From IMG/VR virus record IMGVR_UViG_3300010430_000110, positions 1 to 44,807 of that record: 44,807 nucleotides of DNA; one strand, given 5' to 3'. The position numbers were made by a program, and so were the translations under genes. Numbering within the stretch: position 1 is the first letter of the stretch; every line of letters starts with the position of its first letter. Positions 1 to 44,807 of this stretch are shown piece by piece. Under the pieces are notes generated by a model. It made no database searches. It worked only from the letters and a program-made list of their open reading frames with translations, and was not told where the DNA came from. This DNA comes from a virus.

Positions 1-123
1 CATGACGCCATCTACATCGAGTATCCGACTCACCAGCCGGAGAAGATCGACATCCTCTACGACGCCATGAAGGAAGCCTTCCGCTACTACTTCCAGGAAG
101 ACGAAGTGGTGTACGGGTGGAGC
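1..123. repeat. Terminal direct repeat, left copy
   Basis: Bases 1-123 are identical to 44685-44807. Both copies lie in the middle of the polymerase frame and the join restores one uninterrupted gene. This is what an assembler leaves on a circular or terminally redundant genome. A true short terminal repeat on a linear virion genome would rarely fall inside an essential gene. I read it as an assembly overlap of a circular map of 44,684 bp. Confidence 0.95.
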
Positions 124-273
124 GATGCGATTCGTCTGGATGTGGACGTCTGGGGTCCTGATCAGAAGGAAGGGACTCTGATCACCCCGGCTGGCCGTGA
201 AGCAAAGTCGCAGAAAATCTACATCGACCCTCGGGGAAAAGAAGAGTACGAGCGGTTTAGCCGCTATTTCTAA
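1..273 (+). CDS. DNA polymerase family A, C-terminal end (continues from 42903)
   Basis: This is the last 90 codons of the polymerase that begins at 42903, split by the point where the circle was opened. The frame begins with HDAIYIEY, which is motif C of family A polymerases (His-Asp, the second metal-binding aspartate of the palm). It runs to a TAA stop at 271-273. The same 123 bases occur at 44685-44807 in the same frame, so the full protein is about 684 residues. The Met codon at 67 is internal and is not a start. An SSB-like gene follows 30 bp downstream. Confidence 0.93.
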   Translation, partial: HDAIYIEYPTHQPEKIDILYDAMKEAFRYYFQEDEVVYGWSDAIRLDVDVWGPDQKEGTLITPAGREAKSQKIYIDPRGKEEYERFSRYF

Positions 274-303
274 ACGGCATCACTTTGTATAGGAGACATC
301 AGT

Positions 304-732
304 ATGCCAATCGAATTGGGAGTGCCGAAGTATTTCAAATACTCGGAGTTGGAAGGTGGAGAGCAGTTGGTCGCGAAGGGTGAGTTTGTTGGGGTGACCG
401 AAGGAAAGTTCGGCAACCAATACAACTTCCGGGAGATCGAGTCCGGCGCCCATGTGGTCTTGAACAAGGCCGGGGCGTTCGAGTGGCGCATTGAGAACGG
501 CCACATGGTTGAGGGAGAGGTCTTCGACATCTACTTCGAAGGCAAAGAACTCATCGAGTCCGGAGACTACGCTGGCAAGGAAGCGAACCAGTTCAAGATC
601 CTGAAGTACCGGGATTCTGAGCTCCCTACGGAATTCCAGAAGTCGGCTGGACCTCCTGAGGGGAAGGTGAACGACACCCCAGTAGCATCTGCGTCGACCC
701 CTGAGAACGAAGCAATGGACGATTTGGAGTAG
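304..732 (+). CDS. Putative single-stranded DNA-binding protein
   Basis: 142 residues. The first 100 or so look like a compact beta-rich domain with alternating Gly and aromatic residues. The last 40 are Pro/Ser/Ala-rich and end in the acidic tail EAMDDLE. A folded OB-like domain followed by a flexible linker and acidic tip is the usual plan of phage and bacterial SSB proteins, whose tails recruit polymerase and nucleases. The gene lies directly after the polymerase and ahead of two nuclease genes, which fits. A good ribosome site (ATAGGAG) precedes the ATG. No diagnostic SSB sequence motif is visible, so the assignment rests on architecture and context. Confidence 0.5.
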   Translation: MPIELGVPKYFKYSELEGGEQLVAKGEFVGVTEGKFGNQYNFREIESGAHVVLNKAGAFEWRIENGHMVEGEVFDIYFEGKELIESGDYAGKEANQFKILKYRDSELPTEFQKSAGPPEGKVNDTPVASASTPENEAMDDLE

Positions 733-735
733 GTC

Positions 736-981
736 ATGAACGGACAAAGATTCAGCTACGTGCGCTATGACGACAAGGCGACAACGGACCAAAAGCTCTT
801 CAAGGATCTGTTCGAAGAACTTGAGAAGCAGGTCGAACTGTTGCTTGCCGGCGGTCGCGCAAAGAAGTTGGTCTATACCAAACTGGAAGAGGCTTACATG
901 TGGGTTGGCAAAGCGATCAGGGATGACCAGATCGCCAGGACCGGGCTCATTGACGAGGCCGAATCCAGGACGGAGATGTAA
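736..981 (+). CDS. Acb2/Tad1-hook-like small protein (candidate cyclic nucleotide sponge)
   Basis: 81 residues starting 3 bp after the SSB-like gene. It opens with an RFSY segment, continues with a helix (LFKDLFEELEKQVELLL), and carries TKLEEAYMWVGKAIRDDQ. That last pattern resembles the signature of the widespread small phage family annotated as Acb2/Tad1 hook domain, whose members often read TKLEEA.MWANAAIA near the C-terminus. Acb2 sequesters cyclic oligonucleotide signals of CBASS and related defences. The length matches the family. Similarity was judged from memory, and many family members are unproven as sponges, so the function is inference. Confidence 0.55.
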   Translation: MNGQRFSYVRYDDKATTDQKLFKDLFEELEKQVELLLAGGRAKKLVYTKLEEAYMWVGKAIRDDQIARTGLIDEAESRTEM

Positions 982-1245
982 ATGAAGGGCCTTCTCCGAG
1001 GACTTTGGGAGTGGATGCTGAGGATCAAGTTTTTCCTCTCCCCGCTAAAGAGGATTCCGAATCATCTCACCGAAGAAGAGGCAGCGGCTTTGCAGTCGAT
1101 GTCGAACTCGGAGAGGGCCTACGTCATGGCGAACACGACTCGACTCCGGGCGTGGTTGATCGGGTACACCTGCCGACATGCCACCCGCAAAGAGCGAAAG
1201 TCCATCAACACCAGACTCAACCGACAAATGAGAAGACGAAAATGA
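982..1245 (+). CDS. Hypothetical basic protein
   Basis: 87 residues whose ATG directly follows the TAA of the previous gene. The N-terminal 25 residues are hydrophobic and Trp-rich (LLRGLWEWMLRIKFFL) and could associate with the membrane as an amphipathic helix. The C-terminal third is very basic (NRQMRRRK). The stop overlaps the next start as ATGA, indicating translational coupling with the nuclease. No family was recognised. Confidence 0.6.
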   Translation: MKGLLRGLWEWMLRIKFFLSPLKRIPNHLTEEEAAALQSMSNSERAYVMANTTRLRAWLIGYTCRHATRKERKSINTRLNRQMRRRK

Positions 1246-2111
1246 CTGACAAAAAACAAGCCGGGCCACTGTCTCACTCCTCAGCAAACTCCCTGCTTGG
1301 CTGCGAGCAGAAGTATGTCCACTACAAGGTGCTCGCCACTAAGACGGACAAAGACTACGAGCCCAGTACGGCGCTGGCCATCGGCAAGGCTTTCCACTCC
1401 ATCATGGAGAAGTCGAAACACGAGAAGCCGGGGTCCATCTCCACAGAGCTCTACCGCTGTGAGAAGGATACCGACATCGGACTGAAGGAAGCCAACTTCC
1501 CGTTAGTCCATGCCATGGTCCTGAAGTATTTGCGATTGCACAAAAGCATGAACCTAAATGTTTTGGCAGTTGAGACCGAACTCAGAACTGATTGGTTCCT
1601 GGGATACGTCGATGCGATCATGAGTGATGAGAATGACAAATGGTGGATCGTCGATCTCAAGACCTACAAGTCCCTCTACCTTCCCGGACTTCCGTCCTTG
1701 GTACGTGACCCCCAGCTTACCCTCTATGCTGGACACGCCGCTCTTATAGCCGAAACCCTTGGGCTGGATCTTAAGAGCTTTGGAGGTTGTCGCTGGCGGG
1801 TCACGACTAAGTCGACGGCGAAGCAAAAGGCCGGGGAGTCCAACCTGGACTTCACCAAACGCCTGGCTGACAAGTACATCAAATCCTATGACATCCCGGT
1901 CCCGGTCGAGATGATGGAGGTGGATGAGCGTATGGAAATCCACAGCCACCTGTACTCCCGGACTCAGGAACTCTTCGACGGCGCTCCTCCGCTTCGGAAC
2001 TATTCCAACTGCATGTCGTTCTTCTCACCGTGTCAGTACTGGAGTCAGTGCCACGGCGGCAAGTGCTACTCCGAATTCGAAGACGCTCTCAACATCACGG
2101 CGGAGACATGA
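1242..2111 (+). CDS. Cas4/RecB-like PD-(D/E)XK exonuclease with Fe-S cysteines
   Basis: 289 residues. The start at 1242 overlaps the upstream stop (ATGA); the longer open frame from 1005 is only the shadow of the preceding gene. Core motifs are GKAFH (H52), GYVDAI (D124) and the PD-(D/E)XK signature IVDLKTYK (D138, K140), followed by QLTLYA. Cys21 near the N-terminus and Cys257, Cys264, Cys270 and Cys275 near the C-terminus match the split cysteine set that holds a [4Fe-4S] cluster in Cas4/AddB-like nucleases. It probably processes DNA ends during recombination-dependent replication, with the SNF2 helicase and resolvase encoded just downstream. Confidence 0.85.
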   Translation: MTDKKQAGPLSHSSANSLLGCEQKYVHYKVLATKTDKDYEPSTALAIGKAFHSIMEKSKHEKPGSISTELYRCEKDTDIGLKEANFPLVHAMVLKYLRLHKSMNLNVLAVETELRTDWFLGYVDAIMSDENDKWWIVDLKTYKSLYLPGLPSLVRDPQLTLYAGHAALIAETLGLDLKSFGGCRWRVTTKSTAKQKAGESNLDFTKRLADKYIKSYDIPVPVEMMEVDERMEIHSHLYSRTQELFDGAPPLRNYSNCMSFFSPCQYWSQCHGGKCYSEFEDALNITAET

Positions 2112-2242
2112 GCAGAATCTGCAAGAAAGTCCTGCTTCCGGACAATCGACAGTGCAGTAGGTGTGGTTCACATTTTGGGTGCTCCACCTGCCGTAAATGC
2201 TGGTTTTGCTACACCCACAATGGGGAAGTGCAGACCAAGTGA
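2108..2242 (+). CDS. Small zinc-ribbon-like protein
   Basis: 44 residues starting at an ATGA overlap with the nuclease gene; the longer frame from 2030 lies inside the nuclease. It contains seven cysteines, arranged as CSRCG, then CSTCRKCWFC, plus an early Cys. This suggests one or two tetrahedral metal sites. Nothing outside the cysteines points to a family. Its stop overlaps the GTG of the following gene. Confidence 0.6.
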   Translation: MSRICKKVLLPDNRQCSRCGSHFGCSTCRKCWFCYTHNGEVQTK

Positions 2243-2400
2243 TCAAACTCGAAGACATCATCCTAGCGGTGCTGATCCTCGGGGTGCTATTCCTGGGGAT
2301 CCGCACCTGCAACGGCTACTACGGCGGGCCGCCGAAGGCTTGTCTTCAGATCGGCGACGACCAACCCAAGTGCAAAGAGACGAATGAAACTCCTGATTGA
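2239..2400 (+). CDS. Small single-pass membrane protein
   Basis: 53 residues if translation starts at the GTG that overlaps the upstream stop (GTGA). The alternative upstream ATG at 2197 would overlap the zinc-ribbon gene by 46 bases. Residues 6-22 form one hydrophobic helix (IILAVLILGVLFLGI), followed by a short Cys-containing tail. The gene overlaps the start of the helicase gene by 17 bases. Function unknown. Confidence 0.55.
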   Translation: MIKLEDIILAVLILGVLFLGIRTCNGYYGGPPKACLQIGDDQPKCKETNETPD

Positions 2401-3640
2401 ACCATACGGCTTCCAAAAGGAAGGCATCGACTTCGCATACAAGACCCGCTACTCCATCAACGGAGACAAGATGGGTCTCGGTAAGACGCTGCAGGCTGTC
2501 GGCCTGGCAGTGAAGGCCGACGTCAAAAAGACTCTGATCGTCTGCCCGGCTTTCCTGGTGCCAAACTGGAAATCTGAGATCGAGAAGTTCTGCGGGGAGA
2601 CTGCAGAGACTATGTTCTTCGGCCTGGAGAAGTCCAGGTTCGATATTGTCAGCTACGGGAGCCTCAAGAAAACCGAGAAGGTCTTCGACAAATACGACCT
2701 TGTCGTCTGTGATGAGATTCACTATGTCAAAAACATCAAAGCTGCCAGAAGCGCCAGACTCCACGGATTGGTACATAAGCACGAGCCAGATTACTTCCTT
2801 GGCCTGTCAGGCACTCCGATTAAAAACCGGATCCCTGAATTTTACTCGCTCCTACGTCTCTGTTGGTACGGAGGCAGATACCCTGATTTCAACAGATTCT
2901 CCGGGAGCTATTGGCTGTTCAATGAGCGATTCACAAAGAAGAAAATCATCCGGTTTGGGGGCAGACGGGTCACCAAGTTCGAAGGGGTGAAGAACGTCGC
3001 CGAACTGAAGGCTCTTATCAAGCCGGTCTACATTCGCCGTAAGGCAGAAGACGTCCTGGATCTTCCAGAGGAGATCGACAAGGATGTCATCATGGCCGAC
3101 AAGTCGAAGACCGACAAGCTGCTCCAGGTCGCCTGGGAGGCTTACGAAGGGAACAAGGGGTCGAAGTCCTTCGCCTCTGGCAAGGCGGTGAGTGCTCTCG
3201 GCAAGGTGGGTTACACCGTCGAGTACGTCACCGGGCTTTTGGAAGAGGTCGACCGGGTCGTCATCTTCACCGACCATGTCCAAGCCGCTAAGAAAATTGC
3301 CGCCGGTCTTCCCCAGGAAGACGTCCGATTCGTCACCGGGGAAACCCCCGTCAAGCACCGCAGCGACTATGTGAATGACATCCAGTCTGGAAAGATCCGG
3401 GTGCTGGTGAGTACCATCGGCAGTCTGTCGGTGGGGGTCAACCTGACTGCAGTTCACCACATGGTCTTCAATGACTTTGCCTGGGTGCCGGCTGACATCG
3501 ACCAGGCCAGAAAGCGGATTCACCGCATCGGTCAGAAGAACAACTGCGTCTACCACAATATCTTCGCTTCTAAATACGACAAGATCATCCATAAAACCCT
3601 TCTGACCAAACGCAACATCATCGCGGAGGTGGACTCATGA
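2384..3640 (+). CDS. SNF2-type SF2 DNA helicase/translocase
   Basis: 418 residues. Motif I is GDKMGLGKT (K34), motif II DEIH (D110-E111) and motif III LSGTP. The second RecA-like domain carries TIGSLSVGVNLT and the SNF2 signature QARKRIHRIGQ. The length is typical of compact phage SNF2/RapA-like ATPases. Such enzymes move on double-stranded DNA and support recombination and fork remodelling. The genes on either side encode a Cas4-like nuclease and a resolvase-like nuclease, so a joint role in recombination is likely. The stop overlaps the next start (ATGA). Confidence 0.93.
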   Translation: MKLLIEPYGFQKEGIDFAYKTRYSINGDKMGLGKTLQAVGLAVKADVKKTLIVCPAFLVPNWKSEIEKFCGETAETMFFGLEKSRFDIVSYGSLKKTEKVFDKYDLVVCDEIHYVKNIKAARSARLHGLVHKHEPDYFLGLSGTPIKNRIPEFYSLLRLCWYGGRYPDFNRFSGSYWLFNERFTKKKIIRFGGRRVTKFEGVKNVAELKALIKPVYIRRKAEDVLDLPEEIDKDVIMADKSKTDKLLQVAWEAYEGNKGSKSFASGKAVSALGKVGYTVEYVTGLLEEVDRVVIFTDHVQAAKKIAAGLPQEDVRFVTGETPVKHRSDYVNDIQSGKIRVLVSTIGSLSVGVNLTAVHHMVFNDFAWVPADIDQARKRIHRIGQKNNCVYHNIFASKYDKIIHKTLLTKRNIIAEVDS

Positions 3641-3825
3641 ATAAGAAAATGACGGTTCAAATTGTAGGTACTCAGTACCAGGTACGAGAGGCGACGTGCC
3701 CTAACTGCAATGCAGAGACCTACATCACCGGAGGCCAAGGTCTCTACACCTGCAGCAATTGCGGTGAGGACTTCGAGGTCACCGCCTTCAACCACATCGA
3801 CTTCGTACCGCCAGAGGGGGAGTGA
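3637..3825 (+). CDS. Zinc-ribbon protein
   Basis: 62 residues with two clean knuckles, CPNCN and CSNCG, 15 residues apart, and an acidic C-terminus. This is a rubredoxin-like zinc ribbon, common in small phage proteins that bind nucleic acid or transcription complexes. It is translationally coupled to the helicase gene (ATGA). The exact role is unknown. Confidence 0.7.
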   Translation: MNKKMTVQIVGTQYQVREATCPNCNAETYITGGQGLYTCSNCGEDFEVTAFNHIDFVPPEGE

Positions 3826-3828
3826 AGG

Positions 3829-4038
3829 ATGAGAGTTTGGAACGCAATTGCAAAAGCAGTAGAGCATGGATGTAGTAGACCCTGCCCTCCCGACAAAGTA
3901 GGGCTACTGTACCCGGGATCAGGGGACGAGTACCCAGCCAAGGTACTCATCGGAAGTGGGGATGAGGGATTGATTCAGATACAGGGTATCCTCAGCAAAA
4001 AAGAATTTTGGCGAGATGATTGGGACATTGAATACTAA
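3829..4038 (+). CDS. Hypothetical protein
   Basis: 69 residues, starting 3 bp after the zinc-ribbon gene with GTGAAGG as ribosome site. The central GLLYPGSGDEYPAKVLI segment suggests a small beta domain and the C-terminus is Trp/Asp-rich. No family was recognised. The stop TAA shares one base with the start of the next gene (TAATG). Confidence 0.6.
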   Translation: MRVWNAIAKAVEHGCSRPCPPDKVGLLYPGSGDEYPAKVLIGSGDEGLIQIQGILSKKEFWRDDWDIEY

Positions 4039-4469
4039 TGAAGAGACTTAAACTCCGCTCCCGTCACATGCTGGTATTCGCTGTGAGGGGGAAGAAAAAA
4101 CACGGCGGGATCTACACTCCGCAAAAAGGCTTCTACGACTACCACACCATGCAGCCGGTATGGGTCGCCGAAATGGCCGGCGACTGTCTTCTCGGAGAAG
4201 ACGACGGGGTTCAGGTCGGGTCGAAGGCTTACATCTTTGATATTTTCGAACTGGAGCCCATTCCCCTGCCAAAAGATGTCCTCGAAGGCTACGTGCAGTG
4301 CTCTGAGTTTGCCGATGCAGCCGATGAAATATATGCTGAGTCCCAGGAGTATGACGGGGTCATCGAGGCCAATGTCATCCACGAGAACAGCCTTATCGGG
4401 GTGGAGGAAACAGCATGGAAGGGTCCGAATTCGTCCTTGGTGAGTCCCAAGTCAATGTCGCTACCCTAG
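4038..4469 (+). CDS. GroES-like co-chaperonin (putative)
   Basis: 143 residues. The order of elements follows GroES/Cpn10: an initial strand LKLRSRHMLVFAV, a mobile-loop-like basic GGIYTPQ, a strand pair ending in GSKAYIF, and a C-terminal EANVIHENSLIGVEE that parallels the IRRDDILAVVE-type end of Cpn10. Phage co-chaperonins such as T4 gp31 replace host GroES for capsid folding. The insert of about 40 residues before the last strands is longer than in bacterial GroES. The assignment is by eye only. The tail overlaps the start of the next small gene. Confidence 0.45.
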   Translation: MKRLKLRSRHMLVFAVRGKKKHGGIYTPQKGFYDYHTMQPVWVAEMAGDCLLGEDDGVQVGSKAYIFDIFELEPIPLPKDVLEGYVQCSEFADAADEIYAESQEYDGVIEANVIHENSLIGVEETAWKGPNSSLVSPKSMSLP

Positions 4470-4561
4470 CCGAGAGCCCCTGGCTGGGGTTTGGCTTGAT
4501 AGTGGTGGTGGTTTGGGCCATTCTGCTCTTAAGCGATTTCTTCAGGAGCAGGTTCCGATAA
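4415..4561 (+). CDS. Small single-pass membrane protein
   Basis: 48 residues read in a second frame over the end of the GroES-like gene, with GGAGGAAAC as a good ribosome site ahead of the ATG. Residues 23-40 form a hydrophobic helix (WLGFGLIVVVVWAILLL), followed by a basic tail. Its TAA shares an A with the next ATG (TAATG), so translation is likely coupled to the nuclease downstream. Function unknown. Confidence 0.55.
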   Translation: MEGSEFVLGESQVNVATLAESPWLGFGLIVVVVWAILLLSDFFRSRFR

Positions 4562-4950
4562 TGGGAAAAATGAGCCGCACCAAGGGTCATTCCTTCGAGA
4601 GGGAGATCGCCATCGCCCTCCGGCCTATCTTCCCCGATGCCTGCCGGCAGTTGGAATACCAGGAAGGGCTCGGCGTCGATCTCACCAATACCGGCCGCCT
4701 TCGGATCCAATGCAAACGCTATAAGAAATACGCTTCCCTTTCTGCCATTGAAGAGGCGGACAACGGGACAGACATACCGATGCTGGTCACCAAGGGGGAT
4801 CGAAAGAAAATCCTGGTGGCTTTACCGCTTGAGGACTTCCTGAAAATCCTCGAAAACCCGAGACACATACATCATGAGGTGAATCATGGCGGACAAAACC
4901 GCTACTTCGAAACCGGAGACGAACTCCCCGAAACCGACTTCGAAGGGTGA
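4561..4950 (+). CDS. Holliday-junction-resolvase-like PD-(D/E)XK nuclease
   Basis: 129 residues from the ATG that overlaps the upstream stop. Key residues fit the archaeal Hjc/phage resolvase fold: FEREIA (E13 or E15), GVDL (D40) and IQCKRY (Q50-x-K52), within a short alpha/beta domain. It could resolve branched replication intermediates before packaging. A simple VRR/restriction-type nuclease is the alternative. The last 21 codons overlap the next gene. Confidence 0.7.
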   Translation: MGKMSRTKGHSFEREIAIALRPIFPDACRQLEYQEGLGVDLTNTGRLRIQCKRYKKYASLSAIEEADNGTDIPMLVTKGDRKKILVALPLEDFLKILENPRHIHHEVNHGGQNRYFETGDELPETDFEG

Positions 4951-5176
4951 GGCCAAGCCGGCCCCGAAGAAAGAAGCCAAAGAGAAGAAACTCACGGGCG
5001 ATCGGAAGGTCCTTGGGATTCAGAACTCAAGGGGTCGCGCTATGGTGGCGATCGGCGACAACCAGTTCAAGGTCGTCTACCACCTCAAAAACGGCGAGCC
5101 GATGATCGGTCTTCCGAACAAAGGCAGCGTCATGCTTGAGGACTGGCTCGCCGGCAAAGCCGACTTGCAGCCTTAG
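4886..5176 (+). CDS. Hypothetical protein with Lys/Pro-rich tail
   Basis: 96 residues. The first 38 are a low-complexity Lys/Pro/Ala/Glu tract. Residues 45-96 look like a small folded domain (GIQNSRGRAMVAIGDNQFKVVYHL). It overlaps the resolvase-like gene by 65 bases in another frame. It ends the rightward early block, and its stop overlaps the stop region of the converging late gene by 4 bp. I see no terminator hairpin at this convergence. Confidence 0.6.
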   Translation: MADKTATSKPETNSPKPTSKGEAKPAPKKEAKEKKLTGDRKVLGIQNSRGRAMVAIGDNQFKVVYHLKNGEPMIGLPNKGSVMLEDWLAGKADLQP

Positions 5177-7314
5177 AGGTCCAGTCGGAAGTCTGAGAAT
5201 TCGTCTTTAAGATCCTGAGAAAGAATACCGCCTTCACCGGGGGCCGGAGCTTGAGGCTCCGCTCCCGGTGAGTCTGTTGGTGGCGGGGTAGGTGCAGGAG
5301 CCGGCGGTGCCAATTGAGGCTGCGGACTCTGCACTTCAGGATTTGTCAGGTTGTCGAACTGAGCCTCGACTTGACCCCCGACGCTGAGGATCCCCTTCTG
5401 AGCCGATTCCCGTATGGACGGGACGTTGTTGAGGTCATCCAGCCTGGACTGAACTTTGGAAAGTCCTTTGACCAGGGTCTCAGGACTGGAGAAGGTTGCC
5501 CCCTCTTTGAACCCCTTGGCGAATCCCCTGGCGCCGAATATCGCCGCCGATGCTGGTATGATTTTGGTGGCAGACTCCGGGGACACCAGAGCAGACATGG
5601 AGCCCAGAGTACCGCCCCGGAAAGCCTCTTTTGGAGCCTCCCGAAGGCCCTGTTTCATGGCATCTCCGAGCACAGAGCCGGACCCAAAGGCGGCGGGAGA
5701 CTGATAGAGCTTCTCCACCGCAGCCTGGAACTGTAGGGTTTCCATCCCTTCGGCCAGTTTGGTGTCCAGCACCCGGTCCGCATTGACCAAGGCCCGTTGC
5801 ACCCGTTGCTTGGCCACCGAATCCTTGCCCACAAAAGCGTTCTGCACAGTCCCATCCTTCAGGAGAGACTGGATGTTCTTGTAGGTAACCAGGATTTCGG
5901 ATCGCTTCTGGTTGATTTGAGGTAGGGGGCTCTTCAGGATGCCGGCTTTGATGTCGGCGAGTTCCTTCAGGCCGTGGGCCATGCTCTTCACGGCGTTGTT
6001 GTCCTTGACGAAACCCTCTTCCCAGGCCGCGTTCTGGATCGTCTTGAGGAATTCCCGACCCTCTTTGAAGTTCAACTCCCGGAAGACTTCGGGCTGGACG
6101 ATCTCCCTACCCTGAGTATCGAATAGCCCTGTAGGTCCCCCGCCAATCTTGGTCTTCTTTTTCAGTTCTTTCATCTTCAAGTTGAAGAACTTGAACGCCC
6201 GCTCTTCTTCCTGAGTCCTAAAAGTCTTCTTGGCGACACCGGAAAGCCTGTCTTTTAGGGTCTCCAAAATCTCGTCCACCTGGAAGTTGGCAGCCTTCTC
6301 ATGTGAGAGGCGCTCGATCTCCAGGTCAGCCTGCTTGTTCAGAGGGTTGATGGCGTCCTTTGCCACGCCGCCTTTCAGTTGTTTGGTGCTCCTCGGGTTC
6401 TCCACAGAGGTCCCGAAGATACCATCGACGAATTCCAGAAGGCGTAGGTTGGCGCCTTTCACCTTCTCCGGGGTGTAGTTCTGCGGGTTCTCTGCGAGGT
6501 CATCGGCCAGAGTCATATTGAAGGTTCCGTTGGACTTACGGACACCCGCTTCTTTCAGGATGTTTTGGACATCCTTCGCCTTCATTTTCTGCCAGTTTTT
6601 GATGATGTTGGAACCGGCTTTGCCGAAGGCTGAGAATCCGCCTGCAACCAAACTCTGGTAGGTGAGTTCCTGCAGGTCCAGGGGGGCATCCTCATCCAGG
6701 AAGAACTCTCCGATGCCTGCTTTTATGGTCTCGACCGTGGCCTTGGCTGCAGCCCCGCCAAGGGCGGCACCGGAAATGGTTCCGATCGAGGCTCCGATAC
6801 CTCCTCCGGCTGTAGCCCCGGCGGCTATTCCGGGCGGCCCTCCGGCGGCACCTAGAGTACCGCCGATTGTAGCCCCGGCTACTCCACCACCCTTAAAGCC
6901 GGCTGCAGCCCCTGCCAAGGTTCCGGCCCCCACAGCCGGACCTTCGACACCGACGTCGATGTCGATGTCCTTCAGGTCTCTTTGAAGCTCATCGCGACCC
7001 TCTTCGGTGAAGAGGTTCCAAAAGGGTATGAATCCGAGGACGACGTTGGTCGGCTCAATCTCCCGGTACTTGGTATCAGAGTTAAGAGGACGGTACTGCT
7101 CACCGTCCTTGTGCATTTCATAGCCGAGACGCTTCAGGTAGGAGCGTCGGCGTTTCGGTTGGGTGTCGAAGACGTTCTTCACCACCCACCGTTGCCAGTC
7201 CGACAAGCCGTTCATAGTAGCAGCGGAGTTCGACTGCCGGTCATGGATGATGTGGTCGGGCACGTCGAGTTCGAAGCCTGTGACCACTGCATCTTTTAGG
7301 GCTTGATCAGCCAT
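5173..7314 (-). CDS. Internal virion/DNA ejection-type protein
   Basis: 713 residues. Residues 125-190 are a long run of glycine-zipper repeats (GAAAGFKGGGVAGATIGG and similar), a feature of podovirus ejection proteins that insert into the host envelope. The rest is helical and charged, with a Pro-rich C-terminal linker (about 650-695). It is the last gene of the late block, beside two other Gly-zipper or coiled-coil proteins. T7 gp14-16-like function is inferred from place and composition. No lytic transglycosylase motif is visible. Confidence 0.6.
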   Translation of the reverse strand: MADQALKDAVVTGFELDVPDHIIHDRQSNSAATMNGLSDWQRWVVKNVFDTQPKRRRSYLKRLGYEMHKDGEQYRPLNSDTKYREIEPTNVVLGFIPFWNLFTEEGRDELQRDLKDIDIDVGVEGPAVGAGTLAGAAAGFKGGGVAGATIGGTLGAAGGPPGIAAGATAGGGIGASIGTISGAALGGAAAKATVETIKAGIGEFFLDEDAPLDLQELTYQSLVAGGFSAFGKAGSNIIKNWQKMKAKDVQNILKEAGVRKSNGTFNMTLADDLAENPQNYTPEKVKGANLRLLEFVDGIFGTSVENPRSTKQLKGGVAKDAINPLNKQADLEIERLSHEKAANFQVDEILETLKDRLSGVAKKTFRTQEEERAFKFFNLKMKELKKKTKIGGGPTGLFDTQGREIVQPEVFRELNFKEGREFLKTIQNAAWEEGFVKDNNAVKSMAHGLKELADIKAGILKSPLPQINQKRSEILVTYKNIQSLLKDGTVQNAFVGKDSVAKQRVQRALVNADRVLDTKLAEGMETLQFQAAVEKLYQSPAAFGSGSVLGDAMKQGLREAPKEAFRGGTLGSMSALVSPESATKIIPASAAIFGARGFAKGFKEGATFSSPETLVKGLSKVQSRLDDLNNVPSIRESAQKGILSVGGQVEAQFDNLTNPEVQSPQPQLAPPAPAPTPPPTDSPGAEPQAPAPGEGGILSQDLKDEFSDFRLDL

Positions 7315-8552
7315 TAGAGGGCTCCTGGGGGCGGTTTCATCTGCAGGTGTATATTGTTGTTCTTCATGATCTCGATGATCAATTCCTGCCGCTCTTCTTT
7401 GGTGACCTGTCTTCCTGCACGCTGCTCGTAGGTAGCTATCCGCTGCTCGAATTGGTCGGCGTGTTTCGCAACAATCGCCTGGAAGGCTGTTTCATCCACG
7501 AATTGGATGTTGCTGTTTTCGGCGTCTGCCCCCACCTGAGAGCCTTCGTCCGCGGCTGCCGCGGTATTCCCTTGAGCATCCTCTTCATCGAAGGCAGTAA
7601 GTTCGTCGGCTGCCCGGGACTTGAAGACCCTCTTGGAGAATTCATCGGCTCTTTCCGGGTCGATTGCCCGGAGGTTTTCCATGGTGCGCTCATCGACACC
7701 CCGTTGGTTCTCAAGTTGAGACCTGTAGTTATCCTTGGCCGTGGCCAGAAAGGACGCCTTTTGGGTCGGAGTCAGGAAGGAACCTTTCTGATCCGGATCG
7801 AGTTTCTGCAGAAATTGAGTGAATCTTGAGGGAAGAATTTTTCCAGTCTTTTTGTTGACCGCGTTGCCGTTCTCGTCAATCTCGTATTCCCGCTCAAAGG
7901 CTGCCCGGGCATTTGCAGCCGAGCGGAATTCCGACTCGCGGACGGTGGATTCCGGGTCGAGGGTCTTCATAAAGTTGAAGATCATCGACAGGTCATTGGC
8001 CGCTGAGGGGTTTTTAACGTCCGCTGCCTTTCTGATCCGGCCAAACGCCTCCCGCATGATCGAGGTTCTAGCGGTGGTCTTGTCCTGGCGGTGCTCTGCA
8101 CCAATGGTGCGGATCTCTTTGCGGAGATCCTTGTCGTCCTTTTTCTTCTCCTTCGCCAAATCGGCTGTCGTCTTGGCACGCTCCGCCCCGGCCTTGAGCT
8201 TCGCCTGTTGAGTGGCCTGGCGCTGAGTGATGATGTTCTGGATCGGCCCGAGGGAGTCCAGGATCCCCGGGTCTCCGAGCTCAATCGACGCTTCGATGAC
8301 CGGCTGGGCCGAGGTGGCAAAAGCCGTCTGATCGAAAGCCTCATCCTCCTGAGCCCGCTGCAGGATCTGACCGACCTGTCCCGAGACCTCCTGAAGGCGG
8401 TCTTTGCGGATCTGGTCGGCCTCCTGCTTTTTGCGGAATTCCTCCTCCTGGAGCTCCCGCTGGGCAGTCTGATTGGCGATCTGCCGACCCTGCACCGCCC
8501 CCGTACCGGCTGACCGGAGGCCGCCAAGGAATACGTCGACTCCATTTGCCAT
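7314..8552 (-). CDS. Internal virion-type coiled-coil protein
   Basis: 412 residues, helical throughout, with charged coiled-coil segments (residues 28-60 and 145-200) and few hydrophobic stretches. Its stop shares one base with the start of the 713-residue ejection-type gene, which implies coupled translation and equal dosage. The position between two glycine-zipper proteins suggests a soluble partner in the ejection apparatus. No sequence motif gives a firm family. Confidence 0.55.
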   Translation of the reverse strand: MANGVDVFLGGLRSAGTGAVQGRQIANQTAQRELQEEEFRKKQEADQIRKDRLQEVSGQVGQILQRAQEDEAFDQTAFATSAQPVIEASIELGDPGILDSLGPIQNIITQRQATQQAKLKAGAERAKTTADLAKEKKKDDKDLRKEIRTIGAEHRQDKTTARTSIMREAFGRIRKAADVKNPSAANDLSMIFNFMKTLDPESTVRESEFRSAANARAAFEREYEIDENGNAVNKKTGKILPSRFTQFLQKLDPDQKGSFLTPTQKASFLATAKDNYRSQLENQRGVDERTMENLRAIDPERADEFSKRVFKSRAADELTAFDEEDAQGNTAAAADEGSQVGADAENSNIQFVDETAFQAIVAKHADQFEQRIATYEQRAGRQVTKEERQELIIEIMKNNNIHLQMKPPPGAL

Positions 8553-8564
8553 GTCTGGCCTCCC

Positions 8565-9761
8565 TTACCGAAGCGTGGTGGATGCTGGTCTGGTTGCGAT
8601 GGTGCCTGTCGGCGACGTCTGCAGCGACGGATCCGCCCCTCCGGTGAATCCTGCCGGAGGTCCTGAGGACGACCTGGCTGCCGCGGGAACCGGCCCTCCG
8701 GTAAGGGCTGCCGCTCCGCCCCCTCCGCCGCCGGCTGCCCCGGCGATCTTGGCCCCGGCCCCGAGTCCTTCGAACAAGCCGCCGAGGCCGGATGCTGTGG
8801 CTCCCGGAGACTGGCCGAGCGCCGCGATGGCCGCTGCAGCCCCCTCGCCCCTGCCGGTCCTGAGGTCTTCGCCCGTGACCGTCTGGTCCGTGGTCGTCCC
8901 CTGGGTCGTCGTGCCGCCCCGCAGACGCTCGTCCCGCAGTTGCTGCAAGGCAATGGGGTCCTGGAGCAGTTGACGGTTCTGGATCGCCCTTTCCCGGCTC
9001 ATACCAGCAAAGTCGGCGAACTGTCCCGCCGTCTGGGCTTGGATCCCGACCCGCTGTCCGGGCAACTGGAGGGCCTGTTCCGCCGCCAGGCGGTTGGCTT
9101 CCAGGGTTTGCTGTTGAAGGGCCTGGGAGGCCGATTCCAGGGCTCCGGTCTGGAGTTGACTGAAAGCCTGCCCCCGGACGCCCCGGGCCGCTGCATCGGC
9201 CTCTATGCCGGCCAGATTCTGTTGTAGGAACCGATTGACCCTCTCCTGACCCACATCCAGGGTCGAGGACCGAAGAGCGTCGATTCTGGCCTGCTCTTCC
9301 GGCGAGACCGCGAACGCCTGCCCGCCGAGGATGCCCCCGAGTCCGGCCTGAGCCTGACCTTCCAACTGCTCCCGGCCACCGAGAGCGGCCTCCTGTTGGG
9401 CCGCCAGATTGTGCTGGCGCTCGAAATTCCGGATCGACTTGGTGAGGAGGGCCTCTTCCTGGGGCGACCGGCCGGTGAATTCGGTCTTTTGGACCGATTC
9501 GGTGCCACCTTTGGTGGTCTGGCTGGTCTCCTGCTTGACCGTGGTCTCCAGGTTTTTGAGGTCCTCGATGGCTTCCCGCTGCCGGCGGTCGGCCTCTTTG
9601 GAGGCTTCCGCACCCCCAACGGCTCCCGCACCGGCCAAGCCACCGACGACGGCCCCGACCGGCCCTCCGACAGCGAATCCCAAGGCGGCACCACCAGCCG
9701 CGCCGGCTACCGTCTTGGCGCCGGGACTGGTGACGAGTTCTTCTGCGGTTGAACTAGCCAT
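8565..9761 (-). CDS. Glycine-zipper DNA ejection-type protein
   Basis: 398 residues. Residues 17-50 form a glycine-zipper hydrophobic segment (GAAGGAALGFAVGGPVG). A Gln/Ala-rich helical middle follows (residues 120-270, many QxxxEA steps), then a Gly-rich region around 325-350. Many environmental podoviruses carry such a protein next to the larger ejection proteins. It probably helps form the trans-envelope DNA conduit. The first eight bases overlap the GNAT-like gene upstream. Confidence 0.55.
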   Translation of the reverse strand: MASSTAEELVTSPGAKTVAGAAGGAALGFAVGGPVGAVVGGLAGAGAVGGAEASKEADRRQREAIEDLKNLETTVKQETSQTTKGGTESVQKTEFTGRSPQEEALLTKSIRNFERQHNLAAQQEAALGGREQLEGQAQAGLGGILGGQAFAVSPEEQARIDALRSSTLDVGQERVNRFLQQNLAGIEADAAARGVRGQAFSQLQTGALESASQALQQQTLEANRLAAEQALQLPGQRVGIQAQTAGQFADFAGMSRERAIQNRQLLQDPIALQQLRDERLRGGTTTQGTTTDQTVTGEDLRTGRGEGAAAAIAALGQSPGATASGLGGLFEGLGAGAKIAGAAGGGGGGAAALTGGPVPAAARSSSGPPAGFTGGADPSLQTSPTGTIATRPASTTLR

Positions 9762-10179
9762 GAGCGGCCTCCATGGGGCGGGTTCTCGAACAGATATTCA
9801 CGTCCTTTTCGGTGATTTTGAACCCGCATTTACGCTTCAGATACTGAGCGAATTTGTCGTTCGGGATGAAAGAGAGGAAAGTCCTGATTCTACCTTCAGA
9901 AATCATCTCAATGTGTCGAATCAGCTTTTTCACGCTGATGATCCCGAGCCGCGGCTCTTCCGGGTTGGTGGCGATCCAGTCGATGATGCCGACTTCAGAA
10001 TTGGTGACGTAGAGCCAGGCGACCGAGAGCAGTTTGCCATTGTGTACGGCGACGTAGCCCGAGTCTGGAAGAACCTTGCCCTGCGGCGCTACATTCCAGT
10101 TTCTGGACGTGAACCACTCCGAGACCTCTGCGAGGTCGTCGTCTTCCAGGTCCCTGACTATGATGTCCTTGATCGCCAT
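9754..10179 (-). CDS. GNAT-like N-acetyltransferase domain protein
   Basis: 141 residues with a GNAT-like order: an N-terminal DLEDDDLAEVSEWF helix, a DSGYVAVHNGKLLSVAWLYV beta pair, WIATNPE, a helix beginning GIISVKKLIRHIE, and a C-terminal YLKRKCGFKI like the KxGF end of GNAT enzymes. The pyrophosphate loop (usually R/QxxGxG/A) is weak here (PRLGIIS). Such genes are common in phage tail and ejection clusters, where the substrate is unknown. It could be structural rather than enzymatic. Confidence 0.6.
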   Translation of the reverse strand: MAIKDIIVRDLEDDDLAEVSEWFTSRNWNVAPQGKVLPDSGYVAVHNGKLLSVAWLYVTNSEVGIIDWIATNPEEPRLGIISVKKLIRHIEMISEGRIRTFLSFIPNDKFAQYLKRKCGFKITEKDVNICSRTRPMEAAHG

Positions 10180-10187
10180 ACTTACCC

Positions 10188-11006
10188 TTATAGCTCGTGA
10201 GCCATGAGTCTGACATTCAGAATCCGAAGGGCCGTCGCTGACCCTACATCGTATTTGATCTTGTAGGTATAGGTCCCCGCCCCCGGGACGTCGATGAAGT
10301 TGAACGCTGCAGGAGGTAGGCGATATTTGCCTGCCTGAGTGTAGAAAGGCACCTTGATCAGCGTCCCGCCGCCTTTGTCCACTTCCAGTGTACAGGGGTC
10401 GGTGGTCAGTTCCTCACACTCGATGTAGGTATTGGTCGACGACGTCCCGGCCTGCATCGAAATCAGCACCGGCCCGCCTTGGGTGGTGATGGTAACAGAG
10501 TTGTTTACAAGGTCACCCGTGGACGCCGTGGTGAAGACCAGTTCCGCCGCCCCGGTGTCAGCCGACAGAGCCACGTTCCCTAGGGTGGCTGGTGTCCCGG
10601 CCGTCTTCACAGCCCTGTCTACCTGGGTGATCGTATTGTCGAGTATTTCGGTACTGCTTACCGCGCCGGTCGCCAGGGCTGACCCCGGCAGGTCGTCGAT
10701 GACGACTTCTCCGGCTATGATCTTGGTCGTCACCCCGTCGACATTGACGTCAAGCGACCCATCGACCTGGCGATCCAGACCCTCCCCGGACAAGGTCGGG
10801 TCCAGTTTGGTGGGCTCGATCTGAGTCAGGGCCGTCAGGTTGTCCTCGTTCAGGTTGTTGACGGTCGAGTAAATGTTGCCGAATTCAGAGTTCAACTGAT
10901 CGGCGGTCAGGACATTGCCGTTGATGTAAGTGTTCACCTGGGAGGTCAAAGCCCCCATGGAGATGAAGGCGATCAAGGCGATGACTGCAAGGCTTGGCTT
11001 TCTCAT
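10188..11006 (-). CDS. Fibre-like protein with N-terminal signal peptide
   Basis: 272 residues. It starts MRKPSLAVIALIAFISMGALT, a clear Sec-type signal (basic n-region, hydrophobic core, small residues). Next come NTYINGNVLTADQLNSEF and VNNLNEDNLT, motifs typical of phage tail-fibre N-terminal parts, then beta-rich repeats and a C-terminal domain ending in RILNVRLMAHEL. It overlaps the nozzle gene by 4 bp. A signal peptide on a fibre is odd: either the hydrophobic start has another use in the virion, or the protein is exported. Confidence 0.6.
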   Translation of the reverse strand: MRKPSLAVIALIAFISMGALTSQVNTYINGNVLTADQLNSEFGNIYSTVNNLNEDNLTALTQIEPTKLDPTLSGEGLDRQVDGSLDVNVDGVTTKIIAGEVVIDDLPGSALATGAVSSTEILDNTITQVDRAVKTAGTPATLGNVALSADTGAAELVFTTASTGDLVNNSVTITTQGGPVLISMQAGTSSTNTYIECEELTTDPCTLEVDKGGGTLIKVPFYTQAGKYRLPPAAFNFIDVPGAGTYTYKIKYDVGSATALRILNVRLMAHEL

Positions 11007-12643
11007 GCGCTTCCCCCTCTCACCGGGACGTTGGCCTCTTTGGCTTCGATCATGAAACCGTAGACCCCGACATCGGCTTGAGCATTGTAGATGACTTCAA
11101 TCTGCAGGCCATAGCCTTGGCCTTTGAGCGGTATGGTTTGCGGGACGAATACCCCGCTTCCGAGTTTGCTGGTGCCGAGTATGAAGCTCGACCCCAGTTG
11201 ATCTTCTCCGGAGTCCACCTCGATAGTCCGGGTTGTGACCTGGCGGGAGTCGACATAGCCGTTGATCCCGAGCGTGCCCTGTCCGTCAGTGGAGGCCAGA
11301 ACGGTGGCGTGCTTCCAGGTGTGCTCCATGTCCATCTCGCCGCCGGGGTAGATGAACCCTGACTTGAAACGGCCGGTGTAGGCCGTTCCGAGGTCGGTCC
11401 TTACCTCATCATTGATCAGAGCCAAAACCCCGTCCTTGCGGCCGGTGATGACCCGGTTGATCCCGCCGTCCACGTAGTTGGCCATGGATACGGCCTGGTG
11501 ATTCTCCCAGACTCCAGACCAGATGGACTCCTGGGTATTGAACGCCAGGATCAGGTCGCTTTCGGTGGCCGTCTTGCTGGGCACCGAAATGTAGTACATG
11601 TTGTCTTCTTCATCGAAGGCAGCGGTGTACTGAGTGAAGTCGGAGCGATTCAGTCCCTTATTCCAGAGCTTCGAGATCGGACGGGAGATGAATCCATAGT
11701 CTGACTCGATGGCCTTGTCGGTCGACGACATCCTGAGGATGCCCCGCTCGGAGGCGTAGATCACATCATTGGCGATGGGGACGATCGTATGGTGACCGAT
11801 GCAGCCGATCTGCCGGCTGATGGTTTTCACCACGAAATTGTTGATCTGATTCCCAGTCACTTCGAACTGGGCTCGGTTCATGAAGAGGTAGAGTCGGCTT
11901 TGGAAGGAAACACCGCCGACAATACCGTTCGGATCGCCGAAAGGATCGAAGTCGAGAGATCCGGCGGCGTTCGGGAGACCCGTGGCGCCGAAGCCGGTCG
12001 TCGCCCATGTCGTCGCGTCGAAGAACTCTGAGTAATAGCCTCGATATGGGAACCCGGGTACGCCCCACCCCCACATGCGTCCGCCGTGGGAGAGGAGGTA
12101 GGACGGCGTTCCATCGGGTGGTTGACTCCCGGCTGGAACTGTTGAGGCGGCTGGGGCGACCCCATCCCATACGTACATCCCCTCTGCCGGGTCGGTTGAG
12201 ACCCAGTAGACCTTTCCTTCGAAAGTCTGGAAGGTGACTCGTCCGGTGGTGGGTAGGATGATTGTACTGGTGAGATCAGTCGCCACCCCGGTTCGGCTGT
12301 CAATTCCCCAGATCTTGGTGCCCTGTCGAACCATGAGAGTCGATTTAGGAGCTCCTGAACCGGAGTCATAGCGCCAGAACTCATGGAGTCCAAGGATCGG
12401 GTCATCGCCACTGCCTCCGTTTTTCGGATTGGTCGGGTACGAAGCTCCTTCATCGGAGGCGTCGGTGTTGAAATACGCCTGACCGCCTCGGAGTCTGCGG
12501 GCAAGAGTCGAGCCGACCAGGATGTTGTTGGCTTCGACCATCTCATTGGGGGCGACGATCAGGGGATTGTCGGTCACGTTCAAACCGGCAGAAAGGAAAT
12601 CCCTGCCGTTGAACCGAATCCGCCGTGTCGACTTAGTGGTCAA
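11003..12643 (-). CDS. Tail nozzle / beta-propeller tail protein
   Basis: 546 residues of beta-strand-rich sequence with repeated blade-like units, for example LMVRQGTKIWGID, TFEGKVYWVS and DVIYASERGILRM. Podovirus nozzle proteins (T7 gp12, P22 gp10 type) have this plan and lie directly after the adaptor gene, as here. It would close the tail tube and bind fibres. It overlaps both neighbours by 4 bp, so the adaptor, nozzle and first fibre form one coupled set. Confidence 0.7.
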   Translation of the reverse strand: MTTKSTRRIRFNGRDFLSAGLNVTDNPLIVAPNEMVEANNILVGSTLARRLRGGQAYFNTDASDEGASYPTNPKNGGSGDDPILGLHEFWRYDSGSGAPKSTLMVRQGTKIWGIDSRTGVATDLTSTIILPTTGRVTFQTFEGKVYWVSTDPAEGMYVWDGVAPAASTVPAGSQPPDGTPSYLLSHGGRMWGWGVPGFPYRGYYSEFFDATTWATTGFGATGLPNAAGSLDFDPFGDPNGIVGGVSFQSRLYLFMNRAQFEVTGNQINNFVVKTISRQIGCIGHHTIVPIANDVIYASERGILRMSSTDKAIESDYGFISRPISKLWNKGLNRSDFTQYTAAFDEEDNMYYISVPSKTATESDLILAFNTQESIWSGVWENHQAVSMANYVDGGINRVITGRKDGVLALINDEVRTDLGTAYTGRFKSGFIYPGGEMDMEHTWKHATVLASTDGQGTLGINGYVDSRQVTTRTIEVDSGEDQLGSSFILGTSKLGSGVFVPQTIPLKGQGYGLQIEVIYNAQADVGVYGFMIEAKEANVPVRGGSA

Positions 12644-13653
12644 TCGTCAACCCTTCCGAACCAATTGAGTCCGAAGAACCCGGGGTACTTCCGCCGTGTC
12701 CGGTTGAAATACCGGCGACGGTGCTGGATTCTGGCGACCGAGTCGGTCATCTCCTGATCCCCAGCCATGCGGCTCCAGGAGTTGGCAGCCATCTTCGACG
12801 TCTCGGCCAACATCGCCGGGTTTTCCTGGTAGCGGTAAACCTCCGCCAACACCCCGTAGTAAAGCACGTCGATATGCTCCGGAGGCACCAGATGGTAGCA
12901 GGTGTCGGAGTCCTCCAGTTGCGTCGGACGCTCCGTGTACTCGATGTGACACGAGTAGCGCCGATCGGGCGACGGGAAGAATTCGATAGTCCACTGCCCC
13001 GACTGGTTCTCAGTCTGGGTCAGGGTGTACCACTCCGGAGGTCCGGTGCGGCAGGGGTCTCTCGACTTCATCTCCCGGAACTTCTGCAGTCCGAGTGGCT
13101 TGATCTCTCCGATGCCGGTGACCGACAAAGAGCGAACGGCCTGGACCTTCGGGTCCAGTTGGTGACGGTCGTAGAGGATCTGATACTCACTGAACGCGGC
13201 GTCGTCGCCGGCATACATTGAGGCGAGCTCAAACTCCTTCAGGGTGTTGAGCTTCCGGATCCGGTAGAAGTCCTGGTCACGCTGATTCGGACAGAATTGC
13301 TGCCCGAGCATGTTGGCGTTCAGTTGGATGAGCGGGACAGCGCCGTTGTCGATGTCGACCGACTCCGTGGCCACGTAGCTGCCCTCGGTCAGGGCGACGG
13401 TGCCAGCGCTGTACGGACCCATGAGGTCGATGAAGAGTTCCCGGTTGGTAAACTTCCAGTGTCGGCCCTTGAGCCGGTTCAGGTAGACCATGTTCAGGAA
13501 GGTCAGGGCACGGTCGCGGTAGTCCGGATCCTGTTCCTCGATGCCGGCGGCCTTCAGGACTTGAGTGATGAGACCCTTGGCGTCGGCCAAAAGACTGGAA
13601 CTGAACTGATTGCCGAACTCACCTGAGCCGAATTGATTCTTTGCATCGGTCAT
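12640..13653 (-). CDS. Head-to-tail adaptor (tail tubular A-like)
   Basis: 337 residues. The N-terminal half is helical (ALTFLNMVYLNRLKGRHWKF). The middle carries WTIEFFPSPDRRYSCHIEY and HLVPPEHIDVLYYGVLAEVY, patterns seen in phage adaptor proteins that sit between portal and nozzle. The length is larger than T7 gp11 (about 200) but usual for environmental podoviruses. It is followed at once by the nozzle gene (4-bp overlap). Confidence 0.7.
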   Translation of the reverse strand: MTDAKNQFGSGEFGNQFSSSLLADAKGLITQVLKAAGIEEQDPDYRDRALTFLNMVYLNRLKGRHWKFTNRELFIDLMGPYSAGTVALTEGSYVATESVDIDNGAVPLIQLNANMLGQQFCPNQRDQDFYRIRKLNTLKEFELASMYAGDDAAFSEYQILYDRHQLDPKVQAVRSLSVTGIGEIKPLGLQKFREMKSRDPCRTGPPEWYTLTQTENQSGQWTIEFFPSPDRRYSCHIEYTERPTQLEDSDTCYHLVPPEHIDVLYYGVLAEVYRYQENPAMLAETSKMAANSWSRMAGDQEMTDSVARIQHRRRYFNRTRRKYPGFFGLNWFGRVDD

Positions 13654-13656
13654 CTC

Positions 13657-13971
13657 TTATTCCTCGGCGTTTGCTTCGAGTTCCAGAACCAACTTGAACG
13701 CACCACCTATATGGTAGATCTGCCTGAGCTCGTAGGACTCATAGGTGCCCCGACTCAGAAATCCTTCCAGGGCTGCCTGGTTGCCTTTCTCCACTGTGAA
13801 GGCATTGGACTCTCCCGCAACATTCTCATCGCCAAAGTGTACGTCGGAAAGAGCCTGAATCAGAAACCCTTTGACCTGCGGAGGGTAGCCCTGAGTGTTC
13901 GTCCCGTCATGCAGAGGCGTGGCAGCGACCGCTGCAGGCTTGGGGAAAACTTTCAATTGGGCTGAGGCCAC
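13657..13971 (-). CDS. Hypothetical virion-cluster protein
   Basis: 104 residues, mixed alpha/beta, no signal peptide. The segment RGTYESYELRQIYHIGGAF may be strand-rich. It lies 3 bp upstream of the adaptor gene within the tail cluster, so a small structural or assembly role is likely. Family not recognised. Confidence 0.55.
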   Translation of the reverse strand: MASAQLKVFPKPAAVAATPLHDGTNTQGYPPQVKGFLIQALSDVHFGDENVAGESNAFTVEKGNQAALEGFLSRGTYESYELRQIYHIGGAFKLVLELEANAEE

Positions 13972-13977
13972 CGAAAA

Positions 13978-14511
13978 TCACCTTACATAGTGCTGAGATA
14001 CATCCACCAGGGGCGCTTTTCCCACTAGCTTCTCATAGAATTCATGGGGAGTCATGTTGTCAAGCCTGCCCTCGAATTCAAGACCTTTCGCGGCAAGTAG
14101 GGGTCTGAGGGCTTTGAAAACCTCGACACAAAAGAAACGGTGAGGGTTGTCCCACTGGTAGAACTTGTCGCGGACCCCGAGAGTCCTCTCTATGAGGACA
14201 GAGGCTCCGAGACCGAAGACCGCCTCTTTGTCGTATTTGGCTCCGCCAAGGGCGTGGACCACCTCGACATAGATCTCCATCTCCTCGGCGTGGGTCAGCC
14301 CCCAATGGAGGGCGTGGAGGACCTTGTTCTTCTCCAGGAAGGTCTCTCTCCAGGTGCAGTCGACCCCTGAACTCAGGCGGGAGTCGACCACCAAAGACAT
14401 CGGCCCGGCTGCCTCGAAGAAGTTTACGGCGAAGTGAGAGCAGTCCTCCTTGCGGCCCCAGCGGATAATCCGGGAGCCAAATTCCTCTGTGGTCGTCCAG
14501 TAGAGGATCAA
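13978..14511 (-). CDS. Permuted NlpC/P60 (YiiX-like) cysteine hydrolase
   Basis: 177 residues. The order of catalytic motifs is His first (DCSHFAVNF, H26) and Cys later (RFFCVEVFKAL, C128), with a YDKEAV segment between. That is the circularly permuted papain-like arrangement of YiiX/YebB-type proteins, which usually read SHVGIY and FYCSELV. Members cleave amide or thioester bonds in peptidoglycan or lipids. In a virion gene cluster it may act in envelope penetration. It is coupled by ATGA to the signal-peptide protein upstream. Confidence 0.6.
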   Translation of the reverse strand: MILYWTTTEEFGSRIIRWGRKEDCSHFAVNFFEAAGPMSLVVDSRLSSGVDCTWRETFLEKNKVLHALHWGLTHAEEMEIYVEVVHALGGAKYDKEAVFGLGASVLIERTLGVRDKFYQWDNPHRFFCVEVFKALRPLLAAKGLEFEGRLDNMTPHEFYEKLVGKAPLVDVSQHYVR

Positions 14512-14969
14512 GTCGGCACCTTATGTAGGTAGTAATTGATCTTCAGTTTGACGTCGCTGACGTTGCAGGTGGAGGTGTAGACCACCCGAAGGTAGAGGTT
14601 GACCAGCACCTGAGCGGCGTAGTTCATCACCTCCCGGCCCTGCGACTCCGCGGTGCTGTCCACGTTCCAGCTGGTCCCGTACTCATCGAGCACTGTGCCA
14701 GCCGGGTAGTATGTCCCATCCTTGTCGACGACCTGCAGTTTCATGGTGTCGTCGAAGCAGTGTTCTTCAAGAAGGACGTGTAGGCCGGTGATCTTCCTGG
14801 TCTCTGTAAGTTTGTAGTCGCAGTTGGATGTGGTGTTTTTCGTAGCGGTACAGGTGACTCCAGTTCCGCGGAAAAAGTACCCGTAGGGTGTCTCGAACGG
14901 TTCGCTCTTGATGACCACACCGCCGAAGGCAGTGGAGGAAAGCAGGAGTAGCAGAATCAGGTATCTCAT
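14508..14969 (-). CDS. Secreted beta-rich protein with signal peptide
   Basis: 153 residues. MRYLILLLLLSSTAFGG is a clear Sec signal with a likely cleavage after AFG. The mature part has five cysteines and alternating beta strands (VLVNLYLRVVYTSTCNVSDVKLKINYYL). Cysteine pairs would form in the periplasm, which supports export. It is coupled by 4-bp overlaps to another signal-peptide protein upstream and the hydrolase downstream. Family not recognised. Confidence 0.65.
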   Translation of the reverse strand: MRYLILLLLLSSTAFGGVVIKSEPFETPYGYFFRGTGVTCTATKNTTSNCDYKLTETRKITGLHVLLEEHCFDDTMKLQVVDKDGTYYPAGTVLDEYGTSWNVDSTAESQGREVMNYAAQVLVNLYLRVVYTSTCNVSDVKLKINYYLHKVPT

Positions 14970-16162
14970 GGTTCCCTCTCAAAGCCGCTGGCCAGGGCCG
15001 AGAACTCAGCAAGGTTTCCGCCCTGGGATCCCGTGAGGTTGTCCTGGATGGTTATTTGTAGTTCGTCGTCTGGAATAGGCACCGTCCCGCAAGCTCTTAC
15101 AATGGCCGGAGGGTCGAAGATGAATGAGGCAATAAACTGATCACCCCCAGCCTGCACGTCGATTCTAAAGTTGCCACCGGGTCCGGCAGGGCCGAAAGCG
15201 AACTTGTTTTTCCAATCTTCTGTCGCGTATATCATCGGAAGGGTGAGAGTCTCCCCGTCGCTCCGGATGGTGACTACTACGCCGTTGGTCAACTTCTGGT
15301 TCTTGCAGAGGTGCTGGCCGAATTTTAATCCGTTACAACCCCCGAACACCCGTATCTCTTGGATAAGACGCTCGGCGTCGTTAGAGCAGTCAACGGTAAA
15401 ATCTACCGGGGTGACGCTGCCGTCGACCCTCATGTCCGCAGATCCCCCGTTTTCAAACGGAATGATGATCAGATCGCCCACACCTCCTGGGTTGGCGACG
15501 ACTGTACCGGAGATTCCCAGAATCCCCTGACGCGGATCATTCGGAGATCGACTGAGTTCTGTGGGGAGCCCTCGACGCATAATGTCGTCGAAGGCCATGA
15601 CACCTACGGTGGTGCCGGTGAATGTCAGAGTCCAAGTGGTTCGCTCTCCGAACTCATTGAAGAGCTTTGATTCCAGGAACACGCCGGAATGGTCTTTGAT
15701 GACGATGCAGTTCCATTCCGAGGTCTGGAAGTTGGAGTCCCCCTCCAGATCATTGCAGACCCGAATGGCTACGGCTCGTTCCGGGTTGGGGTCGGCCACG
15801 TCGCCGGCAGTGATGGTGGTCGTCACGTCTACTGCAGGGTAGACCGTCCCGATGGGGGACACGGCGGCTGGGATCTGAACCCGAACCGTGTCGCCGGCAG
15901 CGCCGATGCCGTCTGCATCCTCAGCGGCGTCTGGGTCAGTCCCGAAGTAAAACCACGTTGTCGCGTGGGGGTCTTGCCCGAATACCTGTTCGACGGTGAC
16001 AGTTGCCGTGGTCAGTAGACGCCTTTTGGCATCTAGGAGTTCGACGTCTGCACAATAGGCTTCATCATCCCCGCAGACCTTGATGTTCTGATGGGGTGTA
16101 CTGTCGGCCCCCATGAGGGGGACCGACAGTAAAGAAATGAAGAGTAGAAGGAATCGGATCAC
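14966..16162 (-). CDS. Secreted beta-rich protein with signal peptide
   Basis: 398 residues. MIRFLLLFISLLSVPLMGA is a Sec signal; there is no lipobox cysteine at the cut. The mature protein is beta-rich, with cysteines spaced along it (CGDDEAYC near the N-terminus, then CNGLKFGQHLC later), consistent with disulphides. Gly/Asp-rich loops resemble fibre or adhesin surfaces. It lies between tail and capsid accessory genes and is translated as a coupled pair with the next gene. It may be a secreted receptor-binding or shielding protein; the function is unknown. Confidence 0.65.
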   Translation of the reverse strand: MIRFLLLFISLLSVPLMGADSTPHQNIKVCGDDEAYCADVELLDAKRRLLTTATVTVEQVFGQDPHATTWFYFGTDPDAAEDADGIGAAGDTVRVQIPAAVSPIGTVYPAVDVTTTITAGDVADPNPERAVAIRVCNDLEGDSNFQTSEWNCIVIKDHSGVFLESKLFNEFGERTTWTLTFTGTTVGVMAFDDIMRRGLPTELSRSPNDPRQGILGISGTVVANPGGVGDLIIIPFENGGSADMRVDGSVTPVDFTVDCSNDAERLIQEIRVFGGCNGLKFGQHLCKNQKLTNGVVVTIRSDGETLTLPMIYATEDWKNKFAFGPAGPGGNFRIDVQAGGDQFIASFIFDPPAIVRACGTVPIPDDELQITIQDNLTGSQGGNLAEFSALASGFEREP

Positions 16163-16572
16163 TCGGAGGTCGCCTTGTACTTGGTGTAGTACCGGGTGAC
16201 GCCGCCAGCGGTGTGCTTTGCGATGCCGTCGTCGGAGGCTTCTTCGAGGAATTTCTCCACCGAGATCATGCGTTTTCCGCGGGCGGAGAACCCGGCGTCC
16301 ACATCCACCTTCCGGACGTACAGGACCAAATTGGGAAAGGTGTCCTTCCCGTTCAGAAGAATGGTCTTCAGAGGAACCATCTCCTTGCTGTCGTAGATGG
16401 TGCTGGTATTCCAGCCCCCGAAGCCGTCGTCGGTAGACCCGAGCTCATCAGGCCCGCTGGTCGTGTTGAACGAGGAGCCTGCGTTGGGTTGTCCCGTGAA
16501 GATAAGCTCCATGTTCCCGTCCAGGGCGGGATTTCTTCCGTCGTTTTCGACGATGATATAAATGTCGGCCAT
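16159..16572 (-). CDS. Hypothetical structural protein
   Basis: 137 residues without a signal peptide. It begins with a strand (MADIYIIVENDG), has a Gly/Ser/Thr/Asp-rich loop (residues 28-55) and a central strand pair (TFPNLVLYVRKVDV). The pattern suits a small virion decoration or fibre-base protein. It overlaps the following signal-peptide gene by 4 bp. Not recognised. Confidence 0.55.
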   Translation of the reverse strand: MADIYIIVENDGRNPALDGNMELIFTGQPNAGSSFNTTSGPDELGSTDDGFGGWNTSTIYDSKEMVPLKTILLNGKDTFPNLVLYVRKVDVDAGFSARGKRMISVEKFLEEASDDGIAKHTAGGVTRYYTKYKATSE

Positions 16573-16611
16573 TGTCTTAAACCTTTATGCGAGAGGAAAA
16601 TGCTGCCTCGA

Positions 16612-17181
16612 TTAGGCAGCGTCCTCAGTGATTGAGAAAGTGCCACGGAAGTCCGAGGCGTTCTGGAAGTTCGTTCCAGACATGCGGAGAACCGGATCGG
16701 TCAGCCCTGTGGTGTCGAACTCGAAGCAGTGAAGCTCACCGCTGTCGGTGAAGTCGCCAGAACCGACGATGACTTCGTGGGTCTTGACGATGACGGGGGT
16801 GCCCGCCGGGTCGTCGATCACGTCGAACGTGTAGACGGTGTCGCGGAGGTTGCACACCGACCACTCCAGATTACGGTAGGTCTTGGCTGCCGTAAGCGTG
16901 ATGTCGTCGAGCGTGGTTTTGGAGGTGGAGCCAGCGACTGGCGTGCCGTCCGTTCCGCCAGACTTGCAGATGCCAGCACCGTCGAGAGTGACGACAAGGT
17001 TGCCAGCATCGTCCAATTGAAGGAACCGGAGGGTGTCGTCGGAGGCGCGTTTCGCCACCATCGAACCGGAAAAGTTCCGTCCGGCAATGGGATCGGTTTC
17101 CACTGCCTGAGAGATCGCCGCGCCGGCATTTCCGGAGTCGACATCCTCAAGAGTCGGAAAGGATGTTCTCAAATCGGCCAT
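16612..17181 (-). CDS. Virion surface-type protein, paralogue A
   Basis: 189 residues, beta-rich. It aligns by eye with the protein at 17265-17723. Shared landmarks are LRFLQLDDAGNLVVTL against HIALDEDCRVVLSDDDAG, YRNLEWSVCNLRDTVYTFDV against YKEIEFVCSSRRDSLFQVVW, and NFQNASDFRGTFSI against NFEDISCLRGSLDV. Two adjacent diverged copies suggest a duplicated decoration or fibre-head protein. A ribosome site (TATATAGGAG) lies upstream of the ATG. The exact virion location is unknown. Confidence 0.6.
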   Translation of the reverse strand: MADLRTSFPTLEDVDSGNAGAAISQAVETDPIAGRNFSGSMVAKRASDDTLRFLQLDDAGNLVVTLDGAGICKSGGTDGTPVAGSTSKTTLDDITLTAAKTYRNLEWSVCNLRDTVYTFDVIDDPAGTPVIVKTHEVIVGSGDFTDSGELHCFEFDTTGLTDPVLRMSGTNFQNASDFRGTFSITEDAA

Positions 17182-17264
17182 GATTTACATACTCCTATAT
17201 AGGGTGAGAGAATAGTGCTGCAGCGCACCCCCGCCCTATTGGAAGATTTCAGAAGAAATTGAGG

Positions 17265-17723
17265 TCAATTGATCTGTTGAACATCCAGACTCCCCCTAAG
17301 ACACGAAATATCTTCGAAATTTTTCGCCCTCAGAATCAAGGTTTGCGTCCCGCCTGCCCCCGACCGGAACCGTTTGCTGGAGGCGTGAAATCCGAAAGTC
17401 GTATTTCCCCCGCTAAGGACTACGTCTTCCTGAATCTTATCAGTCCCGTCGTCCTGCCAGACCACTTGGAAGAGAGAATCTCTTCTGCTCGAACATACGA
17501 ACTCAATCTCTTTGTAGATACTGTCTAATGCCAAAGGGATTGTGACTAATGTCACGAACGAAGTGGACCCGCCGTGCTCTCCCCGACCCCCAAGGAATGA
17601 AATCTGCCCGGCATCGTCATCGCTTAGGACGACTCGGCAGTCTTCATCCAGAGCGATATGGCCGAGGGAGCCGTCCGGCTTCACCCCAGTCTTAGGTGCG
17701 TTGATGCCGAGCTCGAACGGCAA
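17265..17723 (-). CDS. Virion surface-type protein, paralogue B
   Basis: 152 residues, the shorter partner of the 189-residue protein downstream. It begins MPFELGINAPKTGVKPDGSLGH and ends NFEDISCLRGSLDVQQIN, matching the C-terminal strand pair of its paralogue. The 83-bp gap between the two genes is one of the larger spaces in the late block and may hold a separate regulatory signal, although I see no convincing promoter. Confidence 0.6.
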   Translation of the reverse strand: MPFELGINAPKTGVKPDGSLGHIALDEDCRVVLSDDDAGQISFLGGRGEHGGSTSFVTLVTIPLALDSIYKEIEFVCSSRRDSLFQVVWQDDGTDKIQEDVVLSGGNTTFGFHASSKRFRSGAGGTQTLILRAKNFEDISCLRGSLDVQQIN

Positions 17724-17739
17724 GGTTCAGCCTCCGAGG

Positions 17740-17934
17740 CTACTTGAGGGTGATCTTCGACTTGGTCACTGCCCGAAGGACCGAGTTCACTACGAGGAAC
17801 ATGGCACCGAGGCTCTGCTCATTAAGAAACGCCTCCGAGCCCGGGATGAACGGCACCGCTGCCATAATCAAGTTGACCCACAGAGTCCTGGACTGCCATG
17901 GGCGCTTCACCTGCTCTTTGTAGAGATCCATCAT
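17740..17934 (-). CDS. Holin-like small membrane protein
   Basis: 64 residues. The start KRPWQSRTLWVNLIMAAVPF followed by a second hydrophobic segment (GAMFLVVNSVLRAVTKSKI) is the plan of a frequent small phage family. Members read W.S.T.W.N near the N-terminus and NI.LR..T...I near the end. They are often annotated as holins. Two short helices and charged ends fit hole formation or regulation. The endolysin candidate lies 10 kb away at 28153-28674, so the lysis genes are not clustered. Confidence 0.55.
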   Translation of the reverse strand: MMDLYKEQVKRPWQSRTLWVNLIMAAVPFIPGSEAFLNEQSLGAMFLVVNSVLRAVTKSKITLK

Positions 17935-17941
17935 CTTACCC

Positions 17942-18331
17942 TCAAGTAAAACGAGTCAGGAGATCAGAACCTCTGACCTTGTCCCGCCTCGCAATGGACT
18001 TCTTTCTGGCGCGGTCGGCCGGAGTCTCGAAGGTCTCGGCCGCTCTCTTGCGGCCTCCCGCCGTGACTCTGGCGATGAAGTCTTCCATCGTCCGGGTGTC
18101 CCCGTCCGGGACCTCCTCGGAGTCTTCGCTGACATCAATCTCGACACTGTCGAGCAGGGCGGCGACCCTGGAAAGGATGTCCATCTTATGTTCGAGACGC
18201 CCACGGACCTTGGTGAGAAACCCCGGATCGGAATCCTTGATCTCTTCGGCCCTGACCAGGGTGCGGAGAGCATCCATAGCCTCATGGTCGTCTGGTGATG
18301 GCTCCCTTCCCGGGAGGATGACTTCGAGCAT
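17942..18331 (-). CDS. Hypothetical protein
   Basis: 129 residues, helical and charged. The first 90 are acidic (PSPDDHEAMDALRTLVRAEE, then VEIDVSEDSEEVPDGD) and the last 40 basic (GGRKRAAETF, RARKKSIARRDK). It sits 7 bp upstream of the holin-like gene. No family was recognised. Another frame over the same DNA shows no better composition. Confidence 0.5.
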   Translation of the reverse strand: MLEVILPGREPSPDDHEAMDALRTLVRAEEIKDSDPGFLTKVRGRLEHKMDILSRVAALLDSVEIDVSEDSEEVPDGDTRTMEDFIARVTAGGRKRAAETFETPADRARKKSIARRDKVRGSDLLTRFT

Positions 18332-18340
18332 GGCGGCCTC

Positions 18341-18655
18341 CTACACGTCGGACGCTGTGGAGAAGTCGGCAGGAACTGTCACCGACGCCTTGAGCTTCTC
18401 ATAGGCCCGCTCTTGCGGGTTCTGGGAGACGACATCGAGAGTCGCCGAGTCGAAGGACCCGGTGAAGTCAGCACCTGACCAGTCGTACTGGTGTACTTCC
18501 AGCGGAGTATTGCCTGCGGCGCTGGCGGCTGCGTCCTTGAACAGTGCCAATTTGCAGTGGCACTCCTCCCGGTCGTAGTTGATGTTCAGGTCGCAGATTC
18601 TCCAGTAGTCTCCGGAGACCCCCGACGCTGCCGTATGTGAAAGTTGCAAAGCCAT
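18341..18655 (-). CDS. Small tail/virion-associated protein
   Basis: 104 residues beginning MALQLSHTAASGVSGDYWRI and containing a C-terminal ERAYEKLKAS segment. I recall related small proteins in many phage genomes next to fibre genes, with the pattern SHT..SG..GDYW.I..LNI.Y and NPQERAYEKLK. They probably fold as a small beta domain. The role is not established. It lies 9 bp after a fibre gene. Confidence 0.6.
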   Translation of the reverse strand: MALQLSHTAASGVSGDYWRICDLNINYDREECHCKLALFKDAAASAAGNTPLEVHQYDWSGADFTGSFDSATLDVVSQNPQERAYEKLKASVTVPADFSTASDV

Positions 18656-18664
18656 GACGGTCTC

Positions 18665-19978
18665 CTATGGTCTGTAATGTCCACTGCACCCAAAGGTTCT
18701 AGCTAGTCCATCAGTAGCCCACCCATGGAGTTGGATGGCATTGTTCCCAACGTCAGCTTCTACACCGAGTCTGGCGGTAGCTGATGCCGGGTTTACCTCA
18801 GAACAGGCTCCCACGACATCTCCCACATTGGAAAATGTAGTAGTTGTAAACGGCGTGACCCTACACTCGTAGTCCCCACTTAGACCCGGATCCCAAGTCA
18901 CATTGAACGAATAGTCGACAACTGATCCTGAATCCTGGGACCACTTTACTGCAGTTACAGAGCAGGAAGTACAATTTCCCCCCTCGCAGGTTCCAGTTCC
19001 TACATCAAAGCCATCATTGGTACAGTGGTTGCCCAACCCGCAATTGGCATTGTCCGGGGTGGTGATCTCGAACTTATTGGTGTTGTTGATGCGGTTGGTG
19101 ACAGACCCACTGGCAGTTCGGAACTGCATAATGTTGGAACTGTGGTCATACCGGATGTACCCGGGGTTGATCTCTGCAGCATCCGCAAACTCGATGCTTG
19201 ATTGATCGTCCGGGTTGGCCCCGTCCGATTGAATCCTGACAACGGTGTCATTGTTCGAGTTGTAGAAGGTGGAGACGCTGTCGTCCAGAGTGAGCACCAC
19301 CTCATCAGAAGCCCGAAACCCCATCTCTCCGGTATTTTCAAGGTAGGAGATTTCGCCGTGGTCGGTGTTGGCCAGAGTACCCATGCGTATGAAACTGGTA
19401 TCTGTGTCCGATGCCGGGGTGATGTTTACACTGGCATTGCCCGTAGTCGGCTGGAGCCGAAGCGGGGAGTCGATAAACGTCTTCTCCCCGTTGAACGACT
19501 GATTCCCGGTCGTCACGATGCCTATGTCCGAAGCGGAGGCTGCAGCCCCGGTCGTAAAGAACGCCGGATCGTCAACTGACCCCCACAGAGTATCGGTTCC
19601 GTCACCCCTCAGGATCTGATTGTCAGTTCCCCGGGGCAGTCTGGTCGTCGTATTGGTGGCGTCCCGGTAGATCATGTCGCCTCGGGTGGTCATCACCTCT
19701 ACCGAAGCGGAGTCCCAGGAGAGATTTCCTGACCCGTCGTTCTTCAGGAAGGTAGCCACACCTCCCTGAACTGCCGGCAGCACCATGTCGTGGGCTGTGG
19801 TGGCCGAGGCCGCTTTGATTGTGATCGAATCAGAGCCGTCGTCGTCTTCGAGCTCCAGCTTCGATCCGTTAGTCACCCGAACCTGGGTGTCCTGATCATG
19901 CGTAAGGTTGGCGCCGACCAGGAAAAGCCCGAAAAGCGTCAGGAGGAGTACGGATGTCAGCCTTGAATTCGTATTCAT
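18665..19978 (-). CDS. Tail-fibre-like protein with signal peptide
   Basis: 437 residues. A hydrophobic Sec-like start (LTSVLLLTLFGLFLVGA) precedes fibre sequence. It includes MTTRGDMIYRDATNTT, TRLPRGTDNQILRGDG and repeated beta units typical of trimeric shafts. The last 100 residues hold seven or more cysteines (NCGLGNHC, CEGGNCTSC and others), unusual for a cytoplasmic fibre but expected for an exported disulphide-rich tip. It follows a second fibre with the same TTKGD-type motif. Confidence 0.65.
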   Translation of the reverse strand: MNTNSRLTSVLLLTLFGLFLVGANLTHDQDTQVRVTNGSKLELEDDDGSDSITIKAASATTAHDMVLPAVQGGVATFLKNDGSGNLSWDSASVEVMTTRGDMIYRDATNTTTRLPRGTDNQILRGDGTDTLWGSVDDPAFFTTGAAASASDIGIVTTGNQSFNGEKTFIDSPLRLQPTTGNASVNITPASDTDTSFIRMGTLANTDHGEISYLENTGEMGFRASDEVVLTLDDSVSTFYNSNNDTVVRIQSDGANPDDQSSIEFADAAEINPGYIRYDHSSNIMQFRTASGSVTNRINNTNKFEITTPDNANCGLGNHCTNDGFDVGTGTCEGGNCTSCSVTAVKWSQDSGSVVDYSFNVTWDPGLSGDYECRVTPFTTTTFSNVGDVVGACSEVNPASATARLGVEADVGNNAIQLHGWATDGLARTFGCSGHYRP

Positions 19979-19990
19979 AGTCGAAGTCCC

Positions 19991-20965
19991 TTACGGCAGT
20001 ACGAAGGTTCGGACGTACACGTTCACATCACCGGCAGCCGCTTGATCCAGATTGTCACCTGTGGACCGGGCTGTCACCACCACATCGGTAGTCGTCCCGA
20101 AATCCGGGACATCCAGGAAGGAGGAGTGCATGGCGACCGTACCTCCGACCGCCTGGAAGACATTGAACGCTTGAGCATACTCATTTGTATCCCCGGACTG
20201 GCCCACTTCAATGGTGTAGGCGGAGATAGTGCCGCCACTGAAGGCGGTGGTGTGCTTGACCACTACAGCGTCGATACCCTCACCGGCCTGCAGACTGAAG
20301 GCGGTGACAGCGCTGGATGTCGCCGCGGTTGAGAAGTCCGAGTAGCTGTAGGTGAACTTCCGCCACCTCGGGTTCTTGTCGCCCCACTTGAGTCCGGGGG
20401 CCTCTCCGGAGTCAGCTTCCAGGACTTGGCCATCGGAGCCGACTGCCAGCCTCGTGGTCGCCGTATCGTAGACAGTCAGATCCCCCTTGGTAGTCAGCGG
20501 GTCGATCTCTGAGAAGGTTCTATTTGAAATGATCCCCGCACCGTCCGTCTCCAGGATGCCCGGAGCCGAATTCGGGAACCTCGGGGTGACATCGAACGTC
20601 TTTGTCCCCGTAATGGTCTGAGCTCCGGCAATCAGGACCACCCCTGAGGTGGCCGGGTCGAAAGTGCCATCGAGACAGTCAAGATATTCCTGAACGTCGT
20701 CGACTGTGGTGCAGAGAAACGCCCCGGGTACTGCACTTATCGCCGAAGCGTCGTGGGCGTCGGTGGTGTCAGCCAAGTGGTCCGTGATGGAGTCGGCCGT
20801 GACCTTCAGTTGGGTGTCGACCTTGTCCCAGTTGTCCCGGATCAGTTCTCCGTAGTTGGAATCGCCGTCCCCGGGCTTGTTGAACTGGTAGTTGGTCGTA
20901 AACGTCGTCGCACCGATGGCAACGGTCGCCACTATCAGGAGAGGGATCCAAATCAGTCGATTCAT
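19991..20965 (-). CDS. Tail-fibre-like protein with signal peptide
   Basis: 324 residues. The start LIWIPLLIVATVAIGATTFT reads as a signal peptide. Then come TNYQFNKPGDGD and YGELIRDNWDKVDTQL, as in phage fibre N-termini, and LTTKGDLTVYDTATTRLAVG, a common fibre repeat. The C-terminal 110 residues are a strand-rich domain. It lies next to the capsid gene but is separated from it by a strong terminator, so it may have its own expression level. Confidence 0.65.
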   Translation of the reverse strand: MNRLIWIPLLIVATVAIGATTFTTNYQFNKPGDGDSNYGELIRDNWDKVDTQLKVTADSITDHLADTTDAHDASAISAVPGAFLCTTVDDVQEYLDCLDGTFDPATSGVVLIAGAQTITGTKTFDVTPRFPNSAPGILETDGAGIISNRTFSEIDPLTTKGDLTVYDTATTRLAVGSDGQVLEADSGEAPGLKWGDKNPRWRKFTYSYSDFSTAATSSAVTAFSLQAGEGIDAVVVKHTTAFSGGTISAYTIEVGQSGDTNEYAQAFNVFQAVGGTVAMHSSFLDVPDFGTTTDVVVTARSTGDNLDQAAAGDVNVYVRTFVLP

Positions 20966-20984
20966 CGTCCAAGCCTCGAAGGAA

Positions 20985-21015
20985 GGTGGAAGAGGGGGAC
21001 CGAAGTCCCCCTCTT
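20985..21015 (-). terminator. Rho-independent terminator after the capsid gene
   Basis: The - strand reads an 11-bp perfect stem (AAGAGGGGGAC and its complement) closed by a TTCG tetraloop at 21004-21001. It begins 4 bp after the capsid stop and ends in a short T run. GC-rich UUCG hairpins are very stable. Such a partial terminator after a capsid gene commonly sets capsid level high and downstream genes lower. Confidence 0.85.
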
Positions 21016-21019
21016 AGTT

Positions 21020-21958
21020 TCAGGCTCCAGAGGTGCCGGCGACACCGCGGAAGTCGGAGAATCCGAGAGCCCAGCGGGCTTTGACTTTCATCAAAGCGAC
21101 GTCGGACTTGAATTCCATGTCGGAACTCGTCTCGGGTTGCTTCCGCCAGTACCAGTAAAGCTCGTGGCTGCCCTTGTCGGCCGACAGGAACCAGGCGTCC
21201 TCATCGGTCAGGTAGTCGATGACTACCGGCTCAAGGCCATAGCGAGCTTTCATGGAGTTGACGGAGTTGACCTCGGTCAGACTGGAAGCAGTCGAAGCCT
21301 GAGGCTTGGCCATGGACTCAAGGAGCTCATGAGCCAGGAACTCAAGTTCCGGCGGCACCAGAAGGAACCGGGGACGTACCAGCACCTTCTTCCCTGCTCC
21401 GTCCTTGGTCTTCCGCATGAGGGTGACCAGGTCTTCGAGGGAAGCCAGTGAGAGATCCTGGTCAACAGCCAGTCGGTTCGACGATGTTCCCGCGCCGGGA
21501 TACGGCAGGGGGTGAGACGTCGAGAAGAGCGGCTGCCCGTCCGGGCCGGCTGCGGAGAAGCCGTCATTGAAGATACTCGCAGCGGAGATCCTCTCGGCTT
21601 CGCGCATGGCGCGGGCAAGGTGCTGGGCTCTCTCGAACGCTTCGTCGTGCTGGTTGTCGTCCAGAAGTTCTTCGGTGATCGGTACGATCACACCGTACTT
21701 GATCGCACGGTAGGTCTGGTCATATCCCTGGACCATTTGATCCATGGGGTATTCCTGGCCTTCGCCGACAGCGCCGACTGCCGGGATACCAGTGACCTGG
21801 GTGGATTGGGTGATCCCACGGTCCATGGTGCGGACATTGAAGATCCGCTCATGTTCCATCGGGAATTCTTCGAGGGTGTCATTGATCACGTTCTCCAGAA
21901 CTGGAAGAGCATCCTCCAGGACCAGATCGGAGAACTGTTCACGTCTCATGATCGCCAT
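21020..21958 (-). CDS. Major capsid protein (HK97 fold, Mu gpT-like)
   Basis: 312 residues. It starts with an N-terminal helix region (REQFSDLVLEDALPVLENVI), has a central GYDQTYRAIKYGVIVPITEELL, then DGQPLFSTSHPLP and LVRPRFLLVPPEL, which are hallmark stretches of Mu gpT-like capsid proteins. The end is WALGFSDFRGVAG. No large N-terminal scaffold domain is present; a separate scaffold-like gene lies upstream. The gene is bracketed by a decoration-type gene and a strong terminator, as expected for an abundant product. Confidence 0.88.
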   Translation of the reverse strand: MAIMRREQFSDLVLEDALPVLENVINDTLEEFPMEHERIFNVRTMDRGITQSTQVTGIPAVGAVGEGQEYPMDQMVQGYDQTYRAIKYGVIVPITEELLDDNQHDEAFERAQHLARAMREAERISAASIFNDGFSAAGPDGQPLFSTSHPLPYPGAGTSSNRLAVDQDLSLASLEDLVTLMRKTKDGAGKKVLVRPRFLLVPPELEFLAHELLESMAKPQASTASSLTEVNSVNSMKARYGLEPVVIDYLTDEDAWFLSADKGSHELYWYWRKQPETSSDMEFKSDVALMKVKARWALGFSDFRGVAGTSGA

Positions 21959-21972
21959 AAATCAGTCCTCCC

Positions 21973-22485
21973 TTAGATTCCGGCCACACCAGCGGTGCGC
22001 TCAGACTGGTTGATCTTGACCAAAAGATCGGCGTTTGCGGCGCCTGCATCGTTTGGCTCGTCATTGATCTGCGGCGCAAGGCCGAAGACTTTGAGGGGCA
22101 GAGTCGCCGTGGTCGCGAACGTGCCGTCCACTTCCTGACCAGAACGGTTGAGGTCCGTGTCAGGAGAGGGGGCCGCAGCGACGTCGGCATTGGATCCGGC
22201 GTCCGCAGCAGCGAAAGTGCCGGAGCACTGTGCCACGTAGGTCACTTCCGGGTCGTCGATCACGTCCATGACGGTATCGGCAGCCGGTGAGTAGTGAGCC
22301 GCCACGCCTACGATGGGATCCGTGTCCCCGTTGACGTGAACTTGAACGGTTCCTGCAGCCACCCTCTTGAGGAGATCGCCCTCATAGATGGTCTGAGCAG
22401 CCGTCTTGGTGTATTCCCGGGAGCGGTAGGTCTTCCCTTCCCATTGGTAGGGACGAAACCCCCGAGGATCGTCGATGTTCGCCAT
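21973..22485 (-). CDS. Capsid decoration/accessory protein
   Basis: 170 residues, beta-rich, starting MANIDDPRGFRPYQWEGKTY. This opening, with its location just upstream of the capsid gene, is shared by many phage head-stabilising proteins. Gly/Ala/Asp-rich loops are abundant. The gene has a GGAGG-type ribosome site ahead of the ATG. The decoration role is inferred from position. Confidence 0.6.
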   Translation of the reverse strand: MANIDDPRGFRPYQWEGKTYRSREYTKTAAQTIYEGDLLKRVAAGTVQVHVNGDTDPIVGVAAHYSPAADTVMDVIDDPEVTYVAQCSGTFAAADAGSNADVAAAPSPDTDLNRSGQEVDGTFATTATLPLKVFGLAPQINDEPNDAGAANADLLVKINQSERTAGVAGI

Positions 22486-22504
22486 CAGTTACCTCCGAGT
22501 AGTT

Positions 22505-22921
22505 TTAAGAAAACTCCCCGGCGCCACCTGCTTTCTGAGTGACCGTCCGCATGGAGGAGTCATCCGTCACGGCTTGGCCGCGAAGGCGTTGCCCTTTCCG
22601 GAAGACTGCCTCGTTTGAGCTTTGCTGGTCCTTGTTAGTCGCCCGCTTGGCCTCTACTTCGGCCATGGGGGCAAAGGCAAGGGTCAGGTCACCTTTGCGG
22701 ATTGCATCTCCGTCCCGAAACCACGAGGGGTTGCGGCCTTTCACCTGAGTCATGATCTTGTCGGGGAGCATACTCCCTTTCAAGACCTGCCAGATGCGAC
22801 CGGCCCGCCGGGATTCAACGTGTCCGGAGATCCATCGCAGTTTGTGACCCTTCAGGGCAAAGCCCGGGTCGGACTGGTCGACGGAAGCATGAGTAGTGAC
22901 ATCCGAGAGATTGAATTTCAT
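22505..22921 (-). CDS. Hypothetical head-cluster protein
   Basis: 138 residues. The middle (LRWISGHVESRRAGRIW) and the WFRDGDAIRKGDLTLAFAPM segment suggest a small beta domain. The C-terminal 45 residues are Gln/Ser/Gly-rich and probably disordered. It overlaps the scaffold-like gene by 4 bp. It may belong to a class of small phage proteins found between scaffold and capsid genes. No function is known. Confidence 0.55.
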   Translation of the reverse strand: MKFNLSDVTTHASVDQSDPGFALKGHKLRWISGHVESRRAGRIWQVLKGSMLPDKIMTQVKGRNPSWFRDGDAIRKGDLTLAFAPMAEVEAKRATNKDQQSSNEAVFRKGQRLRGQAVTDDSSMRTVTQKAGGAGEFS

Positions 22922-23655
22922 CGTGCAGCCTTTCTGGCATCGCTTGCCGCCAGCTTTTCCTTCATGGACTGAATCTGCTCTTTGGATTTCTTGCCCTTCA
23001 TCAAATAGAATCTGAGGCGCGGATCGTCATCCGAAATCTTCGAAGCAGTTGAAGCCCTTCTGGTCGGGGCGGCGGAGGTGCCACTGGGGGCCTCCCCAGA
23101 GTGAGTCGTATCCGGGCTCGATTGCCGAGGTGCGGCTTTGCCTGGCTTGCCCATGACTCTCGCCGTGATTTTCGCCACGTTGTAGAGCGCCTTGGGGTGG
23201 CCGGGGTTCAGACCGCTACCGACTTGATCGTCCCACTGCTTTTTAAATTCCAACTGGAATTTTGGGTCGGCAAAAGGAAACTCACGTTTCGCTTTGTCGT
23301 CCCATACCTGTTGCTGACCGGCTGCCGTGCTCGAATTCACAGCCTGGTTGATGGCGCCTTCGACGATCTTCTTCACCTTGGATCCGGTGATTGGTTCGTC
23401 GTCGTCGACCTCTACCTGAGCATTGTGAGTCGGAGCGGGTTGCTGGTTGCGGCTTTGAACAATGGCATTGCGAAGTTCCGTGATGCCATGCTCCATGAGG
23501 TCGAGTCTGGCACCGAGGGTTGTAAGGGGGTCTACCACCTCACCGCCGTCGTCACCGTCTTCACCATTAAGATCCCCTTCGCCGCCGGCAGCCACTACGG
23601 CTGGATCGACGGTCTGGTCGGAAACCTGACCATTCACTGATCCCTCAGTGCTCAT
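22918..23655 (-). CDS. Scaffolding-like protein
   Basis: 245 residues. The N-terminal 45 are acidic and Gly-rich, a helix with coiled-coil character follows (LGARLDLMEHGITELRNAIV), then charged helical sequence, and the end is basic (KGKKSKEQIQSMKEKLAA). An acidic, helical, flexible protein upstream of decoration and capsid genes is the usual plan of a phage scaffold. No protease motif was seen. Confidence 0.55.
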   Translation of the reverse strand: MSTEGSVNGQVSDQTVDPAVVAAGGEGDLNGEDGDDGGEVVDPLTTLGARLDLMEHGITELRNAIVQSRNQQPAPTHNAQVEVDDDEPITGSKVKKIVEGAINQAVNSSTAAGQQQVWDDKAKREFPFADPKFQLEFKKQWDDQVGSGLNPGHPKALYNVAKITARVMGKPGKAAPRQSSPDTTHSGEAPSGTSAAPTRRASTASKISDDDPRLRFYLMKGKKSKEQIQSMKEKLAASDARKAAR

Positions 23656-23668
23656 AGGTTAAGCCCTT

Positions 23669-23794
23669 TCACTTTCGTTTCTTGGTCTTCGCCTTACCCT
23701 TCTGCCAATGCAGAAGGGATTTGGGTTGATCTTGGGCCGCGATCTGCTTGTCGTTTTCCCTGAGCTTCTTTGCGCTGGGATTTTCGCCTGCCAT
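23669..23794 (-). CDS. Small lysine-rich protein
   Basis: 41 residues, too short for usual gene lists. A strong ribosome site (AGGAGGTG) precedes the ATG at 23794 with 5-bp spacing. The protein ends in KGKAKTKKRK. It fits neatly between the scaffold-like gene and the next coding region with short gaps on both sides, which supports it being real. It resembles the basic small proteins at 29796-30318. Confidence 0.6.
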   Translation of the reverse strand: MAGENPSAKKLRENDKQIAAQDQPKSLLHWQKGKAKTKKRK

Positions 23795-23804
23795 GGAACA
23801 CCTC

Positions 23805-24200
23805 CTATATGGAAAGACCCGCCGGAGTGGTCTGGGGTCTGATGTAGGATCTCTTGGACTCGTGGTCGGACTTTGATTCTTTTACTTTAGTCTCTTTAGC
23901 ACGTTTGCGGTCATCTATGAACTTTTCCCGGGTGATCAGGACTCCCTTGAGAGCCTCGATGCGCCCCCGGGTGAAGGCGTAGGACTCTGAAGTGAGTTCC
24001 CTCTGCTCGGAGAGTTGCAGGATTTCCAGATTCATCATTTTCTGGATGTAGGCACAAAATAACCGGCTGGTCTCGTCATTGCGGACCTCGTAGAGCACCT
24101 TGCCCAGGTCGATGAGTTCCTTTTGCACCTTCTTCCGGTTGAACTCGATCTCCCGCGACGTGCCGGTCGACTTTTTGCCCCAATTAGAAAACAGGCCCAT
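23805..24200 (-). CDS. Coiled-coil hypothetical protein
   Basis: 131 residues, helical, with a coiled coil at about residues 18-60 and a Lys/Glu/Ser-rich C-terminal tail. It overlaps the portal gene by 17 bases, so it is translated immediately after portal. A head-assembly role is plausible from location. No family was recognised. Confidence 0.55.
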   Translation of the reverse strand: MGLFSNWGKKSTGTSREIEFNRKKVQKELIDLGKVLYEVRNDETSRLFCAYIQKMMNLEILQLSEQRELTSESYAFTRGRIEALKGVLITREKFIDDRKRAKETKVKESKSDHESKRSYIRPQTTPAGLSI

Positions 24201-26457
24201 TTACTTCTCCCTCGGGACTGCCGAGAGGTCCGCCCTCGGCTCCGCCGACTCCGACATCCTCTGGTCCGAGGGCCTGAAGGCCGCCCTGACCTGGAAGTTG
24301 AGTTCCGGCGATATTCGGTACACCTGCACCACCCCCTTGAAGGGTGGTCTGGAAATTCGTATGGGCGTCGATGATCTCCTGCAGCGCCACAACCTGAATC
24401 TCGTTCAGGTTGCCGAAGAGATCGGAGTCCTGGAACTCCTGGTAGATCTGCAGCGCCGCTTCGTGGTTCTCCTCCGGCCTGACCGAAGCCTCGATCGGCG
24501 GATTCTCCGTCTGACCCATGAGGACCTTGAAGATCCGCTGTTGGGCAGTGAGCGGAGGACCGGCATACTGCGGCGGCTTGGTGATGAACTTGTCCGGGTT
24601 GCGAACCTGATGCCTCACGAGGAATTCCTTGAGGATCTCGTAGAGGTTGCCGGGCTGGATGATGCCGGTCTGCATGAACGTCTGGTTCAGCGTCGTCTGC
24701 AGCATCAGACTGGCCCGCTGTTGGCGCTCCGCTTCGCTCGAAGCAGCCAGGGCGACGTCGATGATGAAGTCGAAGTCCCCGCGGAGGTCATCCCGGCTGA
24801 CTTCGCCGAAGACTCCCTTACCGTCCTCCCCGGTCACCCGGAAGAACAACTGATCCGACATCCGGCTACGGGTCATAATGAACAGATCGCTCAGGAAGAA
24901 CGACAGTTCGCGGGAGATCCGGTCAAGGTGCGGGTGGAGTTGGATATTCGCCTGGCGGTCGACGAAACTGGCGCCGGTTGCATTGCGCAAAGCACCCGCT
25001 ACACCCCGCCCGGTGAGGTTTCCGAGGTTGATGTCGTTGATCGCCAGTAGTTTCTCGCCGTATCCGGTCAAGGCGAGCTCTTCGTTCTCCCCGAACTGCC
25101 CGAGGTAGGGCACCGAGGCGAACTTGATGTCGTTCACATCGTCGACCGGGATCAAATCCCCCGGGCTGATCTTGAAAGTGTCCGGCTTGAGGGTCGACCC
25201 CGACCGATAGACGCCAAATTGCAGGGAAGAGAGAACCCCGTTGTCCAGTTTGAGATTGTGGACGGCGTCGATGTGGTTGTTGAGGGACCAAAGAAGCTCA
25301 CCGACGCCGATGCCGAAGGCTCTTTCCTTGGACGGCATAAAATCCGCCTTGTAGAAAGGCCGGCGACCACTCGGGCTGATGCGGTGAAGGTATGTCCATC
25401 CGAGAATCTTGCGGATCCCCCGGTGATACCAGACGACAATCTCCTGGGGGAGCTTTTTGACGTCCTCCATGGTGTCCCGGTCCACGTCTTCATCGACGTA
25501 AGCCCGCCCGTACCACTCGAAAACGTCATGAAAGCCCTGTTCCTCGTGATGGGGGAGCGAATCGAGCTCCCGGTTGATCCCTTCGAGCTCCCGCATGGGG
25601 CGCCGGGTCTCTTTGGTGTCGTTCCGGTCGATCTCATGGCGTGACCGACGCCTCTCGATGGCCTCTTCGACCACATCCTTATCGAATTTCTTCTGCTTGG
25701 TGCGAAGTTTCAGGTCTTCGTCCCGGAGTTTGACCCGGTGGGCGATCCAGGGGGCGTTTTGCACCGTGTAGCGGCCTGCAGGCATGTAAAAATCGTCCAG
25801 AAGGACGACTGCAGCGGCCGGGGCACCATGTTGAGTGTGTTTTTTGACGTTTTTGAACTTCGCTTTGACCTCGGAGGTCTCCCCGAACTCCACTCCCTCT
25901 TCGGAAGCGAAGATTTCTGGCGTCGGAGCCTCCTCCACGTCCAAATCGACGTCCAGGTAGGTGTGCTCCCACCGATCCCACATCAATTTCAGGACTCCAG
26001 AGCCTTCGTCGATGATTTCCTGGATCCAGTGGTCGATGACCCCCTGCTTTCCTTCGCCGCGGTTCATCCATTTCGTCGTGACCCAGTTCATAAACCGGGT
26101 GATCAGTTCTTCGCGGTCCTGGAAGCCGATGTTCTGGGCTTCGACGTCGAAGAACCCTTGCTGCGAGAAAACCTGGAAGATCCGGGCGTGCATCGCCTTG
26201 GACATGATCAGGGTGTAAGGGACGTGAAGGTCGGCGGCGTGGTCGAAGTAGCCTTCCTTGTAGTTGTAGCGTAGATCACGAAGAGCCAAGAGCCAATCGC
26301 GCCGCTCTCCGAAGTAATCTTCATGGGAGTTGCGAAAACCTTCGACCTGGTCCTCGATGAGGGTCTCCAGGTAGTCCAGATCAATTTTGTTCAGAGGCAG
26401 GGTCTCGTCCCGGACCTGCTCGCCTTCTTTTTCAGCGATTCGGCTCTCGGCTACCAA
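24184..26457 (-). CDS. Portal protein
   Basis: 757 residues, long and mostly alpha-helical, placed 6 bp after the large terminase. Features typical of podovirus portals include an N-terminal helical region, FMNWVTTKWMNRGEGKQGVI, GVLKLMWDRWEH, the stem-like VGELLWSLNNHIDAVHNLKL, a polar LTGYGEKLLAIND segment, and a Gln/Gly-rich C-terminus (IAGTQLPGQGGLQALG). It forms the dodecameric DNA port and terminase docking ring. Confidence 0.88.
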   Translation of the reverse strand: MVAESRIAEKEGEQVRDETLPLNKIDLDYLETLIEDQVEGFRNSHEDYFGERRDWLLALRDLRYNYKEGYFDHAADLHVPYTLIMSKAMHARIFQVFSQQGFFDVEAQNIGFQDREELITRFMNWVTTKWMNRGEGKQGVIDHWIQEIIDEGSGVLKLMWDRWEHTYLDVDLDVEEAPTPEIFASEEGVEFGETSEVKAKFKNVKKHTQHGAPAAAVVLLDDFYMPAGRYTVQNAPWIAHRVKLRDEDLKLRTKQKKFDKDVVEEAIERRRSRHEIDRNDTKETRRPMRELEGINRELDSLPHHEEQGFHDVFEWYGRAYVDEDVDRDTMEDVKKLPQEIVVWYHRGIRKILGWTYLHRISPSGRRPFYKADFMPSKERAFGIGVGELLWSLNNHIDAVHNLKLDNGVLSSLQFGVYRSGSTLKPDTFKISPGDLIPVDDVNDIKFASVPYLGQFGENEELALTGYGEKLLAINDINLGNLTGRGVAGALRNATGASFVDRQANIQLHPHLDRISRELSFFLSDLFIMTRSRMSDQLFFRVTGEDGKGVFGEVSRDDLRGDFDFIIDVALAASSEAERQQRASLMLQTTLNQTFMQTGIIQPGNLYEILKEFLVRHQVRNPDKFITKPPQYAGPPLTAQQRIFKVLMGQTENPPIEASVRPEENHEAALQIYQEFQDSDLFGNLNEIQVVALQEIIDAHTNFQTTLQGGGAGVPNIAGTQLPGQGGLQALGPEDVGVGGAEGGPLGSPEGEVNGPVF

Positions 26458-26463
26458 CTGAGA

Positions 26464-27966
26464 TCACCTCCGGACATAGCTATGGACTCTGGGTCGGGCT
26501 TCCGGGTCATGTTTGCCCTTTTTGGAATCGAGGACAAGGGCCAACTGCATGATAGAGTCCAGAATATCATCATTTTCCTTCTCGGGAACGTCCCTGAGCT
26601 TGTTTCGGTCGGCGCCTTTGCGGCTGGCCCAGACATAATGCTCGATTTCGTAAATGAACTTGCGGTTTTCCGAGTTGTCGAAGGCCATAAAGCCCGGCTT
26701 TGGCCCGAATTTGGACTCATTGACCTTGAGCCAGGTCTTGAAGATGTCGATTTTCTCCGCGACGTTCTTCGGCGCCGCCCGGAACCGGGGAACGGCCGGG
26801 CACACGAGGCTATTGAGCTCCTCGGTGATGGTCGTCGACCGCTTGATCATGCTTTCCACATTGGCGTAGTTGTCGATCCAACACGAAAGGATCCTCGGGC
26901 GTCCCGGACCGTCCAGTTCGATCTCGTCTTTGGCTCGGAGGATCTCTTCGGCCACATCCTCGACCACTCCTTCGACCAAATACGAACTGAGCAGGAACTT
27001 GTAGCCTCCCGACGACAGCCCGACGAACGAGAGACCCCACGGTTTTCGCGGGTGAGGGTCGAGGCTGATCATAATCGGCCAACGGGCCGGCCAGTCGAAA
27101 GGATTGACCAGGTGGGTTTTCCGATTCCAGTGCTTGAAGATCAGTCCCCGCATGTGGAGGAACCGGCCCTTCTCTCTTGCCTCCCGCTCGTCCGGGTCGA
27201 GAGCTTCCAGGAACTCAGAAATCCTGCGGGCACCTTCGGCTGCGTCGCCTTCTCCGAGGTTGACGACGTTCTCGTGGATCTCGGCGAACGTCGACCAGTA
27301 CATGCCTTTGTTCTGCTCGGCCGCTGCCTTCTGGTAGAGGTCGTACATCCAAGGCTCGGTGATCGGCGTGCCGGTGAAGAACGCGATACCGCGTCGGTCA
27401 GTCAGGCCACGCCAAAGAGCCTTGAAAATTGCCTCGGGCGGCGGCTCGTCAAACCAGACGACGTCGTAGTCAGAACCTTCGAAGACCTTTATGTCCTGAT
27501 CATGCGACTTGATGTCCAGAACCGAACCGTTCTTGCAGTACATCTTCGCTTCGATGCCGGCCTGATTCCGCTCCGTCCGCACGATCATCCCGGGCGGGAA
27601 CCACTCTTTGATCTTCGGTAGGATGATGTCGCGGGCGTGGGTCGAGAAATCCTGGCAGACGATGCAGGCTTTGATCGGTGTGCGGAACGGACGGTGCGGG
27701 TGGCTTCCTTCCAAAAGCCAGCGCATTTCATTCACCCCGGCAGTGGTCTTCCCGGAGCGGTTACCCCCGAAAAAGATCCGAACCCTATTCGGTGCCTTGT
27801 GAAAGTCGATCTGTTTTTGGTGGGCGTTTTCGAGGTAGATGTCTCCTTTGGCATAGGAGATCACCTCCTCATGATCCTGCATCTTCCGAGCAATCTTTCG
27901 AAGCTCGTCATCGGACAGCTTCTCCAAATCCTCTCGGGTCAATGCAATGTCGGGGGTGGCGGTCAA
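26464..27966 (-). CDS. Terminase large subunit
   Basis: 500 residues. The ATPase has Walker A FFGGNRSGKTT (K73) and Walker B VVWFDEPP (D173, E174), followed by a FFTGTP motif. The C-terminal nuclease has MISLDPHPRKPWG, CWIDNYANVE and the DDILDSIMQLAL end with the acidic metal ligand. Length and order match phage TerL. It cuts and pumps DNA through the portal encoded next. The upstream gene overlaps it by 4 bp. Confidence 0.93.
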   Translation of the reverse strand: MTATPDIALTREDLEKLSDDELRKIARKMQDHEEVISYAKGDIYLENAHQKQIDFHKAPNRVRIFFGGNRSGKTTAGVNEMRWLLEGSHPHRPFRTPIKACIVCQDFSTHARDIILPKIKEWFPPGMIVRTERNQAGIEAKMYCKNGSVLDIKSHDQDIKVFEGSDYDVVWFDEPPPEAIFKALWRGLTDRRGIAFFTGTPITEPWMYDLYQKAAAEQNKGMYWSTFAEIHENVVNLGEGDAAEGARRISEFLEALDPDEREAREKGRFLHMRGLIFKHWNRKTHLVNPFDWPARWPIMISLDPHPRKPWGLSFVGLSSGGYKFLLSSYLVEGVVEDVAEEILRAKDEIELDGPGRPRILSCWIDNYANVESMIKRSTTITEELNSLVCPAVPRFRAAPKNVAEKIDIFKTWLKVNESKFGPKPGFMAFDNSENRKFIYEIEHYVWASRKGADRNKLRDVPEKENDDILDSIMQLALVLDSKKGKHDPEARPRVHSYVRR

Positions 27967-28208
27967 ATCTCCCCGGCCTTTCTTTTACGTTCAAACTCTT
28001 CACACTCTTCTTTGGAGTACACCCGCACCACAATGTTCTTGCAGCGATGCGGGTGATTCGTAGCGACGTCGTGAGGACCAATACGCTTGCCGCCGTCGTA
28101 GGCAAGGAAGCGAATCTGCACTCCGCACCTCAGGCAAATCGTCTTGGCATTGTCACGGGGTCTGTACCTGCCCACAGCGGAACCTCCGTGCGTATCGGAA
28201 AACTTCAT
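27963..28208 (-). CDS. Small zinc-binding protein
   Basis: 81 residues with CLRCG at about residue 25 and HPHRC about 27 residues later, a likely single zinc site, and a basic/acidic helical tail (EECEEFERKRKAGE). It overlaps the lysozyme-like gene upstream by 56 bases and terminase by 4. A packaging or HNH-associated role is possible from position, but no HNH residues are visible. Confidence 0.6.
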   Translation of the reverse strand: MKFSDTHGGSAVGRYRPRDNAKTICLRCGVQIRFLAYDGGKRIGPHDVATNHPHRCKNIVVRVYSKEECEEFERKRKAGEI

Positions 28209-28674
28209 CGACGTATTTTTGGTTCTTGTACTGCTTCGGCTTCAGGAGCTTACGCTTCACATGGCCCCAGTTGTAGGCCGAGACAGCGTCGTTCCAGTTT
28301 TGGTACCGATTGAACAGCGTGGAGAGATGGTAGCAGCCCCAGGAGAAGCCGATTTGTGGTTCGAGTAGATCCATCGGATGGTTCTTGAACCCGTGGCCCC
28401 GGGCTGTGGCCAGCATTATCTGCATCAGTCCGTAAGAGAACCTCTGCAGTGCAGTCTCAGTGTCTTCGGTCCAGCCAAACTTGCGGGCGAAGACCTTGAC
28501 GCCGTAGAGCCACTTGTACTTTTTCTCGAACCGGAGGATTTTCGCCCTGCCAGAGGACTCTACAGCGACAACTCCAAGGGCGATGTCGAAAGGGACGCCG
28601 TGATACCGGCTCAGGTCTTTCACCTCAGCCTCGGACAGCCCACACTTTTCTGCAAAGTCACCCACGAAAGTCAT
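28153..28674 (-). CDS. SLT-type lytic transglycosylase / endolysin
   Basis: 173 residues. Catalytic Glu39 sits in VAVESSGRA. The substrate motifs YGLMQIMLATARGHGF and DAVSAYNWG are canonical for soluble lytic transglycosylase (goose-lysozyme-like) domains. There is no signal peptide or membrane anchor, so holin-dependent release, or incorporation into the virion, is expected. It lies between a lipoprotein gene and terminase, in the packaging end of the late operon. Confidence 0.9.
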   Translation of the reverse strand: MTFVGDFAEKCGLSEAEVKDLSRYHGVPFDIALGVVAVESSGRAKILRFEKKYKWLYGVKVFARKFGWTEDTETALQRFSYGLMQIMLATARGHGFKNHPMDLLEPQIGFSWGCYHLSTLFNRYQNWNDAVSAYNWGHVKRKLLKPKQYKNQKYVDEVFRYARRFRCGQVQTP

Positions 28675-29063
28675 GGAGAGGTCGTAACCGATACGTCGAT
28701 CAGATTCAAGCCGTTAAAAGTCTCAGGTAGGATGAGGGGATCGTCTTCGGCACTGCCTTCGACGTTCAAAAGGGTGACATTCCTGCGGGAGCGAATGACA
28801 ATTCCCTCCGATGCACCCCTGAATCCGTAGTTCTTCACAATGACATCGGTGGCCTGGATGACCATGACAGGCTTGTCGCCACCCTTCCACAGATGAGTCG
28901 TCTTCCCGTAGTCGTACACCCCAGGCTTGACGATCCTAATCGTCTTTCTTTGAGTCTTGAGTCTGTCCTTGAACTTCCACCGTACCTCCACTGGAGTCGG
29001 CGCCGTCTGACACGCTGTCAGGAGTAACATCAATGACAGGAGACTGACCAACCACTTCATCAT
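28671..29063 (-). CDS. Phage-encoded lipoprotein with beta-helix-like repeats
   Basis: 130 residues. The N-terminus MKWLVSLLSLMLLLTACQ has a lipobox (LTAC, Cys18), so the mature protein is probably anchored in the envelope. The body shows alternating strand motifs (VMVIQATDVIVKNYGF, then EGIVIRSRRNVTLLNVEG) that resemble one to three turns of a right-handed beta-helix. It overlaps the upstream terminase-small-like gene by 128 bases in another frame. It may act in superinfection exclusion or as an outer-membrane spanin-like part; neither is shown. Confidence 0.65.
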   Translation of the reverse strand: MMKWLVSLLSLMLLLTACQTAPTPVEVRWKFKDRLKTQRKTIRIVKPGVYDYGKTTHLWKGGDKPVMVIQATDVIVKNYGFRGASEGIVIRSRRNVTLLNVEGSAEDDPLILPETFNGLNLIDVSVTTSP

Positions 29064-29484
29064 CTTTCCCCCTAAGGCCCAGCTTCCCTGCAGAAGTCAT
29101 GATCATGTTGATCAACTCCAGCCTGGAAGTCTCATGGTCCACTTCGATTTTGCCGCCAACCGACACCTTGTGAGTCTTACCGTACCCTGACCGATCCAAA
29201 ATATCCTGGATCGCAGTCATCTTTACTTTCTCACTGCCATTGTGAAGCAGGTGGGCGAGCTCGATCACAGCATTATTCGACAATGCCTTGAGGAATCCAG
29301 GTACTGAAACGGTGCCCGCGTTCATTCCTTCGATGAGGGCCTGGTACTGCTTCATGGTGTCGGCTTTGTCGATCATATTGATCAACCAGGATTCCTGCTT
29401 CCTGGCGCCTTCGGCTGGATCGGTCTCCTGTACCCGCTGATCCAGTCCAGTAGTCAGGGGCGATCTTTGGTGCGTACTGGACAC
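28936..29484 (-). CDS. Terminase small subunit-like protein
   Basis: 182 residues. The central NNAVIELAHLLHNGSEKVKM followed by TAIQDILDRSGYGKTHKV resembles phage TerS-type proteins, in which a helical bundle ends with QDILDRAGYGK. The N-terminus is basic/polar. The last 40 residues are Asp/Ser-rich, and this is the part overprinted by the lipoprotein gene. It lies three genes upstream of TerL. Ring-forming TerS function is inferred. Confidence 0.55.
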   Translation of the reverse strand: MSSTHQRSPLTTGLDQRVQETDPAEGARKQESWLINMIDKADTMKQYQALIEGMNAGTVSVPGFLKALSNNAVIELAHLLHNGSEKVKMTAIQDILDRSGYGKTHKVSVGGKIEVDHETSRLELINMIMTSAGKLGLRGKDDEVVGQSPVIDVTPDSVSDGADSSGGTVEVQGQTQDSKKDD

Positions 29485-29678
29485 GAGTACCTTTCTACGA
29501 GCCGAGATAGCTCAAGTTCGAGACGATTCAACAATTCCAACTCAGATCCTTCGTACCCGCCGGAAGAAATCCTCAGTCTCAGGTTCTGGTTCAGGAATAT
29601 GTCAACTACGTCACGGTAGTCAATCCGGCTGTACCCTGCAGCGGGCGGGAGCTTTATCTTTTTGGGGGCCACATCCAT
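29454..29678 (-). CDS. Hypothetical protein
   Basis: 74 residues, with a coiled-coil-like segment (ELELLNRLELELSRLVERYS) and a GGAGGT ribosome site just before the ATG. It overlaps the TerS-like gene by 31 bases. It is the first coding region downstream of a strong hairpin at 29690-29735. No family was recognised. Confidence 0.55.
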   Translation of the reverse strand: MDVAPKKIKLPPAAGYSRIDYRDVVDIFLNQNLRLRISSGGYEGSELELLNRLELELSRLVERYSCPVRTKDRP

Positions 29679-29689
29679 ACCTCCACCAT

Positions 29690-29735
29690 ACCAAAAGACA
29701 AAGCCCTCCTCGACACGGCGGTATCGAAGAGGGCT
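29690..29735 (-). terminator. Rho-independent terminator within the late leader
   Basis: A 15-bp stem (29702-29716 with 29721-29735) closes a 4-base loop. Two positions are mismatched on the + strand but form G-U pairs in the - strand RNA, so the stem is perfect only in that direction. A T-rich tract (TTGTCTTTT) follows. It lies between the lysine-rich small genes and the packaging genes, so it would limit or regulate read-through into the late operon. Confidence 0.8.
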
Positions 29736-29795
29736 CTGGAGGTCAAGACCGGATCTCAGGGATGGAACCCGGGACTCCTACCTTGGATCGGCGGT

Positions 29796-30026
29796 TCATT
29801 TCGAACCTTTAGGCTTCTTCTTGGCTTTTTTCTTGGCGGCTTTCTTCCTGAGGGCAGCCTTCAACTCCGCCTCAGTCACTGTGGACTTTGGTTGGAGGTC
29901 CTTTGCCGCCTTGAAGGCCTTGAGGGCTTTGCTTCCTACTGGCCCACCCATAGCACCACCGATGGCAGCCCCTGCAGCGGCACCCTTCTTTTTCTTTGAT
30001 GCCTTCTTTTTCTTCGATGCCATCAC
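29796..30026 (-). CDS. Lysine/alanine-rich basic protein with glycine-zipper centre
   Basis: 76 residues. Both ends are almost pure Lys/Ala (MASKKKKASKKKKG and KKAAKKKAKKKPKGSK). The middle is a glycine-zipper-like GAAAGAAIGGAMGGPVG. The composition resembles histone H1 tails or basic internal head proteins that bind DNA, but the zipper could insert into a membrane. The start overlaps the stop of the next upstream gene (ATGA). Function unknown. Confidence 0.6.
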   Translation of the reverse strand: MMASKKKKASKKKKGAAAGAAIGGAMGGPVGSKALKAFKAAKDLQPKSTVTEAELKAALRKKAAKKKAKKKPKGSK

Positions 30027-30127
30027 TGTCCTCCACTGGATTGTTGCGGTTTCCGCTTTTTACGTTTCTTTTTCTTCTTAGCAGAGTTGACCACCTTGGG
30101 AAATTGTCCAGTCCTCATCACTGCCAT
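30023..30127 (-). CDS. Tiny lysine-rich protein
   Basis: 34 residues, MAVMRTGQFPKVVNSAKKKK followed by more Lys/Arg. The ATG overlaps the TAA of the upstream gene (TAATG) and the stop overlaps the next start (ATGA). The AAGGTGG ahead of the ATG can serve as ribosome site. This double coupling is the main evidence for the gene. The longer frame from 30334 runs over the upstream gene and is less likely. Confidence 0.55.
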   Translation of the reverse strand: MAVMRTGQFPKVVNSAKKKKKRKKRKPQQSSGGQ

Positions 30128-30318
30128 TACGTTCCACCTTTCCTTCCGGCCCTTCGCGCCTTGATACTGGGGGTCAAAGCCCCTGCAGTAGACCTGGCGG
30201 TCTTCTTTTTCTTCTTCTCTTCCTTTTCCTGCTCTTCGTCCGTCCGGGTGTGTCCCCGAAAGGCTTTGAAGATGCTCGCCGTGGCTCGCCTTCGTGCCGC
30301 CTTGTTTTTTACCGGCAT
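30127..30318 (-). CDS. Small basic protein
   Basis: 63 residues, with Lys/Arg-rich ends (MPVKNKAARRRA, IKARRAGRKGGT) and a central Glu/Lys block (EEQEKEEKKKKK). It starts after AGAGAGGTAG and opens the leftward late block. No promoter could be pinned down upstream. It is the first of three overlapping or abutting tiny basic genes. Confidence 0.55.
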   Translation of the reverse strand: MPVKNKAARRRATASIFKAFRGHTRTDEEQEKEEKKKKKTARSTAGALTPSIKARRAGRKGGT

Positions 30319-31251
30319 CGTCTACCTCTCTCATCTTCGGGAATACTGCAGCGACGGGTCATTCCATCGCTGCAGCCTTCAGCATGGTCGCTCTAACGGT
30401 TGATCGGAAGAGGATTCCCTCCAGTTTACCTCGAAGCAGCTTGGGAAATTGTGTCGGGGTGGAATCTGGTTATGGGAAGTTGAGGGGTTTTGGAGGTGGG
30501 GAGGTAAGGTTATGGTAAGTATTGAAATCTGAAAAAATTTGGGGCTACTGAGGGTAGGGGTAAGGTTATGGTAAGTTTTAAAGTTTCAAAAAATTTGGGG
30601 CTACTGGGACTCCTCCAGTTTCAATTGGGGTGGGGTGGGTTGGGTCCCGGCACCCCCTCCAATACCTCAATCATCTCAGCACCTTAGCTATCATGCTGCA
30701 ATCATTCAGCCTGCTACTTTACGCCGTACAGATTACGGAATCTTTACGGATGATGGCACGGATATTGGCCAGCATCGGGGTCGAACCTGGTAGGTGGGTG
30801 GATGGAATAGGGGTTAACCCCTTGGGGGTATTGGGTTTGTCCGGATATTGCCATAAGTGGACAGGGCTGAGGTAGGGATCGGGGGCGACTCGAACCCTCT
30901 GGTCGGACTTCGGGGCGAATATCTTGAGGCTGAGATTCTTCCAGCAGAGCCATAGATCCGGGCGCTGAGCGCCTTAACCCTCAAGCCCCATAGTCCAGGA
31001 CTCCCGCGGAAGTCCAGCGCTGCAGCGGTGGCGACGCGTATCGAGCGGGACTCATAAGGAGATGGACTGCGCCAATCTGGCACTTCATCCGGACAAATAG
31101 TGTCCGCTTGAGTCTGGAAGCCTGGACTCCCGGATTCCCCCAACCTAAAACCGACCAGAAATCAGTCAGTTGTCTAAAGTTTTTCGAGCTCGGAAGTAAT
31201 TGCCAGCCGATTCCACTAGTGATTGCAGTCGATTACAAATTGGTCTCAGCC
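30319..31251. other. Gene-free structured control region
   Basis: This 933-bp stretch separates the leftward late block from the rightward acidic-gene block. I find no credible gene. It holds two 47-bp near-identical units (30504-30550 and 30560-30606), a copy of the iteron-like sequence (30737-30754), and a tRNA-like fold on the - strand (about 30875-30995). It also contains several hairpins, for example CGGACA/TGTCCG around 31090-31106. Open frames over it cross these elements and lack ribosome sites. Confidence 0.6.
30504..30606. repeat. Tandem 47-bp motif pair, 56-bp period
   Basis: Units at 30504-30550 and 30560-30606 share GTAAGGTTATGGTAAGT at the left and AAAAAATTTGGGGCTACTG at the right, with variation between. 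A third degenerate left end lies at 30468-30480. The core GGTTATGGTAAGT recurs once more at 36223-36235, directly upstream of a promoter for the XRE regulator. It may be an operator or a phage-specific promoter motif. Confidence 0.75.
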
Positions 31252-31281
31252 TTGAATATCGTAGTACGATAAGTCTATTAT
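31252..31281 (+). promoter_or_regulatory. Sigma70-type promoter with palindromic operator
   Basis: TTGAAT (31252-31257) and TATTAT (31276-31281) are 18 bp apart. The spacer holds ATCGTAGTACGAT (31258-31270), a perfect palindrome around one central base. A repressor bound there would block RNA polymerase directly. The first start codon (31301) lies 20 bp after the -10. Confidence 0.75.
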
Positions 31282-31300
31282 CACCACGGGGAGAACCACC

Positions 31301-31501
31301 ATGTCATTGACCGCTCAAGCCAACACCAAAGCCCGCAAGTACTTCGACCTGATCGCCGTCTACCTCGGCGACAACAGTGCCACTTCAATGTGTATCGCCG
31401 ACGCCTGCTTTAACGCTGGAATCCAGACACCCTCAGACAAGGGCTGCAGCGCCCTGGCAAATCTTTGGAACTGGACTTTCCGCGACGAATACAACCTTTG
31501 A
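31301..31501 (+). CDS. Hypothetical protein, first gene of the acidic cluster
   Basis: 66 residues, helical, with GGGGAGAA as ribosome site. It carries two cysteine pairs (MCIADACF and a later single Cys) and ends WNWTFRDEYNL. It is directly behind the promoter and operator at 31252-31281 and is followed by a terminator hairpin. It could be a highly expressed early product. No family was recognised. Confidence 0.6.
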   Translation: MSLTAQANTKARKYFDLIAVYLGDNSATSMCIADACFNAGIQTPSDKGCSALANLWNWTFRDEYNL

Positions 31502-31508
31502 TCCACCT

Positions 31509-31562
31509 CAGGACTCCCGGATCGGCCGGGAGTCTTCCACTCTTTTTTCAAGGAACCGAGCC
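31509..31562 (+). terminator. Terminator fused to ribosome site, copy A
   Basis: A 9-bp stem (GACTCCCGG/CCGGGAGTC) with a 5-base loop is followed by CTCTTTTTTC, a standard terminator. AAGGAACCGAGCC and the ATG of the next gene (31564) follow within 15 bp. The same 54 bases recur at 31997-32050. Read-through or processing must occur for the downstream gene to be expressed from the same promoter. Confidence 0.8.
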
Positions 31563-31563
31563 C

Positions 31564-31989
31564 ATGAAATATTTTACTTTGACCGACTCCGACAACGGTA
31601 CCGTCTACAAGTTTCAGTCCGACGACGGTGAACAATGCGTCCTGGAAAACGTCGCCACTGGTGAGTGTGGACATTTCTTCATTGATGCACTGCAGCCTGC
31701 AGACGAATACGCAGCCACAGTCTACAAGTTCTACCCACAACTGAACCGTGAGCAATTAGCTGTGATGGACTCAGTCGTGACGGCTGCATCGGCCAACGGA
31801 TACGACTTCGGATTGACCGACGAAGTCCACGTCGCCGGGATGAATCGGAATCAAATTGGCGGACACCTGGCTGCACTACAGGCGGCAGGGATCATCGACC
31901 TGCACGAAGAAACCGTCAATGACGACGAAGAAATAGTGCAGATAGAACTGCACCAGGACTTTCAAGAAGCACTGCACGAACTTGACTGA
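31564..31989 (+). CDS. Acidic hypothetical protein
   Basis: 142 residues with about 27 Asp/Glu against 5 Lys/Arg, so strongly acidic. The start at 31564 follows the AAGGA of cassette A; an earlier in-frame ATG at 31465 lies inside the preceding gene. The region MNRNQIGGHLAALQAAGIID looks like a winged-helix-type recognition segment (cf. LSGHLAALEEKGLI). The protein could therefore be a regulator with an acidic surface, or a DNA mimic. Not recognised. Confidence 0.55.
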   Translation: MKYFTLTDSDNGTVYKFQSDDGEQCVLENVATGECGHFFIDALQPADEYAATVYKFYPQLNREQLAVMDSVVTAASANGYDFGLTDEVHVAGMNRNQIGGHLAALQAAGIIDLHEETVNDDEEIVQIELHQDFQEALHELD

Positions 31990-31996
31990 ACCACTA

Positions 31997-32050
31997 CAGG
32001 ACTCCCGGATCGGCCGGGAGTCTTCCACTCTTTTTTCAAGGAACCGAGCC
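31997..32050 (+). terminator. Terminator fused to ribosome site, copy B
   Basis: Identical over 54 bases to 31509-31562, again ending 1-2 bp before a start codon (32052). Perfect conservation between two genes that otherwise differ suggests recent duplication or gene conversion, or strong selection on the element. The shared leader AACCGAGCC also occurs ahead of 40470-41156 and, as GAGCCGAGCC, ahead of 32956. Confidence 0.8.
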
Positions 32051-32051
32051 A

Positions 32052-32657
32052 ATGAGCACCTACCACGAAGTCCTGCAGTGGAACAAAGACAAAACCCGGC
32101 GCATAGTCCGTAGTCCAGACATGCACTGGTCTATGGATGATTTGAAGGGGGATTCCTTCAAGCCGTGGAACTCCACTGCAGTCCTGATTGAGCGCCTTAA
32201 AGAAGAGGAAAAACAATTCGAAGACCAGGTGGAACTGTACGGAGTTTGGACTTTTGCAGTCGAGCAATGGAATCCAGCACCGGGAGTCGGTTGGGAAGTT
32301 CTGGACTCAGTGTCCGGAGTAGTCGGTGATGATGATTCCGCCGGCGGTTATATGGATGATCTTCTGTACCTGATGAACCACGGCGCCGATTCCCCCGATG
32401 CAGTTCTTTCCACCCAACCTGATCAGTACTCTATTTTGTACTTCGTCCGAGCCGTCGAGGCGAAAGTGGATGATTCCTGCGACTACAAAGACTCAGTGTA
32501 CGACGTGCTAACAGATTGGTTCGGCACCGACGCTGCAGAATTTTACTACGGCCGAGTCGGTCAATCAGTCGACACGATATCCGAAGTCCTTTGCAACTTA
32601 TCCGAGCAAATGGCTCGGGAAATGATGGCTGAATCTGAAGAGGAGTCGGAGCAATGA
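32052..32657 (+). CDS. Acidic hypothetical protein
   Basis: 201 residues, about 42 acidic against 15 basic. It has an N-terminal mixed region, a Gly/Asp loop (VVGDDDSAGGYMDD), helical middle segments and an acidic tail (MAESEEESEQ). The ATG follows cassette B directly. Its stop overlaps the next start (ATGA). No family was recognised. Charge and setting would allow a DNA-mimic antirestriction role, which is speculation. Confidence 0.55.
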   Translation: MSTYHEVLQWNKDKTRRIVRSPDMHWSMDDLKGDSFKPWNSTAVLIERLKEEEKQFEDQVELYGVWTFAVEQWNPAPGVGWEVLDSVSGVVGDDDSAGGYMDDLLYLMNHGADSPDAVLSTQPDQYSILYFVRAVEAKVDDSCDYKDSVYDVLTDWFGTDAAEFYYGRVGQSVDTISEVLCNLSEQMAREMMAESEEESEQ

Positions 32658-32959
32658 AAAAATACAATGGATCAATGTTCGACTATAAATCCGACGTCGC
32701 CCGAAACTTCTGCCAGTCATTTGCAACTGCAGTTCGGAACGTGGTCGACCCGGATGATCCTGGAACTGAGTTCTACCTCAAACAACTGGCGCCGCGGTTG
32801 GAAGCTGCAACCGACGCTGCAGTCCGAGCCGGTTGGACTTCCGACGAATTATCGGCAGTACTTAACCGCGAAATCGGCCAGCAATTGGAACTTATTTTTT
32901 CCGGTCAACTTCAGTCCATCAGGGATTCCATCAAAACTTCAACGGAGCCGAGCCAATGA
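32654..32959 (+). CDS. Hypothetical protein
   Basis: 101 residues, helical (FCQSFATAVRNVVDPDDPGT, then LEAATDAAVRAGWTSDELSA), more balanced in charge than its neighbours. It is coupled by 4-bp overlaps to the genes on both sides, which suggests that the three products act together or are needed in equal amounts. Not recognised. Confidence 0.55.
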   Translation: MKKYNGSMFDYKSDVARNFCQSFATAVRNVVDPDDPGTEFYLKQLAPRLEAATDAAVRAGWTSDELSAVLNREIGQQLELIFSGQLQSIRDSIKTSTEPSQ

Positions 32960-34029
32960 GAACTTTCAACTTCAGTGACGAACAAGAGAAGAAACTTGAA
33001 GCGATCAAAGAACAACTGGAATCCCTCGGCCGGTGGGTCGAAGAATATTACCGGGAGAACGATGATAATCCGGTGGCCGATTACTGCACTTGGGGCTGGA
33101 AAGAAGGCGACGTCGGAGAACTGGCCGAACGGGCTAAAAAGTTTTTGACTGAGGAGAATTCGTATCAAGCCCTTTGGGCTGCAGCGGAATTTTTTGGATT
33201 TGGCGCCTATCGCCGAGTGTCAAAGACTCCGGACGACCGGAAGCCGAGCCGCTCGGATGAAACAGAACTAGCCGAGATTTTGATTGAGTCGGCTGAACTG
33301 CAGCATATTGGTGATTTTTACAACCGCGACGGCGAAATATTCTCCATGGGACTCGGCGAAATTGAGGAGCGTATGGACACGGATTCCGAACTTTACGCCG
33401 AGCTTGAAAAACTCAGCCCCGATGAAGTTGAGTGGCTAAACCGATACGCCGACGTGGCGCCGTTCGACCACAAAGGGAATCTGCGGGATTATTTTTACGT
33501 CAACCTGGAATACGAACGGTGGGCACTGATCCTGAACCCCGAAACTCTGGCAGAAAACTTAGCCACTCGGCTCGGCGTGGAATCCTTTGCATCGGTCGAT
33601 GGAATCGCAACTCTTTGCAGTAAATTTTTCGTGACAAAAACCAGGGACTCCGGAGAAGAGTTCGTTTGCTGCACTGATGATGCTCCGGAATTTTTGACCG
33701 ACTTAGTCCAAAATGCCCACGGCCGGACTCCGCCCTGCAATTTCATTTACGCAACGGTTCAGGCTGCAGTGGACTTCTTTGCCGATGGCGGCACTGAGGA
33801 TGAAATCATCGAAGTCGAGGCCAGCATATACAACTCCGAGCTCCTATCGTGGCTGCAGTCCTTTTCCAGTGCAGTCGAGGCATGCGATGAGGCTGCAGAA
33901 GAGTTTGGAACCGACGCTGATGCCGGGATGATTGACCGTATCCGGAACGGCCAGCAGTTTGAAATTCACCGTATCTACCACGAAGTCTTTGCATCAATCG
34001 GCGAAGAAATTGACGAACTCGACTACTAA
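32956..34029 (+). CDS. Large acidic hypothetical protein
   Basis: 357 residues, acidic along its length. Segments such as LSPDEVEWLNRYADVAPFDH and GNLRDYFYVNLEYERWALIL distantly recall the end of ArdA-type DNA mimics (LR.Y.DYE.FARDL), but I cannot claim homology. The C-terminal 100 residues are helical. The leader ACGGAGCCGAGCCA is a variant of the cassette ribosome region. It is the largest gene of this accessory cluster and its function is unknown. Confidence 0.55.
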   Translation: MRTFNFSDEQEKKLEAIKEQLESLGRWVEEYYRENDDNPVADYCTWGWKEGDVGELAERAKKFLTEENSYQALWAAAEFFGFGAYRRVSKTPDDRKPSRSDETELAEILIESAELQHIGDFYNRDGEIFSMGLGEIEERMDTDSELYAELEKLSPDEVEWLNRYADVAPFDHKGNLRDYFYVNLEYERWALILNPETLAENLATRLGVESFASVDGIATLCSKFFVTKTRDSGEEFVCCTDDAPEFLTDLVQNAHGRTPPCNFIYATVQAAVDFFADGGTEDEIIEVEASIYNSELLSWLQSFSSAVEACDEAAEEFGTDADAGMIDRIRNGQQFEIHRIYHEVFASIGEEIDELDY

Positions 34030-34043
34030 AGGAGGCTGAGACC

Positions 34044-34235
34044 ATGAACTACAAGGAATCAGATATTTTATATGAGTCCAAGAATTATTGGGTGCGCGGC
34101 ACCGAAAATTCTTATGAGGTCTACAAAATCGGACTAACTCACTCCACCCGGTGCGCCATTATTGGGAAGTCTTTGGGGTTGAACCGGGCCATTGAGGAGT
34201 GTCTACGCCGAGAGAATAAGGAGTCCGACCAGTGA
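34044..34235 (+). CDS. Hypothetical small protein
   Basis: 63 residues with a very strong ribosome site (AAAGGAGG, 34028-34035). The sequence (YESKNYWVRGTENSYEVYKI) looks like a small three-strand sheet followed by one helix ending in CLRRENKESDQ. Its stop overlaps the GTG of the next gene. No family was assigned. Confidence 0.6.
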   Translation: MNYKESDILYESKNYWVRGTENSYEVYKIGLTHSTRCAIIGKSLGLNRAIEECLRRENKESDQ

Positions 34236-34426
34236 AACAACGGACGGCAATCATCCTACTCGGTGCATCAGGCGCCTTTACACTCGTCTGCCTTTGGGCG
34301 TCGCTGCAGGTGCTGGCGCCAAAGATCATCGAATTCGCTCAAGTGCTGGAATCCATCCCGCACCTGGTCACGATGGTAGCGCTCGGTTGCGGGATTACAT
34401 ACATTTTCAATTCACTGAAGGATTAA
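34232..34426 (+). CDS. Small two-helix membrane protein
   Basis: 64 residues from a GTG start that overlaps the upstream stop (GTGA). Two hydrophobic helices (IILLGASGAFTLVCLWASL and LVTMVALGCGITYIF) flank a short polar loop. The size suits a holin-like or antiholin-like protein, or an inhibitor of superinfection. It lies in the early or accessory block, away from the lysozyme gene, so lysis is less likely. Confidence 0.55.
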   Translation: MKQRTAIILLGASGAFTLVCLWASLQVLAPKIIEFAQVLESIPHLVTMVALGCGITYIFNSLKD

Positions 34427-34430
34427 GTCC

Positions 34431-34886
34431 ATGCCTAAAGGGAAGTCCACCAAAGGCGACCCGTCGAAAGTTTCGCTGCAGTTGCCTCGGCGTGGAAAAC
34501 CACGTCGGGGCCGCGGAGTTGCGAAAGTTTCGTCGGTTCGGATCGACAACGACACATACACAGTACTAAACCGGGAGTTCGGTTCTCTCGGCAACGCCCT
34601 TTTCTATCTGGCTGAGGGAATCAAAGACTTCCGGGATCGGTTCGGGCTGCAGCGGCACAAAGAACAGGTACGGAAGCCGTCAAATCGGCGCCTGGACTGG
34701 CAGGATCTACAGGTGTTGATCGCGGCACTGGACTTCCGAATATCCTACTGCGTTGATGGGCAGGAATCCCGGCCGTTTCAAGACATGCTGAATAAGATCA
34801 TGCAGTCGGTCGACGGTCGGACGATGATGGCCGTCAAGCGTCGCTATCGACGGGACCAGGACTCCGGAGAAGTCGACGCGATTTGA
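34431..34886 (+). CDS. Ribbon-helix-helix-like basic DNA-binding protein (putative)
   Basis: 151 residues. The N-terminal 33 are very basic (KPRRGRGVAK). Then VSSVRIDNDTYTVLNREFG and LGNALFYLAEGIKDF follow the plan of an RHH domain: one strand, helix, turn, helix. The C-terminal part is helical and basic. The 30-bp iterons begin 25 bp after the stop, so it may bind them as a replication, partition or transcription regulator. RHH assignment is by pattern only. Confidence 0.5.
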   Translation: MPKGKSTKGDPSKVSLQLPRRGKPRRGRGVAKVSSVRIDNDTYTVLNREFGSLGNALFYLAEGIKDFRDRFGLQRHKEQVRKPSNRRLDWQDLQVLIAALDFRISYCVDGQESRPFQDMLNKIMQSVDGRTMMAVKRRYRRDQDSGEVDAI

Positions 34887-34910
34887 GCCGGATGGACTTC
34901 TGCCAGGTGC
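34887..34910. other. Short spacer before the iterons
   Basis: This 24-bp stretch between the RHH-like gene and the first iteron shows no start codon with a ribosome site. It merges directly into the array, so the RHH-like gene and its candidate binding sites are physically adjacent. Confidence 0.4.
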
Positions 34911-35019
34911 GGGAATCTTTACGGATGATTTGTTTTCTCGGAGTCGGGAATCTTTACGGCGGAAAGTTTCGGAGCAGGAATCTTTACGGCGGAAAGTTTC
35001 GGAGCGGAAATCTTTACGG
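34911..35019. repeat. Iterons, four copies of GGAATCTTTACGG
   Basis: Copies begin at about 34912, 34947, 34977 and 35006. The second and third are perfect 30-bp tandem units that continue CGGAAAGTTTCGGAGC. The fourth reads GGAAATCTTTACGG and runs into an AT-rich tract. Copies every 30-35 bp put them on the same helical face within about one turn. A fifth copy lies at 30737-30754. This looks like a replication origin or a cooperative binding array. Confidence 0.85.
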
Positions 35020-35060
35020 AATTTTTTGGCGAAAATTTTTTGGCCCCTACATATATACAA
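35020..35060. other. AT-rich tract beside the iterons (candidate unwinding element)
   Basis: Immediately after the last iteron the sequence reads AATTTTTTGGCGAAAATTTTTTGG, shown here in parts: two AATTTTTTGG blocks 14 bp apart, then CCCCTACATATATACAA. In a GC-rich genome this is the most AT-rich stretch near the iterons. Iterons followed by an AT-rich direct repeat is the layout of many plasmid and phage origins. Confidence 0.5.
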
Positions 35061-35081
35061 TCGCGCCGCGGGCTCTATGTC
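35059..35081 (+). repeat. 23-bp direct repeat, left copy
   Basis: The element ends in CGCGGGCTCTATGTC and is identical to 35348-35370. The two copies bracket the 78-residue gene at 35110-35346. The last ten bases, GCTCTATGTC, recur at several other sites, all on the + strand. Confidence 0.9.
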
Positions 35082-35109
35082 GGCCCGACGAAATTTGAAC
35101 GGAGGCTCT

Positions 35110-35346
35110 ATGTCGAGCAGGAAATTTTGGTACTACGACTTCGATGGGATCGAGTTCACTGGCTTCCACCACTGTCACCCCGAAGACATCAAAGGGTTGA
35201 CCGGATACGACATGGCTACTGGTGGTCCATTCGACACCTTCTCGGAAGCCAAAGGGGATGCACTCGAAAGGGCAAGGTGTGATCTGGCCCAAGCCCGCAG
35301 CACCGTCAAGGACATCCAGGCCACCAGGAAGGCTGACTCACTATAG
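35110..35346 (+). CDS. Hypothetical protein bracketed by direct repeats
   Basis: 78 residues. The start follows GGAGG with the motif GCTCTATGTC spanning the ATG itself (35105-35114). The longer open frame from 34930 would run through the iterons and is unlikely. The protein begins MSSRKFWYYDFDGIEFTGFH and ends with a helix ERARCDLAQARSTVKDI. It precedes the recombinase, so an excisionase-like role is possible, but no HTH is evident. Confidence 0.5.
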   Translation: MSSRKFWYYDFDGIEFTGFHHCHPEDIKGLTGYDMATGGPFDTFSEAKGDALERARCDLAQARSTVKDIQATRKADSL

Positions 35347-35347
35347 A

Positions 35348-35370
35348 AATCGCGCCGCGGGCTCTATGTC
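35348..35370 (+). repeat. 23-bp direct repeat, right copy
   Basis: Identical to 35059-35081, and the 12 bases that follow are also alike (ccgccgatgaaa against ggcccgacgaaa). It lies 25 bp before the recombinase start. The pair could have been left by a cassette insertion, or both copies may be binding sites for the recombinase or an accessory factor. Confidence 0.9.
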
Positions 35371-35395
35371 CCGCCGATGAAAAAGGGCACAGACT

Positions 35396-35929
35396 ATGAA
35401 AATCCTCAGCGAAGCAGAATCCAGGACATTCTACAGAGTCCTGACCGACTCGATCGACCCGAGGGACACCTTCCTGCAACTCCTGTTCGAGACGGGAGCT
35501 CGGGTGTCGGAGTCGCTCACCCTCGGAGAAGATGACCTCGTGGGGGCGAGCCTCACCATCAGACCCCTGAAGAACTCGAACCCCCGGGTGGTCACCCTAT
35601 CCTCCGGCCTGGTGGCCAAGCTCCGCCGTCTGCCACCGGGGCGCTGGTCGAGGAGTCTGGCCGAGACGGTCAGGCTCGACTCAGTACGCCGCAGCCTGAC
35701 CCGGCACTTCCACCAGAGGACCAAGACCCTCCTGGGCCGTAGGCTGAACCTCCACAGCCTTCGACACACTGCCTTCAGCAGGCTCTATGTCGCTTCGAAG
35801 GACCTCCTCCTGGTGAAACAGTGGGCTGGTCACAAATCCATCAACTCCACCCTGGTCTACCTCCGAGTAAACAATCAGGAGGAAGCCAACCGCACCGCCC
35901 AAGACATCCTAAAGTCATTCGGGACATAG
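35396..35929 (+). CDS. Tyrosine recombinase, catalytic domain only
   Basis: 177 residues. The catalytic set is complete: R36 (TGARVSES), K59 in a beta-hairpin-like stretch, H120 and R123 (LHSLRHT), H146 (GHKSINST) and Y155 (LVYLRV). Typical phage integrases have 300-400 residues with core-binding and arm-binding domains in front; both are absent here. Size matches minimal recombinases such as FimB-like or dimer resolvases. It may integrate the genome, invert a segment, or resolve multimers of a plasmid-like prophage. Codon GGCTCTATGTC (35781-35791) includes another repeat copy. Confidence 0.88.
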   Translation: MKILSEAESRTFYRVLTDSIDPRDTFLQLLFETGARVSESLTLGEDDLVGASLTIRPLKNSNPRVVTLSSGLVAKLRRLPPGRWSRSLAETVRLDSVRRSLTRHFHQRTKTLLGRRLNLHSLRHTAFSRLYVASKDLLLVKQWAGHKSINSTLVYLRVNNQEEANRTAQDILKSFGT

Positions 35930-35942
35930 CCGAAAAGGGTTG

Positions 35943-35966
35943 CATCCCCTCACGGAGGAGGGGATG
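35943..35966 (+). terminator. Hairpin after the recombinase gene
   Basis: A 9-bp perfect stem, CATCCCCTC and GAGGGGATG, with a 6-base loop, 14 bp after the stop. No clean T run follows (only TTGTTTTCTT about 25 bp later), so termination may be partial or the hairpin may protect the 3' end. Confidence 0.55.
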
Positions 35967-36181
35967 ATCAGGACTTACACATTGTTTTCTTAGAGGTTTT
36001 CCCGGTGACATCCGCTTACCAAAACCAACTCTCCTACGGCCAAATCCTGGCCAATCAATCCCCTTCTGTTCTATTCTTTGGCACGTCGAAGTTTCTTCAT
36101 ATTATAACTGGAGAAGTTCACTCTTGCTTGGACCCCCTACGGGACATTCCGATTCAGAGGGACCTATACTGAGAGCAGTGT
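35967..36181. other. Intergenic region without recognised gene
   Basis: Between the recombinase hairpin and the operator cluster I see no start with a ribosome site and no open frame of note. The base composition is lower in GC than the genes around it. It may extend the control region or hold an attachment site. Confidence 0.5.
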
Positions 36182-36268
36182 GAGTTATGTTAATAACTCT
36201 TTATAGTACTAGTACCCTAGGGGGTTATGGTAAGTAGTTTGACAGGCTTTCCCCTGAACGGTACTAAT
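36182..36268 (+). promoter_or_regulatory. Operator-rich promoter for the XRE regulator
   Basis: The promoter has TTGACA (36239-36244) and TACTAAT (36262-36268) with 17-18 bp spacing. Upstream lie GAGTTAT-gtta-ATAACTC (36182-36199), GTACTAGTAC (36206-36215), CCTAGG, and the motif GGTTATGGTAAGT (36223-36235) ending 3 bp before the -35 box. Such stacked inverted repeats suggest autoregulation by the regulator or another repressor. The GTG start follows at 36327 with GGAGG. Confidence 0.7.
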
Positions 36269-36326
36269 GCCTCCTTTTTGGGCAAATTAGGCCCTAAATC
36301 GCCAGATTCAACATTGGAGGTATCCC

Positions 36327-36725
36327 GTGGAGTCCATCACCCCTCCCTCGGTCGACAGGGCTCAGTTCTCTGAACTGCTTCGCTCGGCCATCATCAGGTC
36401 CAACAGGGTAGGGGCTCAGACCCACCTGGCTGAGGAAGTCGGATGTACTCCGTCGCTCATCAGTCGCTACTGCAACCCTAAGGACACCGTATGGCCCACC
36501 CTGGAGACCTTCCTGAAGATCTGCCAGGCTTTGGGTATGTCCCCCGATGAGGTCCTCAAAATGGAATCCTCAGAGGCCAGACACCTCCGCCGGGAGCTTG
36601 GGGCTGCCGACAAGGCCCTTCAGGGCACCAGGGACCTGATAGAGGGCTACGAGATGATCCGGCGGCAGAACCCGGCGCTTCGGTTCATGGCTCCGATTGC
36701 GAAGGCTGCCCACCTGGATCCCTGA
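36327..36725 (+). CDS. XRE-family helix-turn-helix regulator
   Basis: 132 residues from a GTG start, 7 bp after GGAGG. Residues 15-75 form a Cro/CI-type HTH: SNRVGAQTHLAEEVGCTPS then LISRYCNPK (recognition helix), and LETFLKICQALGMSPDEVL. The C-terminal 45 residues are helical and there is no LexA-like peptidase domain. It could be the phage repressor or an early regulator. The alternative start codons downstream would truncate the HTH. Confidence 0.85.
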   Translation: MESITPPSVDRAQFSELLRSAIIRSNRVGAQTHLAEEVGCTPSLISRYCNPKDTVWPTLETFLKICQALGMSPDEVLKMESSEARHLRRELGAADKALQGTRDLIEGYEMIRRQNPALRFMAPIAKAAHLDP

Positions 36726-36738
36726 TAGGCTATTAGGA

Positions 36739-37083
36739 ATGAACGTCACCATCGACATCGGCGATGTGATCCTGACCCTCCTGGGGATCGGCGGGTCAAT
36801 TGTCGTCTACATGCTCAAGCGGTGGATGGACCGGGTCGAGGCCGGGCTCAAGTCCCTGGCGGCGGAGGTGGTGGAGCTCAAGGTCCAGTCGGGTAAGACG
36901 ACGACCGAGCAGAGCCATCTGCTTGGCGGCCTGGATCTCATGCGGCGCTCGGTGTCGTCGACCGACAAGGCTGTGGGCAAATTGGCTGGTGCTGTGGATA
37001 AGCTGTGGGACGTCCTCAATGCCAAGGGGCTGATCAAGCCCCGGTCCTCGGATGGGATCCTTGGCAAAGTCGAGGGCGGTTGA
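36739..37083 (+). CDS. Membrane-anchored coiled-coil protein
   Basis: 114 residues. Residues 6-24 form one membrane helix (IGDVILTLLGIGGSIVVYML) with a following basic KRWMDR, so the long coiled-coil (about 30-95) probably faces the cytoplasm or, if inserted the other way, the periplasm. The plan recalls inner-membrane spanins and superinfection proteins. A small lipoprotein lies 0.6 kb downstream (37709-37870), but the two are not nested as Rz/Rz1 usually are. The longer frame from 36697 overlaps the regulator gene. Confidence 0.55.
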   Translation: MNVTIDIGDVILTLLGIGGSIVVYMLKRWMDRVEAGLKSLAAEVVELKVQSGKTTTEQSHLLGGLDLMRRSVSSTDKAVGKLAGAVDKLWDVLNAKGLIKPRSSDGILGKVEGG

Positions 37084-37323
37084 TACGCTGAAAGGACTCA
37101 TCTTCCCGGATGATGAACCTGGAGTTCTTGAGGCCGAGGCAACCTGCTTCGGCCTTGACTTTTCTTACCAATTTCGACAGCTTCGGCTCAGGCCGCCGGG
37201 ATTGCTTCGGGCGGCTCCTTTCTCGTTTGTGCCCACGAATGAAAAAGGGAAACCCCTGGAACCGTTGGTCTCCGGGGGTTTTCATTTGACGCTGTTCTGA
37301 AGGTCTTGATAGACAGGGGCTAC
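37084..37323. other. Untranslated stretch with terminator
   Basis: No gene is supported. A GCCGCC/GGCGGC hairpin (37192-37215) and the strong terminator at 37250-37288 lie here. An open frame from 37052 to 37300 passes through the terminator and shows no ribosome site, so I do not count it. Confidence 0.55.
37250..37288 (+). terminator. Rho-independent terminator
   Basis: An 11-bp stem (AAACCCCTGGA with TCCGGGGGTTT, one G-U pair), 10-base loop, then TTTTCATTT. It separates the XRE regulator and membrane coiled-coil genes from the tRNA-like element and the array of small genes. Confidence 0.88.
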
Positions 37324-37475
37324 GCGGGGTTGGCGGAACGGTATACGCGGCCAGTTTTGAAGAGGAGTCATGACCTCGGATTGCTGGTAGGTGCTTGAGG
37401 CAACCCGGGTTGAGAGTTGATCATCAATGCCCGGCTCGCTTAGCCTTGGGGGTTCGAATCCCTCACCTCGCTCCA
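37324..37475 (+). tRNA. tRNA-Leu-like element, 152 nt, with encoded CCA (non-canonical)
   Basis: The 5' GCGGGGT pairs over all 7 positions (one G-U) with ACCTCGC at 37465-37471, followed by T and an encoded CCA. TGGCGGAACGGTATACGC is a Leu-type D arm. The T arm is GGGGG-TTCGAAT-CCCTC (37448-37464), and GGCTcgcttAGCC before it resembles a class II variable arm. GCCAG (37350-37354) can pair with CTGGT (37384-37388), leaving a 29-nt anticodon loop and a 59-nt variable region. Normal class II tRNAs are about 85-95 nt. It may be intron-bearing, a remodelled tRNA, or an attachment site. Confidence 0.55.
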
Positions 37476-37496
37476 AACAGTTCGTGGGCAATCAGC

Positions 37497-37709
37497 ATGA
37501 AGAAAACCACTGTATTCCGACTGGATGTGGACAGCGATAGGTCTCTACCGTTGTCGACGATCATCCGCCACCTGCGGGCCGCCGTTCCGATGAGGATCGG
37601 GGTGGAGTCTATGTCGGGGCCGTGGGTCTCTCTCCGAAAGCTCAAGATAATGGACATGTCAAAGGACCACTGCCCGTGTTGCGGCCGGCGGTGGCTGAAA
37701 GGGAAGTGA
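37497..37709 (+). CDS. Hypothetical protein with cysteine knuckle
   Basis: 70 residues starting 21 bp after the tRNA-like element. An N-terminal beta-alpha unit (TTVFRLDVDSDRSLPLSTII) is followed by strands and a C-terminal CPCCGRRW knuckle. ESMSG within it is encoded by GAGTCTATGTCGGG, a near copy of the repeated GCTCTATGTC. The TGA overlaps the next ATG by one base (TGATG). Confidence 0.55.
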   Translation: MKKTTVFRLDVDSDRSLPLSTIIRHLRAAVPMRIGVESMSGPWVSLRKLKIMDMSKDHCPCCGRRWLKGK

Positions 37710-37870
37710 TGCGCTGGATTCTGTTGGCTGCAGTCCTGACCGGGTGCTCTATGTCGGCGGAGCAGAAATTGTTTTTTGACGCAAAGAGACACGGAGAGGT
37801 CTGCTTTACCGTGTACGAACCTGTCATCGGAGGCCGCTATTGCCTCCGCTACATCGGGGAGAAGAAATGA
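37709..37870 (+). CDS. Small lipoprotein
   Basis: 53 residues. MRWILLAAVLTGCSMS has a lipobox (LTGC, Cys13), so the mature part is about 40 residues with two further cysteines. The lipobox coding region contains an exact GCTCTATGTC repeat (37746-37755). It could be an outer-membrane spanin or an exclusion factor. Translational coupling to both neighbours (TGATG, ATGA) supports it being real. Confidence 0.6.
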   Translation: MRWILLAAVLTGCSMSAEQKLFFDAKRHGEVCFTVYEPVIGGRYCLRYIGEKK

Positions 37871-38001
37871 CTGACAAAGAAGGGCACGACGCCTTCGCCA
37901 TGTTTGTCTGGGGCGTGGTTGCTCTCGGGGTACTTTGCGTGGTGGCTGGCCTTGTAGCCATGGCCCTAATCGTGGCCGATGTGATGGGAGTTTTGCCGTG
38001 A
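37867..38001 (+). CDS. Small membrane protein
   Basis: 44 residues in an ATGA overlap with the lipoprotein. Residues 12-40 are hydrophobic (FVWGVVALGVLCVVAGLVAM and on), giving one long or two short membrane helices. It is too short for standard gene callers in some settings. The stop overlaps a GTG start (GTGA). Confidence 0.55.
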   Translation: MTDKEGHDAFAMFVWGVVALGVLCVVAGLVAMALIVADVMGVLP

Positions 38002-38192
38002 TTAAAGTCTGGTTAGTGGTCTACTTGAGTTGGCCTGGGTGGGGCGCGCATCACGACAGGTCGCCGTTCCATTCCATGGAGTCGTGCCTTGAGGCACTGG
38101 ACAAAGTGAAAATAGTATTCCCGCAGGGGGCCGATGAAAACGAATGGGTAGGCGCTGCGTACTGTTCCACAAACGAGAAGGTGGGGCTATGA
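37998..38192 (+). CDS. Hypothetical secreted or membrane-associated protein
   Basis: 64 residues from the GTG that overlaps the upstream stop. The N-terminus (IKVWLVVYLSWPGWG) is hydrophobic, perhaps a short signal; then MESCLEALDKVKIVF and AAYCSTNEK carry two cysteines. Similar small proteins are common in phage accessory arrays. Function unknown. Confidence 0.5.
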   Translation: MIKVWLVVYLSWPGWGAHHDRSPFHSMESCLEALDKVKIVFPQGADENEWVGAAYCSTNEKVGL

Positions 38193-38476
38193 ACATCATC
38201 GAAGCCGCTAAGACCGGGCTGCCTATGAGGCGGAAGGAATGGGTGGAGGGTGATCCTTGGATTACTTGGCCTGATCCAAAGCTTGTGACTGATGTTGGGT
38301 TGTCTCAGGATGATTTGATTTCCACAGACTGGGAAGTCAAAGAACCCAAGGTTGAGATCAGCTTGCGGGATCTGGAGAGGGCTTTCGAGGTTGTTGGTGA
38401 TCATCATAAGCCGTTGGGAGCTTTCAGGGTTGTAGCCAAAGAGCTTGGCCTCCCGGTGCCTGGGGGTGGGGGATGA
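38189..38476 (+). CDS. Tad2-like (DUF2829) protein, candidate anti-Thoeris
   Basis: 95 residues. IIEAAKTGLPMRRKEW, then a short strand region, then DDLISTDWEVKE follow the pattern of the Tad2/DUF2829 family (EA...G...RR..W......DL...DWE). Tad2 binds the cyclic ADPR-type signals of Thoeris and CBASS. The C-terminal 40 residues (VEISLRDLERAFEVVGDHHK) extend beyond the usual domain. The start at 38189 overlaps the upstream stop. Family resemblance is by eye, and many relatives are uncharacterised. Confidence 0.6.
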   Translation: MNIIEAAKTGLPMRRKEWVEGDPWITWPDPKLVTDVGLSQDDLISTDWEVKEPKVEISLRDLERAFEVVGDHHKPLGAFRVVAKELGLPVPGGGG

Positions 38477-38670
38477 GTGACGGAGCAAAGAACAAATTCG
38501 TAAACCGTTTCGTGGGCTCCTTTCTGGGAGCCTTGGCAGCTAAGGAATACCATCGCGTGAAGATTGCGGAGATGGAGATGCCAGTTGAACATGCCCGGAT
38601 ATTAGCTGAGAGGGCTTGGGTCGAATATCGCCGACTGGTTTTGAAGTGGCCGGAGCCGGATGATGACTAG
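38473..38670 (+). CDS. Hypothetical protein
   Basis: 65 residues, helical, coupled to the Tad2-like gene (ATGA). The helix FLGALAAKEYHRVKIAEMEM suggests an oligomer. The stop lies inside the start of the next gene. Not recognised. Confidence 0.5.
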   Translation: MSDGAKNKFVNRFVGSFLGALAAKEYHRVKIAEMEMPVEHARILAERAWVEYRRLVLKWPEPDDD

Positions 38671-39043
38671 ACGCATCGACGCATTGGTGGCTGAGAGGGT
38701 GATGGGGTGGTGGGATTGCCAGAAATATGCGAATGGCTGGTTCGGAATGAATCCGCATTGGAATAAAGGTGAAGGGCATCAAGACACTCTCCCCCCCTAC
38801 TCCACTTCGATCCAGGCAGCCTGGGAGGTGGTGGAGAAGATGAAACCAACGCACCACTTCAACTTGAGTGTTATGACAAACGGCTACATTGAAGCCAGCT
38901 TTGCCGAGTGGATAGGGCCAACGCTTTTGCATGAAGCGTGGATCAATGCAGATGAAGACACAGAAGAAATGGCCATAGCCCTCGCAGCCCTGAAAGCCGT
39001 TGGCGTAACTGAGGATGAAATCCGGGAGGCGTTGGCGGCATGA
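38660..39043 (+). CDS. Phage ABA-sandwich-domain-like protein
   Basis: 127 residues. DALVAERVMGW and TLPPYSTSIQAAWEVVEKM are characteristic of a frequent phage accessory family (ABA sandwich). The end, VTEDEIREALAA, forms part of a duplicated segment. An MM pair gives two possible starts (38660, 38663). Role unknown; such genes mark accessory, not essential, regions. Confidence 0.65.
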   Translation: MMTRRIDALVAERVMGWWDCQKYANGWFGMNPHWNKGEGHQDTLPPYSTSIQAAWEVVEKMKPTHHFNLSVMTNGYIEASFAEWIGPTLLHEAWINADEDTEEMAIALAALKAVGVTEDEIREALAA

Positions 39044-39336
39044 GTTTTGATGTGAAATTCATACAGAGCGAGATGGGTTACAGCCAAGATTCTGCTTGGT
39101 ATGTTAGCCGGCTTAAAGCAGCATGCGACCGGATCGAGGAGTTGGAGCGCATTGTATCAGCAGCCACCCTTGAGGTTGGCAAGCATATGTGCGCCGCTGA
39201 GGATGCCGAAGCCCGCTGCGCCAGATACAAAGAGGCGTTGGAGGCCATCTCAAAGATGCACTACCAGATGGTTGCTGAGTATCCGCTCACACCGGTAACA
39301 GTAGCCCGGGAGGCCCTGCGTCATGAAGCTGACTGA
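39040..39336 (+). CDS. Coiled-coil protein, duplicate copy 1
   Basis: 98 residues. It shares MSFDV at the start, ARCARY, RYKEALE and VAREALR with the gene at 39364-39657, with a 324-bp period in the DNA. A central helix (CDRIEELERIVSA) suggests a coiled coil. It overlaps the ABA-sandwich gene by 4 bp. Ead/Ea22-like small phage proteins show such repeats, but no function is known. Confidence 0.55.
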   Translation: MSFDVKFIQSEMGYSQDSAWYVSRLKAACDRIEELERIVSAATLEVGKHMCAAEDAEARCARYKEALEAISKMHYQMVAEYPLTPVTVAREALRHEAD

Positions 39337-39367
39337 TGACGAAATGAGGGAGGCGTTGGCGGGATGA
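39323..39367 (+). CDS. 14-codon minigene remnant (MKLTDDEMREALAG)
   Basis: This short frame joins a beginning like that of 39644-39913 (MKLTDD) to an ending like that of 38660-39043 (DEIREALAA). It lies at the seam of the 324-bp tandem duplication and ends in an ATGA with the next gene. It is probably a fused leftover of duplication rather than a functional product. Confidence 0.45.
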   Translation: MKLTDDEMREALAG

Positions 39368-39657
39368 GTTTTGATGTTAATGATGCGAAGGAGTTCCTTA
39401 GGACCAGTTTTCTGGTAGCCGGCAACCAAAGCGGGAAAAAACGCGTAACTGATTTACACGTCCTACTTGCACAAGCGATATCCGAAGTTGAAGCCCTCGA
39501 AGCCCGCTGCGCCAGATACTCAAGGCTGCTTGATGAAACTGTGAAGGTTGCAGAGCGATACAAGGAGGCGCTGGAAATTATTGCAGGTGATCCTGGATCT
39601 TTGACTACTGATATGTCTCAAGTAGTAGCCCGGGAGGCCCTGCGTGAAACTGACTGA
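39364..39657 (+). CDS. Coiled-coil protein, duplicate copy 2
   Basis: 97 residues, diverged copy of 39040-39336. The N-terminal 40 residues differ (NDAKEFLRTSFLVAGNQSG), while EALEARCARYSRLLDE and RYKEALEIIAG keep the shared plan. Divergence at the centre with near-identical DNA at both ends suggests recombination with another phage. Function unknown. Confidence 0.55.
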   Translation: MSFDVNDAKEFLRTSFLVAGNQSGKKRVTDLHVLLAQAISEVEALEARCARYSRLLDETVKVAERYKEALEIIAGDPGSLTTDMSQVVAREALRETD

Positions 39658-39913
39658 CGACCGTCTAAAACACTTCTTCCTACTGGGAACCAGAGCTGGA
39701 CAGGAAGGCAAGAACTACGCTGTCACCCTTCACAATGAGGATGTGGCAGCCATGGCGAAAGAACTCCTCCCCGCCCGGGAGGTGGTGGAGGCTGCTGCAC
39801 ACCTTATAAAACCATCAACCCAGATACTTCAAGTGACTGCACTATGTGCCTGGGATGATCTAAAGAAAGCCCTGGCCAAATACGACCGGGTGATTGGGGG
39901 TGGGGATGACTGA
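39644..39913 (+). CDS. Hypothetical protein
   Basis: 89 residues from a GTG (MKLTDDRLKHFFLLGTRAGQ). The VEAAAHLIKPSTQIL helix and a Gly/Asp end follow. It overlaps both neighbours by a few bases. Its first codons match the remnant at 39323. No family was recognised. Confidence 0.5.
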   Translation: MKLTDDRLKHFFLLGTRAGQEGKNYAVTLHNEDVAAMAKELLPAREVVEAAAHLIKPSTQILQVTALCAWDDLKKALAKYDRVIGGGDD

Positions 39914-40208
39914 ACCAACCCTCGACAAACTAGAGCGACTCCTGGCTGCCGGGACGCCGGGGGAATGGAAGATTTCACAGGATGCTCCGGGCCACAAATA
40001 CGATGATGTTTTCTATGTGGATGTAAACCGATACTGGTTTGCTGAAGTTCACAAGAAAGATAATGCAGAACTAATCGCCGCCGCCGTCAACAACCTGCCG
40101 AAGCTGATAGCTGTGGCGAGGGCTTTGAAAGCTGATCCAAAATACTTTATGTGGGCTTCTACTGAAGTTCTTGAAGCCCTGGCCGCTTTGGATGAGGGGG
40201 AGTCGTGA
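39906..40208 (+). CDS. Ead/Ea22-like accessory protein
   Basis: 100 residues from the ATG at 39906 (a start at 39894 would add four residues). LLAAGTPGEWK and NAELIAAAVNNLPKLIAVAR form a pattern frequent in small phage accessory proteins (Ea22-type). The role is unknown. It is coupled to the next gene by GTGA. Confidence 0.6.
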   Translation: MTEPTLDKLERLLAAGTPGEWKISQDAPGHKYDDVFYVDVNRYWFAEVHKKDNAELIAAAVNNLPKLIAVARALKADPKYFMWASTEVLEALAALDEGES

Positions 40209-40420
40209 GATCCGAAGATGCGACGTGTGAGAACTGCCGGCACCGCTTTAAGGATGTGTGCCGCCGCTATCCCCCGGTGCTGGTTGTGCTATGCGACACG
40301 ACCCGATGGAACTTCCCGGAAGTTCGCCTAAGTGACTGGTGCGGGGAGTTCGGCGGGACCGTGGAGTACGTCAACAAGAAATATGTGAGCGTACTCAGAA
40401 AAGAAAATCCCCCAGACTAA
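40205..40420 (+). CDS. Small Cys-rich accessory protein
   Basis: 71 residues from a GTG start. ATCENCRHRFKDVCRRYPP and a later WCGEFGG place five cysteines as in a common phage zinc-binding family (CENCRFW...CRRYPP...WCGEF). It closes the small-gene array. The last codons form the left arm of the terminator at 40405-40434. Confidence 0.6.
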   Translation: MRSEDATCENCRHRFKDVCRRYPPVLVVLCDTTRWNFPEVRLSDWCGEFGGTVEYVNKKYVSVLRKENPPD

Positions 40421-40434
40421 AGCCTGAGGGATTT
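40405..40434. terminator. Bidirectional terminator between converging genes
   Basis: AAATCCC-c-CAG pairs with CTG-a-GGGATTT around an 8-base loop, giving T runs on both strands. It ends the rightward accessory array and the leftward lipoprotein transcript. Confidence 0.75.
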
Positions 40435-40469
40435 GCAATTGGCAAGTTGGCCGGTGGGGAACCGAGCCA

Positions 40470-41156
40470 TCAGAACTCCCCGGCACCTGCATCACCTACC
40501 AGTTCAAACTCAAAGGCGTCAAGCAAATCATCGCCCTGCTCCTGGGGTCCGTCGCCGGCCCAGTCGTAATACACCCCTACCAGCTTCTCACCAGGAACCA
40601 CCACAGCCCAGAGCTTCCGAAGCATGACAGTGTCGTCGTCGATCGTCTTTGCGTAGTCGGTCAGTAGGAGGGCTTTCTCTTCGCCGTCGACCATCTTTTT
40701 GGATTCGATGTTGTAAGGAACCATGCGCTCGGTGTCCCAGAACTCGATTGACACCTCATAGGTCCCGTCGCTGTACTCCCAGAGAAGTCCTGAGCGGATC
40801 CAGCAATCCCGCATGACATTGCCGACGCAGTAGTTCTGCCCGACGAATTCGTCGACTGCAGGGTTGTCGTTCACCAATTGATACTTGGCGACAAGCGTCG
40901 GCTTGCCGTCTGAATTGTCAATTGTCGAATCAACTGAACCGTCACCGCCGACTACAACCTTTGTAGTAGTGGTCGTCGTGGTCTCAACCTCGACTGTCGG
41001 AGATTCTTGCGGCGCGGGCTCTATGTCGTCCCGTATTTTTTCGTCGCTGTCGCCGTCTTCTGATGCTTTGGGGTCTGCACCGTCGCCGATGTTCACGGTG
41101 TCGATGGTGCCGCACGAAATGAGTCCAAGGAAGATGGTAATGATCGCGTATTTCAT
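40470..41156 (-). CDS. Lone antisense lipoprotein (moron-like)
   Basis: 228 residues. MKYAIITIFLGLISCGT has a lipobox (LISC, Cys15). A Thr-rich linker (TTTTTTTK, about residue 60) leads to an acidic C-terminal domain of about 140 residues with two cysteines and aromatic strands (EYSDGTYEVSIEFWD). It is the only leftward gene in a rightward region, flanked by a terminator and its own promoter region, which is how lysogenic-conversion morons are organised. Surface exclusion of other phages is a reasonable guess. Its DNA contains a 22-bp-like GCGCGGGCTCTATGTC repeat (41012-41027) in frame. Confidence 0.7.
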   Translation of the reverse strand: MKYAIITIFLGLISCGTIDTVNIGDGADPKASEDGDSDEKIRDDIEPAPQESPTVEVETTTTTTTKVVVGGDGSVDSTIDNSDGKPTLVAKYQLVNDNPAVDEFVGQNYCVGNVMRDCWIRSGLLWEYSDGTYEVSIEFWDTERMVPYNIESKKMVDGEEKALLLTDYAKTIDDDTVMLRKLWAVVVPGEKLVGVYYDWAGDGPQEQGDDLLDAFEFELVGDAGAGEF

Positions 41157-41361
41157 GGCTCGGTTTCTCCTGTCAAGGGTTACATATTACACCTACGGCA
41201 GTTCCACGTGGAACTTGAACTTTTTTGTAAGTGCCTGTAATTTCTCGAGATTTCGGTGTAAGAAGTTTCACGGCTCACTTCGGGGTTGACCCGTTTTCGG
41301 CCTCCGCGTTAGGGTCGGCCCACTGACTCGCAAACCGAATAAAAAAGAAGACACTACTCTC
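41157..41361. promoter_or_regulatory. Divergent control region with 14-bp palindrome
   Basis: GTTCCACGTGGAAC (41201-41214) is a perfect palindrome between the lipoprotein gene and the helicase gene. On its right, TTGAAC (41215-41220) and TGTAAT (41236-41241) are 15 bp apart, a weak promoter. On the left a TAATAT box on the - strand lies one helical turn or so from the palindrome. A single dimeric repressor could control both directions. AGGAGAAACCGAGCC precedes the lipoprotein start. Confidence 0.55.
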
Positions 41362-42906
41362 GTGGGCACTGAATCTGATTGTCTCAAAAACTTCATCCGC
41401 TTCTTTAAGGAGCATCCCCCGACCTTTGCCAAAGCGGCGGAGTCGACGACGTTTCGGGTCGGCGGCAAGAGATACCACTACGACGACCTGAACTCTCTAA
41501 CCCGGCTGTTCACCGCCGACGTCATCTTGGATTACGACCTGGGTCCTTGGTGGAAGATGCCGGCCGATGAGAAGCTGCAGTTTCTGACTCAGTTCATCTC
41601 GAACACTTTCCGCCAGGACATCGTCCAAGCCAAAAAGGCGAAGGATGCGCTGAAAGAAAAGATCAGAGGCAACGGCAAGGCTGACCTGAACCTGCCGGAC
41701 CCGGATTATATACTCAGTCACCTGCAGCCCTACCGGGTACTCGGCGACACCCGCCGGGAAGCGGGCTTCAGATTCCTCGACACCAAAACGAAGTCGGTGA
41801 CCGACTATGACTACTACTCGATTCAGTTGGCGCTGAAGTCGGGCGACATCGACAAAGGAATCATCGACCAGTTCCTGTCCCAGATCCTGCACGTTCGGGA
41901 GGACTACAACCCCCACGACGACTACCAGATCCGTTCGATCGAGGACTCCAATAACGTCTACTCGGTGAACCGCTACAGCAGGCCGAAGTGGATGGACATC
42001 CATTGTGACCCGGCGCTGCCGGAAGAGATTGACCAGTTGATGCGGCACCTCTTTCCAAAAGAGGACTGCAGGTATTTCGTCTACTCCTGGATCTACCACA
42101 GTCTGATGACCCGCTGCGGCACCTACCTGTACCTCTGCGGCGGGCAGGGATCCGGAAAGAACACCCTGGCAACCCTGATCGCCAAGCTCCACGGCATCAG
42201 CAATGTCTCAAACCCGAAGCAGGACAGCTTCACCGGACGGTTCAACCAGTACCTGAAGTTCAAGCGGTTCGTGTTCTTCGACGAATTCAACTGCAGGAAG
42301 CGCCAGGACAAAGACATCCTGAAGTCGATCATCAATGACCGGATTCAAATCGAGGCTAAGGGTAGAGACCATGAAGACATTGACATCCACGCTTCGTACT
42401 TCCTGGCGAACAACTCTCTCGAAGCGATCGGCCTTGATCCAGTGGATCGCCGTTTCTCGGTGCCGGACGTCACCCATGACTCGATCATTCCAGTATACGG
42501 ACGACAGTGGATGCAAGATCTTCTGGCGCTATTCGAATCTGATGAGTACGTAGCGCCGTTCGGCCGCTGGATCCTGGAAGAGTTCAAAGATACTCCGTAC
42601 TCGAACGAAGACCCCTACCAGAAAACCCGCTTTGAAGAGATCGTCCTGGCTACGGTGAGGATCGGCATGGCTGAGACCGTGGCGAAGATCCTGCAGCGGG
42701 AGCAGAACACTTATGACTATTACGAAGAGCAGGAGATGTTCCGGCGGGTCCACAAGGGCCAGAAGTATCCGTCCCTGCAGGACTGGATGAAGTTTCTCCG
42801 GGACGTCCGCAAAGACGGACAACCCCTCGGTGTTGTCGAGGGCAAGATTTTTAGGGTGGCTTCGGAGTACTCCGTCGCTGACTACGATGAGGACGACGGG
42901 ATTTGA
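41362..42906 (+). CDS. SF3-type replicative helicase
   Basis: 514 residues from a GTG start. The ATPase core has Walker A GGQGSGKNT (K266), Walker B FVFFDEFN, and the SF3 motif C in YFLANNS. This is the D5/phage-P4-like family of DNA helicases. The N-terminal 230 residues contain no clear primase motif, so priming is probably done by host DnaG or by an unrecognised domain. It overlaps the polymerase start by 4 bp, so the two make a coupled replisome unit. Confidence 0.88.
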   Translation: MGTESDCLKNFIRFFKEHPPTFAKAAESTTFRVGGKRYHYDDLNSLTRLFTADVILDYDLGPWWKMPADEKLQFLTQFISNTFRQDIVQAKKAKDALKEKIRGNGKADLNLPDPDYILSHLQPYRVLGDTRREAGFRFLDTKTKSVTDYDYYSIQLALKSGDIDKGIIDQFLSQILHVREDYNPHDDYQIRSIEDSNNVYSVNRYSRPKWMDIHCDPALPEEIDQLMRHLFPKEDCRYFVYSWIYHSLMTRCGTYLYLCGGQGSGKNTLATLIAKLHGISNVSNPKQDSFTGRFNQYLKFKRFVFFDEFNCRKRQDKDILKSIINDRIQIEAKGRDHEDIDIHASYFLANNSLEAIGLDPVDRRFSVPDVTHDSIIPVYGRQWMQDLLALFESDEYVAPFGRWILEEFKDTPYSNEDPYQKTRFEEIVLATVRIGMAETVAKILQREQNTYDYYEEQEMFRRVHKGQKYPSLQDWMKFLRDVRKDGQPLGVVEGKIFRVASEYSVADYDEDDGI

Positions 42907-44807
42907 CCAACCTACTTCCGAAGACCCATAACGGCAGACCTTTAAAGGATCTGAAGCACTGCTACATCGACTTTGAATTTAACAAGTCGTCTGAGCGGTA
43001 CATGAACCTGGTGAGCGCTGCGTGGCTTTCCGGTGAGTCCCACAGCAATGTTTGGCTCCACAATAGCCCCTCAGGCAAAGCTACACTCCGGGAGATGCTC
43101 CTGGAGATGCGGGACACTCACGTCTTTGTCGCCTTCAATGTCGGCGCCGAAGCGTCGTCTTTCATAGCCCTGAAACTGGACCCCACCAAGTTCGCCTGGA
43201 TTGATCTGCAACTCGAATACAAGATGCTGCTCAACCATTGGCACAAGTACACCTACGGCCAGCAACTGATCAAAGGCAAGAAGCGCCGCACCAAGCCGCC
43301 TGGTAATAAGTATGAGATGACCGAAGAGCAGCGCAAGGCTGCCGACAACTCGAAGCCGGAGAAGAGTCTGGCGTCGGCCTGCTACAAAATGCTCGGCGTA
43401 GAAATCGACACGGGCCATAAAAATGAGATGCGGGACCTGATCATTTCGGGTGACCAATACAAGATCGAGGAGAGCCAAGCAGATATTCTTGAGTACAACA
43501 GAACGGACGTAGTCAATCTCCCCCTGCTATACACGGAAATCATCGACGCCTATAAGTCGTCGGCAGCCAAGCGTGACATCAAACTGTCGGAGATCTTCTG
43601 GCGGGGTCACACTGCGGCACGGACTGCAATGATCGAGAAGACCGGCTACCCGGTGAACCCGACCAAGGTGAAGAACTTCTCCAAGTCGGTGCCGAAGATC
43701 CTCTCTGACATCGCCGAGGACATAAACGAACAGTTTCCGGATGGAGGATTCTTCCAATGGGATCGCGCCAGGGGCCGCTACACGATGAAGCAAAAGCCTT
43801 TGCGCGACTTCATCAAGACGACTCCCTTCGCCGGGAAATGGCAGAAGACCAAAGGCGGGCAGGACTCCTTATCGCTCGAAGCATGGCAGCGTCACTATCA
43901 CTGCAGGCACAGCTACGAGAGAGGCAAACTGCCGGATCAGATCATCAGATTTCTCAAGACCAAGCAGAATCTCAACGGCTTTCTTCCCGCTCCAAAAGGC
44001 AGCGGTCGGAAGACGTTCTTCAATGCCTATGGCGGCGATGGGAGAGCCAGAGCCTGGCTGAATCCATACGGCGCTCAAAGCTCCAGGTTTCAACCCTCGG
44101 CCACTGGATTCATCCCTCTGAAGTCGGCATGGATGAGGTCGATGATTGAGCCCAAGCCGGGCTTCAGTATCTGCGGAATTGACTACGGCTCGGAGGAATT
44201 CCTCCTGGCTGCCCTCTTGTCGAAAGACAAGAAGATGTACCAGTCCTACGCCTCCGGTGACCCCTACCTGTCCTTTGCAAAGAAGGCCGGGGCTGTCCCG
44301 AAGTCTGGCACCCGGTCGGAGTACGCCGTTGAGCGGCTTCGATTCAAATCCACTGTTCTCGGCGTCGGCTACCTCATGGCGAAGTATTCCCTTGCCGGTA
44401 AGCTGACTGATGACACCGGAGTCCACCATACCCCCGAAGACGCCGAGAAGCTGATCAACCTTTATTTTGAGGTCTACAGTGGATATGCGTCGTGGATTGA
44501 GTCGAGTTATCAGGACTATCGTCGGAAAGGCTATCTCAAGCTGCCAGACGGTTGGATTATGTTTGGTGATAACCCTAATCATCGCTCTGTTTCGAATTGT
44601 CCAGTTCAAGGACTGGGTGGGTGCGTCCTTCGAAAGGCTATTGAGCTATCTCAGCTTAGAGGACTTCGTGTAATCATCCCCCTGCATGACGCCATCTACA
44701 TCGAGTATCCGACTCACCAGCCGGAGAAGATCGACATCCTCTACGACGCCATGAAGGAAGCCTTCCGCTACTACTTCCAGGAAGACGAAGTGGTGTACGG
44801 GTGGAGC
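42903..44807 (+). CDS. polA-like: DNA polymerase family A with 3'-5' exonuclease (continues at 1-273)
   Basis: Start TTG at 42903 overlaps the helicase stop. Read through the circular join, the protein is about 684 residues. Exonuclease: motif I YIDFEF (D23, E25), motif II FNVGAE (N79, E83 in place of the usual Asp), motif III YNRTD (Y198, D202). Polymerase: motif A IDYGSEE (D427), motif B R478-x3-K482-x3-L486-G487 and Y490, motif C HD (595-596). L486 equals Phe762 of E. coli Pol I. No stop occurs before the window end. Confidence 0.93.
   Translation, partial: MTNLLPKTHNGRPLKDLKHCYIDFEFNKSSERYMNLVSAAWLSGESHSNVWLHNSPSGKATLREMLLEMRDTHVFVAFNVGAEASSFIALKLDPTKFAWIDLQLEYKMLLNHWHKYTYGQQLIKGKKRRTKPPGNKYEMTEEQRKAADNSKPEKSLASACYKMLGVEIDTGHKNEMRDLIISGDQYKIEESQADILEYNRTDVVNLPLLYTEIIDAYKSSAAKRDIKLSEIFWRGHTAARTAMIEKTGYPVNPTKVKNFSKSVPKILSDIAEDINEQFPDGGFFQWDRARGRYTMKQKPLRDFIKTTPFAGKWQKTKGGQDSLSLEAWQRHYHCRHSYERGKLPDQIIRFLKTKQNLNGFLPAPKGSGRKTFFNAYGGDGRARAWLNPYGAQSSRFQPSATGFIPLKSAWMRSMIEPKPGFSICGIDYGSEEFLLAALLSKDKKMYQSYASGDPYLSFAKKAGAVPKSGTRSEYAVERLRFKSTVLGVGYLMAKYSLAGKLTDDTGVHHTPEDAEKLINLYFEVYSGYASWIESSYQDYRRKGYLKLPDGWIMFGDNPNHRSVSNCPVQGLGGCVLRKAIELSQLRGLRVIIPLHDAIYIEYPTHQPEKIDILYDAMKEAFRYYFQEDEVVYGWS
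44685..44807. repeat. Terminal direct repeat, right copy
   Basis: Identical to 1-123. It carries the motif C region of the polymerase in the correct frame, so joining the ends at this repeat gives one uninterrupted gene and a 44,684-bp circle. Confidence 0.95.

Follow-up and report, generated by a model that had tools for sequence, protein, structure and literature searches.

A tRNA-like element with a replaced anticodon arm in a phage genome and its putative kinship to a proposed class of tRNA-shaped non-coding RNAs

The element and its surroundings

The window analysed here, a stretch of 44,807 nucleotides that makes up the whole of IMG/VR record IMGVR_UViG_3300010430_000110, belongs to a phage: the 44.8-kb record carries terminase, SU10-like portal, capsid, primase and integrase genes. 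An element of 152 nucleotides, with the outer parts of a tRNA and a centre that replaces the anticodon arm, occupies the gap between a gene for a small membrane protein and a series of small genes. The features of the region are as follows.

35396..35929, + strand: small tyrosine integrase gene (PF00589, PHROG integrase), 1.4 kb upstream of the element
37128..37158, + strand: terminator-like hairpin (consensus scan), 166 bases upstream of the element
37324..37475, + strand: entire tRNA-like element, with T73 and encoded CCA at its 3′ end (RF00005 match; shuffles)
37324..37330, + strand: 5′ strand of the acceptor stem, GCGGGGT (7/7 pairs with 37465-37471, one of them G-T)
37333..37348, + strand: D arm GCG..CGC with A14, G18G19 and A21 in the loop, Leu/Ser-like (sequence)
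37350..37388, + strand: domain replacing the anticodon arm, stem GCCAGT/GCTGGT with an inner hairpin GAGG/CCTC (MFE fold)
37389..37447, + strand: expanded variable region, 59 nt (sequence and fold)
37448..37464, + strand: T arm GGGGG-TTCGAAT-CCCTC (sequence; Rfam alignment)
37465..37475, + strand: 3′ strand of the acceptor stem, ACCTCGC, discriminator T73 and CCA (sequence)

The terminator-like hairpin upstream suggests that the element may start a transcript of its own; no sigma-70-like promoter was found for it. Further upstream, positions 34906-35121 and 35348-35382 of the window hold tandem copies of GGAATCTTTACGGCGGAAAGTTTCGGAGC at 30-nt spacing and repeated GCGGGCTCTATGTC boxes; these repeats, which precede the integrase gene and small genes, are possibly regulator sites. 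Searches via the capsid, primase or integrase gene returned either no relatives of the phage or fragments that do not contain the element. The exact 5′ end of the element has no counterpart among the viral contigs or the genome contigs, and a 27-nt form of its 3′ end occurs in no other viral contig.

The tRNA-like outer body

A preliminary description, made from the sequence, had proposed a tRNA-Leu-like element whose acceptor stem pairs over all seven positions and which has a Leu-type D arm, a T arm and an encoded CCA. All of these parts are in place, and the acceptor strands GCGGGGT and ACCTCGC form seven pairs. Under lax filters the Rfam tRNA model RF00005 spans 37324-37472 at 32.7 bits, above the cut-off of 29, with E = 2.8e-5 for 301 bases, or about 0.004 when scaled to the whole window. 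At default settings, neither ARAGORN nor Rfam reports anything on the element. A search for a T arm, a 7/7 acceptor stem and a D arm in combination picks out one place in the window, positions 37324-37475, and none in 200 dinucleotide-preserving shuffles of the window. The tRNA-like ends of the element are significant.

The element has the 7-bp acceptor stem, D arm, T arm and CCA end of a functional tRNA, and its D arm is the one seen in kin elements described below. With tRNA-Leu it shares the D-arm sequence and a long variable region; it differs in its length of 152 nt, in the missing anticodon arm and in its discriminator base. Leucine identity requires A73 (PMC9976931), and the element has T73 instead; its acceptor end, with G1-C72, C2-G71, G3-C70 and T73, is the bacterial glycine acceptor set. 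The name 'tRNA-Leu-like' fits the D arm.

The centre of the element

The anticodon arm and variable region are replaced by about 98 nt. The stem GCCAG/CTGGT around a 29-nt loop, as described earlier, is present and is in fact one pair longer (GCCAGT/GCTGGT, six pairs); the domain at 37350..37388 that it closes has no 7-nt anticodon loop. The 59-nt variable region likewise contains the sequences from which hairpins had been drawn, namely CCGGG/CCCGG, TTGAT/ATCAA and GGCT/AGCC, the last of which could pair at 37433-37445 beside the T arm, but as structures these hairpins do not rise above chance. The same was found for the centre hairpins taken together (37350-37447), for the length of the GCCAGT/GCTGGT stem and for the GGCT/AGCC hairpin beside the T arm, and the overall fold of the element is not better than that of shuffled sequences (z = -0.62). 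Because the ends beat the shuffles while the fold and the centre hairpins do not, the ends are significant and the inner hairpins are candidate structures.

No homologue of the centre was found among 134 other centres, and selection on the window's own copy is for this reason not directly evident. When antisense pairing of the element to the phage's genes was scored, no pairing ranked above random stretches. Positions 37385-37395 perfectly complement 32055-32065 over 11 nt, within the codons that follow the start codon of a gene, and chance alone would produce roughly one match of this kind.

An intron would be a simple way to account for a tRNA gene with an overlong centre. Every single excision was considered whose product would have an anticodon stem of 5 bp, an anticodon loop of 7 nt with U33 and R37, and 10-23 nt in the variable arm, and no solution exists for this element; the best anticodon arm combined with a long variable region has 4/5 pairs and a Ser anticodon. 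Since no single excision restores a tRNA, the element is not a tRNA with one intron. Models of two intron-like insert classes, which are described further below, give no match in one case and at best 1.3 bits in the other, nor does the element have an insert in the anticodon stem after nucleotide 28-30 with an ACAGCAA or Ro60-type motif, by which the intron-like class is recognised. The element resembles tmRNA in having tRNA-like ends and an insert where the anticodon arm belongs, but it is far shorter and shows neither an Rfam tmRNA match nor a tag frame.

Long Leu-type elements in phages

The architecture is not confined to the window. A scan for a Leu-type D arm, a long gap and a T arm, whose counts are samples since the matches were picked by pattern, lists at least 120 viral loci. 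From these come at least 63 distinct elements of Leu type in the same length class, each with 6/7 or more acceptor pairs. The sole match of the first long pattern, L003, was rejected as a truncated Leu piece fused to another tRNA. The class is defined by a Leu-type D arm, a T arm, a 7-bp acceptor stem closing 127-187 nt and the lack of an anticodon arm, and the element at 37324-37475 has each of these properties. It is important to bear in mind that a shared end does not imply a shared function here, because the class was collected by its Leu-type end pattern.

Among the 63 elements listed, the commonest acceptor is AGTCAGG/CCTGACT (19 elements), a CCA is encoded in only three, and A73 is present in 47, so that T73 in the window departs from most of its kin. 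A single excision fits only 4/63, L067 and L077 among them, and reading the set with two introns gives 3 cases against 1.95 expected; a tmRNA-like tag frame occurs in 1/63. The Leu-type set shows no clear enrichment of extended anticodon stems or of hairpins next to the T arm, and k-mers common to its centres are weak. One phage contig, L088, carries several long tRNA-like elements that have the AGTCAGG acceptor in common and unrelated centres, and in two long Leu-type elements (L008 and L261) the insert itself apparently contains another tRNA-like sequence, as if one tRNA were nested in another.

Firmicutes genome contigs add at least 28 Leu-type elements that form a prophage branch (including L198, L212, L248 and L267). 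In 28/28 of the members listed the T loop is UGCAAAU and a single additional pyrimidine separates the T stem from the acceptor; 7/7 acceptor pairs are found in 27/28. Unannotated copies are present in the cultured Enterococcus phages VEsP-1, EFDG1 and 21C1, in Brochothrix phage BtpYZU01 and in Lacticaseibacillus phages R24.2 and R29.1. The Enterococcus phage copies have nearly identical ends and unrelated centres; overall, the centres of the cultured-phage copies span 0-155 nt. The copy in Enterococcus phage phiFL2A (L165:2501-2578) has lost the centre altogether, and the tRNA-like ends alone remain. In phiFL2A, BtpYZU01 and a Paenibacillus prophage, the element has a late-type regulator gene on one side and the terminase genes on the other. 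No publication on this class was found in the open literature searched. Phage elements with a tRNA body and no anticodon form a common and apparently unannotated class.

Three pairs of viral elements with homologous centres and different acceptors provide a view of how the ends evolve. Between L070 (TGTGATG/CATCACA) and L095 (AATAGTA/TACTATT), five of the seven pairs are changed on both sides; L011 (AGTCAGG) and L092 (TCCCTAG) likewise differ in 5/7 acceptor pairs, and L020 and L071 in 1/7, with all pairing kept in each case. That every pair is kept despite double changes argues that the acceptor helix is important to RNAs lacking an anticodon arm. These comparisons are evidence for the class as a whole, the window's own centre having no homologue.

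Intron-like inserts in phage tRNA genes

When a general D arm was used in the same scan, at least 65 distinct long tRNA-like elements were obtained from viral contigs. Excision of 36-65 nt restores a perfect anticodon stem, U33 and R37 in 29 of the 65 listed, against 0.26 expected; the restored anticodons stand for many amino acids, and most of the excised inserts interrupt the 5′ strand of that stem (examples are L389, L374, L395, L299, L343, L364, L318, L321, L360 and L402, among others). In one group of inserts, ACAGCAA comes after a covarying hairpin (15 cases, with 0.4 expected). Similar insert-bearing elements are found in Synechococcus phage B23, Aeromonas phage PX29, where the element is annotated as a two-piece tRNA-Leu, and Vibrio phage MS02; in PX29 and MS02 no clean anticodon loop could be derived. 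The general-type long elements are probably tRNA genes with intron-like inserts that would be removed by splicing; alternatively, the insert-bearing elements could be tRNA mimics with an extra arm.

Ro60-linked elements in cyanobacteria and phages

In cyanobacteria, tRNA-like elements of unpermuted order that share a conserved centre form arrays, with as many as 11 copies, directly adjoining Ro60 (TROVE) genes.

L284:2502-5697: Ro60-adjacent array
L196:3763-5108: Ro60-adjacent array
L223:5390-5915: Ro60-adjacent array
L178:3102-3581: Ro60-adjacent array

The centre of these elements has conserved, covarying pairs, and a model built on it matches 10/98 cyanobacterial genomes. Ro60 is close by in all ten model-positive genomes, compared with any Ro60 at all in 4/22 model-negative ones; for RtcB the figures are 10/10 and 14/22. 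The Ro60-adjacent cyanobacterial elements are Y-RNA-like. The Rfam YrlA model gives no match on the arrays, and their RNAs end in the acceptor stem, unlike published YrlA. In phages, TROVE is encoded in 9 of 11 records with inserts of the TTACTTC or GGTTATC type (L383, L387, L396, L310, L320, L357, L304, L335 and L060; not L289 and L292), compared with none of 17 records with ACAGCAA-type inserts.

A bacterial Y RNA of the YrlA type combines an unrelated stem with a tRNA-like part that comprises D, T and acceptor arms (Chen et al. 2014, RNA 20:1715, as cited in PMC7790460 and PMC8394870), and RNAs of this type have been reported in phages (PMC12282133, PMC7765460). The phage element resembles YrlA in having a tRNA-like domain. 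It differs in that its 5′ and 3′ ends form the acceptor stem, while the large stem of YrlA is formed by that RNA's own 5′ and 3′ ends (PMC8394870); the order of parts is circularly permuted between the two. The window also contains neither a Ro60 gene nor an Rfam YrlA match.

Possible origins of the element

The preliminary description had left three options open: a tRNA with an intron, a phage attachment site derived from a host tRNA gene and a remodelled tRNA mimic with a putative regulatory role. A tRNA gene with one or two introns, that is, a phage tRNA once it has been spliced, gains credit from the general-type long elements and from the few Leu-type ones (L067 and L077 among them) in which an excision works. 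For the window we consider it very unlikely, in view of the failed excision test, the poor best arm with its Ser anticodon, the silent insert models and the fit to only 4/63 of the Leu-type elements listed. That the centre might bind a phage or host Ro60 (Rsr), with the tRNA-like part serving as effector module as in bacterial YrlA, is improbable: cyanobacterial elements with the unpermuted order do adjoin Ro60 genes, and TROVE is encoded in nine phage records with corresponding inserts and in one Leu-type record (L021), but that record is the only one with TROVE among 18 Leu-type viral records tested, the 44.8-kb record encodes neither TROVE nor RtcB, and the Ro60-linked centre model (R1) has no match in the window.

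On a further account, the locus would be a tRNA gene that has decayed or been interrupted, or a piece of an attachment site that was copied from a tRNA gene of the host, and it would not act as an RNA. The integrase gene 1.4 kb away, the lack of a homologous centre and the unremarkable fold are all compatible with such a history. Decay is countered by the intact acceptor, D and T arms and CCA, and by the same architecture with compensatory changes in many phages. As to an attachment site, the element has its 5′ half and a complete acceptor helix, and its exact 23-nt 3′ end occurs in 0/299 Pseudomonadota genomes and in no other viral contig; the suggested comparison with host tRNA 3′ ends turned up no att core in this one phylum, which is a weak test. 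We regard either form of this account as unlikely, though less so than introns or a Ro60 ligand. The mimic is the best supported of the three options originally listed, because its architecture recurs in many phages with compensatory acceptor changes.

A proposed tRNA-shaped non-coding RNA

On balance, we favour the reading that the element encodes a non-coding RNA which is shaped like a tRNA body but lacks an anticodon, its ends acting as a shell for processing and stability and its centre as the effector. The fold of the ends is established by the analyses above; transcription, processing and function are predicted from sequence. The transcript would be cut by RNase P at its 5′ end and trimmed at its 3′ end, and an end like that of a mature tRNA would keep the RNA stable. 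It would be unable to decode codons. The centre would be the working part, carried on a natural 'tRNA scaffold', and may bind a protein or an RNA, for example a host tRNA-binding enzyme or a defence nuclease. One possible function is to act as a decoy that engages tRNA enzymes or nucleases directed at anticodons, an idea that has been raised for YrlA (PMC7790460).

The scaffold has a laboratory precedent. RNAs are stabilised in E. coli by a tRNA scaffold that retains the acceptor, D and T arms and carries an insert where the anticodon arm would be (PMC3753655), and the phage element has the same three arms and an insert at the same place. The laboratory scaffold is a product of engineering, to which the phage element would represent the natural counterpart. 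More tentatively, we suggest that natural tRNA-scaffold RNAs may form a large, diverse class in phages to which the window's element would belong, in which near-constant ends recruit the host's tRNA processing enzymes and fast-changing effectors take the place of the anticodon arm.

Perspectives

Genes of this kind are missed by tRNA finders at default settings, and they are unannotated in the cultured phages that were checked. The inserts in phage tRNA genes, some of them linked to Ro60, bear on the role of bacterial Ro60, Y RNA and RtcB. If the proposed class is real, phages would harbour many stable, structured RNAs that a search for tRNA ends can reveal, and whose centres may target host tRNA enzymes or defences.
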